Shown here in pieces: positions 1 to 64,000 of a stretch of DNA of 64,000 nt. Each line of letters starts with the position of its first letter. Position 1 is the stretch's first letter. The position numbers and the translations under genes are program-made. Under the pieces are notes generated by a model. That model ran no database searches and had not been told where the DNA came from. It saw only the letters and a list, made by a program, of their open reading frames with translations. Source of the stretch: Hyphomicrobiales bacterium (GTDB lineage Bacteria; Pseudomonadota; Alphaproteobacteria; Rhizobiales; OSC116); contig JABSRZ010000003.1 in the NCBI GenBank assembly GCA_013214705.1, forward strand, positions 186,001 through 250,000, written 5' to 3'.

Positions 1-56
1 GGTTGAGTTTGATATGTATTATTCTTTGTAATTTATGTTATAATTCATCATCTATT

Positions 57-84
57 AAAGCCGGGGTTCTGCCCCGGCTTTTTT
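57..84 (+). terminator. Rho-independent terminator of an upstream plus-strand gene
   Basis: A perfect 10-bp stem (57-66 with 72-81) closes a 5-nt loop and runs into T residues to 84. The T-tail is on the plus strand, so it most likely ends a plus-strand transcript that begins left of the window. The minus-strand tail is weak. Confidence 0.75.
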
Positions 85-100
85 GTGTGTTTGGCCAAAA

Positions 101-152
101 AACAACCCACCAAGAGGCTATATGGTTCAATATAGATTGTTGGTGGGTTGTT
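101..152. repeat. 13-bp perfect inverted repeat, 26-nt spacer
   Basis: Bases 101-113 (AACAACCCACCAA) are the exact reverse complement of 140-152. It lies between two terminator-like hairpins. The long loop makes it unlike a simple terminator; a protein site or part of a small structured RNA are alternatives. Function unknown. Confidence 0.5.
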
Positions 153-165
153 AATATTTATAATA

Positions 166-189
166 AAGCCGAGGTTTTCACCTCGGCTT
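166..189 (-). terminator. Terminator of the chemoreceptor gene
   Basis: A 10-bp perfect stem (166-175 with 180-189) and 4-nt loop lie 22 nt beyond the chemoreceptor stop codon. Read on the minus strand the stem is followed by TTTATTAT. The short run of T on the other side may let it work in both directions. Confidence 0.7.
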
Positions 190-211
190 ATTTAGTGCTG
201 ATCAATAGAGC

Positions 212-2869
212 CTAAGCTGCTAAGAATCTGTTTAAGAAACCATCAACTTCAGTTTTTAACTGCTGTGTATGGCCAGTTAAATTGTTAGCCGCATCGGAAA
301 TTTCACTCGCCGATACATTGGCAGTTTCTGCGGAATTCGACACAGAGGTCATGTTTTTAGACACATGGGTCGACTCTGTAGAGGCTTCCTGAATGTTTTC
401 AGAAATCAGCGTTGTCGCACTGCTCTGCTCTTCCACTGCTGAAGCGATGATGGTGGTTAGTTCATTAACCTTATCCATCGTTTCAAAAATCTCTTTTATA
501 GATTTAACAGTTTCATCCGTTGTGCTTTGAATGCCAGAGATATGAGTGCTAATCTCCTCAGTGGCTTTTGCCGTTTGACTGGCAAGCTCCTTAACCTCAG
601 ATGCCACAACCGCAAAGCCTTTACCAGCATCGCCAGCACGCGCAGCTTCAATAGTTGCATTAAGCGCCAACAAGTTGGTTTGCTCAGCAATGTTTTGAAT
701 CAAATTCACCACTTCACCAATGTCGGTGGCGGCCACTGCCAAATCGTTCACACGTTTGTTGGTGACGCTTGCACTTTGAACAGCGGTGTCAATTATATCG
801 CGGCTTTGGTGCACTTGGCGACCAATCTCTGATATAGAAGATGTAAGCTCTTCGGCTGCTGTAGCCACGGTTTGGACGTTTAACGATGCCCGTTCCGAAG
901 CCGTTAAAGCTTCACTAGATTGTTGAGAACTTTGTGCAGCATTTTCTTTTAATTGCTGTGCGGTTCCGCCCATTTGAGTGCAGCTAGAGGCAACGTTTTC
1001 GATAAAGCCAGAAATGTTTTCGCGGAATTCGCCGACAAATTTTTCTTTATCTTCATTAATTTTCCTCACTGTTTCCTCTTCTTGTAGGACTTTTTCGGCT
1101 TGCATCCTTTCATTGGCTATACCTTTTTCTTTAAATATAAGCACTGCTTGTGCCATGCTGCCGATTTCATCGGTGCGGTCAACACTTGGCACTTCTGTTT
1201 CGTTGTCACCATCTGCCAAACGTTTCATAGCTTTGGTCATGGCAATAATCGGGTTAGCGATGCCATTGCCAATTAGGAATGCCATAAACAGACCCAAGAT
1301 GATCGCGGCGGCCAGACAACCAATGATTAGCATTTGTGCTAAGCTCATGGTTTCGTTACTGCTGGCTTGGCGTTGCAGCATTAAGTTATTTTCTTCTTGC
1401 CTAAATTCTGCCATCACGCTGCGGAATTCATCAAAATATAACTTACCTTTTGCTTCGCCAATTAAATTTGCCATATCATCCATAGTTTTGGCGGTGCCAA
1501 TTTCACGACGTAACTGGATATTGCTTTCGGTAACATTGCTTTTCCATTCCGCAATATTCTTTTGCATTTGGTCAAGCAAAGTAACTTGTGCAGCGTTATC
1601 ACTGACCAAGGCTTTTAGTTCAACACCCAAATTAACGAATGTTTTTGAACCTTGAGTATAGGGTGCTAAGAAACCTTCATCGCCAGCTAACAAATAGCCA
1701 CGCATGCCAGTTTCCATATCAACAGCTGCTGCCAACATATTATTTGATGTTGAAATAACGGTATTGGTATGTCTTACCCATTCTTCAATCTTATTTATGG
1801 CATCGAGGTTGGTTTTAATAATGCCATTAGCTTCTGCGGCAGCCAATTTGCGTGTTTCAAGCAAGCTTTGTTCAGCCCCAATCAATTCTGCGATAATAGT
1901 GCGGAATTTATCAATAAACACTTTGCCTTCTTGCCTGTTCACATAATCGACAATTCTGCCCATGGGTTGAAGCCCAATGACCACATCTTTACGAATCACA
2001 ATTACCGGATCTGCAACTTGGCTCACCCAATCATTGATGGTGGTTTGAGCTTCATTAAGCCGAGCCACTTGAGCAGGATTGTCGCTGACTGTTTCCAACA
2101 ATTCAGTAACGCCCGCTTGGAATGCTGAGCTGCCATTGTTAAACGGTTCTAAAAAACTAGTCGTGCCAGATAATAAATACCCACGCATGCCGGTTTCCAT
2201 ATCCACTACATTAGCCAGAAGTTGCGAAATTTTACCGATAACATTTTGAGTGTGGTCAACCCATGCTTCGGTTTGTTCAAGCAAGTTCACGCCGGTCAGA
2301 ACTTCTGTTTGGGCCTGTTTAAATTCCGCGGTGCGTTGTTCTAGCAATTTTTCTTCACGCCCCGTAAATATACCAATTTGATCACGGAATTTATCGAAAT
2401 AAACTTTGCCATGGGCTTCGCGTATTAAAGCTGCCATGTCATTCATGGTTTTTGCATCGCCGATATCACGGCGCAATTGAATGGCAGGCTCAGTTACATC
2501 GGCTTGCCAGTTTTGCAATATAGTTTCCACATTTTCAAGGCGTTCTACTTGCGCAGGGTTATCACTTACGGTGTTTTTCAGATCAGAAATAGTGGCATAA
2601 GTAGCGGTTTCGCCATTGTCATAAGGGTTCAAAAAGTTACTTTTGCCCGCAAGTAAAAACCCGCGCATACCGGTTTCCATATCCACTGCGGAAGACACGA
2701 TAGAATCGGCATTGCCCAACACTTTATGGGTGTGGTCAACCCGCTCTGCCGTAGTTGAAATGCTATTGAGGCTGGTAAGGCTAACGCCACCAAGTATAAG
2801 CGTCAGAACCAAAGGCATGCTTATTCCCGCCAATACCCTAGTCCTAGTATTAAATTGTTTAAAACGCAT
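212..2869 (-). CDS. Methyl-accepting chemotaxis protein with three CHASE3 sensor domains
   Basis: An 885-residue inner-membrane chemoreceptor. A membrane segment at about 12-30 starts an unusually long outer part, and a second at about 511-535 returns to the cytoplasm. Between them the motif VDMETGMRG recurs at 62-70, 222-230 and 383-391, a 160-residue period, so the outer region is three tandem CHASE3-type helical bundles. A HAMP linker follows (about 535-585), then a methyl-accepting domain with the conserved hairpin tip around 727-760 ([18 protein letters not shown]). The C-terminus (RFLAA) carries no CheB/CheR-tethering pentapeptide. The start is set by an AGGAGA ribosome site. Expected role is passing an extracellular signal to CheA/CheW; the ligand is unknown. 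No che genes lie nearby and the gene stands alone with its own terminator. Confidence 0.93.
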
Positions 2870-3271
2870 CCTAATCTCCTAGTTAAAGTAGTTAGTCCCC
2901 CAAATTGCTAATTGACGCTACTTCTTTATGCTTAATATTTAATTAACCTAAATTATTAGGATTTAATAAACTAAATAAACATGAACATTTTTCAACTTAA
3001 ATTTGCATTTTATACTATACACGCTTAATATTGGTCGTGAATATACTTGATCATTGCTCAAGGCCAATTTTTTGCAAAATGCAAAAAGGTTAAGCAATGG
3101 GCAACTTGATATGATATTTAGCCTGACAAATTGCTGACCTAGGTTGTCTGACTTGCTTCCAGATTGGTAAATTGGGTTATATTTTAGTCAGGGTAATTTA
3201 TTTCAATATATGTTACTTATTGAAACCAGCGTCTTGGCTCGGGTTTTTATGACAATAATGTTTGGCAAGTT
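2870..3271. other. Intergenic region between chemoreceptor and OmpA-like gene
   Basis: About 400 bp without a supported gene, holding the divergent promoters of both flanking genes. The one structure seen is an 8-bp inverted repeat with 3-nt loop at 3069-3087 (TTTTTGCA / TGCAAAAA). No clear -35/-10 pair was found. Confidence 0.4.
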
Positions 3272-4048
3272 ATGAAGTTTTTGACAATTGCATTTTTATG
3301 TTTATTTGCATCGCCGGTGTTGGCGGCCTGCCATGCTGGGCTATCCATCAGCCCGCCACAACAGCATGAGGTTTTGGCGTGCGAGGAAAAACCGAATTCT
3401 GCCCGGCATTTTAAAATATTTGATGCCAACCACCTGCAGACAAGCCTGCGCAAACAAGGCGATGTGCAACGGCTGCAACTTAAATATACCGGTGATTGGA
3501 CTGTCAGCCCGACCCGCATTCAGCTTGTGCCTTATTATTTAGACCAAGTGCGTAAATGGGGCGGTAAATTACTGTTTGAAGATGCCCAAGGCGCTACCTA
3601 TAAATATTATTTTGAAGATAAAACTTATTGGCTAGAGCTTAATATTATCGGCGATGGATTACATGGCCTGACAATTCTAACGCAAACCGGCATCATATTA
3701 GACGCCCAATATAATGTGGCACAAATAAAAAGCCGACTTAAGCGCTATGGCAAAGTGGTGTTTTACCGATTAGACCAAAATGTTGCGAGTTTTACCAACT
3801 TGGTTAAATTTCTAAATCAATCGGCCGATAGGTTTTATCTGGTTAGCCACAATTTTGGTGGCACAGCAGATGAGAATGAAGGTGATTCGGTTAAAACCGC
3901 ACAAAAATTGGCCGCCAAATTAACCTTAGCCAAGGTGAAGACTGGCCAAATTATCAGCAAAGGCATTGGCGCCTTAAGCCCGTTAAAACCACCGCAAAGT
4001 GTAAATTCGCAAACTAAAAACACCCGAACTGAGCTGGTTGTTCGCTGA
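3272..4048 (+). CDS. Secreted protein with a degenerate OmpA-like C-terminus
   Basis: A 258-residue protein with a typical signal peptide (cleavage near ASPVLA-AC, about residue 18). The C-terminal part, from about residue 185, resembles the OmpA peptidoglycan-binding fold: a strand ending in LVSHNFGG, an amphipathic helix with spaced Ala/Leu, a G-I-G...P segment, and a final Asn...R-T-E-L-V-V strand like the usual R-R-V-E-I-V. The match is loose, and the middle part is not recognised. It probably sits in the periplasm or is bound to the cell wall. The gene is monocistronic and faces the methyltransferase convergently. The start has only a weak ribosome site, but the signal peptide fits it. 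An unrelated periplasmic protein is the alternative. Confidence 0.6.
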   Translation: MKFLTIAFLCLFASPVLAACHAGLSISPPQQHEVLACEEKPNSARHFKIFDANHLQTSLRKQGDVQRLQLKYTGDWTVSPTRIQLVPYYLDQVRKWGGKLLFEDAQGATYKYYFEDKTYWLELNIIGDGLHGLTILTQTGIILDAQYNVAQIKSRLKRYGKVVFYRLDQNVASFTNLVKFLNQSADRFYLVSHNFGGTADENEGDSVKTAQKLAAKLTLAKVKTGQIISKGIGALSPLKPPQSVNSQTKNTRTELVVR

Positions 4049-4087
4049 CGTTAGACAGTGAAATTGAGTCGCTGACATGTATATGGG

Positions 4088-4897
4088 TTAAGACGCGGTG
4101 ATAACGAAGCCTCGAATTTGGCCTGCAATTTCGCCATCAGCACAATGGTTTTCTATAGCTTTTGCGGCCTCTAACGCAACGTTTTGCAGGCAGTCTGGGT
4201 CTCTGGCGATTAATTCATTGCGCAATGGTGTGCCGTGAGTGTATGCCATGGCAGCATGCAAGGCCGACAATGCGGAGCTGGTGGCAATTTTGTCGTGGAT
4301 GCTGATGTTTTTAAAACCAGCATTTTGCAAGTTATCGCGTATGACATCTTGGTCATAATAGCCATGCGGCACGCGGTCTAAAAATAAAGGCGGGTCATTT
4401 GGGAATAACTTGCCAACCGCTTGGGTGACCAGATCGGCAAAAACATTATTTTCGAGCCGATCCCACACATTAAAAATAAACGCGCCCCCATTTTTGAGCA
4501 CACGCTTGGCCTCTGCCGCGGCTTTGACTTTATCGGGCATAAACATAAAGCCAAATTGGCAGGCCACGACGTCAAACATTTTTTCTTCAAACGGTAAATC
4601 TAGCGCATCTGCTTGTTGCCATTTGATATTGTCTTGCGCAGGTTGCTTGGTTTGGGCGTGGTTGAGCATGTCCTGATTTAAATCGGTCACCATTAAATGT
4701 GCATCATCTGGCAAGTTGGCGCTGATGATGCGGGTGACAACGCCACTACCAGCCGCAGTTTCTAATATGCTTGTTGGCGTTCTGGCCATAACTCGTGATG
4801 CCAAATCTTTCGCAAATTCTTCAAATATAAGCGGCACTAAATAAGTATCGTAAAATTCTGGAATCGAATTTGTAAAATTAATATCGGAACCGCTCAT
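4088..4897 (-). CDS. Class I SAM-dependent methyltransferase
   Basis: A 269-residue cytoplasmic enzyme of the UbiE/Methyltransf_11 type. Motif I is LETAAGSG at 45-52, the acidic residue of motif II is in TDLNQDM (about 71-77), and a QADALDLPF plus DVVACQFGF stretch follows, as in SAM-binding Rossmann folds. I start it at 4897 rather than at 4960: this ATG has an ACAGG-type site in front and the extra upstream 21 residues look non-coding. It diverges from the ArsR-type gene, so the two may share the operator-rich spacer. The substrate cannot be told from sequence; a small molecule is more likely than RNA or protein. Confidence 0.82.
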   Translation of the reverse strand: MSGSDINFTNSIPEFYDTYLVPLIFEEFAKDLASRVMARTPTSILETAAGSGVVTRIISANLPDDAHLMVTDLNQDMLNHAQTKQPAQDNIKWQQADALDLPFEEKMFDVVACQFGFMFMPDKVKAAAEAKRVLKNGGAFIFNVWDRLENNVFADLVTQAVGKLFPNDPPLFLDRVPHGYYDQDVIRDNLQNAGFKNISIHDKIATSSALSALHAAMAYTHGTPLRNELIARDPDCLQNVALEAAKAIENHCADGEIAGQIRGFVITAS

Positions 4898-4966
4898 ATA
4901 TAACCTGTAGTTAGATAACTTGTTAACAATCATACGGGGTAAATAAATTAATTTCAACAATTTTGC

Positions 4967-5036
4967 TTGACTATAATTAGGGAAAAGCCTAAATAATAAT
5001 TAGCCAATTGCCTAATTAGGTAAAAAGCTAATTAGA
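4967..5036 (+). promoter_or_regulatory. Putative promoter and operator cluster with four TAATTAG motifs
   Basis: TAATTAG occurs at about 4974, 4998, 5013 and 5029; the third lies inside the palindrome CCTAATTAGG (5011-5020). A possible -35 TTGACT (4967-4972) is 17 nt from TAAATA (4990-4995). The cluster lies directly before the ArsR-type gene and upstream of the divergent methyltransferase. This fits binding by the dimeric repressor encoded next to it; that assignment is inference. Confidence 0.45.
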
Positions 5037-5045
5037 AAGTGATTT

Positions 5046-5330
5046 ATGCAAACTGTATTAAAAGCCCTCGCCCACCCGATGCGGCGAGACATTTTGGCCA
5101 TGTTGCGCGCCGCACCGTGCAACGCCAGCCAAATTGCCGATAAATTCGATGTCACCAAACCGACGGTTTCGGGGCATTTAAATATATTAATGGATGCCGA
5201 TCTTATCAGCCAAGTGCGCAACGGAACCACGCTTACCTACCATATTAGGTTGAGCGTACTCGAAGAAACGCTTGGCGGCCTCATGGGCATGTTTGACATT
5301 GGTAATAATAATGAGAAAAATGGAAATTAA
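5046..5330 (+). CDS. ArsR/SdpR-type winged-helix repressor
   Basis: A 94-residue DNA-binding protein, almost entirely one ArsR-family winged helix: the opening LKALAHPMRRDIL, the recognition helix around ASQIADKFDVTKPTVSGHL and a wing with NGTTLTYH. No metal-binding Cys pair (ELCVC-type) is present, so it belongs with the metal-independent SdpR-like branch. The next gene starts 1 nt after its stop and looks SdpI-like, matching the sdpR-sdpI autorepressor/immunity pairing of Bacillus. It probably represses its own operon through the TAATTAG motifs upstream. Confidence 0.82.
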   Translation: MQTVLKALAHPMRRDILAMLRAAPCNASQIADKFDVTKPTVSGHLNILMDADLISQVRNGTTLTYHIRLSVLEETLGGLMGMFDIGNNNEKNGN

Positions 5331-5331
5331 A

Positions 5332-6033
5332 ATGACCCAAATTAATACTTATTCTGGCAAGAAAAAACTATTGTCAATTTATGCAACAGGCATTGCCGCC
5401 ATGTTGGGTATAGCCTATTTTTCGGCACCCTATTCCATCCTACGGGTGGGATGTGACGCTGGCACTGGCTTAATCGAATGCTTGCAGCAAGAACCTAAAT
5501 TGCTATTTTTGCTGTTTATGATGCCGGCATTTTTAACCTTAATCGCCATGTTCACCCTGCTCATAAGCGTAAAGAACCCCGAAAAAGACGCTATATCGAG
5601 CAATATGCCAAAAATTATCAAAATGCATATTTTTATGACTATATTTTTTGTCATAGGTTCATTGCTGATGTTTGCAGTGTCGTATTTGCCCAAAGAGGTG
5701 GTTAGAGAAAATGTAGATTTGTTCAAAAGTGGCTGGTTCGCATTTACCGCCTTATTGTTGCTTTATACCGCCAATATCACTGGCAAAATGAATAAATCTT
5801 TGTTTTCTGGCTGGCCAACCCCGTGGAACCAAAAAAGCGAATTGGCGTGGGAAAAATCACAACGATTCGTTGGTTTCACGCTGTCAATCATCAGCATTAT
5901 TGGTATGTTTGTGGCTTTTATCTGGGTAGATTTGTTCATGTATTACATTATTGGCGGCATTATATTGTCTTATACCGGTTGCGCCGTGGTTTCTTATTAT
6001 GTTTACAAATCTGAAACCAACCAAAACTCATAA
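5332..6033 (+). CDS. SdpI-like integral membrane protein
   Basis: A 233-residue protein with about six hydrophobic helices. The segment GWPTPWNQKSELAWEKSQRF followed by V-G matches the hallmark of the SdpI family (G-x-R-T-P-W-T...S...W...R-x-x-G) between helices four and five. In Bacillus SdpI gives immunity to the SdpC toxin and also sequesters the repressor SdpR. Here no SdpC-like toxin is visible, so the protein may act as a membrane sensor/antirepressor or as envelope-stress protection. I chose ATG 5332, preceded by a GGAAAT site; ATG 5311 and 5320 are in-frame alternatives overlapping the regulator. It is translationally linked to the ArsR-type gene. Confidence 0.62.
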   Translation: MTQINTYSGKKKLLSIYATGIAAMLGIAYFSAPYSILRVGCDAGTGLIECLQQEPKLLFLLFMMPAFLTLIAMFTLLISVKNPEKDAISSNMPKIIKMHIFMTIFFVIGSLLMFAVSYLPKEVVRENVDLFKSGWFAFTALLLLYTANITGKMNKSLFSGWPTPWNQKSELAWEKSQRFVGFTLSIISIIGMFVAFIWVDLFMYYIIGGIILSYTGCAVVSYYVYKSETNQNS

Positions 6034-6034
6034 C

Positions 6035-6058
6035 TTTAATTTTAATTTTAATTTTAAT
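6035..6058 (+). repeat. TTTTAA hexamer repeat, about four copies
   Basis: A run of about four TTTTAA units immediately follows the SdpI-like stop and ends 14 nt before the next start codon. Copy-number change would alter spacing upstream of the glycine-zipper gene. No such variation can be seen in one sequence. Confidence 0.6.
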
Positions 6059-6072
6059 GATGGATAAACTAA

Positions 6073-6270
6073 ATGACCAAACAAAATAAAACCCATAAAA
6101 AACAAGATTATATTGGCACCGGCATTGGTGTCGGCATTGCCCTAGGCGTAGCATTTGGCGTGGCCATCGACAATGTCGGGCTGGGGATAGCGCTGGGCTT
6201 ATGCATTGGCGCTGCTGTTGGCACAGCGCGAGAAAAGAAAGCCAAGCAACAGCAAAAAAATGATGAATAG
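6073..6270 (+). CDS. Small glycine-zipper membrane protein
   Basis: A 65-residue protein: a charged N-terminus (KTHKKQD), a hydrophobic middle of about 35 residues in which Gly recurs every third or fourth position (GTGIGVGIALGVAFGVA, GLGIALGLCIGAAVG), and a basic tail. This is the glycine-zipper pattern of self-associating transmembrane helices. It most likely forms a helical hairpin in the inner membrane. It lies 39 nt behind the SdpI-like gene and probably belongs to that operon. The biochemical role is unknown. Confidence 0.6.
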   Translation: MTKQNKTHKKQDYIGTGIGVGIALGVAFGVAIDNVGLGIALGLCIGAAVGTAREKKAKQQQKNDE

Positions 6271-6300
6271 CACTAAATATGTAAAGCCTATTTGATTATT

Positions 6301-6354
6301 TGTAAAGTCAGCTTGACATTAGTATTTTGTGCATTATGTTAAGCTTACTTTACA
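6301..6354 (+). promoter_or_regulatory. Promoter inside a 19-bp-arm palindrome
   Basis: The left arm, 6301-6319 (TGTAAAGTCAGCTTGACAT), pairs with 6336-6354 at 17 of 19 positions, with 16 nt between. The left arm contains a perfect -35 TTGACA (6313-6318); a -10-like TATGTT (6335-6340) begins the right arm at a 16-nt spacing. A dimeric repressor bound here would cover the promoter. The Xre-type regulator encoded at the end of this operon is the obvious candidate (inference). A further TGTAAAG-like half-site is at about 6279-6285. Confidence 0.65.
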
Positions 6355-6370
6355 TTTAATCGAGGTTATC

Positions 6371-6781
6371 ATGCAACAAAAACAAATTAGACACCGCTAT
6401 TTCAAAATTTTCATACCCAGTATGATTGTCTATGTGATCGGCGTATTTGGCATTTCATTTGCCGAAAATTATCAGTGGTTATCTGGTATAGGCCTATATA
6501 TATTTGCGGTCATTCCAGTTGGCGCTATTCTCACCTGGTTTTGGGCGCAATGGCGGTTTATCAATGAGTTAGATGAATATTTAAAAATGATTCAAATGAA
6601 GGCGGTTATGTTCGCCCTCGCCGTCATCTTATCTATCGCCGCGAGTTGGGGCTTATTGGAAATGCTGGCCAATGCGCCAAAGTTAGAAATTTTTTGGTTG
6701 GTGCCAGTCGGGTTTATCGCCTTTGGTTTGGCGCAAGCAGTTATTCAAAAGCTCGAAAACGGAGCGCCAAATGAAGAATAA
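6371..6781 (+). CDS. Four-helix inner-membrane protein of unknown function
   Basis: A 136-residue protein with four hydrophobic helices: about 14-31, 36-56, 77-97 and 105-122. Charged connecting segments include ELDEYLKMIQMK between helices two and three. I start at ATG 6371, which follows a GAGG site, rather than 14 codons upstream inside the palindrome. The last codons overlap the Xre-type regulator by 11 nt, so the two are translated together. Small membrane protein plus short Xre regulator is a recurrent bacterial pair of unclear function; no catalytic motif is seen. Confidence 0.72.
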   Translation: MQQKQIRHRYFKIFIPSMIVYVIGVFGISFAENYQWLSGIGLYIFAVIPVGAILTWFWAQWRFINELDEYLKMIQMKAVMFALAVILSIAASWGLLEMLANAPKLEIFWLVPVGFIAFGLAQAVIQKLENGAPNEE

Positions 6782-6959
6782 GCTCAAAGTTTTGCGTGCC
6801 GAACGCGGCTGGTCGCAGGCCATATTGGGCGAAAAGTTAGATGTTTCGCGCCAATCTATAAATGCCATCGAAGGGCAAAGATACGACCCATCGCTGCCGT
6901 TGGCGTTTAAAATTGCCAAATTATTTGGCCAAAAAATAGAAGATATTTTTGAGGACTGA
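6771..6959 (+). CDS. Short Xre-family transcriptional regulator
   Basis: A 62-residue protein that is a single helix-turn-helix domain: LRAERGWSQAILGEKLDVS, then RQSINAIEGQRYDPSLPLAF and a C-terminal IEDIFED. This is the compact Xre type seen next to small membrane proteins. ATG 6771 lies inside the upstream gene, giving an 11-nt overlap. It probably binds the palindrome around the operon promoter as a dimer and represses its own transcription (inference). No effector domain is present, so the signal would come from the membrane partner or from protein level. Confidence 0.85.
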   Translation: MKNKLKVLRAERGWSQAILGEKLDVSRQSINAIEGQRYDPSLPLAFKIAKLFGQKIEDIFED

Positions 6960-6978
6960 GCGCAATAACAATGCTAGT

Positions 6979-7536
6979 TCAGGCGGTTTTCCATTTTATA
7001 GAACAGCCCATAGATGGTATTTGATCGACCGGGCCGTGAGCCGTCTCGGCAATCATTTGCATTGCCTCTAACAAATCTCGTTTCACATCTGGTGCGGCGG
7101 CATGCCGGCCAGATGCATCTAACCGTCCGCGATATTGCAACTGGTTTTCGGCATTATAGCCAAAAAAATCGGGGGTGCAATTTGCTTCGTAAGTTTTGGC
7201 AATGGTTTGAGTTTCGTCATATAAATACGGAAACGAGAAATCATTTAATCTGGCTTCAATTATCATGTTTTCAAAGCTGTCTTCAGGGTGGGCTATGGCG
7301 TCATTGGCGCTAATGGCCACCACACCAATGCCCAAACGCTGCAATTCTTTGGCATCACTAGCGATGCGGTCAATAACCGCTTTTACATAAGGGCAATGGT
7401 TGCAGATGAACATAATAAGCGTGCCACGCTCGCCCTTAATGTCGTCAAAACTATAGCTCTTGCCGTCTGTTGCAGGCAAAATGAAGCCGTGTGCTAAACT
7501 ACCAAAGTCGCAAATAGGGGTGTGCATAAGAGCCAA
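6979..7536 (-). CDS. Peroxiredoxin-like thioredoxin-fold protein with CxxC
   Basis: A 185-residue soluble thioredoxin-fold protein of the AhpC/TSA-like group (PRX_like1 type). The active-site motif CNHCPY has Cys45 and Cys48 at the start of the first long helix. A later TPDFFGY provides the cis-proline loop, and the GRLDASGRH segment is typical of this subfamily. No signal peptide is seen, so it should act in the cytoplasm as a thiol reductase or peroxidase. It diverges from parE with about 100 bp between and is apparently monocistronic. The exact substrate cannot be told. Confidence 0.8.
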   Translation of the reverse strand: MALMHTPICDFGSLAHGFILPATDGKSYSFDDIKGERGTLIMFICNHCPYVKAVIDRIASDAKELQRLGIGVVAISANDAIAHPEDSFENMIIEARLNDFSFPYLYDETQTIAKTYEANCTPDFFGYNAENQLQYRGRLDASGRHAAAPDVKRDLLEAMQMIAETAHGPVDQIPSMGCSIKWKTA

Positions 7537-7561
7537 TGTTGTCTCCTCTTGAGTTATGTTC

Positions 7562-7589
7562 TTGCCAACCTACCTAATGTTATTATAAA
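7562..7589 (+). promoter_or_regulatory. Putative sigma-70 promoter of parE
   Basis: TTGCCA (7562-7567) and TATAAA (7584-7589) are separated by 16 nt, each one mismatch from consensus, about 48 nt before the parE start. Confidence 0.5.
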
Positions 7590-7636
7590 TTAGTTCAAAG
7601 ATTAAGCAATAAATTGACGCGGCTAAATAAACAAAT

Positions 7637-9829
7637 ATGACAGACGATTTATTTGGTGGGTTACTGCCAAGTTCGGACAGTCCCATTCCGAAGAAAAAAC
7701 CAAGTAAAAACAACACCCTCTCGGCTATTTCAGATGATGATTTGGCGGCGCAATACGCTGCGCCTCAAGCCGACAAACCGCCTGCGCCAAATGCTAAACC
7801 GATAGAATCAGTTAGCACAAAAGATAAACCTATTGCTTCAATCGAGGCCACAACCACCTCCCGCCCGCCTATGCCCATCGCCAAAACCAAAGGCGAGCTA
7901 GAATATGGCGCGGCGGATATTGAAATTTTAGAAGGTTTAGAACCAGTTCGGCATCGCCCGGGCATGTATATTGGTGGCACTGATGAAAAAGCCCTGCACC
8001 ATTTATTTGCCGAGATAATCGACAATAGTATGGATGAAGTTGTGGCCGGCCATGCCAGCTGGATTGACGTACATTTAGAAGCTGATGGCTATGTGACCGT
8101 AACTGATAATGGCCGCGGCATTCCCATAGATCCACATCCTAAATTTGAAGACAAATCGGCATTAGAAGTTATTTTTACCGTGCTGCATGCCGGCGGAAAG
8201 TTTAACTCTGATGTTTATGAAACCTCTGGCGGTTTGCACGGTGTTGGCTCATCTGTGGTCAACGCATTGTCGGAAGATCTGATTGTAGAAGTGGCACGCG
8301 GGCAGCAATTATACCGCCAAACATTTAGCCGTGGCATCCCCCAAAGCGGGCTAGAAAAACTCGGCCCGATTAAAAACCGCCGTGGCACAAAAGTAAAATT
8401 CAAGCCCGATTCGCAAATTTTTGGCAAAGCTAAATTTCGCGCAAGCCGGGTTTATAAAATGGCCAGAGCCAAAGCCTATTTATATGGTGGTGTGCAAATT
8501 AGGTGGAGTTGCGCCGCTGAGCTAGTGGGCGAAAATGACCCGACGCCGGAAAAAGAAACATTTCATTTCCCCAATGGGTTATCGGATTATCTAGAAACCC
8601 GAATTGCCGGTAAAACCCGCATAACCGAACAAGTGTTTTGCGGCAAAACCCAAAAAGACGGCGGCCATGGCTCGGTAGAATGGGCAATTGCTTGGTATTT
8701 AGGCGATGGGTTTGTGAACAGCTATTGCAACACTGTGCCGACGGTCGATGGTGGTACTCACGAAGCGGGTATGCGCGCGGCCTTGCTAAAAGGCCTTAAA
8801 GCCTATGGCGATTTAAAAAATGTTAAAAAATCGGCTCAAATTATTGGTGATGATGTTTTAACCGGCGTCGGCATATTGCTTTCGGTATTCATTCGCGAGC
8901 CAGAGTTTCAGGGGCAGACCAAAGAAAAATTATCTAGTTCGGAGGCCAACCGCATCGTTGAAACCACATTGCGTGACCCGTTTGACCATTGGCTGACATC
9001 TAACCCCAGACAAGCCGATAGGCTGTTGGAATGGGCTGTTGACCGGTCTGACGAAAGGCTGAAACGCAAAAAAGAAAAAGAAGTGAGCCGCAAAGCCGCC
9101 ACACGCCGGTTGCGTTTGCCCGGCAAACTTGCCGATTGTTCAACCAGCACATCTGAAGGCACAGAATTATTTATAGTGGAAGGTGACAGCGCGGGCGGCA
9201 GTGCCAAGCAAGCCCGTAACCGCAAAACCCAAGCCATACTTCCGCTGCGTGGCAAAATATTAAATGTGGCCAATGCCACATCTGCCAAGATGGCGCAAAA
9301 CCAGCAGATAAATGATTTGCTGCTGGCGTTAGGCGTTGGCACTGGCACAAAATATGCCGACAGCGATTTGCGCTATGAAAAAATCATCATCATGACCGAT
9401 GCCGATGTCGATGGTGCTCATATTGCCTCTTTGCTCATCACGTTCTTTTATCAAGAGATACCTGAGCTGATTAACCAAAAGCATCTTTATTTGGCAGTCC
9501 CGCCTTTGTACCGCATCACCCAAGGGGCTAAAACTTTGTATGCAAAAGATGATGCCCATAAGGATTTGCTGATGAAAACCGAGTTTAACGGTCGGGGTAA
9601 AATAGACATTGGGCGCTTTAAAGGCTTGGGCGAAATGATGCCAGCGCAATTAAAAGAGACCACAATGCTGCCCGAAAAGCGCACTTTATTGCTGGTGGAA
9701 ATTGATGAAGATGAGATTGAATTGACAGCCACGGTTGTCGACCAACTAATGGGGTCTAAGCCTGAAGCGCGATTCCAATTCATTCAACAAAATGCCGAAT
9801 TTGCCGATGGCGATGAGTTGGATATTTAG
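7637..9829 (+). CDS. parE: DNA topoisomerase IV subunit B
   Basis: A 730-residue ATPase subunit that works with ParC to decatenate daughter chromosomes. After a low-complexity N-terminal extension of roughly 85 residues comes the GHKL ATPase domain (DNSMDEV, DNGRGIP, then GGLHGVGSSVVNALS), the transducer domain, and the TOPRIM domain with EGDSAGG (about 515-521) and the metal-binding DADVDG (about 588-593). SAKQARNRKTQAILPLRGKI following EGDSAGG and the absence of a GyrB-type C-terminal insertion favour ParE over GyrB. The extension, rich in Pro, Lys and Ala, makes it longer than most ParE proteins. It is probably monocistronic. Confidence 0.95.
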   Translation: MTDDLFGGLLPSSDSPIPKKKPSKNNTLSAISDDDLAAQYAAPQADKPPAPNAKPIESVSTKDKPIASIEATTTSRPPMPIAKTKGELEYGAADIEILEGLEPVRHRPGMYIGGTDEKALHHLFAEIIDNSMDEVVAGHASWIDVHLEADGYVTVTDNGRGIPIDPHPKFEDKSALEVIFTVLHAGGKFNSDVYETSGGLHGVGSSVVNALSEDLIVEVARGQQLYRQTFSRGIPQSGLEKLGPIKNRRGTKVKFKPDSQIFGKAKFRASRVYKMARAKAYLYGGVQIRWSCAAELVGENDPTPEKETFHFPNGLSDYLETRIAGKTRITEQVFCGKTQKDGGHGSVEWAIAWYLGDGFVNSYCNTVPTVDGGTHEAGMRAALLKGLKAYGDLKNVKKSAQIIGDDVLTGVGILLSVFIREPEFQGQTKEKLSSSEANRIVETTLRDPFDHWLTSNPRQADRLLEWAVDRSDERLKRKKEKEVSRKAATRRLRLPGKLADCSTSTSEGTELFIVEGDSAGGSAKQARNRKTQAILPLRGKILNVANATSAKMAQNQQINDLLLALGVGTGTKYADSDLRYEKIIIMTDADVDGAHIASLLITFFYQEIPELINQKHLYLAVPPLYRITQGAKTLYAKDDAHKDLLMKTEFNGRGKIDIGRFKGLGEMMPAQLKETTMLPEKRTLLLVEIDEDEIELTATVVDQLMGSKPEARFQFIQQNAEFADGDELDI

Positions 9830-9921
9830 GCAAAGCCCGTAAATTGGCTATAAAATGGCTAAAACATTCAAATTAAACCGAATTTAACTCAAATTAGATT
9901 AATCATGTTACCAAAGCCATA

Positions 9922-9951
9922 TTGACAAACAGGCATACTGTTCTTTATATA
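9922..9951 (+). promoter_or_regulatory. Sigma-70 promoter of the RNA helicase gene
   Basis: A consensus -35 TTGACA (9922-9927) lies 18 nt from TATATA (9946-9951). Transcription would start near 9958, leaving a leader of about 40 nt with an AGGA site before ATG 9998. Confidence 0.6.
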
Positions 9952-9997
9952 AGCCCTGTGGAGCGTCTGTCTAAAAAATATTTAGGATTGAATATAC

Positions 9998-11425
9998 ATG
10001 TTGTTTGCCGACCTTGGACTTAGTTCAAAAGTAACCGAAACTATAGAAGAAATCGGTTATACTGACCCGACTCCTATTCAAGTGGCTGCTATACCCGCAA
10101 TTTTGCAAGGCCGTGACGTGCTGGGCATTGCCCAAACAGGCACCGGCAAAACCGCTTCGTTTACGCTGCCACTGCTAACAAAATTAGAATCTGGCCGCGC
10201 CAGAGCCCGCATGCCGCGTTCGCTTATTTTATGCCCAACACGCGAACTAGCTGCGCAAGTGTTTGAGAATTTTGAAAAATATGGCAAACGCCAAAAGCTT
10301 TCGGTGGCCTTGCTCATTGGTGGGATGGCGTTTAAAGACCAAGAAAGAATTTTAGACCGTGGTGCAGATGTATTAATCGCTACGCCTGGTCGCTTGATGG
10401 ACCATTTTGAACGCGGTAAATTAATGCTAACTCGGGTCGAGTATTTTGTCATTGATGAAGCTGACCGGATGTTGGATATGGGTTTCATCCCTGACATTGA
10501 GAAAATTTCAAAATTAATACCATTCACCCGCCAAACCATGTTGTTTTCGGCCACCATGCCAAAAGAAATAGAAGTTTTGGCCGACAAGTTTTTGCAAAAC
10601 CCTGCCCGGATTGAAGTGGCTAAAACTGCAGCCGCTGCGCCTACAATTCAACAAATTTTGGCATATGCGCCCTCTGGCGCCAAAGAGAAACGCCAATGTC
10701 TACGCGATATTTTAAACGGACTTAAAATTAACAATGCGATTATTTTTTCCAACCGCAAAAAAGACGTCGAAATAATTTTTAAATCTTTATTGTCGCATAA
10801 ATTTAGCGTCGGCGCATTGCATGGCGACATGGTGCAATCTTCACGCATGCAAGTTTTGGACAATTTTAAAAATAATAAATTACAGCTTTTGGTGGCGTCT
10901 GATGTGGCCGCACGCGGCTTGGATATACCCGATGTTACCCATGTCATCAATTATGACATGCCGATGCAACCGGAAGATTATGTACATCGTATTGGCCGTA
11001 CAGGCCGCGCCGGGCGCACCGGCACAGCGGTTTCCATGGTTACATTTGATGACATTAGCAACCTAAAAGCCGTAGAAAAGCTAACCGGTGTCGAAATAGA
11101 ATGGGCTGGCGAAAAGCCAAGCGAAGATGACTTTGAAGCGGCGATGAAAGCCAAAAGACGCGGCGGCCGCAATAGCCAACGTGGTCCTGAAAAGTATAAC
11201 GCGTCGAATAAAAAAGCTTCGTCGACAGCCAAACCAACGCGCCGTAAAAGTTCGGCTCAAAAAGTCGAATCTGAAACGGTCAAAAAAGCTGCAGCGCCAG
11301 CCAAAAGCTCGAAAAATAAGCCACAAAATGATGCCAATGAGAAATCTGATATTGTTGCATTTGGGGTGAATGACCACATCCCCGATTTTCTTTTAAGACA
11401 ATCTACCATTACCAAAAGCAGTTGA
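9998..11425 (+). CDS. DEAD-box ATP-dependent RNA helicase, RhlE type
   Basis: A 475-residue helicase. The Q motif (GYTDPTPIQ), motif I AQTGTGKT, Ia PTRELAAQ, II DEAD, III SAT, and VI HRIGRTGRAGR are all present, so the enzyme should be active. The overall pattern and the opening FADLGLSSKV fit the RhlE branch. From about residue 385 the protein becomes a lysine-, serine- and alanine-rich basic tail that probably binds RNA, ending in a short ordered-looking NDHIPDFLLR segment. Likely roles are ribosome assembly, mRNA decay with RNase E, or cold adaptation. It is monocistronic with its own promoter. Confidence 0.9.
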   Translation: MLFADLGLSSKVTETIEEIGYTDPTPIQVAAIPAILQGRDVLGIAQTGTGKTASFTLPLLTKLESGRARARMPRSLILCPTRELAAQVFENFEKYGKRQKLSVALLIGGMAFKDQERILDRGADVLIATPGRLMDHFERGKLMLTRVEYFVIDEADRMLDMGFIPDIEKISKLIPFTRQTMLFSATMPKEIEVLADKFLQNPARIEVAKTAAAAPTIQQILAYAPSGAKEKRQCLRDILNGLKINNAIIFSNRKKDVEIIFKSLLSHKFSVGALHGDMVQSSRMQVLDNFKNNKLQLLVASDVAARGLDIPDVTHVINYDMPMQPEDYVHRIGRTGRAGRTGTAVSMVTFDDISNLKAVEKLTGVEIEWAGEKPSEDDFEAAMKAKRRGGRNSQRGPEKYNASNKKASSTAKPTRRKSSAQKVESETVKKAAAPAKSSKNKPQNDANEKSDIVAFGVNDHIPDFLLRQSTITKSS

Positions 11426-11455
11426 TTTTTTAATACAATTTGTTTTTGAAGGCAA

Positions 11456-11485
11456 TTTACATTTCATTAGTATAATGCGTATAAT
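11456..11485 (+). promoter_or_regulatory. Putative promoter of the diguanylate cyclase gene
   Basis: TTTACA (11456-11461) and a perfect TATAAT (11480-11485) are 18 nt apart. A second TATAAT lies at 11471-11476, so two start points are possible. The leader would be about 50 nt. Confidence 0.5.
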
Positions 11486-11540
11486 ATGGCTCTAAACGCA
11501 ATTATACTTAATTTGTGCACTGAGATATGGGTCTGCATAC

Positions 11541-12581
11541 ATGAACACAATCGATCGTTCACACGAATTTGCAAAAAAATCATTGAATTTTGTCATTAAA
11601 CATGGTCTTGAAGCAAATCCAGTTAATTTTGAAGTTATTTATTCCTATACTCAGGGTTACAACAAATCACTAATTCTAGCTGTAAATCATATCGTTAAGT
11701 CGGATCGGCCGGACAAATCTGCTGCATTGGCACAAGTACATAGCAAACTGATTTCTAACGACAGTTCATCTAACAAAGTTGATGAAATTACCAGCCAAAT
11801 GGCCAATGAAGTCGACCAAGTGTCAGCGATGATTTCAGCCGCACTGGGCCAATCAAACGATTATTCTGACGCATTAGGCGAAGCCAAAAGTGTGTTAAGT
11901 GAAACTATCGATTCGAGTACGGTCAACGACATTGTTCAGTCACTGGTTTCTGCCACCGATGACATGAAAAACAACAGTCATTTGCTAGAAAGCAAGCTTG
12001 CAGCTTCTAACCGCCAAATATTTGAATTAAGCGAGAGCCTTTCTGATATGCGCACCGAGGCACGCACCGACCAATTAACCGGCATTGCCAACCGCAAATG
12101 TTTCGATGAAACCATCGCCTCAGAGATTGAATATGCCATTGAAAAAGATTTAGCCTTGTGTGTTTTGCTTGGCGATATTGACCATTTCAAGAATTTTAAT
12201 GACACCTATGGCCACCAAACTGGTGACCAAGTGCTACGGCTTGTTGCCTCCTGCTTAGGCGAAAATATTAAAGGCCGCGATATTGTTGCCCGTTATGGTG
12301 GTGAAGAATTCGCCATTGTGCTGACCAAAACCAACCTTATGAATGCGGAAATTATTGCCAATAAAATTAGAAATACGGTTCAAGGCAAGGAGCTGGTGAA
12401 ACGCTCTACTGGTGACAATCTTGGCTCGGTAACTATTTGTTTTGGTGCGGCTTTATACCGTAAAGGCGAAAATATAGAAGATTTTATTTCTCGCGCCGAC
12501 CAATCACTTTATTTGGCAAAACATGCCGGCCGCAATCAGGTGAAAACTGAACTTGATTTGCCGATGAAAAAAGAAGCCTAA
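11541..12581 (+). CDS. Diguanylate cyclase (GGDEF)
   Basis: A 346-residue protein. The first roughly 165 residues are helical with no membrane segment and resemble an N-terminal region often joined to GGDEF domains in Alphaproteobacteria; its signal is unknown. The C-terminal cyclase domain starts at DQLTGIANRK and carries the intact active site GGEEF at 253-257, so it should make c-di-GMP from two GTP. The product-inhibition site five residues upstream is KGRD (244-247) instead of RxxD, which may weaken feedback inhibition. No EAL domain. It is cytoplasmic, and its stop overlaps the convergent TfoX-like gene by 4 nt. Confidence 0.92.
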   Translation: MNTIDRSHEFAKKSLNFVIKHGLEANPVNFEVIYSYTQGYNKSLILAVNHIVKSDRPDKSAALAQVHSKLISNDSSSNKVDEITSQMANEVDQVSAMISAALGQSNDYSDALGEAKSVLSETIDSSTVNDIVQSLVSATDDMKNNSHLLESKLAASNRQIFELSESLSDMRTEARTDQLTGIANRKCFDETIASEIEYAIEKDLALCVLLGDIDHFKNFNDTYGHQTGDQVLRLVASCLGENIKGRDIVARYGGEEFAIVLTKTNLMNAEIIANKIRNTVQGKELVKRSTGDNLGSVTICFGAALYRKGENIEDFISRADQSLYLAKHAGRNQVKTELDLPMKKEA

Positions 12582-12952
12582 TCGGCTGACAATTTTGTAT
12601 TTTTATTTCGTTTTGATTTGGGTTTTTTGGCGCGCAACGCCGCATCAAATGCATCATTTGCCCATGCAGCCAACTCTTCTTTATCTTCGATAATGCCTTC
12701 AGGCACAGTCCAAAACGAAACAAATATGGTATTATCAGCTTTCTGATAGGTAAATTGCTCACCGCCCGCTTGTTCAAATTTGTCTCTGTTTACCGCATCG
12801 GCCTTTAGATAAAGCTCATCTTCAAAGATAAGCCCGAAATTTAGATTGTCTTTTAAAACCGCGCGGCCGCCAAACAACCGTTTGGTGGTAACGGCAGCAA
12901 AATCACTCAATTGATCGACAATCCAGTCGACATATTCGGGGCTGGTGGCCAT
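12578..12952 (-). CDS. TfoX/Sxy N-terminal-domain protein
   Basis: A 124-residue single-domain protein matching the TfoX N-terminal fold: YVDWIVDQLSDF, then TTKRLFGGRAVLKDNLNFGLIF, LYLKAD and a C-terminal helix. Full TfoX regulates competence genes in Gammaproteobacteria; these stand-alone N-domains have no assigned role. Its start lies 1 nt behind the sufA-like stop, so it is the last gene of the SUF operon here. The tail (RAKKPKSKRNKNTK) is strongly basic and could contact nucleic acid. A function tied to Fe-S assembly is suggested only by position. Confidence 0.8.
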   Translation of the reverse strand: MATSPEYVDWIVDQLSDFAAVTTKRLFGGRAVLKDNLNFGLIFEDELYLKADAVNRDKFEQAGGEQFTYQKADNTIFVSFWTVPEGIIEDKEELAAWANDAFDAALRAKKPKSKRNKNTKLSAD

Positions 12953-12953
12953 G

Positions 12954-13328
12954 TTAATTGACTCTAACCAAGGTTAGGTCGGTAATCGGTGTGATTTCGA
13001 CTGATTCGCCACAGCCACATGCGCTGGTTTGATTTGGGTTGGAAAAGGTGAATTTGGATGACATTTTTTCAGTCACATAATCCATTTCAGTGCCCAGTAA
13101 AAACAACAGTGCTTTTGAGTCGATTAATATGGTCACGCCTTTGCTTTTGACAATTTCATCCAACGGTTCGATCTGGCTGGCATAATCCATGGTATATTCG
13201 AAGCCAGCACAGCCGCCTTTTTTGATGCCGACCCGCAAGGCGATGGCATCTTTTTGTTTGGTGCTCATAATTTCGTTCACACGCTCGGCCGCACGGTCGG
13301 TGAGGGTTAAACTGCTAAAGTTTGCCAT
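12954..13328 (-). CDS. sufA: SufA/IscA-type iron-sulfur carrier
   Basis: A 124-residue A-type carrier that receives Fe-S clusters from the SufBCD scaffold and passes them to apoproteins. The three conserved ligands are Cys40 (in GGCAGF) and Cys104/Cys106 (in ACGCGE), the standard C-x(n)-C-G-C pattern. I start at ATG 13328: the upstream in-frame GTG at 13340 supplies GTGGAGAC, whose GGAGA is the ribosome site for this ATG. It lies 30 nt downstream of sufT in the operon. ErpA or IscA would be alternative names for the same fold. Confidence 0.9.
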   Translation of the reverse strand: MANFSSLTLTDRAAERVNEIMSTKQKDAIALRVGIKKGGCAGFEYTMDYASQIEPLDEIVKSKGVTILIDSKALLFLLGTEMDYVTEKMSSKFTFSNPNQTSACGCGESVEITPITDLTLVRVN

Positions 13329-13358
13329 TTTTGTCTCCACTATTGTGTAAGTTTATGC

Positions 13359-13859
13359 CTAAAACATGTTGAGTGCAACTTTTGCCTCGTCACTCATACG
13401 CTCTGGCCCCCATGGCGGGTCGAACACCAATTCCACACTGACATCGGAAATTCCAGGCACGTTGCGCGCCGCGTCTTCAATCCAACCCGGCATTTCACCA
13501 GCAACAGGGCAACCCGGCGCGGTTAAAGTCATCACGATGTCAACTTTGCGGTCATCATCTATATCCACTTTATAAATCAGGCCTAATTCATAGATATCGA
13601 CTGGAATTTCGGGGTCATATACGCTTTTAAATGCCGAAATTAAATCATCGGTAAATCGCTCTAACTCTTCTTCACTTAGTGCTGAGGCCTTAATGTCTGG
13701 TCTGTTGGCCTCATCACCAGCATAAAATTCACCGGCCACAGCCGCAGCTAACGCTGGGTTTTCGGGTTTTTGATCGGTTTCTAAAAATGCAAATTCATCT
13801 GGCTTGGTTTCGCCAGTTGACTTGTCGTTTGATTGGTTTTCTGTCATTTTTGGTGCCAT
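13359..13859 (-). CDS. sufT: SUF system assembly protein SufT (DUF59/MIP18 family)
   Basis: A 166-residue protein. The first roughly 80 residues are acidic and low in complexity; the rest is the DUF59/MIP18 domain with DPEIPVDIYELGLIY and the single conserved Cys in TAPGCPVAGEMPG. SufT homologues help mature Fe-S proteins, mostly under high demand. An AAGGGG site precedes the ATG. It lies between sufS and the sufA-like gene and is clearly part of the operon. The N-terminal extension is common in alphaproteobacterial copies. Confidence 0.88.
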   Translation of the reverse strand: MAPKMTENQSNDKSTGETKPDEFAFLETDQKPENPALAAAVAGEFYAGDEANRPDIKASALSEEELERFTDDLISAFKSVYDPEIPVDIYELGLIYKVDIDDDRKVDIVMTLTAPGCPVAGEMPGWIEDAARNVPGISDVSVELVFDPPWGPERMSDEAKVALNMF

Positions 13860-13874
13860 TATAGTGCCCCTTAT

Positions 13875-15110
13875 TTATAGAAAGAATGATTGAGCTTTTT
13901 TAAGCGCTGCAACCAATCTATCAATGTCATTTTCATCATTATACATGGCGAAGGATGCGCGGCATGTTGCGCTCTTGCCAAAGAAATCTAATACCGGTTG
14001 GGCGCAATGTGTCCCTGCCCGCACCGCCACGCCTTCGCGGTCGATAATTGAGCTAATGTCGTGCGGGTGGATGCCGTCAATGGCAAAGGATATAATCGCA
14101 CCTTTATTTTCGGCTTCACCGACAATTTCCAAGCCATTTATTTTTTTAAGCTCATGGGTGGCGGTGTTGAGCAAGTTGGCCTCATGAGCCATTATGTTTG
14201 GCTTGCCAATGTCCATAATATATTGCAAAGCCACGCCCATGGCAATAGCTTCCACTATTGGCGGTGTGCCGGCTTCAAACCGGTGCGGCGTATCTAAATA
14301 AGTGATTTTTTCCTGCGTCACCATGTCGATCATTTCGCCGCCACCCAAAAATGGTGGCATAGCATTTAGCAAATCTTTTTTGCCATAAAGCACGCCCACA
14401 CCGGTTGGGCCATAGGTTTTGTGGCCGGTAAATACAAAATAATCTGCATCCAAATCTTGCACATCTATGTCTAGATGGACAGCAGATTGCGAGCCATCGA
14501 CCAGCACTCTTGCCCCGTGTTTATGGGCGATTTCGATGATTTGTTTCATCGGGGTGATGGTGCCAATGGCGTTGGACATATGGGTTATGGCCACCATTTT
14601 GGTATTTTTGGTGAATAATTTTTCAAATTCAGCAAGTAAAAAATTGCCTTGCTCATCTATCGGCGACCATTTTAGCACCGCGCCGTGGCGTTCGCGTAAA
14701 AAATGCCATGGCACAATGTTAGAATGATGCTCCATAACCGAGATTATGATCTCATCACCCGCGCCAATTTGTGCGGGCGTTTGATTTGTCGCCAAGCCTA
14801 ATGATGATGCCACCAAATTAATCGCCTCGGTCGCGTTTTTGGTGAATATTATCTCATCGGCAGATTTTGCGTTGATGAATTTTTTCACGATTTTGCGCGC
14901 GTCTTCGAATTTTTGAGTGCTGGTGTTAGATAGATAATGCAAGCCGCGGTGGACATTTGCATAATCTTCGGCAAAACCTTGGTGAATGGCATCCAACACA
15001 ATTTGAGGCTTCTGCGCTGATGCACCACTGTCTAAATAAGTCAGTGGTTTGCCATAAACTTGGCGTGCCAAAATCGGGAAGTCAGCGCGTATTTTATTGA
15101 TATCATACAT
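13875..15110 (-). CDS. sufS: Cysteine desulfurase SufS
   Basis: A 411-residue PLP enzyme taking sulfur from cysteine for SufBCD. The PLP lysine is Lys231 in TGHKTYGP, and the persulfide-forming cysteine is Cys369 in RAGTHCAQP, both typical of group II (SufS) desulfurases. GGAGGTG directly before the ATG overlaps the end of sufD, and only 1 nt separates the two genes, so translation is coupled. No SufE or SufU gene is present in the operon, so the sulfur acceptor must be encoded elsewhere. Confidence 0.95.
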   Translation of the reverse strand: MYDINKIRADFPILARQVYGKPLTYLDSGASAQKPQIVLDAIHQGFAEDYANVHRGLHYLSNTSTQKFEDARKIVKKFINAKSADEIIFTKNATEAINLVASSLGLATNQTPAQIGAGDEIIISVMEHHSNIVPWHFLRERHGAVLKWSPIDEQGNFLLAEFEKLFTKNTKMVAITHMSNAIGTITPMKQIIEIAHKHGARVLVDGSQSAVHLDIDVQDLDADYFVFTGHKTYGPTGVGVLYGKKDLLNAMPPFLGGGEMIDMVTQEKITYLDTPHRFEAGTPPIVEAIAMGVALQYIMDIGKPNIMAHEANLLNTATHELKKINGLEIVGEAENKGAIISFAIDGIHPHDISSIIDREGVAVRAGTHCAQPVLDFFGKSATCRASFAMYNDENDIDRLVAALKKAQSFFL

Positions 15111-15111
15111 A

Positions 15112-16413
15112 TTACACCTCCAAATGTTGGTCTAGCCAAGTGGTGACCAATTGGTCAGCCGCCGCATTAAGTGCCTCTGGCATTTCAGCCGCAATGTCGG
15201 CAATAAACGCGTGAATAAGCATTTTTTGCGCCTGTTTCAGCGGTATGCCGCGGGCCCGCAGATAAAATAGCATATCAGCGTCTAACGCACCAACGGTGGC
15301 GCCATGTGCACATTCTACATCATCCGCATAAATTTCAAGTTCTGGCTTGGTGCTTATTTCGGCATGGTCACTCAATAAAATGGTGTGCACCATTTGCTGG
15401 CCATCAGTTTGCTGTGCATCGGGCGATACAATCACTTTGCCCTGAAAAATGGCATGTGCCTTATCATCAACCACATTTTTAAACCGTTGCAGGCTTATAT
15501 TTTGAGGCAGCTTATGATGCAATATAAATGTGTTATCAATATGTTGTGCGCCGCCGGCCAACACCGCGCCAGATATTTTTAAATTCATATTGCTACCATT
15601 GCAATATAGGTCGCCCTCGCGGCGCACCCAGCCCCCGCCAATGGCAAGTGTGGTGGTTTCTAACACAACATCATCGGCAAAATCGCCTTCGGTGCGGCAG
15701 ATATTGGTGGCTTGGTGGTTTTCGCCATTGGTGGCGAAATGCGTAAGCTTTGCGCCTTGGCTGAGTTTAAGGTTAAAATGATGGCAGTTAAAGCTGGCTT
15801 CATCGCCGAAATTGATATGCGATTCAATGATGGTGGCGGTTACGCCTGCTGCCACATGGATATAATGCCGGTTAAAAGTTGCCGCATCGCCACTGCTGAC
15901 AAATATTAAATGCAAAGGCTTTTGCGTATTCTCGACAATGTTTAAGCTAACGCCATCGCGCCACATGGCGCGGGTGAGGTTATCTACATTATTTTCATTC
16001 ACTTCACGCGCGAGATTTTCAGCCACCCAAGTGGATTTTTCTTGGGCGGTAGATTGCAGATTTTTTGCCGTCGATAAATCGAGCCGTAATGAGCCATCTA
16101 CAAAAATTATAGCCTCGTAATCGAGATCAGTAAAAGCCGCAATGGTGGGGTGGGCGTTGATATCATTTAGCGAAACTTGAGCCGTAGACTCTGTAGTCGT
16201 ATCCAATGTGTAAGCTTGGCTTTTGGCAAACTGGCGGCGCAAATCAGAATAATGATAGGCTTCAACTCTTTTGGTGGCAATGCCATTTTGTTGCAACCAA
16301 GCAATCGCCGATTGACGATTGTTGACAAGGCCAGGAAAGCTAGTTTTTTGGGCGTCAAATGCGCTAAAAAAAGCCAATTCACCGGCCGAATGTTTTCGAA
16401 TATTTTGTTTCAT
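15112..16413 (-). CDS. sufD: SufD subunit of the SufBCD scaffold
   Basis: A 433-residue protein whose C-terminal half shows the beta-helix core of the SufB/SufD family: KNVVDDKAHAIFQGKVIV, DAQQTDGQQMVHTILLSDHAEI, then a PELEIYADDVECAHGATVG segment and the YLRARGIPLKQAQKMLIHAF end. The conserved His of CAHGA (paired with SufB Cys in cluster formation) is present. The N-terminal helical part is more variable, as usual. It sits between sufC and sufS, with a 21-nt gap to sufC. Confidence 0.93.
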   Translation of the reverse strand: MKQNIRKHSAGELAFFSAFDAQKTSFPGLVNNRQSAIAWLQQNGIATKRVEAYHYSDLRRQFAKSQAYTLDTTTESTAQVSLNDINAHPTIAAFTDLDYEAIIFVDGSLRLDLSTAKNLQSTAQEKSTWVAENLAREVNENNVDNLTRAMWRDGVSLNIVENTQKPLHLIFVSSGDAATFNRHYIHVAAGVTATIIESHINFGDEASFNCHHFNLKLSQGAKLTHFATNGENHQATNICRTEGDFADDVVLETTTLAIGGGWVRREGDLYCNGSNMNLKISGAVLAGGAQHIDNTFILHHKLPQNISLQRFKNVVDDKAHAIFQGKVIVSPDAQQTDGQQMVHTILLSDHAEISTKPELEIYADDVECAHGATVGALDADMLFYLRARGIPLKQAQKMLIHAFIADIAAEMPEALNAAADQLVTTWLDQHLEV

Positions 16414-16434
16414 ATTATGCTACTTTAAGTCTGA

Positions 16435-17181
16435 TTAATTGGCCGCAATAATGTCTTTATATCCATCTCGTTCCAGCTCATGAGCCAATTCAGAACCACC
16501 AGATTTAATAATTTTGCCATCGACAAGAATGTGCACAAAATCTGGCTTAATATAGTCTAACAAGCGCTGATAATGGGTGATGATGAGCATGGAACGTTTA
16601 GGCGAACGTAGGCTATTCACCCCATCGGCCACCACTCTTAACGCATCGATGTCGAGGCCCGAATCGGTTTCATCCAAAACACACAGGCTTGGCTCTAACA
16701 ACAGCATTTGCAAAATTTCGTTGCGCTTTTTTTCACCGCCCGAAAAACCGACATTTAATGGCCGGCGCAACATTTCTGGGGTGATGTTTAAAAATTGAGC
16801 CTTCTGTTTGACCAATTTCATAAAGTTTGGCGTGCTCATCTCATCTTCGCCGCGGCGTTTGCGCTGGGCGTTTAGCGATTCTTTTAGAAACATCATGGTG
16901 GCAACACCGGGTATTTCTAACGGGTATTGAAACGACAAAAACAAGCCTTTTGCGGCGCGTTCTTCTATTTCTAACTCAAGTAAATTCTCGCCGTTAAAGC
17001 TGACTTCACCTGCCGTCACTTCATAATCTGCTTGGCCAGCCAATATATTGGCCAAAGTAGATTTGCCGGCGCCATTTGGCCCCATAACGGCATGTATTTC
17101 GCCAGCTTTAATGTTAAGGTCAACGCCTTTTAAGATGGCTTTGTCATCAACGGATGCATTTAAATTTTTAATTTCTAACAT
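16435..17181 (-). CDS. sufC: SufC ABC-type ATPase
   Basis: A 248-residue ATPase driving conformational change of the SufBCD scaffold; it is soluble and not a transporter. Walker A GPNGAGKST is at 34-42, the signature is FSGGEKKR, and Walker B is LDETDSGLDID, the SufC-specific form. I start at ATG 17181 with GGAAAAT in front; the longer frame would need TTG at 17193. It lies 22 nt behind sufB. Confidence 0.95.
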   Translation of the reverse strand: MLEIKNLNASVDDKAILKGVDLNIKAGEIHAVMGPNGAGKSTLANILAGQADYEVTAGEVSFNGENLLELEIEERAAKGLFLSFQYPLEIPGVATMMFLKESLNAQRKRRGEDEMSTPNFMKLVKQKAQFLNITPEMLRRPLNVGFSGGEKKRNEILQMLLLEPSLCVLDETDSGLDIDALRVVADGVNSLRSPKRSMLIITHYQRLLDYIKPDFVHILVDGKIIKSGGSELAHELERDGYKDIIAAN

Positions 17182-17203
17182 AATATTTTCCAACTGAGTG
17201 CCG

Positions 17204-18676
17204 TTATCCGACGCTTCCTTCTAGGCTAATTGCCACTAATTTTTGCGCTTCAACTGCAAATTCCATAGGTAGGTTCTGCAACACTTCTTTGCAGAATCCG
17301 TTAACGATAATCGCCACCGCTTCTTCTTCATTTAAGCCGCGTTGGCGGCAGTAATATAATACGTCATCATTGATTTTGGAGGTTGTGGCCTCATGCTCAA
17401 AAACCGAGCTAGAGTTACGCGCTTCAATATAAGGTATGGTGTGTGCCGAACATTTATCGCCGATGAGCAAGCTATCACATTGGGTGAAGTTACGCACATT
17501 GGTGGCGCTGCGCTGGGTAGAGACAATACCACGGTAACAGTTTGAGCTATTGCCAGCAGATATACCCTTGGAGATGATCCGGCTTTTGGTGTTTTTGCCC
17601 AAATGAATCATTTTCGTGCCCGAATCTATCTGCTGATAACCATTTGAAATGGCAATAGAATAAAATTCGCCTTGGCTGCCGTCACCACGTAATATACAGC
17701 TTGGGTATTTCCAAGTGATGGCCGAGCCGGTTTCGACTTGGGTCCAACTAACTTTGCTGTTGTCGCCCCGGCAATCTGCCCGTTTGGTGACAAAATTATA
17801 CACCCCGCCAACACCTTGGCTATTGCCTGGATACCAATTTTGCACGGTAGAATATTTAACCTCGGCATCATCTAACACGATGATTTCGACCACGGCGGCA
17901 TGCAGTTGGTTTTCATCGCGCATCGGGGCTGTACAGCCTTCTAAATAGCTTACATGCGCGCCAGCCTCGGCGATGATTAAGGTACGTTCAAACTGACCTG
18001 TATTTGGCTCATTGATGCGGAAATAGGTCGATAATTCCATCGGGCAGCGCACGCCTTTGGGAATGTAAACAAAGCTACCATCGGTAAACACTGCCGAATT
18101 TAAGGCCGCATAAAAATTATCGCCTACCGGCACAACTGAGGCCAGATATTTTTTAACCAATTCTGGGTGCTTTTGAATGGCTTCAGAAATAGGGCAAAAT
18201 ATAACCCCGGCTTCGGCCAGTTTTTCTTTAAATGTAGTGACCACCGATACGCTGTCAAAAATAGCATCGACAGCGATGTTAGATGCGCCTTTAACACCGG
18301 CCAAAACTTCTTGCTCTCTAAGCGGAATGCCGAGTTTTTTATAGGTTTCAAGTATTTCTGGGTCAAGATCATCCAAACTTTCTAGCTCGATCTTTTTCTT
18401 GGGCGCAGCGTAATAATAAAGGTCTTGAAAATCTATCTTCGGATAATGGACTTGAGCCCATTCTGGCTCTTCCATTTTTTGCCAGCGACGAAACGCAGCC
18501 AAACGCCATTCAAGCATCCATTTTGGTTCATTCTTCTTGGCCGAAATAAATTTCACAATTTCTTCGTTCAAGCCTTTGGGGGCTTTGTCCATTTCAATAT
18601 CGGTGGTGAAACCGTATTTATAGTTATCAAGATCAATCTCGGCAACTGTGTTTATTGTTTCTTTAATAGCGGCCAT
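17204..18676 (-). CDS. sufB: SufB scaffold protein
   Basis: A 490-residue main scaffold on which Fe-S clusters are built. Diagnostic segments are [23 protein letters not shown] (a CT-motif cysteine), the [21 protein letters not shown] region and, near the end, [15 protein letters not shown]. The length is normal. An AAGGTG site lies 6 nt before ATG. It follows the nifS-like gene by 34 nt and starts the core sufBCDS set. Confidence 0.96.
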
Positions 18677-18710
18677 ATCTGCACCTTCACTCTCATTACA
18701 TCTTTAAAGT

Positions 18711-19889
18711 CTACCCAACTTGGCGTTGCTCGCGCATTGCCATACGTTGGTATATTTTGGTATATTCGGTAATAAATTCGTCTAAATCTTGTGGTTTGGT
18801 ATCCCAGCCGAAGCTAATGCGCAAGCCACATAGAGCCAAATCGTTAGCATAGCCCATGGCTTTCAGCACATGCGATTGGCTAACTTTGCCAGACGAGCAT
18901 GCGCTGCCCGAACTTACGGCGATGCCGGCTAAGTCTAAACTCATCAGCGCGCGTTCTGCGGTTACATTGGCAATGGCAAAACAGCTGGTGGTGGCCACTC
19001 TGGGCGTATTTTGTCCAAAAATCACGGCATCGGCCGAGATAGCTTGAATCAAAACTTCAAGTTTCTGACGCATATCATTATAATGACTAATCTTTTCTAA
19101 ATCAACTACGCATTCTATAGCGGCAATGCCAAAGCCGGCAATGGCGGGTATGTTTTCTGTGCCTGCCCGCAAACCAAGCTCTTGCCCGCCGCCTTTAATG
19201 TAGGAATCGACCAAGACACCCAAGCGGATGACCAACGCTCCTGCGCCCAACATGCCGCCAATTTTATGCGCCGATAATGACATTAAATCAACATTCAAAT
19301 CGGCAAAGTCTATCGGCATTTTGCCTAGTGCTTGAACCGCATCTAAATGCACAAAGCCACCAAATTTACGCACAATTTCAACAATCTTATCAATCGGTTG
19401 AATGACACCGGTTTCATTATTCACCAACATCACAGACACTAAAACCGGCAAATCTGACTTGTCTTTCCAACCGGCCAATAACTGTTGCAAATGGGTTAAA
19501 TCTAACAGGCCATTATGATCGACTTTTATGATGTCAACTGGCCGCGGGCTCAGCTCTTGGGCTTTGATTAATGAAGGATGCTCGGTAGCGCCAAGCAAAG
19601 TGGCAGCCAGTGGTTGTTTTTTGCCCAGAGCGCCTAAATTTGAAGCCAAAACCAAGTTATTAGACTCTGTGCCGCCAGAGGTGAAGGTGATTTCTTTGGT
19701 TTGCGCGTTGATCAAACCGGCCAATTGCTCACGCGCGGTTTCAATAAGTCCACGGGCTTTACGACCCTCTTGATGAATTGAAGAGGCATTGCCAACTAGA
19801 TCAAGCGCCGCCATAACCGCCTGTTTCACCTTGGGGCGCACCGGGGCGGTGGCATTATAATCTAAATATATGCGGGGTTTGTTGTGCAC
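18711..19889 (-). CDS. IscS/NifS-type cysteine desulfurase
   Basis: A 392-residue group I PLP desulfurase, distinct from SufS in the same operon. The PLP lysine is Lys209 in SAHKIGG, and the catalytic Cys330 is in SSGSACSSGK on the long mobile loop typical of IscS/NifS. It begins with GTG (19887-19889) after an AAGGCG site; no ATG is available nearby. Lying 12 nt behind iscR, it may feed sulfur to SUF, tRNA thiolation or both. Two desulfurases in one SUF operon is a layout known in Alphaproteobacteria. Confidence 0.92.
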   Translation of the reverse strand: MHNKPRIYLDYNATAPVRPKVKQAVMAALDLVGNASSIHQEGRKARGLIETAREQLAGLINAQTKEITFTSGGTESNNLVLASNLGALGKKQPLAATLLGATEHPSLIKAQELSPRPVDIIKVDHNGLLDLTHLQQLLAGWKDKSDLPVLVSVMLVNNETGVIQPIDKIVEIVRKFGGFVHLDAVQALGKMPIDFADLNVDLMSLSAHKIGGMLGAGALVIRLGVLVDSYIKGGGQELGLRAGTENIPAIAGFGIAAIECVVDLEKISHYNDMRQKLEVLIQAISADAVIFGQNTPRVATTSCFAIANVTAERALMSLDLAGIAVSSGSACSSGKVSQSHVLKAMGYANDLALCGLRISFGWDTKPQDLDEFITEYTKIYQRMAMREQRQVG

Positions 19890-19901
19890 AATGAGCGCCT
19901 T

Positions 19902-20378
19902 TTAATACGAATTTACAGCTGATGAGGTCAAACCCATATCAGGCTCTAATTTAAACAAATTTGCCAAGGGCTTGCCGACAACCAGATCTTCTAAGGTGAT
20001 ATTCTCGAAAAAAGCATCAATATGGTCGGCAAGGGCTTTCCATAATGATGTGGTGTGGCAAACGCTTTCTTTGCCGCATATCACCCCATTACTGCCAGCG
20101 CAGATGGCAATTTTAATGTCTTCATCCGCCGCGTCTATTATATCGGCTATTTTAATGGCAGTGGCTTCTAGCGCCAAAAAATAACCACCCTGCGGGCCAC
20201 GTACGCTGGTGACCAAATGGCTTTTGCGCAATCTAGAAAATAACTGCTCAAGATATGGCAATGAAATATTTTGCCGCACTGCGATTGCAGACAGGCTGGT
20301 GGGTTCATTTTGGTTGTTATGTTTGGCCAAATCGACCATCGCCATAACCGCATATTGCCCGCGTGTGCTTAACTTCAT
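19902..20378 (-). CDS. iscR: IscR-like Rrf2-family regulator
   Basis: A 158-residue winged-helix repressor or activator. The N-terminal STRGQYAVMAMVDLA and the SVRGPQGGYFLA wing are Rrf2 hallmarks. Cys93, Cys101 and Cys107 with a neighbouring His108 fit a [2Fe-2S] cluster as in IscR, so it probably senses Fe-S status and adjusts the operon it heads. The Cys spacing (8 and 6) is wider than in E. coli IscR (6 and 6). An AAAGG site precedes the ATG. Confidence 0.9.
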   Translation of the reverse strand: MKLSTRGQYAVMAMVDLAKHNNQNEPTSLSAIAVRQNISLPYLEQLFSRLRKSHLVTSVRGPQGGYFLALEATAIKIADIIDAADEDIKIAICAGSNGVICGKESVCHTTSLWKALADHIDAFFENITLEDLVVGKPLANLFKLEPDMGLTSSAVNSY

Positions 20379-20432
20379 CGGCCTAAACCTTTCAAATAAT
20401 TCCAGTTAAAGTCCGTCTAATCTAAAATAAAT

Positions 20433-20575
20433 GCATAATTATTGGTCATTATGCGGCTTTTCCTTGCAATTACCCTGCTAAATTGGTTAAACAGGCTCTG
20501 CAATGAACACGATCTAGTCTAGAAGGCTTCCAAATTACATAGTGAATATTTAGTAAACCCAACCAAAAAGGTCAA
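20433..20575 (-). promoter_or_regulatory. Putative promoter and operator of the suf operon
   Basis: On the minus strand TTGACC (20570-20575) and TAAATA (20547-20552) are 17 nt apart. Nearer to iscR is an inverted repeat GCATAAT (20433-20439) / ATTATGC (20448-20454). The repeat could bind the IscR-like product; no match to the E. coli IscR consensus was sought beyond reading by eye. Confidence 0.35.
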
Positions 20576-20662
20576 GTATAAAAACCCGACCAAAATTATT
20601 ACTGGGGATATTTATGAAATTAAGTTACCGCCGATAGTTAGACCAAACCAGAATGAGTGAAT

Positions 20663-21316
20663 ATGCCTGAAGTTGTTTTTAATGGCCCAAGTGGTCGCCT
20701 AGAAGGCCGTTACCATCATAACCCATCACCAAATTCACCGGTGGCAATCATTTTGCATCCGCACCCTCAATTTGGTGGCACGATGAATAACCAGATTGTT
20801 TACCAGCTTTTTTATTCGTTTAAAGAACGCGGTTTTTCGGTTTTGCGGTTTAATTTTAGGGGCGTTGGCCGCTCTCACGGCACATTTGATGATGGCTTTG
20901 GCGAATTATCGGACGCCGCGGCGGCATTAGATTGGTTGCAAACTCAAAACCCAGATTGCTCCGGCAGTTGGATAGCAGGCTTTTCGTTTGGCTCGTGGAT
21001 TGGCATGCAGTTGCTAATGCGCCGCCCCGAGGTCGAAGGTTTTGTATCTATAGCGCCGCAAGCCAACCTTTATGATTTTAGCTTCCTAGCGCCCTGCCCG
21101 TCATCTGGCATTATGATAAATGGCGATGCTGACCGTGTCGCGCCGCCCGAAAGCGTCACCACCTTGGTCGAAAAGCTAAAAACCCAAAAAGGCATCTCAA
21201 TTGCCCATAAAACCATCGAAGGGGCTAACCACTTTTTTGATGGCCATGTGGAAGAGCTTATTGACAATGTTGGGGCATATGTGGACCACCGGATGGTTGC
21301 CCGCAGTAAAAAATAA
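20663..21316 (+). CDS. Alpha/beta hydrolase of the dienelactone-hydrolase-like type
   Basis: A 217-residue cytoplasmic hydrolase. It has the [12 protein letters not shown] oxyanion segment, [10 protein letters not shown], the nucleophile elbow GFSFGS, an acid in NGDADRV and His in GANHFF, so the catalytic triad looks complete. I start at ATG 20663; GTG 20657 is an in-frame alternative. This subfamily is widespread in Alphaproteobacteria without a proven substrate. It lies 23 nt before tyrS and may be co-transcribed. It diverges from iscR. Confidence 0.85.
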
Positions 21317-21339
21317 TTATATTGGTTTTGAGAAATAAT

Positions 21340-22602
21340 ATGTCGAAGTTTAAATCTGAATTGTTAAAGACCTTAGAAGAACGGGGTTTTATAAAACAAA
21401 TTTCTAAACCCGAAGAGCTGGATAAACGCGCCTTAGAAGGACCGATTACCGGCTATATTGGTTTTGATGGCACGGCGGATAGCCTACATGTTGGTAGCCT
21501 CACCATGATAATGGTATTGCGCATTATGCAACAAACTGGGCATAGACCAGTTGCGTTGATGGGCGGCGGCACATCCATGGTGGGTGACCCATCGTTTAAA
21601 TCGACCGACCGGCCGATGCTGACATTAGAGGACATCAACAACAATCTATTGGGCATAAAATCTATATTTGCGCAATTTTTAAGCTTTGGCGATGGCTCAA
21701 AAGATGATGGCCGCGCCATTATGGCTAACAATGCCGATTGGTTGTGTAAATTAAATTATATGGATTTTTTGCGCGATTATGGCGTGCATTTTTCGGTCAA
21801 CCGTATGTTGTCGTTCGAAGGCGTTAAACAACGGATGGACAGAGACCAACATTTAAGCTTTTTAGAATTTAACTATATGATTTTGCAAGGCTATGACTTT
21901 TTAGAGCTGAGCCGCCGCTATGGCTGCGAATTGCAAATAGGTGGGTCTGACCAATGGGGCAATATTCTCAATGGTGTAGAGCTGACGCGCCGGGTGGATG
22001 GCAAAGAGGTTTTTGCACTCACCACACCGTTGCTAACCACCGCATCTGGGCAAAAGATGGGCAAAAGCGAAGGCAATGCTGTATGGTTGAACGAAGAAAA
22101 ACTACCCGCCTATGAGTATTGGCAATATTGGCGCAACACAGAAGATGCTGATGTTGGGCGTTTTTTACGCATGTTTACCGAGCTGTCCATTGCCGAGATA
22201 GAAAAATTAGAAACCGCCCAAGGCGCTGAGCTGAACGAGGTTAAAAAACTGTTAGCCACCGAAGTTACCAAGCTAGCACGCGGGACCGAAGCGGCCGAAA
22301 AAGCGGCCGAAACAGCGCGCATTACGTTTGAAACTGGCGGCATCAGTGCTGACTTACCGACGGTAGAAGTGACAAAGACAGAAATTGAAGCTGGCCTAGG
22401 CATATTGTCTGCCTTTGTACTGGCGGGTTTGGCTGCCTCTAACGGTGAGGCCAGACGCCATATAAAGGGCGGCGCTGCCAAATTGAATGACCAGAAGATA
22501 GCTGATGAACGGATGAATTTAACCGCTGAAGCTATAAATGAACAAGGTGTCATTAAACTTTCGGTCGGCAAGAAAAAACATGTACTTATAAAACCAATTT
22601 GA
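21340..22602 (+). CDS. tyrS: Tyrosyl-tRNA synthetase
   Basis: A 420-residue class I aminoacyl-tRNA synthetase charging tRNA-Tyr. The HIGH-type motif is HVGS (50-53) and the KMSKS-type motif KMGKS (239-243). The tyrosine pocket segment [10 protein letters not shown] is intact, and an S4 RNA-binding domain makes up the C-terminus ([15 protein letters not shown]). I start at ATG 21340 instead of the in-frame TTG 18 nt upstream because the protein then begins as usual for the family. Length is normal. Confidence 0.96.
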
Positions 22603-22610
22603 AGGGGATT

Positions 22611-23081
22611 ATGATGAGCGATTTACAAAATGGTGACATTGCACCAGACTTTACTTTGGCGACAGACACAGTGGGCGACATCAGTTTATCTGGCTTAAAA
22701 GGTCAGAAAGTCGTGTTGTTTTTTTACCCCAAAGACGACACTTCTGGCTGCACGGTTGAAGCCAAAGAATTTTCTGCGCTTAAAGATGATTTCAAGGCGC
22801 TTAATTGTGTTATCATTGGCTTATCGGGCGACAGCGTGGCCAGCCATGCAAAATTTAGAACCAAGCAAGATTTAAGCATAATTCTGGCGGCTGATGAAGA
22901 TCACACTGCCCTAGAAGCCTATGGTGTATGGCAAACCAAAAAAAATTATGGCCGTGAATATATGGGAATCGTCCGCTCTACTTACCTAATTGATGAAGAT
23001 GGTAAAATAATTGAACATTGGACTAAAGTACAAGTAAAAAACCATGTACAGAGCGTTTTGGATCGACTAAAGGATGCATAA
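22611..23081 (+). CDS. bcp: Thioredoxin-dependent peroxiredoxin, Bcp/PrxQ type
   Basis: A 156-residue peroxiredoxin that reduces hydroperoxides. It has the opening GDIAPDFTL and the active site FYPKDDTSGCT with peroxidatic Cys47. In many Bcp/PrxQ proteins a resolving Cys follows five residues later; here that position is Lys52 (GCTVEAK), so it should work as a 1-Cys form or use Cys66 or an external thiol. A GAAGGGG site lies in front of the ATG, 8 nt after tyrS. No signal peptide. Confidence 0.9.
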   Translation: MMSDLQNGDIAPDFTLATDTVGDISLSGLKGQKVVLFFYPKDDTSGCTVEAKEFSALKDDFKALNCVIIGLSGDSVASHAKFRTKQDLSIILAADEDHTALEAYGVWQTKKNYGREYMGIVRSTYLIDEDGKIIEHWTKVQVKNHVQSVLDRLKDA

Positions 23082-23145
23082 CCATTTTTTAATATCGAAA
23101 AATATCTAATCAAACAAATATATAATAGAAATTTACAGGTGAAAA

Positions 23146-23520
23146 TTGAATATTTTACAGAAAAAAAATAGCCGCATTCAGCGGGCTGTTCCGCCGTCAC
23201 CGGCAGAAAATATAGTTTCAGTCATCGCGGCTAACACCAAAATAGAAGGTAACGTTAGCTCATCTTCTGAGCTTAGAATACATGGCACTATTGATGGCGA
23301 TGTTAGCACCACAAACATATATTTAGGTCGTCAGGCCGTTTGTTCTGGCACAATAACTGCCGAAAACTCAATTATTTGTGGTGTATTTGAAGGTGACATT
23401 TCTTCTAATCATGTGGATGTGAAATCGACCGCCACGATGGCTGGACAAATTGCGCAAAAAACCATTACGGTTGAAGTGGGCGCTAAATTAGACGTAAAAA
23501 TAAAAACCAAAAAGGATTAA
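23146..23520 (+). CDS. Bactofilin, short
   Basis: A 124-residue polymer-forming cytoskeletal protein. Bactofilin core from about residue 27: a right-handed beta-helix of short repeats such as NTKIEGNVSSSSELRIHGTI with GD/V turns. The basic N-terminal tail (KKNSRIQRAVPP) is typical of membrane attachment. The only plausible start is TTG 23146, set by an AGGTG site; no ATG exists before residue 95. It lies 64 nt after bcp and 123 nt before a second bactofilin, so the two may co-polymerise. Confidence 0.85.
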   Translation: MNILQKKNSRIQRAVPPSPAENIVSVIAANTKIEGNVSSSSELRIHGTIDGDVSTTNIYLGRQAVCSGTITAENSIICGVFEGDISSNHVDVKSTATMAGQIAQKTITVEVGAKLDVKIKTKKD

Positions 23521-23643
23521 TGCTGCCGCGTTCGGCTTTTTATTTTTATTTGCAAACAGATTGACTCTGATTCTTATAAAAATTATATTATATGGCAGTA
23601 TTGTTTATCAATTTTCTGGCAGCAGAAATAATTGGAGTGAAGC

Positions 23644-24228
23644 ATGTTTAACAAAAAAGACGCAAACGGTATTAATTTAAATGCATCTGGCAATGGCAAT
23701 GCCCCTGCTGCACCGCCGCAAATGCGCAAGCCCGCTGGCATCGCTCCTCTGCCGCCAAAACGCCAAGAAGCTGGCGCAGCGCCAACAGTGCCTGCAAATG
23801 CCAAAAACCCGCTGCCGACAAATGGCAGCAATGCGACATTTATTGGCCGCGATTTGCTAATCACTGGCAGCATTGTTTCTAGTGGTGAAATAATTATTGA
23901 AGGCACAGTCGAAGGCGATGTAAGAGCCCAAAAAATTGTGATTAAAAACAAAGCCAACATTAGCGGCGAGCTGATTTCTGAAGAACTGATCATTCACGGC
24001 CGGGTTAGTGGCATTGTGCGCGGTGTGAAAATTCTATTGGCAGCTGATTGTATTTTAAATGGCGACATTTTGCATGAAACCTTGTCGATTGAGTCTGGAG
24101 CTCAATTTGAAGGTGGTTGCAAACGTTCTGACGACCCATTGGGTCTGAAAAAGAATGGCAAAGGCAGCAAAAACAAAGCCACCATCAAACCACTTGCCGG
24201 TGCAGAAGAAGCCGAATTGCAAGAATAG
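23644..24228 (+). CDS. Bactofilin, long
   Basis: A 194-residue second bactofilin. A Pro/Ala/Asn-rich disordered N-terminus of about 60 residues precedes the beta-helix core (about 62-155: ATFIGRDLLITGSIVSSGEI, then VEGDVRAQKIVI and SGELISEELIIHGRVSG) and a lysine-rich tail. It probably scaffolds cell-wall enzymes at the inner membrane and so shapes the cell. A GGAGTGAAGC site precedes the ATG. The M23 peptidase that often accompanies bactofilins is not adjacent. Confidence 0.9.
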   Translation: MFNKKDANGINLNASGNGNAPAAPPQMRKPAGIAPLPPKRQEAGAAPTVPANAKNPLPTNGSNATFIGRDLLITGSIVSSGEIIIEGTVEGDVRAQKIVIKNKANISGELISEELIIHGRVSGIVRGVKILLAADCILNGDILHETLSIESGAQFEGGCKRSDDPLGLKKNGKGSKNKATIKPLAGAEEAELQE

Positions 24229-24254
24229 AATTTAAATTCCATTATAAGATTTTC

Positions 24255-24279
24255 AAAGGCCGCTTATGCGGCCTTTTTT
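24255..24279 (+). terminator. Terminator behind the bactofilins
   Basis: A 9-bp perfect stem (AAAGGCCGC, 24255-24263, with 24268-24276) and 4-nt loop followed by T residues to 24279. On the opposite strand it may also stop prfB, which ends 45 nt away. Confidence 0.8.
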
Positions 24280-24285
24280 ATTGTC

Positions 24286-24330
24286 AACATTGGGTTTTTC
24301 GACATTGGGTTTTTCAACATTGGGTTAGTC
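24286..24330. repeat. Three tandem 15-bp repeats spanning the prfB stop
   Basis: AACATTGGGTTTTTC (24286-24300), the same with G first (24301-24315) and AACATTGGGTTAGTC (24316-24330) are in tandem. The third contains the prfB stop codon. Fifteen bp is five codons and the copies are in the prfB frame, coding P-N-V-E-K beyond the stop. Confidence 0.9.
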
Positions 24331-25435
24331 GTTATCTTTTGATATTTTGCTGGCTAACGAGGCTTCTAAAAATAAATCTATGTCGCCATCTAATACCGCG
24401 CTTGGGTTGCTAGATTCAACCTGTGTGCGCGCATCTTTAACCATTTGATACGGTTGTAATACATAAGAGCGGATTTGATGTCCCCAGCCAATTTCGCTTT
24501 TTGAGGCATTTTCCTCGGCGGCATCGGCCTCACGTATTTTCATCTCATGCTCATAAAGTCTGGCACGCAGCATATTCCACGCCGTAGCACGGTTTTTATG
24601 TTGCGATCTGTCATTTTGGCACTGCACAACTATGTTGGTTTCCAAATGGGTTATGCGCACCGCGCTGTCGGTTTTATTGACATGTTGTCCGCCTGCGCCA
24701 CTGGCGCGGTAAGTGTCTATGCGCACATCTTTATCGGCCACATCAATGTCGATGGTGTCATCAATTTCTGGGTAAACCCACACCGAAGAGAAACTTGTAT
24801 GGCGTTTGGCATTCGAGTCAAACGGCGAAATGCGCACCAAACGATGCACCCCCGACTCGGTTTTTAACCAGCCATGGGCATTTAAGCCTTGAATGTGAAT
24901 GGTGACTGATTTTATGCCAGCCTCATCACCAGCTTGATACTCGATGGTGTCGACTTTATAGCCGCGCTTTTCGGCCCAGCGCACATACATGCGAAATAAC
25001 ATAGAGGCCCAGTCGCAACTTTCGGTGCCACCCGCGCCAGCATGAATTTCCAAATAGGTGCTGTTGGCATCCACTTCGCCCGAGAGCAAGGTGCTCAATT
25101 GGGCTTTTTCAGCCAATTTTTTGGTGTTGTCTAGCCCGGCTTCAATTTCGGCGATCATCGCCTGATCATCCTCCATTTCGGCCAATTCAATCATCTCTAC
25201 GCCATCGCTTATCGAAGTTTCAAACTGCACTATCTGTTTAAAACTATCTTCTAATGCTTGGCGCTCGCGCATCACATCTTGGGCGTTTGTAGGGTTATCC
25301 CACAATGTTGGGTCTTCGGACATAGCGTTCAGCTCGTCCATACGGCGGGTGGCTACATCCCAGTTAAAGATGCCTCCTCAGCAGCGTTACCGACTGCTCA
25401 ATTACATCTATGGTTGCCTGTGTTTCTGCTCGCAT
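24325..25435 (-). CDS. prfB: Peptide chain release factor 2, programmed +1 frameshift
   Basis: RF2 (369 residues after the shift) ends translation at UGA and UAA. Translation starts at ATG 25435 and after 23 codons meets an in-frame TAA at 25364-25366. The site reads AGG AGG CAT CTT TAA C: a Shine-Dalgarno-like AGGAGG, the slippery CTT and a stop. Skipping one T gives [13 protein letters not shown], which matches RF2 of relatives. The stop-recognition tripeptide SPF and the GGQ motif (AGGQHVNK) are intact. The unusual point is UAA in place of the common UGA, because RF1 also reads UAA. An annotation starting at 25341 would lose 31 residues. It lies 30 nt behind mrcA. Confidence 0.93.
25364..25378 (-). 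promoter_or_regulatory. RF2 frameshift site (AGGAGG-CAT-CTT-TAA)
   Basis: The SD-like AGGAGG covers 25373-25378, followed by CAT (25370-25372), the slippery CTT (25367-25369) and TAA (25364-25366). Spacing is the same as in the E. coli prfB site. Only the stop codon differs from the usual form. Confidence 0.9.
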
Positions 25436-25465
25436 TTCACTCACTCATTTTATAATCTAATTATA

Positions 25466-28021
25466 TTAGAATATTGTACCTTCATCACTATCGAGCGATA
25501 AATCCAACTCAATAGAATTTTCTATGCCCAAACCGCCATCGTTGCTGAACAGGTTGTTATTTATGCCAAATGTGGCGTCATTTGAGCCAATGCCCAAATC
25601 TTCTAACGATATTTCAATTTCATCTAAATTGTCGATGCTGTCGTCAAATTCCAAAGCTTCTTCTGGCGGTTCAGCGCCGTTTTTAAACGCCTCAGTAATT
25701 ATATTTTCATCGCCCGGCATGGCAGCAATGCCGGTTTTGCCATCGATGCGGTAAAAGTTTAGGCCATTGGGCACTCTGAATGGGATGGCCGGTGTGTCTT
25801 TAAGCGCTTGTTGCATAAAGTCTAAAAATACTGGCGCGGCCAATTGGCCGCCGGTTTGGCTTCGGCCCATGTTTTTGGGTGTGTCAAAGCCCAAATAAAC
25901 CCCGACCACTAGATCGGGCGTATAGCCAACAAACCACGCGTCTTTATAATCGTTAGTCGTGCCGGTTTTGCCGGCCACAGGTTTACCTAATTTTCTGACT
26001 ACAGGGGCGGTGCCACGTAGCACCACACCTTCCATAAAGCTGGTGATTTGGTAGGCGGTTGTGGCGCTAATCACCCGTTTAGAAGTGTCTATGAGGTTTG
26101 GTTCTTCTTGGCCTAGCCATTCGTCGGCAAAACAGCTTGTACATTCGCGTTTGTCGTGCCGGTAAATGGTGCGGCCATAGCGGTCTTGAATGCGGTCTAT
26201 AAGTGTCGGGGTAACTTGAATGCCGCCATTTGCCAACACACTATAACCAGTCACCATTTTCACCACAGTGGTTTCGCCACTGCCCAGCGCCATAGACAAA
26301 TACGGGTTTAATTTCTCATACACGCCAAATTCTGTTGCATATTTCGAAATGATTGGCATGCTAATGTCTTCGGCCAATCGCACCGTCATCACATTACGCG
26401 ATTTTTCTATGCCCAAACGCAATGTCGATGGGCCATAGAATTTCTTAGAGTAATTTTGTGGCTTCCAAATGGTATTCTGACCGACGATTTTCTTCTCGTA
26501 GGGGGCATCGAGAATCAATGACGATGGTGTGTAGCCATGCTCCAAGGCCACAGCATATACAAATGGTTTAAACGATGAGCCGGGTTGGCGTTCGGCTTGC
26601 GAGGCGCGGTTAAACTGGCTCATCTCGTATGAAAAGCCACCCACCAAGGCTTGAATCCGCCCGGTATGAGGGTCCATCGCCACAATGCCGCCCGAAATAA
26701 TCGGTATTTGCATCAGCCTGAATTCTTCGCTCGATGCGCCAGGTTCGACATAAATCACATCGCCTGCGCTCAGCACATCGCTAATTTTACGGGGTTGTCG
26801 GCCAACGCCGCCTTTTTCAAGCGCTGGGCGTGCCCATTTTACCTCGGCAAATTTAATGGTGCCAGTTTCACGGATAGCCTCGACTTCACCAGCAGTGTTA
26901 ATATTGGGCCGCAAGCCAATTTTGACATCAGATTTATTCATTTCTAGAACCACAGCCAAACGCCACGGCTTAATGTCACTTGGCCGGTCTATTTTGGTAA
27001 GGTCCTCTGCCCAATTGTCGGACAATTCAATTTGCGCAACCGGGCCACGCCAGCCGCCATTTTTGCGGTTATAACGTACCATGCCATTGACCAATGCATT
27101 GCGCGCTTGGGCTTGCATTGTGGGGTCTAATGTGGTTCGGATAGATAAGCCGCCGCGCAGGAGTTTTTTATTGCCATAAAGTTCAATAACTTTACGCCTT
27201 ACATCTTCGGCAAAATATTCGGCGGCAAAAATACGCGCCCCAAACGGCCGCGGGTTCACATTAAGTGGTTCACCCTGCGCTTCAATCATTTCATCGCGGG
27301 TTATATAACCATTTTCAAACATCCGGCCAACCACCCAATTGCGGCGGGTTATGGCGCGCTCGGTATGCCGAAACGGATGATAATTATTCGGCGCTTTGGG
27401 CAATGCTGCCAAATAGGCGGTTTGGGCGATGGATATTTTATCTAAGGTTTTGCCAAAATAATTTAACGAGGCCGCGGCAACGCCATAGGAGCGCAAACCT
27501 AAATTAATTTCATTTAAATATAGCTCCAAAATCTTGCCTTTGGAATAGGCGGACTCGATGCGAAACGTCACCAACGCTTCTTTGATTTTGCGGGTATAGG
27601 TATATTCATCTGACAATAGAAAGTTTTTGGCAACTTGCTGAGTGATGGTGGACGCGCCAATTAACCGCTTGCCACTGCCCAAATTTTTAACATTGGTATA
27701 CATGGCGCGGGCAAAGGCCAAACTATCGATGCCCGGATGAGTGAAAAAGTTTTTATCTTCGGCCGATATAAAGGCCTGCACGGTGCGCTGAGGTATAGAT
27801 TCAAACGGGATATAAAGCCGGCGCTGTTCAGCATATTCGGCCAACAATTGCCCATTGGCAGCATGCATGCGGCTCATCACATTTGGCTCATAGGCTTGCA
27901 ATTTCGTGTGGTCAGGCAAATCTTTGCTGGCTTCCCAAATTATATAGCTGGCAGCGGCAAGGCCAACAATTAGGAATAAAAACAGAATTGCAAATATAGA
28001 GCTAAATATGCGCCAGAGCAT
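25466..28021 (-). CDS. mrcA: Penicillin-binding protein 1A
   Basis: An 851-residue bifunctional peptidoglycan synthase anchored by one N-terminal helix (about 6-29) and acting in the periplasm. The glycosyltransferase domain has catalytic Glu88 in SAEDKNFFTHPG and the GASTITQQVAKN motif. An OB-type domain follows. The transpeptidase domain has Ser482 in SSFK, SRN (EKSRNVMTV) and KTG (VAGKTGTTNDYKDAWF). The last roughly 90 residues are acidic and low in complexity (Asp/Glu/Leu/Asn). It lies between the amidase and prfB, a conserved alphaproteobacterial order. Confidence 0.95.
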   Translation of the reverse strand: MLWRIFSSIFAILFLFLIVGLAAASYIIWEASKDLPDHTKLQAYEPNVMSRMHAANGQLLAEYAEQRRLYIPFESIPQRTVQAFISAEDKNFFTHPGIDSLAFARAMYTNVKNLGSGKRLIGASTITQQVAKNFLLSDEYTYTRKIKEALVTFRIESAYSKGKILELYLNEINLGLRSYGVAAASLNYFGKTLDKISIAQTAYLAALPKAPNNYHPFRHTERAITRRNWVVGRMFENGYITRDEMIEAQGEPLNVNPRPFGARIFAAEYFAEDVRRKVIELYGNKKLLRGGLSIRTTLDPTMQAQARNALVNGMVRYNRKNGGWRGPVAQIELSDNWAEDLTKIDRPSDIKPWRLAVVLEMNKSDVKIGLRPNINTAGEVEAIRETGTIKFAEVKWARPALEKGGVGRQPRKISDVLSAGDVIYVEPGASSEEFRLMQIPIISGGIVAMDPHTGRIQALVGGFSYEMSQFNRASQAERQPGSSFKPFVYAVALEHGYTPSSLILDAPYEKKIVGQNTIWKPQNYSKKFYGPSTLRLGIEKSRNVMTVRLAEDISMPIISKYATEFGVYEKLNPYLSMALGSGETTVVKMVTGYSVLANGGIQVTPTLIDRIQDRYGRTIYRHDKRECTSCFADEWLGQEEPNLIDTSKRVISATTAYQITSFMEGVVLRGTAPVVRKLGKPVAGKTGTTNDYKDAWFVGYTPDLVVGVYLGFDTPKNMGRSQTGGQLAAPVFLDFMQQALKDTPAIPFRVPNGLNFYRIDGKTGIAAMPGDENIITEAFKNGAEPPEEALEFDDSIDNLDEIEISLEDLGIGSNDATFGINNNLFSNDGGLGIENSIELDLSLDSDEGTIF

Positions 28022-28150
28022 TTGAACCTATCATCTTCGATAATCTGCCTGCAGATTTTGGGGGGCAAACCATTTGATCCGTCGAATCATGTAAATTTGC
28101 CAATTTAAATTTAACTGAAACTAATTGCAGATTGTGGCAAAGGCTAGACA

Positions 28151-28210
28151 ATTGTGTGATTATTTTTAATTATCATCAAAATTATGTGATTATATTTAAT
28201 AATCGTCAAA
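28151..28210. repeat. Two tandem 30-bp repeats at the amidase 3' end
   Basis: 28151-28180 and 28181-28210 match at 26 of 30 positions and are directly adjacent. The second copy includes the amidase stop codon (28206-28208). It lies in the 184-bp spacer between amidase and mrcA. Confidence 0.8.
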
Positions 28211-29723
28211 ATAAAGTGCGATTGTCGAAATATACCAAAATTGAGCGTTGCAAACTCCCTGCCATTTTATTTTGCCACGCAGCGGATTTTAAATTTTGCT
28301 CGTCTTTGCGGTTAGACAGATAACCCAATTCGATAAGCACAGACGGTACATCTGGTGCTTTCAACACCCGAAAACCAGCAAATTTAATAGGTTTTTTGTG
28401 CATCAGCACTTGTCCCTTCATTTGGCCAACCGCCAAATTGGCAAATTCGACCGATTTGGTTTTAGAGTCCCGTTGGGCCAAATCAATTAAAATTGACGCC
28501 ACCACTTTGGATTCATTTTTAAACTGTACGCCCGCTAAAATATCCGATCTGTTTTCTTTGCGCGCCAATGCCGCCGCTTCTTTATCAGATGATTTATCGG
28601 ACAATGTATAAATAGATGCGCCGCGCGCAGAACTGCTGCCGCTGGCGACCGAATCGGCATGAATTGAAATGAACAGATCGGCTTTATATTTTCGCGACAA
28701 AGTGACCCGGTCACGCAATTTAATAAAATAATCGCCCTTGCGGGTTAGATAAACCTCGAATTTACCGGTTGCAATCAGCAATTTTTGCAACCTTTTTACG
28801 ACGCTCAGCACAATGTGTTTTTCACGGGTGCCAGCACGGCTATTGGTGCCGCTGTCAATGCCGCCATGGCCAGCATCCAACACAATTATGGCCTTTCGTT
28901 GGGTTTGCTTTTGCGCTAGACCGCCCTGATTAGTGTCGGCTTGGCGCGCCGCTAACACCAGTGCGTCCCGGTTTGCCGGGTGCTTAATCGGTTTGGGCAC
29001 AGCAGTGCTTAACTCAATAATATCGGTGATGGCATCGGTTAAATTATTTAAACCTAAGTTTAGGGATGCCAAATCGATTTTGGATTGAACGATGTTAGAG
29101 GTATTTTGGGCTTGAATATTGATATCTGAATCTGGATCTTCCTCGGCTGCGACAATGCGCATTAATTCATCTAGTGATGGTATTTCGGGTTGAAAGTCCA
29201 GTTCCAGCATCGGCTGGCCATTGGCCGCTGGCTCGACCGGAGTGGCCACACCCATATTTAAATTCTGTTTACTGTCTCTATTGACCTGCGACTGGGTTAG
29301 GGCTGCAGGCTCGCGTTTAGCAGATTTTCGAACCAGATCGATAACCAATAACGCGCCTTTTTGAGATTTTTTTGGCACCGTAAACGCCGCCGACACTTCG
29401 GTTTCCTCAAGCGTATCAACCACAATTCTAGATTTTTTCAGCGAAAAATTGCCATAGCGGAATTCTTTGACCAAGCCATATGAGCGCATGCCTATATTTA
29501 GTGGCAAGTTAAAATTTACTGAATCAAAATCTATAATCACCCGGTCGGGGTCTGGAATGTTATAAACCTGAAACGCAACTTGTTCAGTTAATTCTATCAC
29601 CAAGCGGGTTTTTTCAACCCCGCCCGAAAGCCTGACATCGTAAACTTCATTGGCCTCTACAAAATTTGCATAGGACAACAATATTAGCAAATGCATAAAT
29701 ATATATTTGTGCGCTCTTTTCAT
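28206..29723 (-). CDS. N-acetylmuramoyl-L-alanine amidase with AMIN domain
   Basis: A 505-residue periplasmic zinc amidase that cuts septal peptidoglycan. Signal peptide to about residue 24 (FVEA-NEVYD), AMIN domain about 26-130 (VYDVRLSGGVEKTRLVIEL), a long low-complexity linker, then the Amidase_3 domain from about 270: DAGHGGIDSG, REKHIVL, SIHADS and the final ELGYLSN carry the Zn ligands and catalytic Glu. The architecture is like AmiC, which is activated by EnvC/NlpD-type partners; no such partner is nearby. It diverges from rne across about 800 bp. Confidence 0.93.
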   Translation of the reverse strand: MKRAHKYIFMHLLILLSYANFVEANEVYDVRLSGGVEKTRLVIELTEQVAFQVYNIPDPDRVIIDFDSVNFNLPLNIGMRSYGLVKEFRYGNFSLKKSRIVVDTLEETEVSAAFTVPKKSQKGALLVIDLVRKSAKREPAALTQSQVNRDSKQNLNMGVATPVEPAANGQPMLELDFQPEIPSLDELMRIVAAEEDPDSDINIQAQNTSNIVQSKIDLASLNLGLNNLTDAITDIIELSTAVPKPIKHPANRDALVLAARQADTNQGGLAQKQTQRKAIIVLDAGHGGIDSGTNSRAGTREKHIVLSVVKRLQKLLIATGKFEVYLTRKGDYFIKLRDRVTLSRKYKADLFISIHADSVASGSSSARGASIYTLSDKSSDKEAAALARKENRSDILAGVQFKNESKVVASILIDLAQRDSKTKSVEFANLAVGQMKGQVLMHKKPIKFAGFRVLKAPDVPSVLIELGYLSNRKDEQNLKSAAWQNKMAGSLQRSILVYFDNRTLF

Positions 29724-29787
29724 ATTATTGTCGTCTACTTTTTGAAATGTTGTTGTGGCTACAATATAAAAAAAACCTTAACGATTT

Positions 29788-29804
29788 ATATGTGTCACAC
29801 ATAT
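29788..29804. promoter_or_regulatory. 17-bp perfect palindrome ATATGTGTCACACATAT
   Basis: Two 8-bp arms around one central base, about 65 bp upstream of the amidase start. This is a typical size for a dimeric regulator site; the regulator is unknown. Confidence 0.4.
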
Positions 29805-29974
29805 TATTGGAATATGTTTTTTTGAGGTCGCGAAGTTAGATTTTCTGATGTTTAGCCAACGATGAAGCAGAATTTTTTGATTGCTTAATTATATAAATTC
29901 AATTACTAAGAAGCTATATAGGTAGATAAATAATAAAAATTAATGCCTATTCACACAACTTGTGTTTTGTTTAT

Positions 29975-30002
29975 TTTACTAACAAAATCAAGTCGATATA
30001 AT
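29975..30002 (+). promoter_or_regulatory. Putative promoter of rne
   Basis: TTTACT (29975-29980) and a perfect TATAAT (29997-30002) are 16 nt apart. Transcription from here would give a leader of about 510 nt before the rne start. Confidence 0.45.
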
Positions 30003-30346
30003 TATTTTTGGATGAGTTTTTGCAAATTGTTTGCAAAATGAATCAAAATGCGTGGTTTGTAGTTTTTGCATGCGGCAAAAATTTAGGTTCAAACCACTCA
30101 AATAACCGCCAACATATTGGCAGCGAATGGAATTAGAGTGGCTCAACACCATTTAATATTGTGGGGTATCTGTATTATTGCATCTTTGGCATTAATACGA
30201 TTGGCTACGCAAAAATCCGTTCAAATTGTACCCTTAAACTTTACCCCCTATTTTCATATGTTAAACATGCAGGTCATCCGACTTAACAACTATGTGGGTC
30301 AGTTCAATAAACATCTTTTCCTGTCTTCGATAGGTAAATTATATCA

Positions 30347-30371
30347 GTTAGATATTAAATTAATATCTAAC
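30347..30371 (+). other. Perfect hairpin in the rne leader
   Basis: GTTAGATATT (30347-30356) pairs with 30362-30371, loop of 5 nt, AU-rich. E. coli RNase E regulates its own mRNA through leader hairpins; a similar role here is only inferred from position. Confidence 0.45.
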
Positions 30372-30517
30372 AAATTTTATCATGCGAAACAAACATCGCA
30401 TCAACAATTTTATACAAATAATAAGCCGCAAAAAAAACTTAAAGCAGCCAATGAAAATGCTGCTGACAAGGCGATAGCTCGCTTTGCATATGCTTATTAT
30501 TTGATAGTGAGAGTTAC

Positions 30518-33349
30518 ATGGCAAATAATAAAATGCTTATTGACGCAACGCACGCGGAAGAAACACGTGTTGTTGTCGTCAAAGGAAACAAGATTGAAGA
30601 ATTTGACTTTGAGGCCGCTAACAGACGGCAACTTAAAGGCAATATATATTTAGCAAAAGTCACCCGCGTTGAACCTTCGCTGCAAGCTGCATTTGTAGAT
30701 TTTGGCGGCAATAGGCACGGCTTTTTGGCGTTTAGCGAAATACACCCAGATTATTACCAAATTCCTGCGGCTGACCGGGCAATATTGCGCCAAGAAGAAG
30801 CTGAAGCCGTTGCCGCGGCAAAATTGGAAGATGAGCTTGAAGATGCCAATGCCGATGCCAATGCCGATTTAGACGCCGAAACGCGCGATGAAGAAGGTAA
30901 TGAAGGCAATAATGGCCGGCGCGGTCGCAACCAAAACCGCCGCCGTGGCAGACGTAATAACACCCGCTTTGCCAGACGGCCTGCGCGCGGCATTTACACC
31001 TCGTTGCCAGAAACTGAGGCCAAAGAAGATGGTGTTAAAAGCGCCACTGACAAAGATGATAATGACGAAGCCAAAAACTCACGCACCCGCGGTGGCCGGG
31101 GCCGAGGTCGGGGTTATAGAAACCGCGGTCGCAGCCGTTGGAACCGCGGCGGAAACCGTTTATTGCGCGGTGTATATACATCACTACCGCCATATATAAG
31201 CGCCTTAAACGAAGACACTCCGTTTGAAAAATATGACCAAAAGCAAGCCGAAGCTAAACCAACATCGTTGCCCGAGGCCACCGGTTTGGCAGACAGTGTT
31301 AAATCAGATCAAATTGCTAATAATTCTGGCGTTGTGTCGATATTTGACGAAGAATCCACTCCAACCGACAAAACATCAGATGTCGATACAGATGTAGAAG
31401 ATGATGACGCAAGCCAAGCTAAAGTTGCGGATGAACCTACTGACACTGGTAAACGTGCTGCGCCTGCTGCCAAACCAGCCAAGCGCAAAACCCGCCCACG
31501 CAAACGTTATGAAATTCAACAGGTGATTAAACGCCGCCAAATAATTTTGGTGCAAGTGGTTAAAGAAGAACGTGGCAATAAAGGCGCGGCTCTCACCACC
31601 TATCTATCGCTTGCTGGCCGTTATTGTGTGCTTATGCCCAACACCGCCAAAGGTGGTGGCATTAGCCGTAAAATTACCAATATATCTGATCGTAAACGCC
31701 TTAAAGAGGTTGCCGAAAGCCTAGTTTTAGATGAAGGTATGGGACTTATTGTCCGCACTGCCGGGGCTAACCGCACCAAAATAGACATTAACCGCGATTA
31801 TGAATATCTAATTCGGTTGTGGGAAAATGTGCGTAATTTAACTTTGCGTTCTGTCGCCCCGCATTTGGTATATGAAGAAGGCAATTTAATTAAACGTTCG
31901 ATCCGCGATTTATATGACCGCGAAATAGACAGCGTTATCGTATCTGGCGAAAAAGCTTATAAAGATGCCAAAGCCATTATGCAAATGCTGATGCCAAGCC
32001 ATGCCAAAAAAGTACTGCATTATAAAGAAGCCCAACCTATTTTTATTCGCCATCAAATAGAGCAACAGTTGGATTCGATTTATAGCCCGAATGTAACTTT
32101 AAAATCTGGTGGCTATTTGGTCATAAATCAAACCGAAGCCTTGGTGTCTATCGACATTAACTCGGGTAAATCGACCAAAGAAAATTCAATAGAAAACACC
32201 GCGCTTAAGACCAATTTAGAAGCGGCCGAAGAAATTGCTAGGCAACTAAGATTGCGTGATTTGGCAGGGCTTGTGGTTATCGACTTTATCGATATGGAAG
32301 AAAGCCGCAACAATCGTGCTGTAGAAAAACGCATGAAAGATTGCCTCGCTTCTGACCGTGCGCGTATACAGGTCGGGCGCATTAGCCATTTTGGTTTGCT
32401 AGAAATGTCTCGCCAGCGGTTGCGGGCAAGCCTGCTCGAAGGCAGCACCGATATGTGTCCGCATTGTCATGGCACAGGGCTTATTCGGTCAAATTCATCT
32501 ATGGCTTTGCACATTCTAAACGCATTAGAACACCAGTTAATTCAAGGGCGTGGGCCATCGCTTAATATATTTGCGCCGTTGAACATCACCATGTTTTTAC
32601 TCAACAATAAACGCGCGCAATTGTTCGAAATTGAGAATAGATATAATGCCCGGGTGAATATAGAAGTAGACCCGCATTTAGAAGGCGTTAGTTATCGGAT
32701 AGAAACATCAGATGTAGAAGTGGCCACCAGTAAAACCGGTGCTATTCGGCTTGAAACTGAATATGGTACAGATGATGTATTGGAGTCAGAAACCCAACAA
32801 TTGGCAACAGCTGATGTTGACGTAGAGGTTGTTGTCGATGCCAAACTTGCTACTGATGGCAATGCTGCTGAAGGCACTGCTGATGACGGAACTGGCGACA
32901 AAAAAACCAAGCGCAGAAACCCGCGCGAACGAAGCCGCAATGGCCGCCGGAAAACCTCTAGAAGTCAGGGCGCTAAAAACACCGACACGGTTGCGAAGCC
33001 TACTGAAGATAAACCGGTAGACAAGCCGGCTGAAACCCAAAAATCCAACGAAACAGCAGCGGTAAATGCCGGTGAAAAACCAGCGGCAAGCGTTGACGTA
33101 GCTGAGGATAAAGTGGCTAGCAAAGCCAAAACGGCTGAGAAAAAACCCAAAGCCAGAACCCCGGCTAAAGCCAAAAAAGCCGGCGATGACGCTAAAAAAC
33201 CGGTTAAGAAACCGGCTAAGGCAAAAACTGCAAAACCGGCCGAAGCTAAGGCTGAGAAAGCTCCAGACACAAAGGCTAGCGACACAAAGGCGCCGGAGAA
33301 TGCAGAAGCCAAACAGGGTTGGTGGTCAAGGCGTTTTAGCCGTAGTTAA
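30518..33349 (+). CDS. rne: Ribonuclease E
   Basis: A 943-residue endoribonuclease for mRNA decay and rRNA/tRNA maturation. The catalytic half is complete: S1 start (LKGNIYLAKVTRVEPSLQAAF), 5' sensor and DNase I-like parts with the metal aspartates in VSIDINSGKS and VIDFIDMEE, and the Zn-link CPHCHGTG. Inside the S1 domain, about residues 92-330, lies an insertion with an acidic block, Arg/Gly-rich blocks and the peptide RG(I/V)YTSLP twice (about 158-164 and 218-224). The last roughly 200 residues are Ala/Lys/Pro-rich and disordered, the usual degradosome scaffold region. A GAGAG site precedes the ATG. Confidence 0.95.
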   Translation: MANNKMLIDATHAEETRVVVVKGNKIEEFDFEAANRRQLKGNIYLAKVTRVEPSLQAAFVDFGGNRHGFLAFSEIHPDYYQIPAADRAILRQEEAEAVAAAKLEDELEDANADANADLDAETRDEEGNEGNNGRRGRNQNRRRGRRNNTRFARRPARGIYTSLPETEAKEDGVKSATDKDDNDEAKNSRTRGGRGRGRGYRNRGRSRWNRGGNRLLRGVYTSLPPYISALNEDTPFEKYDQKQAEAKPTSLPEATGLADSVKSDQIANNSGVVSIFDEESTPTDKTSDVDTDVEDDDASQAKVADEPTDTGKRAAPAAKPAKRKTRPRKRYEIQQVIKRRQIILVQVVKEERGNKGAALTTYLSLAGRYCVLMPNTAKGGGISRKITNISDRKRLKEVAESLVLDEGMGLIVRTAGANRTKIDINRDYEYLIRLWENVRNLTLRSVAPHLVYEEGNLIKRSIRDLYDREIDSVIVSGEKAYKDAKAIMQMLMPSHAKKVLHYKEAQPIFIRHQIEQQLDSIYSPNVTLKSGGYLVINQTEALVSIDINSGKSTKENSIENTALKTNLEAAEEIARQLRLRDLAGLVVIDFIDMEESRNNRAVEKRMKDCLASDRARIQVGRISHFGLLEMSRQRLRASLLEGSTDMCPHCHGTGLIRSNSSMALHILNALEHQLIQGRGPSLNIFAPLNITMFLLNNKRAQLFEIENRYNARVNIEVDPHLEGVSYRIETSDVEVATSKTGAIRLETEYGTDDVLESETQQLATADVDVEVVVDAKLATDGNAAEGTADDGTGDKKTKRRNPRERSRNGRRKTSRSQGAKNTDTVAKPTEDKPVDKPAETQKSNETAAVNAGEKPAASVDVAEDKVASKAKTAEKKPKARTPAKAKKAGDDAKKPVKKPAKAKTAKPAEAKAEKAPDTKASDTKAPENAEAKQGWWSRRFSRS

Positions 33350-33370
33350 ATAACCTGATTATATAAATCT

Positions 33371-33408
33371 ATGCGCGGCCAAACAATTTGCTTTGACCGC
33401 GCATTATT
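33371..33408 (+). terminator. Probable terminator of rne
   Basis: ATGCGCGG (33371-33378) pairs with 33397-33404; after one mismatch four further pairs extend the stem, and TATTTT follows. It lies 22 nt after the rne stop. Confidence 0.55.
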
Positions 33409-33562
33409 TTGAAATTAGTAACCTTAAATATACTTTTTAACCACATTATAGAAAACAAGCGGAGAGCCTAACTTAAAGGCTTGCACTAATCTTAACGGCA
33501 TTTATTATGTGGTTACAATTATTAGACAAATTGAATTTATGATTTGTTACATGGAGGTGATT

Positions 33563-34327
33563 ATGAGTAATTTAATCGTCATAAGGATGTCAAAATTTAT
33601 CGCGGCTGTCTTATTGAGCTGGGCACTCTTATTTTCCACAATTAGCCACGCGGCCGAAGAATTTACGGAAGCCCAAAAATTTGAAATTATTCAAATTTTT
33701 CAGCAGTTTTTTCTTGAAAATCCCGAAATTATCCGTGAAGCGCTGATTGCGCTAGAACAAAAAAATGAGGCCATTCGGGCCAATGAAGTGCGCGAAATCA
33801 TCAGAAGCCAAAAAAGCATCATCGAAAACCCAATCGGTTTATATAGCGCTGGCAACCCAGATGCCGATGTCACGCTGATCGAATTTTTCGATTATAACGA
33901 CCCCAATTCCAAACAATCTTTAGCAGATATAATATATTTGTTGGAAAATGATGCTAATTTAAGAGTGGTGTTTTACGAAACGCCAATGCATGCGCAATCG
34001 TCACTCACCGCATCGCACGCGGTGTTGGCAGCTAAAAACCAGGGTAAATATTTAGAACTGCATACAGCTTTGCTAAGCCATAACGAATTGTTAGATGAAA
34101 ACATCATAATGGACATTGCCAAAAAAGTAGGCTTAAATGTCGAAACCTTGAAAAAAGACATGGCAGCAGTTGAAATAGAACAAGCTATCGAAAACGCGTC
34201 TAACATTGCCGAGATTTTGGGCGTGCAAGGCACACCGGCTTTCATCATTGGCAATGAATTATATAGAGGTTCTATTGGCCTTGAAAATTTACGCGCCAAA
34301 ATAAATGAAGTTCGCATAAATCGATAA
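33563..34327 (+). CDS. DsbA-like protein that lacks both active-site cysteines
   Basis: A 254-residue exported thioredoxin-fold protein of the DsbA/Com1-like group. Signal peptide with cleavage near TISHA-AEE (about 30), a helical N-terminal region, then the fold ending in the cis-proline loop GTPAFIIG. Where its paralogue two genes downstream has YNCTYCK, this protein has YNDPNSK: Asp113 and Ser116 replace both cysteines, so it cannot do disulfide chemistry at this site. It may be a chaperone or binding partner. A very strong GGAGGTGATT site fixes ATG 33563 over the start 54 nt upstream. 11 nt before aroQ. Confidence 0.85.
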   Translation: MSNLIVIRMSKFIAAVLLSWALLFSTISHAAEEFTEAQKFEIIQIFQQFFLENPEIIREALIALEQKNEAIRANEVREIIRSQKSIIENPIGLYSAGNPDADVTLIEFFDYNDPNSKQSLADIIYLLENDANLRVVFYETPMHAQSSLTASHAVLAAKNQGKYLELHTALLSHNELLDENIIMDIAKKVGLNVETLKKDMAAVEIEQAIENASNIAEILGVQGTPAFIIGNELYRGSIGLENLRAKINEVRINR

Positions 34328-34338
34328 AGGATATTGGC

Positions 34339-34773
34339 TTGAATATATCTATTATTAATGGCCCCAATTTGAACATGCTGGGCGTTAGAGAACCAGAAAT
34401 TTATGGTTCATTAAGCCTTGCAGACATTCAAAAATCTTGCCTCGACCTTGCTAAAAAATTGTCCATCAGTGTCGATTTTTATCAATCCAACCACGAAGGT
34501 GAGATTGTAGAGGCCATTCATAGAGCCTATGAAAATAAGCACACGGCCATTATCATTAACGCCGCGGCCTACACCCACACAAGTGTGGCCATATTGGATG
34601 CGTTAAAAGCCACAAACATCCCCATTTACGAGGTGCATCTGTCTAACGTGCATGCACGCGAGACATTTCGGCATCAATCCTACATATCAGCCATTGCAGA
34701 AGGTGTCATTTGTGGTTTAGGGTTAGAAAGCTATTTGGCAGCGATCAGAGCTGTTGCGCAAAAATATAAATAA
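34339..34773 (+). CDS. aroQ: 3-dehydroquinate dehydratase, type II
   Basis: A 144-residue enzyme of the shikimate pathway, making 3-dehydroshikimate. Family landmarks: INGPNLNMLGVREPEIYG with the catalytic Tyr, SNHEGEIVEAIH, IINAAAYTHTS and EVHLSNVHARE with the catalytic His. It starts with TTG (34339) after AAAGG; the protein then begins exactly where relatives do. It lies between the two DsbA-like genes, with short gaps of 11 and 16 nt, so all three are probably one transcript. Confidence 0.95.
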   Translation: MNISIINGPNLNMLGVREPEIYGSLSLADIQKSCLDLAKKLSISVDFYQSNHEGEIVEAIHRAYENKHTAIIINAAAYTHTSVAILDALKATNIPIYEVHLSNVHARETFRHQSYISAIAEGVICGLGLESYLAAIRAVAQKYK

Positions 34774-34789
34774 ATGGATATAATTACAC

Positions 34790-35638
34790 ATGGCTTTTAA
34801 AAATTTCTTATCTGGGTTTTCGCTGTTGAATTTGGCGTTTAAAATATTTGTGGTTGTGGCCATATTGGGTTATTTTTTTCTAAATACATCTTTTTTATCT
34901 AAATTTAATAATGACGCTGAAACCACACCACCGGTGGAAGTGGCAATGGTGGCAACACCTGATAAAGCCGAAATGGAAAAAATGTTTCGCGAATATTTGC
35001 TAACCAACCCCGAGATTATTCAAGAAGCCATTGCTGTATTGCAAAATAAAGTTCAACAACAACGCGAAAATGACATTACAGCCATCATTCAGAACCAAAT
35101 AGAAACCATTGAAAACCCTAAAGGTTTATTTATCAATGGCCCTGCCGATGCCGATGTAACCTTGGTCGAATTTTTCGATTATAACTGCACCTATTGCAAA
35201 TCTGCTTTTAAAGATGTCAACCGGCTGCTAGCCGAAGACAAGAAACTAAAAGTGGTGATGTATGAATTGCCAATTTTAGCGCCCTCCTCGCTAACCGCTG
35301 CGCGGGCTTCATTAGCGGCGATGAAACAGAATAAATATTGGGAGTTTCATAGCTCGATGATTGGCAATAATGGTAGCTTAACCGATGAATTGGTGTTTGA
35401 TCATGCTAAAAATATTGGCTTGGATATAGAGCAATTAAAAATTGATATGGTGAGCCGCGAGGTTGAACAGGCTTTAGTTTATTCTGCTCAATTGGCCGAT
35501 GAATTAAAAGTCAATGGCACACCGGCGTTTATCATTGGCGGGAAATTGATACCCGGCGCAATCGGCTATCAAAATATGTTTAACCTGATTGCCGAGGCGC
35601 GGGCAAAAATTGCCGCACAAAAAGCGTCAGCTAACTAG
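34790..35638 (+). CDS. Membrane-anchored DsbA-family thiol oxidoreductase
   Basis: A 282-residue protein. One uncleaved hydrophobic helix (about 14-33) holds a periplasmic thioredoxin-fold domain. The active site CTYC has Cys133 and Cys136 (EFFDYNCTYCKSAF), and the cis-proline loop is NGTPAFIIGG. It should form, reshuffle or reduce disulfides in secreted proteins. It is closely related to the cysteine-less protein on the other side of aroQ, with the same N-terminal helical region, so the pair looks like an old duplication. No DsbB is nearby. Confidence 0.9.
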   Translation: MAFKNFLSGFSLLNLAFKIFVVVAILGYFFLNTSFLSKFNNDAETTPPVEVAMVATPDKAEMEKMFREYLLTNPEIIQEAIAVLQNKVQQQRENDITAIIQNQIETIENPKGLFINGPADADVTLVEFFDYNCTYCKSAFKDVNRLLAEDKKLKVVMYELPILAPSSLTAARASLAAMKQNKYWEFHSSMIGNNGSLTDELVFDHAKNIGLDIEQLKIDMVSREVEQALVYSAQLADELKVNGTPAFIIGGKLIPGAIGYQNMFNLIAEARAKIAAQKASAN

Positions 35639-35713
35639 TGATTTGCGCCGATTGTATAAATTTTGCTTATGCGACCGAATATAGCGACATATAACATTTA
35701 AACGGGTTTAAAC

Positions 35714-35742
35714 TTGCAAAAACAGCTGAATTTGTTAGTAAT
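35714..35742 (+). promoter_or_regulatory. Possible promoter of accB-accC
   Basis: TTGCAA (35714-35719) and AGTAAT (35737-35742) at 17-nt spacing, about 65 nt before accB. Each is four of six to consensus. Confidence 0.3.
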
Positions 35743-35808
35743 AATATCAAAATAGGGCGTTGTGAATACGCTAATGTTACGGCGGTTTATAAATTAATTG
35801 AGGAAATG

Positions 35809-36306
35809 ATGATGGATAAAAACCAAAAATTGGATGCAGATTTTGTCGAAAAACTCACTGCAATCTTAAATGATGGTGAATTGAACGAAATTGAAGTGAG
35901 AAGTGATGACTTCAAAATTCGCATTGTTAAAAACCCTCCGACACCTGCTAGCGTTACCTATAGCGGCGCTGCAGTTGGCGCACCGGTTATGGCCGCTGCG
36001 CCCGTTGTTGCTGCCCCTGCAGCTGCGATTAGCGAACCAGCCGTTGCCAAAGAAGATGATTTAGCGGATCATAGCGGCGCGGTAAAATCGCCAATGGTTG
36101 GCACCTGTTATTTGGCATCAGACCCCAATAGCCCAAATTTCATACAGGTTGGTGACAATGTCCAAAAAGGCCAAACCTTGCTGATCGTCGAAGCGATGAA
36201 AACCATGAATAATATTTCGGCGCCACAAGCGGGCAAAGTGATTGCTATATTGGTGACCAATGAAAGCCCGATAGAATTTGGCCAGTCATTAGTGGTTATC
36301 GAGTAG
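35809..36306 (+). CDS. accB: Biotin carboxyl carrier protein of acetyl-CoA carboxylase
   Basis: A 165-residue carrier of the CO2-charged biotin between AccC and the carboxyltransferase in fatty acid synthesis. The N-terminal domain is followed by an Ala/Pro/Val-rich linker (about 45-80) and the biotinyl domain with the biotin lysine in EAMKTMN. The Thr after the Lys replaces the Met of the E. coli EAMKMMN, a common variant. Three ATGs in a row follow GAGGAA; 35809 or 35812 has the best spacing. Confidence 0.95.
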   Translation: MMDKNQKLDADFVEKLTAILNDGELNEIEVRSDDFKIRIVKNPPTPASVTYSGAAVGAPVMAAAPVVAAPAAAISEPAVAKEDDLADHSGAVKSPMVGTCYLASDPNSPNFIQVGDNVQKGQTLLIVEAMKTMNNISAPQAGKVIAILVTNESPIEFGQSLVVIE

Positions 36307-36355
36307 TTTGCCACTGCTGGAAATTTTTGAAACCTGTTATTGACGGTATAAAAAT

Positions 36356-37711
36356 ATGATTGAAAAATTACTGATTGCAAACCGTGGCGAAATTGCGTTG
36401 CGTATTCTCAGAGCTTGCCGAGAAATGGGCATTAAAACCGTGGCTGTGCATTCAACAGCCGATGAAGATGCCATGCATGTGCGCTTGGCAGATGAGAGCG
36501 TTTGCATTGGCCCACCTCAGGCGGCACTAAGCTATTTGAACATTCCGGCCATTTTGTCGGCTTGCGAAATTACCGGCGCAGATGCGGTTCACCCGGGCTA
36601 CGGGTTTTTATCTGAAAATGCTCGATTTGCCGAAATTTTAGAAGAGCATGGCATTACATTTGTTGGCCCAACTGCCGAACATATTCGTTTAATGGGCGAT
36701 AAGATTCAGGCCAAAGCTACGGTTAAGGCCTTGGGCATACCTTGCGTACCCGGCTCAGAAGGCGCCTTGCAAAGCAATGAAGAAGCGTTGGAAGTTGCCC
36801 GCGAAATTGGCTACCCGGTTATAGTGAAAGCCGCAGCCGGCGGCGGTGGTCGCGGCATGAAAGTGGCTAAAACAGAAGAAGATCTGATACCTGCATTGGC
36901 CTCTGCCCGGGCAGAATCTAAAGCCGCATTTGGCGACGATGCGATGTATATGGAAAAGTTTTTAGGCAAACCGCGACATATCGAAATTCAGGTGATGGGC
37001 GATAAATTTGGCAACGCTGTGCATTTGGGCGAGCGCGATTGTTCATTGCAACGCCGCCATCAAAAAGTATGGGAAGAAGCCAGATCTCCAGCCTTGAATG
37101 ACGAACAACGCGTCAAAATTGGCAACATTGTCTCCAAAGCTATGGCTAACCTAAATTATTTGGGCGCGGGCACAATTGAATTTTTGTTCGAAGATGGTGA
37201 GTTTTATTTCATCGAAATGAACACCCGTTTGCAAGTTGAACATCCCATTACCGAAGCCATTACCGGCCTCGATCTGGTGCGTGAGCAAATACGTGTTGCT
37301 GGCGGCGCCAAGCTAAGTTTCAAACAATCTGAAATTCGTTTTAATGGCCACGCCATAGAGTGCCGCATCAACGCCGAAGATAGCGAAACCTTCACCCCTG
37401 CACCCGGTAAAATCGTAAATTATCATGCCCCGGGTGGCCTTGGTGTGCGTGTCGATAGCGGTGTTTATTCGGGCTATACCATACCGCCTTATTACGACAG
37501 TTTGATCGGCAAATTAATTGTCCATGGCAATAATAGAAACGAATGTTTAATGCGCGTGCGCCGGGCGTTAAAAGAATTTGTCATTGAAGGACCGGGCATT
37601 AAAACCACCATTCCCCTGTTCGAAAAATTGGCATCCAACCCCGACATTATTAATGGCGATTACGACATTCATTGGCTGGAAGAATTTCTTGAAATGGAAA
37701 GATCGCTCTAA
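36356..37711 (+). CDS. accC: Biotin carboxylase subunit of acetyl-CoA carboxylase
   Basis: A 451-residue ATP-grasp enzyme carboxylating biotin on AccB. It has the opening [24 protein letters not shown], the glycine-rich ATP loop [12 protein letters not shown], the catalytic region [13 protein letters not shown](I)TE and RINAED. Length and all key segments are normal. It lies 49 nt behind accB and 2 nt before aat, so these three are one operon. Confidence 0.97.
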
Positions 37712-37713
37712 TT

Positions 37714-38373
37714 ATGGCCGACACGCACCAAAACGCTCTACAAACTGAGGCACTTACGCCTCAGTTTTTGCTTGAGGCCTATGCCAAGGGCTATTTCCCT
37801 ATGGCGGATGACGCCAATTCTGACGAGTTATTTTGGTTGTCGCCCGATGTGCGCGGTGTTATGCCATTAAATGGATTGCACATTTCAAAATCTTTGGCCA
37901 AAACCATAAGAAACCACCCGTTTGAAATTAGGTTTGATAGCGCTTTTTTAAATGTAATGCGCGCTTGTGCAGAACCCACAGCTGAGCGACCACAAACTTG
38001 GATAAATGAAGAAATTATCCAATTATATTCCGAATTATTTTTAATGGGTTTGGCACATAGTGTCGAAATATGGGAAAACAACCAATTGGTTGGTGGCTTG
38101 TACGGCGTACAATTGGGCGCTGCCTTTTTTGGCGAGAGCATGTTTTCTCGCACCACTGGCGCCAGCAAAATCGCTTTTGTACATTTGGTAAAACGGCTTA
38201 AATTCGGCGGGTTTAAATTGTTAGACACTCAATTCACCACCTCGCACCTAGAAAAATTTGGTGTGGTGGAAATTGCCAAAGACAATTATTTGGCACAACT
38301 TGATATAGCGCTTAACCATGCCGGTAATTTTGAAAAATTCCCTGTAGACGGCAACTTGCTGGCCGACATTTAA
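37714..38373 (+). CDS. aat: Leucyl/phenylalanyl-tRNA-protein transferase
   Basis: A 219-residue enzyme that adds Leu or Phe to proteins with N-terminal Arg or Lys, marking them for ClpS/ClpAP decay. Typical segments are FLLEAYAKGYFPMA, WLSPDVRGVMPL, HSVEIWENNQLVGGLYGVQLG, FFGESMFSRTTGASKIA and LDTQFTTSHLEKFG. The length is usual. It starts 2 nt after accC and is probably translated by coupling. It meets the DUF2155 gene tail to tail. Confidence 0.95.
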   Translation: MADTHQNALQTEALTPQFLLEAYAKGYFPMADDANSDELFWLSPDVRGVMPLNGLHISKSLAKTIRNHPFEIRFDSAFLNVMRACAEPTAERPQTWINEEIIQLYSELFLMGLAHSVEIWENNQLVGGLYGVQLGAAFFGESMFSRTTGASKIAFVHLVKRLKFGGFKLLDTQFTTSHLEKFGVVEIAKDNYLAQLDIALNHAGNFEKFPVDGNLLADI

Positions 38374-38416
38374 TTTTTGCGCCTAGGTTCGGTTTGTTTG
38401 CCCAATTAGTCCAATG

Positions 38417-38803
38417 TTATTTTGTTACCGGGTTTTTACAATCAACCAACCATATATCATAAACCGGATGCTCAACGCCGTGTAGGCCGGGGTTTGAAGC
38501 AAACATCCATCCGGTAAAGACACGTTTTATGTCGTTGCCGTCGGTCGAAACTTCATCTATTTCGATGAAAGAAGTGGTTTTGGGTCGTTCGGTTTTTGAG
38601 CGGGTATAACAAATGCGTGGGGTGATTTCAAACACGCCAAACTTTTTGGTTTCGTTGATATTTATTTCGATAATTTCGGTGGTTGCGGTGATTTTTTCTA
38701 ACGCATTAAAAACCGCAATCTGGTTTTCAATGCGCGCGGCATAAGCAATATCACCAATCAACAGAGGGACTAACAACCCCACTAGTTTGATAAACTTCAC
38801 CAT
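38417..38803 (-). CDS. DUF2155 domain protein, exported
   Basis: A 128-residue protein with a signal peptide (cleavage about AYA-ARIE, residue 23). The mature part is the DUF2155 domain: ALEKITATTEIIEININETKKF, the CYTR segment, and GWMFASNPGLHGVEHPVYD ending in W-L-V-D-C. The two conserved cysteines may form a disulfide in the periplasm. The function of DUF2155 is unknown. It is regularly found beside the NDUFA12 gene in Alphaproteobacteria, as here. Confidence 0.88.
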   Translation of the reverse strand: MVKFIKLVGLLVPLLIGDIAYAARIENQIAVFNALEKITATTEIIEININETKKFGVFEITPRICYTRSKTERPKTTSFIEIDEVSTDGNDIKRVFTGWMFASNPGLHGVEHPVYDIWLVDCKNPVTK

Positions 38804-38894
38804 AATTTACCCACTTGAAATATTGTCTAATGTCGTTTTTAATTCAATGCCCAATCATCGTGTCAAATATAAGGCTAAATTAAATATAAGCGCA

Positions 38895-39281
38895 CTATTT
38901 GTTCGGTGACCACGCATCATAATCGCCAGAAACTTCAGCTCGTTGGCCATCACTAAGAATAGAGCCTTTGGGGCGATATGCGCCTTTGGTGCCAGTCAAA
39001 TTGCTTTTATTTTCAGTAATTTGCCATGGTTTTGGGGTATATTCTTGCTCAGATGGAGGGGTGTCAACCGTATGATGTAGCCATGCATGCCATGCTGGTG
39101 GTACGCGTGTGGCCTCGACATATCCGTTATAGGTTACCCAGCGTTTTTCGCCGCTTTTTTGCTTATAATAGCGGTTACCCTGTTCATCTTCGCCAACTTT
39201 AATGCCTTGTCGCCATGTGAAGAAGCGTGTGCCGACAGTTTGGCCGTTCCACCAGGTGAATATTTCAGCTAAAATGCCCAT
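38895..39281 (-). CDS. NDUFA12-type accessory subunit of NADH:ubiquinone oxidoreductase
   Basis: A 128-residue homologue of mitochondrial complex I subunit B17.2/NDUFA12, an accessory subunit on the peripheral arm. Hallmarks: FTWWNGQTVGTRFFTWRQG, VGEDEQGNRYY, the RWVTYNGYVEATRVPPAWHAWLH block and PKPWQ...NLTGTKGAYRPKGS. Outside mitochondria the subunit is known chiefly from Alphaproteobacteria, which supports the assignment of the window. The main nuo operon is not in this window. The gene precedes DUF2155 by 91 nt. Confidence 0.93.
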   Translation of the reverse strand: MGILAEIFTWWNGQTVGTRFFTWRQGIKVGEDEQGNRYYKQKSGEKRWVTYNGYVEATRVPPAWHAWLHHTVDTPPSEQEYTPKPWQITENKSNLTGTKGAYRPKGSILSDGQRAEVSGDYDAWSPNK

Positions 39282-39420
39282 AAATTTCTCGATATCGCAA
39301 AAATGTTAGGTGAACCACGCGATTCACCACCAAATTATATTCGATTATGCATAAACTGTAAATTGTTTAGATTTTTTATAATCAATAAATTGAAGTATTT
39401 TCGCCAACGCATTTCTATTT

Positions 39421-40068
39421 TCAGTCAAACATAGTTTGAGTATTGAACTCCACTGCAAAAAAATCGTCATCATTTTGGATTTTAAGGGAGTTGCTAGGGT
39501 TTTTTCGGTTAAATTTTTTGACATCATTTTTAACCAGACGACTCAGAAAACCCGGGTCATAAACCAATTTGTCTTGTGTTTTAGGCTTGGTATATTTTAC
39601 CGCGCCTTCTATGACCACCCGGCCAGCTTCGACAATGAGGGCGCGCGTGTCTATCAGTATATTTTCTATACGCTGTTTTAAAATAATCGGCGACAACGGT
39701 TTTACCACAATCGATGACGCGCCATATTTATTAAATTCTAGCACAATGCGACGGGATGCATGGCCAGTCGACATTAGTACCGGGGTGAAACAGGCCGGCG
39801 CCATATCCACCTGCCTTATCCATCTCAAAAAAGCTAAGCCATTGTTATATTTATCATTACCATTTAATATAAAGTCGCAAATAATGAGGTCTGGTTGTTC
39901 CATCCGTACCAATTCTTTGGCTTCATCGACACTCGTGGCAAACGAAATTTGCTTGACGCCAAAAGAATTTAGAATGTTTTTGTAAATTTTTACCATAGAC
40001 AAATTATCTTCTAATATTAGAATGTTCAATTCGTCTAGCGACATAAATAAGGCGTTATGTTTCGTCAT
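39421..40068 (-). CDS. Response regulator with receiver domain
   Basis: A 215-residue protein. Receiver domain about 13-140: LNILILEDN gives the acidic pocket, the phospho-acceptor Asp is in LIICDFIL, the conserved Thr/Ser in LMSTGHAS and Lys in VVKPLSP. The remaining roughly 75 residues show no DNA-binding or enzymatic domain, so it probably acts through protein contacts like CheY-type single-domain regulators. No histidine kinase is adjacent. ATG 40044 is an alternative start but has no better ribosome site. Confidence 0.87.
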   Translation of the reverse strand: MTKHNALFMSLDELNILILEDNLSMVKIYKNILNSFGVKQISFATSVDEAKELVRMEQPDLIICDFILNGNDKYNNGLAFLRWIRQVDMAPACFTPVLMSTGHASRRIVLEFNKYGASSIVVKPLSPIILKQRIENILIDTRALIVEAGRVVIEGAVKYTKPKTQDKLVYDPGFLSRLVKNDVKKFNRKNPSNSLKIQNDDDFFAVEFNTQTMFD

Positions 40069-40175
40069 CCATACGGTCCCAACTCAAAACAATGTGAATC
40101 TGTATAAATCTATGATAACAAAAATAATATAACAAATTGTAAAACCTAATTCTGATATTTTAACTGCGGATTTTT

Positions 40176-41264
40176 ATGAACCAAGATAAACACAAATTAG
40201 GCCGCATAGCCGGTTTAGACTTTGCCAGATTTATAGCTTTCACTGGCATGGTATTTGTAAATTTTAAAATCGCCATGCTGCCTTTAGATGCCAATTTAGG
40301 GGCTATAGGTTGGTTTTTTGGCCTGCTCGAAGGCCGTGCCGCGGCATTATTTGTTATATTGGCAGGCATTGGTCTGGGGCTAAACCTAAAAATAACCCAA
40401 CTCAACCGGCAAAAAAATTCGGTATTTGCCTATTTGACCGTCAAACGTGGTTTGTTTTTATTTGCCATCGGCATGCTAAACGCGGTTATATTTGAAGCTG
40501 ATATATTGCATTATTATGGCGTGTATTTTATATTTGCGGCGTTTTTAGCGCCTTTGTCTAGCGCGCGGCTGCGGGTTATTATTGTGGCAATTATGCTGGC
40601 CGCAACCATTATGCTGTTGGTTTTTAATTTTGATGAAGGGTGGAATTGGCAAACCTATGAATATACGGGTTTTTATACATTAAGCGGTGGCATCAGAAAC
40701 CTATTTTACAATGGTTGGCACCCGGTGTTACCGTGGATGGCGTTTTTACTGATTGGCATATTATTAAGCCGGGTCAATTTGGTGGCAAAAAAAGTGCAAC
40801 TCAAAATGATTTTGGGCGGTATTGGGATAACCCTTATCGGCTATTTAATTTCGGTTAATTTGGTAAATATGTTGTTCTCATCTAACGATGCCGAACTTTC
40901 AGAACTGATACCATTGGTTTCCATGGGGCCAGTGCCCGCTACTTTATTATATATGATGTCGGCAACCGGTACAGCTTGTGCGGTCATCGCAGCTGCTATC
41001 ATTATCGCTAAGAAGTTTGCCAGTCTGTCCATCGTCAAAGCCATAAATATAGCTGGCCGACAGACCTTAACCTTGTATTTTGCCCACATATATTTGGCTA
41101 TGGGGTTGATGAATTTATTTGACTTATTGGGCCAGTTTTCGGTAAATGCTATGGTTATGACGGCTTTGGCATTTACAATTATTTCATCGGTTTATTCTAA
41201 TATTTGGGCAAATTATTTTAAGCTTGGGCCATTGGAAATGTTGATGCGTAAAATTGCTGGTTAA
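40176..41264 (+). CDS. DUF418/DUF1624-type multi-pass membrane protein
   Basis: A 362-residue protein with about ten membrane helices. The beginning (RIAGLDFARFIAFTGMVFVNF) is the heparan-alpha-glucosaminide acetyltransferase-like signature, and the end (GRQTLTLYFAHIYLAMG...GPLEMLMRKIAG) is the DUF418 signature. Relatives are thought to transfer acyl groups across or at the membrane, but none close to this one is proven. It stands alone before dapD with a 62-nt gap and diverges from the response regulator. Confidence 0.82.
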   Translation: MNQDKHKLGRIAGLDFARFIAFTGMVFVNFKIAMLPLDANLGAIGWFFGLLEGRAAALFVILAGIGLGLNLKITQLNRQKNSVFAYLTVKRGLFLFAIGMLNAVIFEADILHYYGVYFIFAAFLAPLSSARLRVIIVAIMLAATIMLLVFNFDEGWNWQTYEYTGFYTLSGGIRNLFYNGWHPVLPWMAFLLIGILLSRVNLVAKKVQLKMILGGIGITLIGYLISVNLVNMLFSSNDAELSELIPLVSMGPVPATLLYMMSATGTACAVIAAAIIIAKKFASLSIVKAINIAGRQTLTLYFAHIYLAMGLMNLFDLLGQFSVNAMVMTALAFTIISSVYSNIWANYFKLGPLEMLMRKIAG

Positions 41265-41326
41265 CACTTGAAATTGCTTGCATATATGAGTAATCTGCCA
41301 GCAATATTTACAAAATGGAATTTATT

Positions 41327-42160
41327 ATGAGTCTCGAAAACATCATTGACCAAGCGTTTGACAACCGTGCCGACTATAGCATCACGACCCAAGGCGAAGT
41401 GCGCGACGCAGTGGATCAAGCGCTGGAATTGTTAGACAGCGGCAAAGCCCGTGTTGCCGAAAAAATAAATGGTGAATGGGTGGTCAACCAATGGCTTAAA
41501 AAAGCAGTTCTACTTTCGTTTGTGATTAACGACATGAAAATTATAGAAGGTGCACCGGGTGGTGCCACTTGGTGGGATAAAGTCGACAGTAAATTTTTGG
41601 GCTGGGGCGAAAATCGCTTCCGCCAAGCGGGCTTTCGTGCCGTGCCGGGTGCTATTGTGCGCAAGTCAGCATTTATTGCCAAGGGCGCAATATTAATGCC
41701 ATCATTTGTAAATTTAGGCGCATATGTTGGCGAAGGCACAATGGTCGACGCTTGGGTGACCGTGGGTTCATGCGCACAAATTGGTAAGAATGTGCATTTG
41801 TCTGGCGGCGTAGGCATTGGTGGGGTGTTAGAGCCATTGCAAGCTGGCCCCGTAATTATTGAAGATAATTGCTTTATCGGCGCGCGTAGTGAAATTGTCG
41901 AAGGTGTGCGGGTTGGCGAAGGTGCGGTTATTTCGATGGGTGTATTTATCGGCATGTCGACCAAAATTGTCGACCGCGAAACTGGCGAGATACACATCGG
42001 TTATGTGCCGCCATATAGCGTGGTTGTGCCAGGTGCATTGCCGGGCAAAACCATGGGCAATGGCCAACCTGGCCCTAGCCTATATTGTGCGGTGATTGTT
42101 AAAAAAGTGGATGCAAAAACCCGTGCTAAAACATCTATTAACGATTTATTACGCGACTAA
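41327..42160 (+). CDS. dapD: Tetrahydrodipicolinate N-succinyltransferase
   Basis: A 277-residue trimeric enzyme of the succinyl branch to diaminopimelate and lysine, using succinyl-CoA. The C-terminal half is a left-handed beta-helix of hexapeptide repeats ([20 protein letters not shown]...[16 protein letters not shown]), and the active region [14 protein letters not shown] is intact. I start at ATG 41327 with GGAATTT in front; ATG 41315 has no ribosome site. It lies 17 nt before dapE. Confidence 0.95.
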
Positions 42161-42177
42161 TTGTACGAGACTTTGTT

Positions 42178-43371
42178 ATGACAAATAATTTGCCTGACGC
42201 CCTATCACTCACCCAAGCCTTAGTGCGTGAAAATACCGTGACGCCGATATCTACCCCGGCGCTGGATATATTAGAGCAACATTTAAGCCAAGCCGGTTTT
42301 ACCATCACCAAATTGCCGTTTAGCGAGCCGGGTTATGCCGACACCGACAATTTATATGCCCAAATTGGCAGCGGAGAGCCGCATTTATGCTTTGCTGGCC
42401 ATGTCGATGTTGTGCCCACAGGAGATGTTGCCGATTGGTCGCATGCGCCTTTTGCGGCGATTATAGACGATGGCAAATTATACGGCAGAGGCACCGCAGA
42501 TATGAAAGGCGGCGTGGCCTGCTTTACCGCTGCAGGGATAAAATATATAAGCCAAAACCCAGATTTTAAAGGCACGTTAAGCTTTTTGATCACCGGCGAT
42601 GAAGAAGCCGTCGCCATAAATGGCACGCCAAAAATGCTAAATTGGCTTAAACAGCAAGATATTAAGCTCGATCATTGCATCGTCGGCGAGCCATCCAACC
42701 CATCATTTATGGGTGAAGAAATTAAAGTTGGCCGGCGTGGCAGCATGCTGGCAAATTTAACCTTATTTGGCACCCAAGGCCACATTGCCTACCCAGAACG
42801 AGCCGACAACCCCATGCCGCGGCTGGCGGCAATATTGGATGGTTTATGCAATGATGCGCTAGACCAAGGGACAAATCTTTTTCAACCGAGTAATATAGAA
42901 GTTACCAGTGTTGATGTCGGCAATGATGCACATAATATGTTGCCGCAAAAAATAGACGTAAAATTTGGCATTCGTTACAATAGTTTGCATGACTTTGATA
43001 GCCTAGAGGCGTTGTTAAAACAGAAATTTGACGCCATTCACGAACGTTTGGGTGGGCGCTATGAGGTCGACTATTTTAGGTCGGGCGAAGCGTTTTATAC
43101 CGAAGATAAATTATTAATCGAACTGGTGCAAAACGCGGTTAAAAAACACACTGACCATGTGCCTAAATTATCGACTGCAGGCGGCACTTCGGACGCAAGG
43201 TTTATAAAAAACCATTGCCCAGTGGTCGAATTTGGCTTGGTTGGAAACAGTATGCACAAAGTGGATGAACATGTGGACATAGCCGATATTAAAACTCTTG
43301 CCGATATATATTTAGACATTGTCGAAAATTATTTTGGCGCTAAACTGAATATGAGCGAGGGCGATGAATGA
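42178..43371 (+). CDS. dapE: Succinyl-diaminopimelate desuccinylase
   Basis: A 397-residue M20-family zinc hydrolase, the deacylating step that follows DapD and the aminotransferase. Metal and catalytic motifs are present: FAGHVDVVPTGD, YGRGTADMKGG, TGDEEAVAINGT, GEPSNP and a final FGLVGNSMHKVDEH. Length is close to the family norm. It shares an operon with dapD; the stop overlaps the start of the next gene (ATGA). Confidence 0.95.
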   Translation: MTNNLPDALSLTQALVRENTVTPISTPALDILEQHLSQAGFTITKLPFSEPGYADTDNLYAQIGSGEPHLCFAGHVDVVPTGDVADWSHAPFAAIIDDGKLYGRGTADMKGGVACFTAAGIKYISQNPDFKGTLSFLITGDEEAVAINGTPKMLNWLKQQDIKLDHCIVGEPSNPSFMGEEIKVGRRGSMLANLTLFGTQGHIAYPERADNPMPRLAAILDGLCNDALDQGTNLFQPSNIEVTSVDVGNDAHNMLPQKIDVKFGIRYNSLHDFDSLEALLKQKFDAIHERLGGRYEVDYFRSGEAFYTEDKLLIELVQNAVKKHTDHVPKLSTAGGTSDARFIKNHCPVVEFGLVGNSMHKVDEHVDIADIKTLADIYLDIVENYFGAKLNMSEGDE

Positions 43372-43946
43372 GCCTTAACCTGCAATTAGTGAACGACAAT
43401 GTGACCGGGTCTTGGGCGATATTTTTACGCCGCTCATTTGCGCTAAAATATTTTAAAGTTGACTCAAACAACTTCATTTGGTCATTTTCAGTGGTTTTAT
43501 TTTTGATCATATTTCAGCTTTATGTCATGCCATTTGAAGATGAAATATTTGACAAAGAAGTGGCGGCTGGTCTCACCAGCCCCAATGTTGTTTACAAACT
43601 CATCGTGCTCATTATCAATTGGTTTTCTTGGCCACTGGTGGCTTATGTAATTTGCCGGTTGATGGCCATTGAAGCCCATTTCATTCGCTATGTCATCGTC
43701 GAAAACTGGACCGGGCTCATCACCCAAACCCTAGCAGTGGTGCCGATTATGATGTATCAGGTTGGCGTTGCGTCGGGCATGGCAATCACGGCGATGTTTT
43801 TTGTCTCTTTGATTATTTTGCTCTATAAATGGCGGGTTGCCAAAGTGGCGCTGGGCACCACTTCGCTAAATGCCTCGATCATTTTGTTTATCGATGTGGC
43901 TTATTCGATCATTGTGTCGTATTTTTTGAGCTTGTTATTTGTTTAA
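43368..43946 (+). CDS. Multi-pass membrane protein coupled to dapE
   Basis: A 192-residue protein with about four to five hydrophobic helices (about 37-54, 75-98, 114-130, 134-152, 168-190). The N-terminal 30 residues look cytoplasmic. I do not recognise a family; there is no catalytic motif, and Cys/His pairs are absent. Its ATG overlaps the dapE stop by 4 nt, so it is translated with dapE, and its end overlaps the convergent aldolase by 4 nt. Codon use is like the neighbours. Confidence 0.72.
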   Translation: MSLNLQLVNDNVTGSWAIFLRRSFALKYFKVDSNNFIWSFSVVLFLIIFQLYVMPFEDEIFDKEVAAGLTSPNVVYKLIVLIINWFSWPLVAYVICRLMAIEAHFIRYVIVENWTGLITQTLAVVPIMMYQVGVASGMAITAMFFVSLIILLYKWRVAKVALGTTSLNASIILFIDVAYSIIVSYFLSLLFV

Positions 43947-44974
43947 TTGTTCATAACATTTGCAAATATTGCAGCCGCTTGTTCACATTCATCTGCCGAT
44001 ACATCTAAATGGGTGACCGCGCGAATTTCATGTTCATTTAGCGCCACCATTGCCACATTTTTGGCTTTCAATGCGGTGCAAATGTCGGTGGCCTTTTTGG
44101 CCGAATTGCGTATATTTATCATGATGATATTGGTGTGCAAATTTTTCAAATTAACCGACACATTTTCAATATTGTTCAGCGCGGTGGCTAGGTTTTTAGC
44201 GTTTTTATGGTCTTGTGCGAGCAGGTCTACATGGTTGTCCAACGCATATATCCCTGCTGCGGCAATTATGCCAGCTTGGCGCATAGCTCCGCCTAGCCTC
44301 GTTTTCCAAACCCACACTTGCTGTATAAATTCTTCGCTGCCGGCTAAAACTGCACCCACCGGGCAGCCTAAACCCTTGGATAAATCAAACCACACGCTGT
44401 CAAACTGTTTGGCATATTGGGCGGGTGTTGTGCCGGTGGCAATAGAGGCGTTTAACAGTCTGGCGCCATCCATATGCAATTTCATATTTTGTCGTTGGCA
44501 ATATTCGGTCACCGGGTTTAGCTCGTCCATTGTCCAGGCGACGCCGCCGCCAAAGTTATGAGTATTTTCGACCACTAACATTTTTGGAATGGTCGAATTT
44601 TTGCCCATGCGGCGTTTGGCGACACAATGCTTGATGTCATCGACATTAAAAATGCCTGACATTTTGTCTATCGTTTGGCAGCTCACCTGCCCCAAAGCCA
44701 TACCGCCCGCCTCCATCATAACCATGTGCGAGTTATCGGCAGCGATCAGCTCATCACCCATACGGCAATGGGTTAAAACCGAAACCAAGTTGCACATAAT
44801 GCCCGATGGCAAAAATACGGCCGCCTCTTTACCCAATAATTTGGCCGATTTTTCGCACAACAGATTGACGCTGGGGTCGAGCAATTGCTGTTCATCACCC
44901 ACTGGTGCCGCCGCCATAAATTTTCGCATTTCTGCAGTCGGTTTTGTTTGTGTATCACTATGTAGATTAATCAA
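43943..44974 (-). CDS. Low-specificity L-threonine aldolase
   Basis: A 343-residue PLP enzyme splitting threonine or allo-threonine into glycine and acetaldehyde. Family segments: opening NLHSDTQTKPT, FLPSGIMCNLVS, HMDGARLLNA and the PLP lysine in DLSKGLGCPVGA. It begins with TTG (44972-44974) after a good GAGGT site; relatives also begin at this residue. Monocistronic. The in vivo role may be glycine supply or beta-hydroxy amino acid breakdown. Confidence 0.92.
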   Translation of the reverse strand: MINLHSDTQTKPTAEMRKFMAAAPVGDEQQLLDPSVNLLCEKSAKLLGKEAAVFLPSGIMCNLVSVLTHCRMGDELIAADNSHMVMMEAGGMALGQVSCQTIDKMSGIFNVDDIKHCVAKRRMGKNSTIPKMLVVENTHNFGGGVAWTMDELNPVTEYCQRQNMKLHMDGARLLNASIATGTTPAQYAKQFDSVWFDLSKGLGCPVGAVLAGSEEFIQQVWVWKTRLGGAMRQAGIIAAAGIYALDNHVDLLAQDHKNAKNLATALNNIENVSVNLKNLHTNIIMINIRNSAKKATDICTALKAKNVAMVALNEHEIRAVTHLDVSADECEQAAAIFANVMNN

Positions 44975-45107
44975 TTTTTTACCTCGACACCGTAGTTTTG
45001 ACTTAATTCATAATTATGTTTTACGATAATAATCAAACAGATTCAAAATAAATAATCCGCGATGTTGGCAATTATTTATTTTAGCATCGGGAAAAACGGG
45101 CAACTTA

Positions 45108-46289
45108 GTGAGACGATTGATAAGCAATTTATTTGGGCTGGTGATTTTTATAGCTATAGCCGCGGGTGGTGGTGGTGTTTATATAGACAGCAAGGCCAAT
45201 GACAGCGTTTATCAAGCCATTGAAACACTTAAAGAAAAGGGTTATGAGCTTAGTGAAATTGGTGAATTTTCAATCAATTATCTTAACCAAACGGTTACGC
45301 TTAAAAACCTAGTCATTGCCAGTGAAAACCCAGACCAATTTAAGTTGTCGATCGACGAAATAACCCTTAGCGGCATCGACCCGGTTAGCAATTTTCAAAT
45401 TTCGGTTAAAAACAGCCAGTTTAGGGCGATTAACCTCACTTATAATGGCAAAAACCACAAATTTGACAATGTCGACATTGCTGGTTTAAAGTTCGATTAT
45501 CAACCGCATTTTACCGACTTTATCAACGCCGAAAATCTCAACAAAAAAATACAAAAATTTCACAATGAAATCCGCTATGACCAGGTCACTTTTAGCGGTT
45601 ACACTCTGTCTGACAATACAGATAATGTAACCAAAATAACCGATGGTGCCTACCAAAATGATGAATTGGTCAACAATTTACCCAGCGTTTGGAACTTACA
45701 ATTAACTGGCATGCAAATAAGCCGTTCACACTTATCTAAATCCTACATCAGTTTATTAAATTCTTATAGAATCAAAGAGTTGAATGGTATTTTGGATATT
45801 GATTTTGAGTATAAAACCCAAAACCGCAACGCCACACTTAACATCAACAACCTCAATTTTGGTGGGTTGGGTAATTTACAAGCCGAACTGATTGTCGCCA
45901 TGACCGAAGATAGATTGAGCGACTTTTATGACATTTCGCAGATTGACGAAAATTTAAATAAATTGCCAATTGAATATGCCAAATTAATTTATCACGACCT
46001 TGGCCTGTATAATTATTTCATCGGCCAACAGGCGCGAAAATTCAACTTAAATGAAATGCTGTTCAAGTCGCAAATACGGTTTGCACTTACGCTATCATCC
46101 AATTTAATTACCAATATTGACAAACGGCGGGCGTTGCTGACCCCAGTAACCAAATTTGTTGCCAAACCTGCGGGGCTTAAAATCGAAATCGCGCCCGAAA
46201 AACCGGTGCGGTTTGAGCATTATTTAAACGTTTATGATGCCAATATTTTGGTACGAGATTTAAACCCAAGCATCGAATATTTAGAATAA
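45108..46289 (+). CDS. Unknown membrane-anchored periplasmic protein
   Basis: A 393-residue protein not recognised. One N-terminal membrane helix (about 5-25, with GGGG) is followed by a long exported part rich in Asn, Leu and Ile with many alternating strands (QTVTLKNLVIAS, FKLSIDEITLSG), recalling AsmA- or DUF945-like beta-rich envelope proteins. No catalytic motif and no cysteines are seen. The GTG start at 45108 is forced because no ATG occurs until about residue 200, but the ribosome site is weak. It runs convergently with aspS and seems to be a single gene. Confidence 0.65.
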   Translation: MRRLISNLFGLVIFIAIAAGGGGVYIDSKANDSVYQAIETLKEKGYELSEIGEFSINYLNQTVTLKNLVIASENPDQFKLSIDEITLSGIDPVSNFQISVKNSQFRAINLTYNGKNHKFDNVDIAGLKFDYQPHFTDFINAENLNKKIQKFHNEIRYDQVTFSGYTLSDNTDNVTKITDGAYQNDELVNNLPSVWNLQLTGMQISRSHLSKSYISLLNSYRIKELNGILDIDFEYKTQNRNATLNINNLNFGGLGNLQAELIVAMTEDRLSDFYDISQIDENLNKLPIEYAKLIYHDLGLYNYFIGQQARKFNLNEMLFKSQIRFALTLSSNLITNIDKRRALLTPVTKFVAKPAGLKIEIAPEKPVRFEHYLNVYDANILVRDLNPSIEYLE

Positions 46290-46317
46290 AAAAGCCCCAC
46301 TGCTAAGCAATGAGGCC
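46288..46317 (-). terminator. Terminator of aspS
   Basis: Stem 46294-46303 / 46307-46316 (8 of 10 paired, 3-nt loop). On the minus strand it is followed by TTTTTT (46288-46293), 26 nt past the aspS stop. Confidence 0.7.
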
Positions 46318-46342
46318 AATTATTTCATCTATTTAGGCTAAA

Positions 46343-48157
46343 TCAATCTGCCTTTTTATCTTCTTTTTTCACTTCTGGCATCACGCTGCGCACATGTAGC
46401 TCGCGCAATTGCTTGGGCGATACATTTGCCGGCGCACCCATAAGCAAATCTTCGGCTTGTTGGTTCATCGCAAACATGGTCACTTCACGTAAGTTTTCTT
46501 CGCCACATAAAAGCATAACGATGCGGTCAATACCTGGAGCAAGGCCACCATGCGGCGGTGCGCCATATTCAAACGCCCGTATCATGCCGCCAAAATTTTC
46601 ATCTACAAAAGCCTTGTCATAGCCGACAAGTTCAAAGGCTTTATACATAATTTCGGGTTTGTGGTTACGCACAGCGCCAGAAGATAGCTCAAAACCATTA
46701 CATACAATGTCATATTGGTAGCCCAAAATATCCAACGGGTCTTGGTTCTCCAACGCTTCTAAACCACCTTGTGGCATAGAGAACGGGTTGTGAGAAAAAT
46801 CCAATTTGTCTTCTTTTTCGTCAAATTCATACATTGGGAAATCGACAATCCAACATAGCTCGAATTTTGTTTCATCAATCAGACCCAATTGATGCCCAAT
46901 GCGGTCACGCGCGGCGCCAGCTAATGTGGCAGCGGTCGATGTTTTACCCGCCGCAAAAAACAGCGCATCGCCGCCATTAATGCCAGCTTTGGCGACCATT
47001 TGCGCTTGTATTTCGGCCGGTATGAATTTAGCAATCGGGCCACGGCCAACAATTTCGCCGTCAATTTCATCAAATATTATATAGCCTAAACCTGCCGCGC
47101 CCATGTCCTTGCGCGCCCAATCATTCATTTTATCGAAGAATGACCTAGGCTTGCTGGCCGCGCCGGGCGCTGGGATGGCGCGTACAGAACCACCAGAAGC
47201 CACAATGCCTTTAAAGGCTTTAAAGCTAACGCTGTCATCACCAAATTGGTCGGTCACATCGACAATTTCAATCGGGTTACGCAAATCTGGTTTGTCAGAG
47301 CCATATTTAAGCATGGCTTCTAAATAAGGTATGCGGGGGAAGGTTTTGGTTACGCTTTTGCCATCGGCAAATTCTTCAAAAATACCGCGCAACACCGGTT
47401 CGATGGTTTGAAAAATATCTTCTTGGGTTACAAAGCTCATTTCAATATCGAGCTGATAAAATTCTAACGCACGGTCGGCACGCGGGTCTTCATCTCTAAA
47501 ACATGGTGCGATTTGGAAATAACGGTCAAAACCTGCGACCATTGCCAATTGTTTAAATTGTTGTGGGGCTTGTGGCAGCGCATAATATTTGCCGGGGTGC
47601 ATCCGCGCTGGCACCAAAAAGTCTCGCGCTCCCTCGGGGCTAGACGCGGTCAAAATTGGGGTTTGATATTCGGTAAAACCTTCGTTAACCATGCGTTTGC
47701 GCATAGAGCTGATAATTTGGCTACGGCGCACAATATTGTTGTGAATGCGCTCACGGCGTAAATCTAGAAAGCGGTATTTAAGCCGCGTGTCTTCGGGGTA
47801 ATCTAATTCACCAAAAACCGGTAGAGCCAGTTCTTTGGCGGCCGATTGTATTTCCAAACCGGTAATGCCAATTTCAATTTCGCCAGTGTCCATTTTGGGG
47901 TTTATGGCTGCGGCCACCCGCTCAATAACCGTTCCGGTTACGGTGACAACCCATTCAGAACGAATGGTTTCAGCTAGGGGGAAAAATTCAGAATCGGGGT
48001 TCACTACAATTTGGGTGATGCCATAATGGTCACGTAAATCGATAAATAACAGGCCGCCATGGTCTCTGATGCGGTTTACCCAACCAGACAATCTAATGGT
48101 TTCACCCGCGTGTGATTTGCGCAACTCGCCACATGTGTGGCTTCTATACTTATGCAT
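46343..48157 (-). CDS. aspS: Aspartyl-tRNA synthetase
   Basis: A 604-residue class II synthetase. It has an N-terminal anticodon-binding OB fold ([21 protein letters not shown]), class II motif 2 ([10 protein letters not shown]) and motif 3 ([11 protein letters not shown]), with the bacterial GAD insertion between. The length is that of bacterial AspRS. Many such enzymes also charge tRNA-Asn; whether this one does cannot be told. The tail is lysine-rich. It diverges from rnd over 243 bp in which I see no further gene. Confidence 0.96.
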
Positions 48158-48400
48158 GTTCGTTTCCGATTCAATTTAATTTAACAGACTTATATAGCCA
48201 ACTGGCCAAATTGTTAAGGGCTTGTTGGCATAAAAATGGCCAAAATAGCTGCTAATTTGCAAGTTTTATAAGTTTCGGCACTAACTTGCTAAAAATGGGC
48301 ATTTTTATCACCAAATATTGTGGGAAACCAAATTTAATTAGCCATTTAGGGCTTAAATAATTAAGGTGTTATTTAAAACCGCACAGCACCGAGAATTTAT

Positions 48401-49549
48401 ATGAATATTATCACTGACAGCCAAGCCTTAATAGAATTTTGCAATAACATTTCAAACGAAGCCTATATCACCGTCGATACCGAGTTTTTACGCGAAAAAA
48501 CCTATTGGTCTAAACTATGTTTGGTGCAAATAGCCTCCGAAAATCACGAAGCGATTATCGACCCATTGGCAGATGGTATAGATTTAGCGCCGATGATAGA
48601 GGTTTTATTTAACCCCAAAATTCTAAAAATATTTCATGCTGCGCGGCAGGATTTGGAAATATTTTTTAATATAACTGGCAAAGTGCCAACCCCAATATTT
48701 GACACCCAAGTGGCAGCCATGGTTGCGGGTTTTGGCGAAAGTGTTGGCTATGAGCGTTTGGTGCGCGATGTGCTGAATGTGCAAATCGACAAATCATCGC
48801 GTTTTACCGATTGGAGCAAACGCCCACTTAGCAACAAACAACTTAAATATGCTTTGGCAGATGTGACCCATTTGTTAGAAGTTTACAAATATTTGAATGA
48901 TAAATTGATCGAAAACGGCCGTGCCCATTGGCTGACCCAAGAAATGGCCATTTTGGAAAGCGTTAAAACTTACGATTTGCAGCCGACAGATGTGTGGCGG
49001 CGGATAAAAATGCGCAATATCAAACGCAACCATTTGGGCGCTATTATGAAGCTTACCGAATGGCGCGAAAACGAAGCGCGGGAAAAAAATGTACCACGCA
49101 ACCGCATTATTAAAGATGATGCGATTATGGAAATTGCTATGCAACAGCCCAAAAGCTTGCAGGATTTGGATGGTTTAAGATCCATTCCCAAGGGGTTTTC
49201 GCGGTCTGAAAAAGCCAGAAAAATGTTTGAACAATATAAAATTGGTTGCGCTATAAATGAAGATGATTTGCCCGATTTAAGCAACCACCGGCCAAAACAA
49301 AAACCCGATAATGGGGTTTTGGAAATGATGAAAGTTGTGTTGCGTTTGGTGTGTGAAAAAGAGAATGTTGCCGCCAAACTTATTGCCAATAGCGCCGATT
49401 TGGAAAAAATCGCCCTAGATGACAATGCCGATGTTGCTGCCTTAAAGGGCTGGCGACGTGAAGTTTTCGGCCTGACCGCGCTTAACGTTAAACGCGGCGT
49501 GGCAGCTTTGCGCATTCAAGACGGTGGCGTAGAAATTTTTAAAATCTAG
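48401..49549 (+). CDS. rnd: Ribonuclease D
   Basis: A 382-residue 3'-to-5' exonuclease for tRNA 3'-end maturation. The DEDD residues are visible in VDTEFLREKTYW, HAARQDLEIFF and YALADVTHLLEVY (DEDDy type). A first HRDC domain follows around 215-290 (RNRIIKDDAIMEIAMQQPKSL), with a second weaker region at the end. Conserved placement next to aspS and the ppx/ppk/hda block. Normal length. Confidence 0.94.
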   Translation: MNIITDSQALIEFCNNISNEAYITVDTEFLREKTYWSKLCLVQIASENHEAIIDPLADGIDLAPMIEVLFNPKILKIFHAARQDLEIFFNITGKVPTPIFDTQVAAMVAGFGESVGYERLVRDVLNVQIDKSSRFTDWSKRPLSNKQLKYALADVTHLLEVYKYLNDKLIENGRAHWLTQEMAILESVKTYDLQPTDVWRRIKMRNIKRNHLGAIMKLTEWRENEAREKNVPRNRIIKDDAIMEIAMQQPKSLQDLDGLRSIPKGFSRSEKARKMFEQYKIGCAINEDDLPDLSNHRPKQKPDNGVLEMMKVVLRLVCEKENVAAKLIANSADLEKIALDDNADVAALKGWRREVFGLTALNVKRGVAALRIQDGGVEIFKI

Positions 49550-49585
49550 TGACATTTGGCTAACGCCAACCCTGAAAGTTATGCG

Positions 49586-50284
49586 ATGAATTCGGCAAAA
49601 AAAAATGACGACGGCAACAGAATATATACCAAGCTGAAGGAAGACGATTATGCGCATAAACGCCGTTGCCATAAATGCGATGGCCAGATGGACGCCCTGC
49701 GCCGCAGCGCCGAAACGGTAAGTGTGCCGTGGAAAGACAAAGGCATCGATTTTAAATGCACAAATTGCGATGAAGTTGTCTATATCGCCAATTCAGACAG
49801 TGTCATCACCTCATTTGTGGCGGCCATCGTGGTGGTCGGTGGCATTTTCTACCTGTTGGCCACCGGTTTGCTGGATTTTATATTATATTCGTTTAACGAA
49901 TTTTCGGTTTGGATATTATTTGGAATATTTTTAATCGCGGTGATTTTGGCATTTTTATATGGCGTTTGGGTAAACCTAAAAAGCACATTAGAGTTGGTGG
50001 TTCAAAAACGCCAAAACCCACAGATAAACATTAAACCATTATCCAAACGGCAGGGCCACTCGTTGGCCTTGGGGCTAGCGCCTTGGTTGCTGGCCGTGGG
50101 CTTTGGTTATTTGAACGATCGGCTGCAAATATTGGATAAAAATACTGTATTTTTGGTATTGCCGATTATATTTTCACCGTTATTATTAGCGCCAAAATTA
50201 AACACAACCATATTTAGAGCCTTTTTGGGCTGTATTTTTTGGCTGATATTGGGATTTTTGGTCTATATCACCGTCACCAACTAA
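49586..50284 (+). CDS. Zinc-ribbon membrane protein of unknown function
   Basis: A 232-residue protein. The N-terminal cytoplasmic part has two CxxC knuckles (CHKC and CTNC about 30 residues apart), which suggests a structural zinc ribbon. About four to five hydrophobic helices follow (from about residue 75). I do not recognise a family. The start is uncertain: ATG 49586 is chosen, TTG 49556 would add 10 residues. It lies close behind rnd, same strand, and may be co-transcribed; it converges on the Sel1 gene. Confidence 0.68.
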   Translation: MNSAKKNDDGNRIYTKLKEDDYAHKRRCHKCDGQMDALRRSAETVSVPWKDKGIDFKCTNCDEVVYIANSDSVITSFVAAIVVVGGIFYLLATGLLDFILYSFNEFSVWILFGIFLIAVILAFLYGVWVNLKSTLELVVQKRQNPQINIKPLSKRQGHSLALGLAPWLLAVGFGYLNDRLQILDKNTVFLVLPIIFSPLLLAPKLNTTIFRAFLGCIFWLILGFLVYITVTN

Positions 50285-50300
50285 AATTTTGAAATTTTGG

Positions 50301-50954
50301 CTAACCTTTTATAAACCCCATAGATATAAGCTCTCTTAGGGTTTTTAAGGCGTCTTCATTGCCATTTTCGGCAGCCTTATGAAGCCAAGTTTTGGCCAAA
50401 TTATAATCTATATCTAGCCCGCCTTTGCCATAGGCATAAATGAGCGCCAACCTATATTGCGCATCCGCATGAGCTAGCGCGCCTGCCATCGTATATTTTT
50501 CAATCGCCCGGGGGATATTTATCGCATAACCAAAGCCAAATTCATACATTTGTCCCAAATTATAAACCGCCTCCATATCGCCTTGAGCGGCGGCTTTCTT
50601 ATACCAAAATATAGCGATGTCATAATCTAATTCAGTATCGCCTCGGCCTGTGGCATAAAAGTTGCCCAAATTATTTTGGGCATATGAATAGTTTTGGTTG
50701 GCCGACTTTTCATACCAAGATTTGGCGATTTGTTGATCAGCATCCACCGCATGACCGGCTGAATAATAGACCCCCAACATATATTGCGCCAGCCTATGGC
50801 CATCATTTGCCGCCGTTGTAAATTCTGCCAAGGCCAGTGTATATTGCTGTTGTTTATGTAAGGAGATGCCGGTTTTATAGTCGGCAAGAGCGCTGTTGGT
50901 TAAAAAAATAATTGAAATAGGTATAAGTATCAAATTGGTAAAAATAGGTTTCAC
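50301..50954 (-). CDS. Secreted Sel1-like repeat protein
   Basis: A 217-residue protein with a signal peptide (cleavage after SALA, about residue 24) and about five Sel1-type helical repeats of roughly 36 residues, each with the A-x-x-x-L-G-x-x-Y/F and W-Y/F-x-K-A-A pattern (YMLGVYYSAGHAV, NNLGNFYATGRG, YNLGQMYEFGFG, YRLALIYAYGKGG). Such solenoids are protein-binding scaffolds in the periplasm. The target is unknown. It lies 42 nt downstream of ppx and could be the last gene of the ppk-ppx transcript. Confidence 0.85.
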   Translation of the reverse strand: MKPIFTNLILIPISIIFLTNSALADYKTGISLHKQQQYTLALAEFTTAANDGHRLAQYMLGVYYSAGHAVDADQQIAKSWYEKSANQNYSYAQNNLGNFYATGRGDTELDYDIAIFWYKKAAAQGDMEAVYNLGQMYEFGFGYAINIPRAIEKYTMAGALAHADAQYRLALIYAYGKGGLDIDYNLAKTWLHKAAENGNEDALKTLRELISMGFIKG

Positions 50955-50996
50955 AAATCCCCCATAAAGTTAAATTTTGCTGAAATTATTTAAGGG

Positions 50997-52520
50997 TTAT
51001 TTTGTGGCAATTTTATGTGCCAAACCCATTTCTTTGGCCAATTTTTTCAGCCGGCCATTTAGGTGTTTGCCTTTTAAATCGGCCAGTTCTTTTGGCAATA
51101 CCAGCTCTAAAACCCCAGCGTCAATATGTATTTTTATGCGCGGCAACAAGCCATGGTTAACGCCCGAAATGGCATAGGCCACGCGAATTAACAGACCCAG
51201 CACCCGGGCGCGCACCAAGTCTTTGGGTTTGATAAGTTGTTTTAAATTTTGCGGTTCATTATTATCGCGAACACCCTCATGGCGGTAAAACACCGTATAG
51301 GCAATAAACGCCCGGCCTGCATGGGAAACTGCCACCAATGCGGCATTGGCAATAACGCCTAGGCTTTGCGTACCGCGTATATTTGGGTGGGCACGCCAGC
51401 CAATGTCATCTAGATAACATACTGCTTGGCGCAATCTATTTTCCTCGGACGATTCGGACAATTCAGAGCCAAAAATTTGCGCGGTAAATTCGATCAATTC
51501 CTCGGCATGTTTGGTCGATCGGCTTACATTTTGCGAATATAACTTACTGGCCGAAATCAGCGGGTCTTTTTTCTGCTCGCGCTTGTCTAATTTTTCGTAT
51601 AGCACGCCCTCGCGCACACCGCATGCCGAAACCACCATTTTGTTGGGTTGCGCCCGCATTAACAAACGCTCTAATACCAACGCGCCAAATGGCAATATTT
51701 GCAACCGGGGTTTTGAAATGCCATATTCAGATTTTTTGATGATGCCGACATTCATTTCGCTGACAAAATTGGCAAAACTTTGAGCCATTTTCCACGGCAT
51801 TCTATAGCCTTGCAATATATGCAACGGATAGCCAGTTTGGTGCATGTGCATTTTGGCCAATGCCCGCCATGTGCCGCCAACGGCATAAAAGTTCAGGCCG
51901 TGAATGCTAGACCAAAAATCGACTTTATCTAGCTCAGCTTCGATAATGTCGCGGGCAGTGTTTAAATTGCCGCCCGATATTTCCATCAGTCGCAAGGCAC
52001 CCAAGGGCAAAGTTATGCCATTTTCATCGATTTTATTATTGGTCACAGAGACCAATTCCAGGCTACCACCGCCCAAATCGCCAACCAAACCATTGGCTTT
52101 TCTATGGCCAGAAAATACACCCAAAGCCGCATATTTAGCTTCTTCGCGGCCAGTTAGCACATTTATTTTTAGCCCCAATATAGCCTCTGCTTCGACAATG
52201 AAACCGGCGCCGTTGGTGGCCTCACGCGCAGCGGCTGTGGCTATTACATGAACTTTTGATATTGTCATATTGTCGATTAATATTTTAAACCGCCGCAACA
52301 AATTTAAGGTGAGTTTTACATTCTCGTCATTCAACTTGCCGGTTAAGGCCAAGCCATGCCCTAGGCGGCAAGTGCTCGTTTCGTTATATATCGGCGCAGG
52401 AGACCGGTATTCGCCTTCAAAAACCACCAACCGCACGGTGTTTGAACCAATATCAATAACCGCGATGGGCAGTCGATTATCGACAAGCGTGTTGTAGGTT
52501 TCGACTTGTTGCGAATTCAT
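50997..52520 (-). CDS. ppx: Exopolyphosphatase, Ppx/GppA family
   Basis: A 507-residue enzyme removing terminal phosphate from polyphosphate, possibly also acting on pppGpp. The ASKHA fold is shown by IAVIDIGSNTVRLVVFE, TAAAREATNG, and VGDLGGGSLELV. The C-terminal half is a helical HD-like region (YLDDIGWRAHPNIRG). It lies 8 nt behind ppk, so synthesis and breakdown of polyphosphate are encoded together. Confidence 0.93.
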   Translation of the reverse strand: MNSQQVETYNTLVDNRLPIAVIDIGSNTVRLVVFEGEYRSPAPIYNETSTCRLGHGLALTGKLNDENVKLTLNLLRRFKILIDNMTISKVHVIATAAAREATNGAGFIVEAEAILGLKINVLTGREEAKYAALGVFSGHRKANGLVGDLGGGSLELVSVTNNKIDENGITLPLGALRLMEISGGNLNTARDIIEAELDKVDFWSSIHGLNFYAVGGTWRALAKMHMHQTGYPLHILQGYRMPWKMAQSFANFVSEMNVGIIKKSEYGISKPRLQILPFGALVLERLLMRAQPNKMVVSACGVREGVLYEKLDKREQKKDPLISASKLYSQNVSRSTKHAEELIEFTAQIFGSELSESSEENRLRQAVCYLDDIGWRAHPNIRGTQSLGVIANAALVAVSHAGRAFIAYTVFYRHEGVRDNNEPQNLKQLIKPKDLVRARVLGLLIRVAYAISGVNHGLLPRIKIHIDAGVLELVLPKELADLKGKHLNGRLKKLAKEMGLAHKIATK

Positions 52521-52528
52521 AAACGATC

Positions 52529-54679
52529 CTAGTTTTCTGGCTGAATAATATGTTTTTTAGTATCATTGGTTATGGCCGCATTTTGCATAAAAAAGCTATG
52601 CGCATCAAATGTTTTTTCGCCCTTCGCCGGTTTAATTCGACTGGCTGTGCCATCTTCATTTATGCGCCACGATTGCACATTGTCGCTAAAATTGGCCACC
52701 AAAATATGGTTTAATATATAGTCGTGAATCTCGGCATTTTCTATCGGCACACAAATTTCGACCCGGCGGTATAGGTTACGCGGCATCAAATCGGCCGAGG
52801 CGATGTATAATTTTGCATTTTTATTTGGCAATTGCGCGCCATTGCCAAAAGCGTATATGCGGCTATGTTCTAAATAGCGCCCGACGATCGATTTGACAAA
52901 TATATTGTCGCTAAGGCCTTTTATGCCGGGCCTTAAGCAGCAAATTCCGCGCACCACAAGCTCTATTTTTACCCCGGCTTGGCTGGCTTTGTACAGTTCG
53001 TCAATAATGGCGGCATCGACCAATGAGTTCATTTTAAACCAAATATGGCCCGGCTTGCCTTGCTTGGTATTTTCAATTTCTTGGTGGATATTTTCCACCA
53101 ACATATCAAAGATTCCATTGGGTGACATGGATATTTTGCGCAATTTGTCGGGCGTGGCGTAACCGGTTATATAATTGAAAATATCTATCACATCTTTGGC
53201 CATTTCGGCATCGGCAGTGAAAAGAGACAGGTCGGTATATATTTTGGCGGTGATGGGGTTATAGTTACCAGTGGCAATGTGCATATAATGTTTAAGGCCA
53301 GCTTTTTCTTGGCGCATAACCAAGCAAAGTTTGGCATGGGTTTTAAGATGCATAAAGCCGTACACCACTTGCACGCCGGCACGTTCTAAATCGCGTGACC
53401 ATTGTATATTGGCTTTTTCACTGAACCGAGCTTTTAGCTCGACCAATGCCGTGACATTCTTGCCATTTTCCGATGCCCGAATTAACGCTTGCACAATTTT
53501 AGAATTTTTGTCGGTGCGGTATAATGTCTGTTTAATCGCCACCACATCAGGGTCATCCACCGCTTCGTTTAAAAAATCTAGCACCACATCATAGGTTTCA
53601 TAAGGGTGATGAACGATGATGTCTTTTTTGGCGATGGCTTTGAAAAAATTGCCACTATATTGTTTCACATGCTTTGGTATGCGCGGCGTATAATTTTCAA
53701 ACTGCAAATCTGCACGTTGTTCTACAATCAATTCGTCAAGCTGATTCATGCCAAAAAACCCATTATAGCTGTGGGTTTGGTTGGCCGACACTTCAAACTC
53801 TTTGACAATGAGGCTGCGCAAATTATCCGACATTTGGTCTTCTAACTCTAGCCGGATAACCGAGCCTCTGCGCCGACGTTTTAATGCCGATTCAAACAGC
53901 CGCACCAAGTCTTCTGACTCTTCTTCTACCTCAATGTCGCTATCGCGGATGACCCGAAACAGGCCCTTGCTCGAAAACTCAAAATGCGGAAATATAACCT
54001 CTAAAAACAGGTCTAATACAGTTTCGATGGCGATGAATTTTAGCTGATTGTCTTCGGCCTGTGGCACACAAATAAAGCGTTTCATTTTGCGCGGAATGGG
54101 GATAAGCGCATGGGTGATTTTGTCTTCACCAGTTTTTGTAAATTCAAGCGCTAAGCAAAAACCCAAATTACTCATAAATGGAAAAGGATGAACAGGGTCT
54201 ATCGCCAGAGGGGTTAAAATGGGGAATATTTCAGAGGTAAAATAGTCTTTTAACCAAGCTAATTCTTGGGCATTTAAATCTTTACCATCGGATATATATA
54301 TTTTTTCAGTGCGCAACTGCTTTTTTAAATCGCTAAAAATTTGATGTTGTTGCTCGACCAATTTTTGCGATAATTCCAACACTTGGCTAAGTTGCTGGCT
54401 GGGGGTTTTGCCTTCTTGGCTCAGCACTTTAATATCGGTTCTAATTTGGCCATAAATGCCGGCGATGCGCACCATGTAAAACTCATCTAAATTCGATGCA
54501 GATATAGATAAAAATCTCAACCGCTCAAGCAAAGGGTGGTTGGGGTTTTCGGCTTCTTCTAATACGCGCAGGTTAAAGCGCAACCACGATAATTCGCGGT
54601 TGTAAAAACGCTCCGGCATGGTTTGTAATTTGTTCAAATATACTCCAAAACTTTGGCTTATTAGATGTGCCTGCGACAA
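52529..54679 (-). CDS. ppk: Polyphosphate kinase 1
   Basis: A 716-residue enzyme making polyphosphate from ATP. Head (RFYNRELSWLRFNLRVLEEA), then the PLD-like catalytic domains with the autophosphorylated His in HIATGNYNP and the second conserved region (FGNGAQ...YIASADLMPRNLYRRVE). Complete length. The frame abuts hda: hda's TAA is followed directly by TTG (54677-54679), which may be the start; ATG 54619 (MPERFYNRE) is a shorter alternative. No decisive ribosome site for either. Confidence 0.94.
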   Translation of the reverse strand: MSQAHLISQSFGVYLNKLQTMPERFYNRELSWLRFNLRVLEEAENPNHPLLERLRFLSISASNLDEFYMVRIAGIYGQIRTDIKVLSQEGKTPSQQLSQVLELSQKLVEQQHQIFSDLKKQLRTEKIYISDGKDLNAQELAWLKDYFTSEIFPILTPLAIDPVHPFPFMSNLGFCLALEFTKTGEDKITHALIPIPRKMKRFICVPQAEDNQLKFIAIETVLDLFLEVIFPHFEFSSKGLFRVIRDSDIEVEEESEDLVRLFESALKRRRRGSVIRLELEDQMSDNLRSLIVKEFEVSANQTHSYNGFFGMNQLDELIVEQRADLQFENYTPRIPKHVKQYSGNFFKAIAKKDIIVHHPYETYDVVLDFLNEAVDDPDVVAIKQTLYRTDKNSKIVQALIRASENGKNVTALVELKARFSEKANIQWSRDLERAGVQVVYGFMHLKTHAKLCLVMRQEKAGLKHYMHIATGNYNPITAKIYTDLSLFTADAEMAKDVIDIFNYITGYATPDKLRKISMSPNGIFDMLVENIHQEIENTKQGKPGHIWFKMNSLVDAAIIDELYKASQAGVKIELVVRGICCLRPGIKGLSDNIFVKSIVGRYLEHSRIYAFGNGAQLPNKNAKLYIASADLMPRNLYRRVEICVPIENAEIHDYILNHILVANFSDNVQSWRINEDGTASRIKPAKGEKTFDAHSFFMQNAAITNDTKKHIIQPEN

Positions 54680-55396
54680 TTATACTGTGTCTTCTAAAAT
54701 TTTACCAACCATCATTCGGGTTATCGGTTTTTTACTTTTGAGAGCGTAAATATCTAGCGTTTCGACCAATTCTATAACCGCCAATGCCGACCTATCGATG
54801 CGCGGTAATATGTAGGCGATGACATTATCTGCCACGTTCAATTGCTTTTCGGCGAAGGATTTGATCAACAGGGCTTCCATCAACAAATCATCTGGCGGGG
54901 TGATCTCGATATGTTTGGCGGCTTTAAGGCGCGACAATAGATCAGGCAATTTTATGCCCCATTGCATAAGTGGTTTGCTGGCAGTTATCAATATTTTTTG
55001 GTCAAACTGAATGGCCAAATTGATAATGTGAAAAATGCTTTTCTCACAGCTTAATTTGGTGTCTATGTCATCGATTATAACTGCATTATTGCCGACAAAT
55101 TTTGCCAATGTGGGAAAATCATCTTCAGCCACTTTTAGATATGCGTCAGGCATAAATACCGCCGCATGAGCTTGCTGCCATAAATGCGCCAAATGGGTCT
55201 TGCCCGATTTTTTGGCTCCAAATAACAGCGTTAAGGGCGTGGCCAAGGGTGCCGATATTTGTTCTTGGTCGAGCAATTGGTCTATATAAGGTTGGTTTGA
55301 TGGCAATAAGATATATTCGTCAGCCTCGAATGATGGCTCACTTGCAAGGTTCAAAATTAATTGTTCTGCCTCTTGGTCAATCTTGTGGTTTGTCAT
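54680..55396 (-). CDS. hda: DnaA-like regulatory protein Hda/HdaA
   Basis: A 238-residue AAA+ protein that with the sliding clamp promotes DnaA-ATP hydrolysis and prevents re-initiation. Walker A GAKKSGKTH at 60-68, Walker B AVIIDDID, an Arg-containing sensor region (DLLSRLKAAKHIEI) and the DnaA-like lid. It lacks the DnaA DNA-binding domain IV, which separates it from DnaA. A clamp-binding motif of the usual Q-L-x-L type was not obvious at the N-terminus (EQLILNL is the best candidate). Overlaps the upstream permease gene by 20 nt. Confidence 0.9.
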   Translation of the reverse strand: MTNHKIDQEAEQLILNLASEPSFEADEYILLPSNQPYIDQLLDQEQISAPLATPLTLLFGAKKSGKTHLAHLWQQAHAAVFMPDAYLKVAEDDFPTLAKFVGNNAVIIDDIDTKLSCEKSIFHIINLAIQFDQKILITASKPLMQWGIKLPDLLSRLKAAKHIEITPPDDLLMEALLIKSFAEKQLNVADNVIAYILPRIDRSALAVIELVETLDIYALKSKKPITRMMVGKILEDTV

Positions 55397-56558
55397 CTGG
55401 CTGCTGCGCCTCTATCTGTTTATCATCAATTGTGGCGTCTGTCGGCTGGCTTTCATCCGTGGCAAAATCTAGCTCCTGCTGCCCCGTGCCTAAATATACT
55501 GGGCTTTTTAAATATTGCCGCAGGCCAAAACGCATTAATACACCCATCATTGCAGCGACAGGTACGGCCAGTAACAGGCCGACAAAACCAAATAATGAGC
55601 CAAAGGCAAATAGCGCGAACATCAGCCAAACTGGGTGCAAGCCAATATGCCTGCCCACCAAACGAGGGGTTAAAATATTACCTTCTAAAAACTGACCGAC
55701 CACAAATATAACCGCCACAATGCCGATTAAAAAATAATCTGGCCAAAACTGCACCAGTGCCAAGCCGACAGATAAAACCAAGCCGATGACCGCGCCGACG
55801 TAAGGGATGAAACTTATAATGCCAGCAATGATGCCGATAACCAGACCAAAATTTAACCCCGCGAGCGATAGGCTTACGGCATAATATACGGCCAAAATGA
55901 TGCAGACACTGCCCTGCCCGCGTATAAACCCGGCTAGCACTTGGCTCATTTCTTGGCTTAAGCTAACCACTGTGGCTTTATGGTTTAGCGGCACCCAAGA
56001 GCTAATGACGGCCAACATTCTATCCCAATCATTTAGCAAATAAAATGCCACGACTGGGGTGACAATGAGCAATGATAAAAATGCAAATACCGCCATGCCG
56101 CCAGACCAAATGGTGGCGATTAATGTGGTGCCTATGCTGGCTAATTTGCCAACTATAGTGCCAACTTGGCCAGATATTCCGCTTTCTGCTGCGCCGGTAT
56201 CGATATATTTAGCATAAATATCGCCAAACCATTTTTGGCCAGTGGTTTCGGCAAACCGCGTGAGACTATCGACATATGACGGCAGCTCAATGAGCAATTG
56301 GTTAAGTTGGTTTAGCATTAGCGGCACAATGAGCAGTAAGGCGGCTATAATAACCAGCGAAAATAGGCTCATGATTACGGTGGTGGCCATAATGCGGTTA
56401 AAACCTTTATCTTCTAGCCAATCGGCCATTGGGTCTAAAAAATAGGCGATGGCCATGCCGGCCACAAATGGCAACATGATGGAGGCGAAAATGTTGAGAA
56501 ATAGCAGAAATACAATGATGGCTATTGCCCAAAAAATGGAATGTTGTTTTAAAGTCAT
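55377..56558 (-). CDS. AI-2E/PerM family permease
   Basis: A 393-residue inner-membrane protein with about eight helices. It shows the PerM/AI-2E pattern: FVAGMAIAYFLDPMADWLE near the start, a long amphipathic middle segment (LPSYVDSLTRF), and FIPYVGAVIGLVLSV with LTPRLVGRHIGLHPVWLMFALFAFG at the end. Relatives export autoinducer-2, tyrosine or sodium; the substrate is open here. The C-terminal tail is acidic and glutamine-rich. ATG 56558 is chosen for its GGAAGAA site. Constant neighbour of hda in Alphaproteobacteria. Confidence 0.88.
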   Translation of the reverse strand: MTLKQHSIFWAIAIIVFLLFLNIFASIMLPFVAGMAIAYFLDPMADWLEDKGFNRIMATTVIMSLFSLVIIAALLLIVPLMLNQLNQLLIELPSYVDSLTRFAETTGQKWFGDIYAKYIDTGAAESGISGQVGTIVGKLASIGTTLIATIWSGGMAVFAFLSLLIVTPVVAFYLLNDWDRMLAVISSWVPLNHKATVVSLSQEMSQVLAGFIRGQGSVCIILAVYYAVSLSLAGLNFGLVIGIIAGIISFIPYVGAVIGLVLSVGLALVQFWPDYFLIGIVAVIFVVGQFLEGNILTPRLVGRHIGLHPVWLMFALFAFGSLFGFVGLLLAVPVAAMMGVLMRFGLRQYLKSPVYLGTGQQELDFATDESQPTDATIDDKQIEAQQPDDKPQD

Positions 56559-56602
56559 TTTCTTCCTATGGTGAATGCCCAAAATATGGCAAAAGAATCG
56601 GT

Positions 56603-57187
56603 CTAATTAAATGGCTTATTTATATAAGTTATTTTAACCCATGCAGATAAATATGCAAAGGTTGATATAAGGGTGGTCGCCCCGACCAACAAATATATAG
56701 GCTCCCGCCAGGCCATTAAGTTGGTTGTGAAACTTAAATCGGCCAATACCAATATGGCCAAGGTAATTTGAGCAACCGTGTTGATTTTGCTGACCATTAA
56801 CGGTTTTATGCCAGCCAATTTGTTTTGAAATTTGGCCAAAACAACCATGCCGATGATAAAAACATCTCTCAATATGACGACAGATACCAGCCATAAGGGC
56901 AAATGTCCCAATAGGCCTAAGGTTAAATATACACTGCCCATCAGTAACTTATCGGCCACTGGGTCTAACCATGCACCCAAAACAGTTTGTAATTTATGCA
57001 ACCGCGCTAGCCAACCGTCGATAAAATCTGAAATACCGGCGATTGAGAATAAGATAAAACTAATCAAAAACTCATCTATGCTGATGCACCAAATAATGAT
57101 GGGCACCAAAATTATGCGGCCAATGGTGATGGCATTGGGGAGGTTTAAGCTGGTTATAAAGTCAATGATTCTGCGTTTAATGATCAA
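56603..57187 (-). CDS. CDP-alcohol phosphatidyltransferase
   Basis: A 194-residue membrane enzyme of phospholipid synthesis with about five to six helices. The full CDP-alcohol motif D-x2-D-G-x2-A-R-x8-G-x3-D-x3-D is present, beginning SDFIDGWLAR and ending LDPVADK. Phosphatidylglycerophosphate synthase (PgsA) is the closest guess; a second copy elsewhere may be the housekeeping enzyme. The start is TTG 57187, since an in-frame stop lies upstream and no ATG is near. 34 nt behind the DUF2066 gene. Confidence 0.88.
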   Translation of the reverse strand: MIIKRRIIDFITSLNLPNAITIGRIILVPIIIWCISIDEFLISFILFSIAGISDFIDGWLARLHKLQTVLGAWLDPVADKLLMGSVYLTLGLLGHLPLWLVSVVILRDVFIIGMVVLAKFQNKLAGIKPLMVSKINTVAQITLAILVLADLSFTTNLMAWREPIYLLVGATTLISTFAYLSAWVKITYINKPFN

Positions 57188-57221
57188 ATTGAACCCAATA
57201 TTTCACTCAATATTTTTGGGT

Positions 57222-58268
57222 TTAGCCTCTGATTTCGAAATAAGGTCCTAAATCGATAAGGCTTAGCCCATTCATTTGCAATTGTTGCGCTAACGCCGCC
57301 ACATTGCCTTTATATTTGACATTTATAAATGCCCCTTCGGCGGTCATGGCATCGGTATCAAATTCACTAATGGCATCAATTTGCGATAAACGAGTGCGTA
57401 AGGTTATCCATTGATCGAGGCTGTTAAATACCACCAAAGCTTTGAATTCGGCCAATTGCGGCTTGCTGGTTATATTGTTATTGCGCCACTCAGATACAAG
57501 GGTGCGCAAGAAATCACTGGCAGCTTTTTCATAAATGGCGTTTAAATCTGCGCCTTGTAGCGGGTAGCTGCGGTTAAAACTGGTGATGCCCGAAACCCGC
57601 ACTATCGCCGATTGGCTGTCCAAAGTCATATGAGCAAATACAATTTGGGCATTTTCACCCGCCGCCGAAGCTAGCTGATATAAGGCGTTTTCATTTTTAT
57701 CTAAAACCTCTTGCTCGGTCGCCAGCAAGCCCGCATTGCGCGAGTCTACAATTTTTAGCGGCATAAGGCCGTTCTGCAAATCATGGTTTTGCAGCGCTTT
57801 AGACCATGGGTTATCGGTCGACCAAATGACGGTTTTGCCATCGGCGGTGGTTAATATTGGCACCAATAAGCTAATTTCAGATTGGCTATCACTATATTTT
57901 GCACCAATGTTGGCCAAAAATTGTTGCACCGCTGTTTGCCTAAATTTAATGGTAATTTCGGCAATATATTGCGTGCCGCCACTTTGTTCATTTTTAACGC
58001 TAAAGGCTTTTACCAATAATGAGCGGGTATCAGGGTCGAGCCTAGCTAAGGCTTTGGCTTTTTGCCCCGGGGTTAGCAAACGGTCGAATAATATCACCAC
58101 ACCCTTTGCCTCGGCCATAGCCAATGCCTTTGATTTGGCGGTTATGCCATCTTTACCCGTTGCATTCACTTTAATATTGGCGACGTCATAGACACTTTCA
58201 GCGCCGGCCGCATGGCTCAATGCAGTGGCAAATATTATGGTCATCAATACACGAATAAATTTTATCAT
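57222..58268 (-). CDS. DUF2066 domain protein, exported
   Basis: A 348-residue protein with a signal peptide (cleavage around ALSHAAGA, about 20-24). The DUF2066 domain begins VYDVANIKVNATGKDGITAKSKAL and contains FKVKN-like and RFLANIGAKYSDS-like stretches; it is beta-rich and periplasmic. Function is unknown for the family. Conserved position between purM and the CDP-alcohol transferase. It ends with a bitopic-looking LSLIDLGPYFEI tail. Confidence 0.85.
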   Translation of the reverse strand: MIKFIRVLMTIIFATALSHAAGAESVYDVANIKVNATGKDGITAKSKALAMAEAKGVVILFDRLLTPGQKAKALARLDPDTRSLLVKAFSVKNEQSGGTQYIAEITIKFRQTAVQQFLANIGAKYSDSQSEISLLVPILTTADGKTVIWSTDNPWSKALQNHDLQNGLMPLKIVDSRNAGLLATEQEVLDKNENALYQLASAAGENAQIVFAHMTLDSQSAIVRVSGITSFNRSYPLQGADLNAIYEKAASDFLRTLVSEWRNNNITSKPQLAEFKALVVFNSLDQWITLRTRLSQIDAISEFDTDAMTAEGAFINVKYKGNVAALAQQLQMNGLSLIDLGPYFEIRG

Positions 58269-58544
58269 TTAAGGCTCACCAAATTCAGTAGTTTTAAAAT
58301 TATGTTCATATAGCTAGGGACGGAAATAATTTAAACAAACATTAGCAGCTTGATTATGTTTCCACCAACTTTAGTATAAGTTATCTTATATATCAAATGT
58401 GTTCAATTTATATTGTTAACTGCCAAAATAGGAAGTTTTACATAATCGCTGTTATATTTTTTCAAATCTATTTTTTTGCTTTAAAATAAGCCGCAACAAG
58501 GTTAAAAGACTGTTAAAAACCCACCGCATTTGAATGGATTTCAT

Positions 58545-59615
58545 ATGACCGACCTAGACCGTAAAAACAGCCTCTCTTATAAAGACGCTGGTGTCGATAT
58601 TGATGCCGGCAATAAATTGGTTGATGCCATTAAGCCGTTAGCCAAATCTACCAGTAGATTGGGTGCAGATGTGGATTTAGGCGGTTTTGGCGGCCTGTTC
58701 GATTTAAAAGCCATTGGCATGAAAGACCCAGTATTGGTGGCAGCAAATGACGGTGTTGGCACCAAACTAAAATTGGCCTTTGAAACCAATATCCATAATA
58801 GTGTGGGTATAGATTTGGTCGCCATGTGCGCCAATGACTTAGTGGTGCAAGGCGCTGAGCCATTATTCTTTTTAGATTACTTTGCCACCGGTAAATTAGA
58901 GCTAGGCGTTGCCCAAAGTGTCATTGCAGGCATTGCCGAAGGTTGCATACAGGCCGGCGCCGCACTTATTGGCGGCGAAACCGCCGAAATGCCGGGCATG
59001 TATAGCCAAGGCGAATATGATTTAGCTGGGTTTTGCGTTGGCGCGGTAGAGCGTAGCCAGATATTGCCAACCAAAGACATTGCCGCAGGCGATGTGATAT
59101 TGGGTTTAAAATCCAATGGTGTGCATTCGAACGGGTTTTCATTGGTGCGTAAAATAGCCGAAATATCAAACCAAAGCTTTAACGAGGTCGCGGCTTTTGA
59201 CGACAGCCAAACATTAGGCGAAGCCTTATTAGCGCCGACAAAAATGTATGTAAAATCTTGCTTAGCGGCCATTAAGCAAACCGACGGGGTCAAAGCTTTA
59301 GCCCATATCACTGGCGGCGGCATTACCGAAAACCTGCCGCGCGTTTTGGCAGATGACATTAGCGCCGAAATTAATCTAGATCAGTTAAAACCGCAAAAAG
59401 TATTTTCGTGGATATCCCACCATGGCGGCATAGAAGCCGATGAAATGTTGCGCACATTTAACTGTGGTGTCGGCATGATTTTGGTGGTCAAAGCGGCGCA
59501 AGCTAAAGACGTAATGCAAGTGCTGAATGACCATGGCGAACAGGCTTTTGAGCTCGGCAAAATTATCGACAAAGCCGATGAGCGTGTGGTTTATACCGGC
59601 AAATTTGAGTTATAA
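58545..59615 (+). CDS. purM: Phosphoribosylaminoimidazole synthetase (AIR synthetase)
   Basis: A 356-residue enzyme that closes the imidazole ring in purine synthesis using ATP. Landmarks: [60 protein letters not shown] and [15 protein letters not shown]. Complete length. I start at ATG 58545 (GGATTTC in front) and not at the upstream in-frame TTG 58530. It is 2 nt before purN. The 276-bp region upstream, shared with the divergent DUF2066 gene, holds no gene. Confidence 0.96.
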
Positions 59616-59617
59616 TC

Positions 59618-60268
59618 ATGGGCAAACTTAAAATTGGCATCTTAATTTCGGGTGGCGGCTCAAATATGCTGGCCATCGTGAAAGCCTGCCAAGCGCCTGA
59701 TTTTCCAGTCGAAGTTGCTGTGGTTATATCCAACCGGCCAGATGCCAAAGGCGTTGATATTGCCAAAACCCATGGCATAAATACTATTATTGTCGACCAT
59801 AAATTATTTACCGACCGCCCGACGTTTGAGGCCGTGCTCAACCAAGAATTACAAAACCATCAAGTTGAACTGGTGTGCAATGCTGGCTTTATGCGCATTT
59901 TGACCGAAGATTTTGTCAACCAATGGCTGGGCAAGCAAATCAACATTCACCCGGCATTATTGCCCGCATATAAAGGCTTGCATTGCCATGAACGCGCGTT
60001 AGCAGATGGGGTTAAAATTACCGGCTGCACAGTGCATTATGTGTGTTTAGAAGTGGATGCCGGGGCGATAATCGCTCAAGCCGCCGTGCCTGTTTTGCAT
60101 GCCGATAACGCCGCAAGTTTAGCCGCACGGGTGCTAAAAGCCGAGCATAAGCTATACCCACATGCCCTGCGCATGGTGGCCGATGGCCGGGCGGTTGAAG
60201 CTAACAATATAGTGCGCGTAAAAACCAATGTCCACGCAGCTGATAACCTATATGTTCCAAAAATATAA
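59618..60268 (+). CDS. purN: Phosphoribosylglycinamide formyltransferase
   Basis: A 216-residue enzyme transferring the formyl group from 10-formyl-tetrahydrofolate to GAR. It has the GAR-binding ISGGGSNM and the catalytic Asn/His in INIHPALLPAYKG, with the Asp in EVDAGAIIAQ. Length is normal for PurN. Starts 2 nt after purM, so translation is coupled. A strong terminator follows. Confidence 0.96.
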   Translation: MGKLKIGILISGGGSNMLAIVKACQAPDFPVEVAVVISNRPDAKGVDIAKTHGINTIIVDHKLFTDRPTFEAVLNQELQNHQVELVCNAGFMRILTEDFVNQWLGKQINIHPALLPAYKGLHCHERALADGVKITGCTVHYVCLEVDAGAIIAQAAVPVLHADNAASLAARVLKAEHKLYPHALRMVADGRAVEANNIVRVKTNVHAADNLYVPKI

Positions 60269-60310
60269 TAGGCTCTAGTTCAACGACTTATTTTAGTTAG
60301 TTGAATCAAA

Positions 60311-60336
60311 AAAAGCGCCTCAAAAGAGGCGCTTTT
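60311..60336. terminator. Bidirectional terminator between purN and ndk
   Basis: An 11-bp perfect stem AAAAGCGCCTC (60311-60321) / 60326-60336 with an AAAA loop. T-runs flank the stem on both strands, so it can end purN and ndk. Confidence 0.85.
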
Positions 60337-60356
60337 CGTAAAACATTATCGGTTAC

Positions 60357-60779
60357 TTATCCGACCAATTCATCATCAGAGAAGAAGAATTTGATTTCGC
60401 GTGCAGCAGATTCTGGAGCGTCGGAACCATGTACAGAATTTTCGCCAATGCTAAGAGCAAAGTCTTTACGAATTGTGCCTGCATCTGCATCTTCTGGGTT
60501 TGTTGCGCCCATAACTTCGCGGTTTTTAGCAATTGCGTCTTCGCCTTCTAACACTTGCACAACAACCGGTTCAGACATCATGAATTCTACCAATTCACCA
60601 AAAAATGGGCGTTCGCTATGTTCGCCGTAAAAACCTTCAGCTTGGGCTTTGGTCAATTTAATGCGTTTTGAAGCCACAATACGAAGGCCAGCAGCTTCGA
60701 ATTTAGCAATAATTTTACCAGTAAGGTTGCGTTTTGTCGCATCTGGCTTGATGATAGAGAATGTGCGTTGTACGGCCAT
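60357..60779 (-). CDS. ndk: Nucleoside diphosphate kinase
   Basis: A 140-residue enzyme balancing nucleoside triphosphates. The opening is [19 protein letters not shown], the active-site His is in [12 protein letters not shown], and R-x-x-M/V-G-A-T-N-P appears in REVMGATNP. Full length. The usual alphaproteobacterial neighbour, an ABC-F gene, lies about 2.7 kb further on beyond three other genes. Confidence 0.97.
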
Positions 60780-60833
60780 TTTATTGTCCTTTGTTAAATA
60801 TGGCCTAGCCTATAGCAGTGTTTAAAATAGCAT

Positions 60834-61526
60834 TCAAGCCAATTCGGGAATTTGGTTTTCAATTGCCCATTTTTTTATCAGGCTTTTGCGGTATGGTTTA
60901 TATTTTTGTTCCAACACGGTTATTTTTTTTAACCGTTCAGTGCGAAATGACCTAAAAGCTTGGCGGGTTTCGCACCACGCCACCAAATTTCTATTGTCAT
61001 AAAAATGTGCCATTAATATCGGCCAAATTATACGCGTGGTGAGATTGTCTTTTACATCGGCATAGGTGATTTCAATTTTAAATTGGTGGCGCAAGGCATG
61101 TCTTATGTCGGCAACGTTTACAATTTCGTGCTTTATCTTGACAAATTGCGGCGCATACAGGTCGGTGTTTAAAAATAAAGCCGATAAATCATCAGGTATC
61201 GAAGCCGAAATTTTGCCAATTAGGTTTTTGGCCGCCTTGGCCAAGTCTTTATCCGCCCGCTCCTGCACCATGCGCATGCCTAACATTAAGGCTTCTAATT
61301 CATCTTCGGTAAACATCATCGGCGGCAAATGGTAGCCATTGCCCATCACATAGCCGATGCCAGCCTCGCCATCTATCGGCACGCCAGACGCAGTTAAAGT
61401 CACCATATCGCGGTAGATGGTGCGGGTTGTCACTTCTAATTCTTCGGCCATATAATGCGCGGTCACCGGCCGGCGCTCACGGCGCATTAATTCTATTATC
61501 TGTATCAACCTGTCAGCACGTTTCAT
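60834..61526 (-). CDS. YafY-type WYL-domain transcriptional regulator
   Basis: A 230-residue regulator. An N-terminal helix-turn-helix (about 5-55: RLIQIIELMRRERRPVTAHY, then LEVTTRTIYRDM) is followed by a WYL-type ligand domain with RIIWPILMAHFYDNRNLVAWC...FRSFRTERL. ATG 61526 is best placed behind a GGAG site; ATG 61529 and TTG 61538 are alternatives. A perfect inverted repeat just upstream suggests autoregulation. WYL domains bind nucleic acids or nucleotides, and some control defence genes; a nuclease-like gene lies directly upstream on the same strand. Confidence 0.85.
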   Translation of the reverse strand: MKRADRLIQIIELMRRERRPVTAHYMAEELEVTTRTIYRDMVTLTASGVPIDGEAGIGYVMGNGYHLPPMMFTEDELEALMLGMRMVQERADKDLAKAAKNLIGKISASIPDDLSALFLNTDLYAPQFVKIKHEIVNVADIRHALRHQFKIEITYADVKDNLTTRIIWPILMAHFYDNRNLVAWCETRQAFRSFRTERLKKITVLEQKYKPYRKSLIKKWAIENQIPELA

Positions 61527-61564
61527 CATCCGCTCCAATTTATATCAGATATTAACCTACCAAT

Positions 61565-61583
61565 GCTGACACTATTTGTCAGC
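61565..61583 (-). promoter_or_regulatory. Probable operator GCTGACA-N5-TGTCAGC
   Basis: Perfect 7-bp arms (61565-61571 and 61577-61583), 5-nt centre, about 39 nt upstream of the WYL regulator start. Likely the site of that regulator (inference from position and symmetry). Confidence 0.55.
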
Positions 61584-61605
61584 AACGAAGGGAAATCAAT
61601 TGAAT

Positions 61606-62751
61606 TTATTCAAAATTGTATCTGTCAATTAATTTGGAAGTTACTTCTCTAAATGGTTTGGTGTCTGCAATTATTTTACTAAAATTTTTATCTTCCGCCC
61701 ACTTACTTTCGTTGAACAACCAAAATATATCGAAATTTCCTTCGCCTATATAAGAGAATGAAACACCAATTACTTTTTCTGATTTCAAATCATATTTATT
61801 AAGCAACGAATACATGGTTAATAATTCCTTTTTTTCTCCATAATCCTTTGCCAACATTGGTAAAAATAAAAATGAACAATCTGTTCTTTGACTGTGAAAC
61901 CTATAAGGCTTAACGTTCTCATTCTCTCTAGCCGCATCTAACGACAGGTTAAATCTTTCCTTAAATGCTCCCAGTTCAAACCTCATGAGCTTTGCAATTT
62001 CAGATATTATAAAATAGTAGTCAGTAGGTTCTTCAAGAAGAATGACTCTATCCCGATATGATTTGATGATGTGGGTCACATCCCATTTCTCAGAATCATC
62101 TTTTATCGCCAAAGCATATTGCACAAAATCTTCTGATAGGTCAGGACTTTCGACACCAGAAACATAATGTCCAAGAATCGCGGCTTCCGACAAGCCATTG
62201 ATTTTCTTATCATTCGCATTAACTAGATACGCACGAAACTCCAAATATTCTGAAAATTCCGCAAGCGTAATTAAACGGCTTACAACCTCGATATAATCAT
62301 TAAATTGAAATATATGAATTATTCCGGCCGTAGAGCTCCTATGATACTTTACTTCTCTCAGGCTATTTTCTAAATCTTCATTTGGTTTATGGACTATGAT
62401 TTTGTGCAATTGGGACATGTCAGCAGTTGATACATCAACAGAATGCCCCTGATTATTAGACAATCTAATTTCAGGATAGTCGGACATATATACAATAGTT
62501 TCTCGGATCTGTTTTGTTGCCTTGCCCAGAACCTTGTCTTTAAACCATTTATCTTCTTTTTCTAGAGTTGTTGCCCCAGAAACATTGCGTTCTTTCAATT
62601 GATATATGAACGATTTTCCACCCAAAAATACAATACTATCTGCAATTTCAATCTCTTGCCCATCTGGGTTCTTAAATCTGTTTTGAGAATAGGTGAATTC
62701 TTTAAAGAAAAAAAATTCATTCAGATTATCAATATCATTTTCAAGTGTCAT
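61606..62751 (-). CDS. Unknown protein with a PD-(D/E)XK nuclease-like N-terminus
   Basis: A 381-residue protein I cannot place in a named family. The N-terminal segment has a Glu, then Asp in IADSIVFLGG, and YQLKER, followed by a W-F and a K-A-x-K-Q-I helix. That order (E...D...QxK...helix with Q) resembles PD-(D/E)XK nucleases. The remaining 280 residues are mixed helix and strand with no known motif. Its DNA uses AGA, ATA and TCT-type codons and is more AT-rich by eye than its neighbours, which suggests horizontal gain. An AAGGA site sets ATG 62751, 11 nt behind the anti-sigma-like gene. Confidence 0.6.
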   Translation of the reverse strand: MTLENDIDNLNEFFFFKEFTYSQNRFKNPDGQEIEIADSIVFLGGKSFIYQLKERNVSGATTLEKEDKWFKDKVLGKATKQIRETIVYMSDYPEIRLSNNQGHSVDVSTADMSQLHKIIVHKPNEDLENSLREVKYHRSSTAGIIHIFQFNDYIEVVSRLITLAEFSEYLEFRAYLVNANDKKINGLSEAAILGHYVSGVESPDLSEDFVQYALAIKDDSEKWDVTHIIKSYRDRVILLEEPTDYYFIISEIAKLMRFELGAFKERFNLSLDAARENENVKPYRFHSQRTDCSFLFLPMLAKDYGEKKELLTMYSLLNKYDLKSEKVIGVSFSYIGEGNFDIFWLFNESKWAEDKNFSKIIADTKPFREVTSKLIDRYNFE

Positions 62752-62762
62752 CCCCGAAGTCC

Positions 62763-63365
62763 TTATTTTTCACTCAAACTCATCGACATTTTTTGCAATT
62801 TTGTTGTGCCCAATTTTCCTAGTCTGCCCAGCAATACATAGCCATATTTGCCATCATGCCATGAGGCTATTTTCCACTTTTGAGTTTGTGATATCACCAC
62901 TTCGCCATCTGACTCAGATTTTGCTCGCGCCATATAATAGGCAACGCGCTCATCATCATCATTAATATATAATAAATAAGCCGCGGGCTTGCCCTCGGCA
63001 GCGCTTAGCCGTGCGCCCATAAATTCATAATTAAATTTTTGCATATCCGGCACTTTAAAATCGGTTTTAATGCTGTCATTAAACCAATTTTCTATGGTCA
63101 ACTTGTCAAACGCTTCAAGTTCTATCGGTCTAAATTCTTGACCGCCATAGACTTCATGCGCCTGCACCGCCAATTCGGCTATGTTATAAGTGGTTTTGCC
63201 AAAGGTATTTTCGACCATTCTGTTGGCCGAATAACCAATTAACCCACCGACCACCAACAGCAAAAACATAGCGGTTTTTTGCGACGATGGTAATTTAGGG
63301 CTTTTTTCGCGCTTTCTTAGCGGGCGGGTATAATTTCCACGCTTTTTAGGGGGCTGTGTGGCCAT
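62763..63365 (-). CDS. Anti-sigma-factor-like membrane protein
   Basis: A 200-residue protein. Basic N-terminus, one membrane helix (about 32-47), then a periplasmic domain containing FKVPDMQKFNYEFMGARLSA, PAAYLLYINDDDERVAYY and WKIASWHDGKYGYVLLG. That series is like the outer domain of COG5662-type transmembrane anti-sigma factors. It lacks the usual N-terminal zinc-binding anti-sigma domain, and no ECF sigma gene is adjacent, so binding of a sigma factor is doubtful. It may be a truncated or repurposed sensor. Divergent from the ABC-F gene. Confidence 0.6.
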   Translation of the reverse strand: MATQPPKKRGNYTRPLRKREKSPKLPSSQKTAMFLLLVVGGLIGYSANRMVENTFGKTTYNIAELAVQAHEVYGGQEFRPIELEAFDKLTIENWFNDSIKTDFKVPDMQKFNYEFMGARLSAAEGKPAAYLLYINDDDERVAYYMARAKSESDGEVVISQTQKWKIASWHDGKYGYVLLGRLGKLGTTKLQKMSMSLSEK

Positions 63366-63457
63366 ATTTCAATTCCAAAACATCGAATCACTATTATTAT
63401 ACTTATAATATAAGGATTGGACTGGCGTTTTAAAACAGTTTCGGCTAATAAACCCAC

Positions 63458-64000
63458 ATGTTAAATATTCTTGATCTCACATACCGCATCGAAGGCCGCC
63501 TGTTGTTCGAAAATGCGACCGCAAATATACCCTCTGGCCACAAAGTTGGCCTTGTCGGGCGTAATGGTGTCGGCAAAACCACATTGCTTAAAATTTTAAA
63601 TAAAGAAATACACGCCGAGGGTGGGCATATCACCACTTCGCGTGGGGCCAAAATAGGCATGGTGAGCCAAGAAGCTCCCGGCGGGCCGGAAAGCTTAATA
63701 AGCTGGGTTTTAAGCCAGCATACCGAAATGAACGAATTATTTGCCGAGGCCGAAACTTGTACCGACCCCGAGCGGATATCGGACATTCAGTTACGCTTGG
63801 TAGATATTGATGCCCATACCGCCAAATCTCGCGCGGCAACCATATTGTCTGGTTTGGGGTTTGATGATGAAGCCCAACAACGCGCTTGTGCCGATTTTTC
63901 TGGTGGCTGGCGCATGCGTTTGGCCTTGGGAGCGATTTTATTTTTAGAGCCAGATATTTTAATGCTCGACGAGCCGACCAATTATCTCGATCTTGAAGGC
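63458..64000 (+). CDS. ABC-F family ATPase (5' part, cut by window edge)
   Basis: At least 181 residues from ATG 63458, open to the window end. Walker A is GRNGVGKTT, the signature is FSGGWRMRLAL and Walker B LMLDEPTNYLD; the last is diagnostic for soluble ABC-F proteins, which act on ribosomes rather than in transport. The second ATPase domain and linker are beyond the edge, so Uup, EttA, YheS or a resistance type cannot be separated. This gene commonly follows ndk in relatives. Confidence 0.9.
   Translation, partial: MLNILDLTYRIEGRLLFENATANIPSGHKVGLVGRNGVGKTTLLKILNKEIHAEGGHITTSRGAKIGMVSQEAPGGPESLISWVLSQHTEMNELFAEAETCTDPERISDIQLRLVDIDAHTAKSRAATILSGLGFDDEAQQRACADFSGGWRMRLALGAILFLEPDILMLDEPTNYLDLEG

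Follow-up and report, generated by a model that had tools for sequence, protein, structure and literature searches.

The window, a stretch of 64,000 nucleotides from a bacterium of the order Hyphomicrobiales, contains an aroQ gene flanked by two genes of the DsbA family. The gene order is rne (30518-33349), a Cys-less dsbA (33563-34327), aroQ (34339-34773), a CxxC dsbA (34790-35638), accB, and accC. The two dsbA genes and aroQ, a type II 3-dehydroquinase gene with a TTG start, lie on the plus strand, as do the features within and just ahead of the Cys-less gene given below. The upstream copy encodes DPNS at the CxxC position and the downstream copy CTYC, and both products match Pfam DSBA, which upholds the original prediction of a DsbA pair around aroQ whose upstream member lacks the catalytic cysteines. 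A terminator-like, 13-bp GC-rich inverted repeat follows rne (33371-33404; flagged on the minus strand, with no strand set); it is a consensus match and not evidence of function, and suggests that a new transcription unit may start downstream of it. The strong ribosome site foreseen for the Cys-less gene is present in the window, with the Shine-Dalgarno sequence GGAGGTGAT (33551-33562) shortly upstream of the ATG. CGGAGG also precedes the ATG of this gene in the congeneric metagenome-assembled genomes (MAGs) NORP194 and NORP94; the site in a third congener, BB6, is weaker.

The Cys-less gene encodes a 254-residue protein that reads EFFDYNDPNSKQSL around the active site and has no cysteine in its entire length; its partner reads EFFDYNCTYCKSA. 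The motif is thus FFDYNDPNSK in the upstream copy versus FFDYNCTYCK in the downstream copy, with DPNS at residues 113-116 (33899-33910). The CxxC motif of thiol-disulfide oxidoreductases is replaced by DPNS in four of four species, and none of these proteins has a cysteine anywhere. The match to Pfam DSBA (PF01323) scores 62.9 bits, against a cut-off of 25.6 (4e-17). The partner matches DSBA at 1.5e-22 and the ScsC_N stalk domain at 3e-11, above the cut-off of the latter; the Cys-less protein scores 22.3 for ScsC_N, below the cut-off of 25.8. Pfam, the structural model and Foldseek all identify in the Cys-less protein a thioredoxin fold with a helical insertion, as in the DsbA/ScsC family. The Gly-Thr-cis-Pro loop (residues 223-225; 34232-34240) is conserved in the alignment, and GTPAF is kept in both paralogues, as originally noted, and is invariant in all four Cys-less copies. 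Inspection of residues 1-30 (33563-33652) points to a putative signal peptide, plausible in having a hydrophobic segment and ...SHA/AEE. In the window's CxxC partner the N-terminus is long and hydrophobic (34790-34950), shows no obvious cleavage site and is possibly a membrane anchor. The NORP194 and NORP94 partners differ in that their N-terminus is short, resembles a signal peptide and ends in AHP.

An AlphaFold2 model of the Cys-less protein, built from a 51-sequence alignment, had a pLDDT of 93.8 and shows an intact DsbA domain preceded by a helical stalk at the N-terminus. The stalk (about residues 31-82; 33653-33808), with model helices at residues 36-52 and 54-82, is homologous to the trimerization helix of ScsC. 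Foldseek gave Caulobacter ScsC (7rgv) as the closest solved structure, with a TM score of 0.80 by query and 0.91 by target, and the alignment extends over the 7rgv stalk. The model and the alignment therefore both give the Cys-less protein the N-terminal helical stalk through which ScsC-type proteins trimerize; Caulobacter ScsC is a trimer joined by its N-terminal helices (PMC8900818). Within this stalk, the Cys-less copies have a phenylalanine, F50, at the position of the Caulobacter trimer-core Leu19, a correspondence read from the sequence alignment to 7rgv. The partners have Leu or Ile there, and no Phe occurs at this position among the other family members compared.

Four residues, D113, N115, S116 and H143, occur in every Cys-less copy and, at those positions, in none of 43 other family members, all of which have Leu in place of His143 (codon at 33989-33991). 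By the known topology of this fold, strands 133-139 and 103-109 should run parallel in the model; residues 140-143 should therefore lie at the edge of the active site.

The order rne, Cys-less dsbA, aroQ, CxxC dsbA, accB was found in three of the five congeners, the MAGs NORP194, NORP94 and BB6, and the search of relatives for the pair that had been suggested thus recovered the same Cys-less site in all three that hold the locus. The remaining two congeners lack the locus and are 71-75% complete; they lack aroQ as well, so we count these absences as assembly gaps rather than losses. The FFDYNDPNSKQSL site is identical in the window and the three congeners. In the surrounding 26 codons, variation is purely synonymous at 15 and alters the amino acid at 2. 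The window and its congeners share 68-73% identity in the Cys-less copy and 50-55% in the CxxC partner.

Because dS is saturated in comparisons of the window with its congeners, a usable omega came from the NORP194-NORP94 pair only, a single pair within a sample of four species. By NG86, dN/dS for this pair was lowest in the Cys-less copy (0.085), followed by the partner (0.108), aroQ (0.113), rne (0.117) and accB (0.237), so that the proposed check for purifying selection returned a value of about 0.09. In the Cys-less copy, synonymous change significantly exceeded non-synonymous change (Fisher p = 5e-16). YN00 estimates for the same pair were 0.14-0.24 and did not separate the Cys-less copy from its partner. 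The Cys-less copy is constrained at least as tightly as the active enzyme, and more so over longer distances.

It had also been proposed that CxxC at the same position in relatives, together with relaxed selection, would indicate decay. A copy with CxxC does occur upstream of aroQ, but only outside the genus, in order-level relatives, and selection on the Cys-less copy is tight rather than relaxed. A decaying dsbA pseudogene, for which the loss of both catalytic residues after a lineage-specific duplication might speak, is so improbable that it can be set aside, given full-length open frames in four species and slower evolution than in the active twin; four separate assemblies, along with the selection data, rule out decay or sequencing error. 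Purifying selection, replacement residues kept throughout the genus and the absence of cysteine strongly support the maintained non-redox role suggested at the outset, and it is nearly certain that a non-redox function of this copy is under selection.

A phylogenetic tree of 99 proteins, for which the CxxC columns were masked, placed the four Cys-less proteins in one clade and their four partners in another; the two jointly formed one clade (100/99) standing apart from the order-level DsbAs. The simplest history for this topology would be one duplication before the radiation of the genus, followed by a single loss of both cysteines. Many relatives have a single CxxC dsbA directly upstream of aroQ-accB, so it is the Cys-less copy that sits in the seemingly ancestral place. 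The present layout could have been caused by a tandem duplication of dsbA-aroQ and subsequent loss of the second aroQ. In the genus (loci L001-L004 and L036-L038), rne lies directly upstream of the dsbA copy, whereas at loci L064 and L072 the two genes are some 1.6 kb apart.

Both cysteines were kept in all 105 DsbA-family homologues sampled from other genomes of the order (aligned over at least 90 residues), a sample that represents the stronger matches rather than every DsbA and includes one protein from the genus, an unrelated DsbA from BB6 with CPHC. The FFDYNDPN motif was confined to the genus (4 of 398 order genomes). Across the class, a pattern of FFDYN followed by a non-cysteine residue matched in 12 of 385 genomes, never in a DsbA, and the reversed control pattern matched more often. 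We rejected a widespread Cys-less class on these two results. Tandem DsbA-family pairs upstream of aroQ were seen at six loci from other alphaproteobacterial and Micavibrio MAGs (L042, L079, L090, L093, L098 and L105); the divergent second copy in these pairs keeps CxxC, as in EFVDYRCHYC.

Apart from the aroQ pair, the genome has two further DSBA matches, both to proteins without an evident signal peptide (one FDFAS-type and one CSWC-type). It encodes one intact DsbB with CALC and the loop cysteines. There are also two DsbD_TM matches, but their frames, at 262 and 231 residues, could not accommodate all three domains of a DsbD or ScsB. With the active copy and DsbB both present, ordinary disulfide formation is possible.

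Since the cysteines are gone and yet the copy is kept more strictly than its active twin, it probably has a job that does not require redox chemistry, and handling unfolded proteins is the most likely one. The explanation we prefer, to which we give about an even chance, is that the Cys-less protein forms redox-dead oligomers of the ScsC/DsbA type, binds clients in the periplasm non-covalently and is co-expressed with the active enzyme. It would be exported to the periplasm and oligomerize through its N-terminal stalk, probably as a trimer, and a remodelled groove beside the cis-Pro loop would bind unfolded or translocating clients. In this role it would be a holdase or an escort that uses no thiol chemistry, and disulfides would be the work of the CxxC paralogue and DsbB. 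Export, trimer formation, client binding, co-transcription and this division of labour are what we infer from the features described above. A chaperone action would fit the fold and the known behaviour of DsbA, which acts as a foldase on substrates that lack cysteine, an activity mapped to its groove (PMC8386657). Redox-inactive thioredoxin-fold proteins are known to serve as chaperones or structural subunits; a redox-inactive variant of TRX z still complements (PMC4036507), and the redox-dead PDI-family protein ERp29 works as a chaperone (PMC7506106). Several features weigh on the other side. Groove-lining positions are more polar (Leu to His143 and Tyr to Asn115), so that binding of hydrophobic clients may be weakened. 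Reduction of E. coli DsbA greatly weakens its foldase effect (PMC8386657), and loss of the disulfide might therefore reduce such an effect here. F50, at a trimer-core position where the rest of the family differs, would also count against a trimeric client binder.

The Cys-less protein could instead be half of a bacterial periplasmic folding unit with two components. A redox-dead protomer of the ScsC type, with a D-x-N-S/His site built for the purpose in place of CxxC, would work there in a defined complex with the catalytic paralogue, through mixed trimers or client hand-over; we consider this a tentative proposal with a modest chance of being correct. Another alternative is that Cys-less and CxxC protomers join through their homologous stalks into mixed oligomers, in which the former dilutes or positions the active sites and so regulates its partner. 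The two genes are linked in the same order throughout the genus and both proteins have an ScsC-like stalk, but the stalks of the two paralogues are 32% identical, no closer than the Cys-less stalk is to those of other family members (33%). Within the genus the partner stalk is not specially conserved (54% identity, against 84% among the Cys-less copies), and the trimer-core position is Phe in one paralogue and Leu or Ile in the other. We regard this alternative, and with it mixed trimers of the two proteins, as possible but unlikely. The original suggestion that the copy regulates its active partner had two points behind it and no others, the shared gene cluster and the homologous stalk, and the pattern of stalk conservation does not appear to favour a shared interface.

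About as likely as the mixed oligomer, and a live alternative, is a new binding or catalytic site, in which CxxC would have given way to a site for a metal, a ligand or enzymatic activity made up of D113, N115, S116 and H143. The invariance of these residues in the Cys-less copies and their restriction to them speak for such a site, but we found no known Dsb-fold enzyme with this set.

One Cys-less DsbA-like gene outside the genus, of separate origin, was found, in a single genome, that of Micavibrio sp. UBA6147 (L044:3873-4475; EFFDYNSKWSRRS, with SKWS at the site and the cis-Pro kept). Like the window copy, it lies beside a CxxC DsbA gene, which it directly follows, and upstream of aroQ. It differs in being distant in sequence, with 200 residues, a shorter N-terminus and a separate, long-branch position in the tree. 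No close orthologue was found in 376 genomes of the class (best match 36%), and the 30 loci that were read all had CxxC. Cysteine loss in aroQ-linked DsbA pairs may thus have occurred more than once. A protease-like HExxH gene precedes dsbA at the Micavibrio locus.

The foldase role of DsbA is hard to separate from its thiol chemistry in vivo. If a non-covalent client binder is the correct reading, a lineage whose cysteine-stripped DsbA duplicate is under tighter selection than the enzyme would have separated the two functions naturally. We found no description of a Cys-less bacterial DsbA, or of a bacterial periplasmic equivalent, in the open-access literature. The ScsCs of Caulobacter crescentus (7rgv) and Proteus mirabilis are trimeric CxxC disulfide isomerases that have the fold, stalk and Thr-cis-Pro loop in common with the Cys-less protein, which differs from them in having no catalytic cysteines, His143 in place of a groove Leu, and F50 at the Leu19 position. 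The closest solved catalytic domain by sequence (3.7e-30) is the thioredoxin-like oxidoreductase 3gyk of Silicibacter pomeroyi, which has Cys after FFDYN (FFDYNCPYC) where the Cys-less protein has Asp. ERp29 and Wind also have a thioredoxin fold without CxxC, act as chaperone or escort, and oligomerize through an N-terminal domain (PMC7506106). They are eukaryotic proteins of the endoplasmic reticulum, dimeric and with another domain order, and are thus analogues rather than homologues. If our preferred reading holds, the Cys-less copy would be a bacterial counterpart of these redox-dead PDI-family chaperones.
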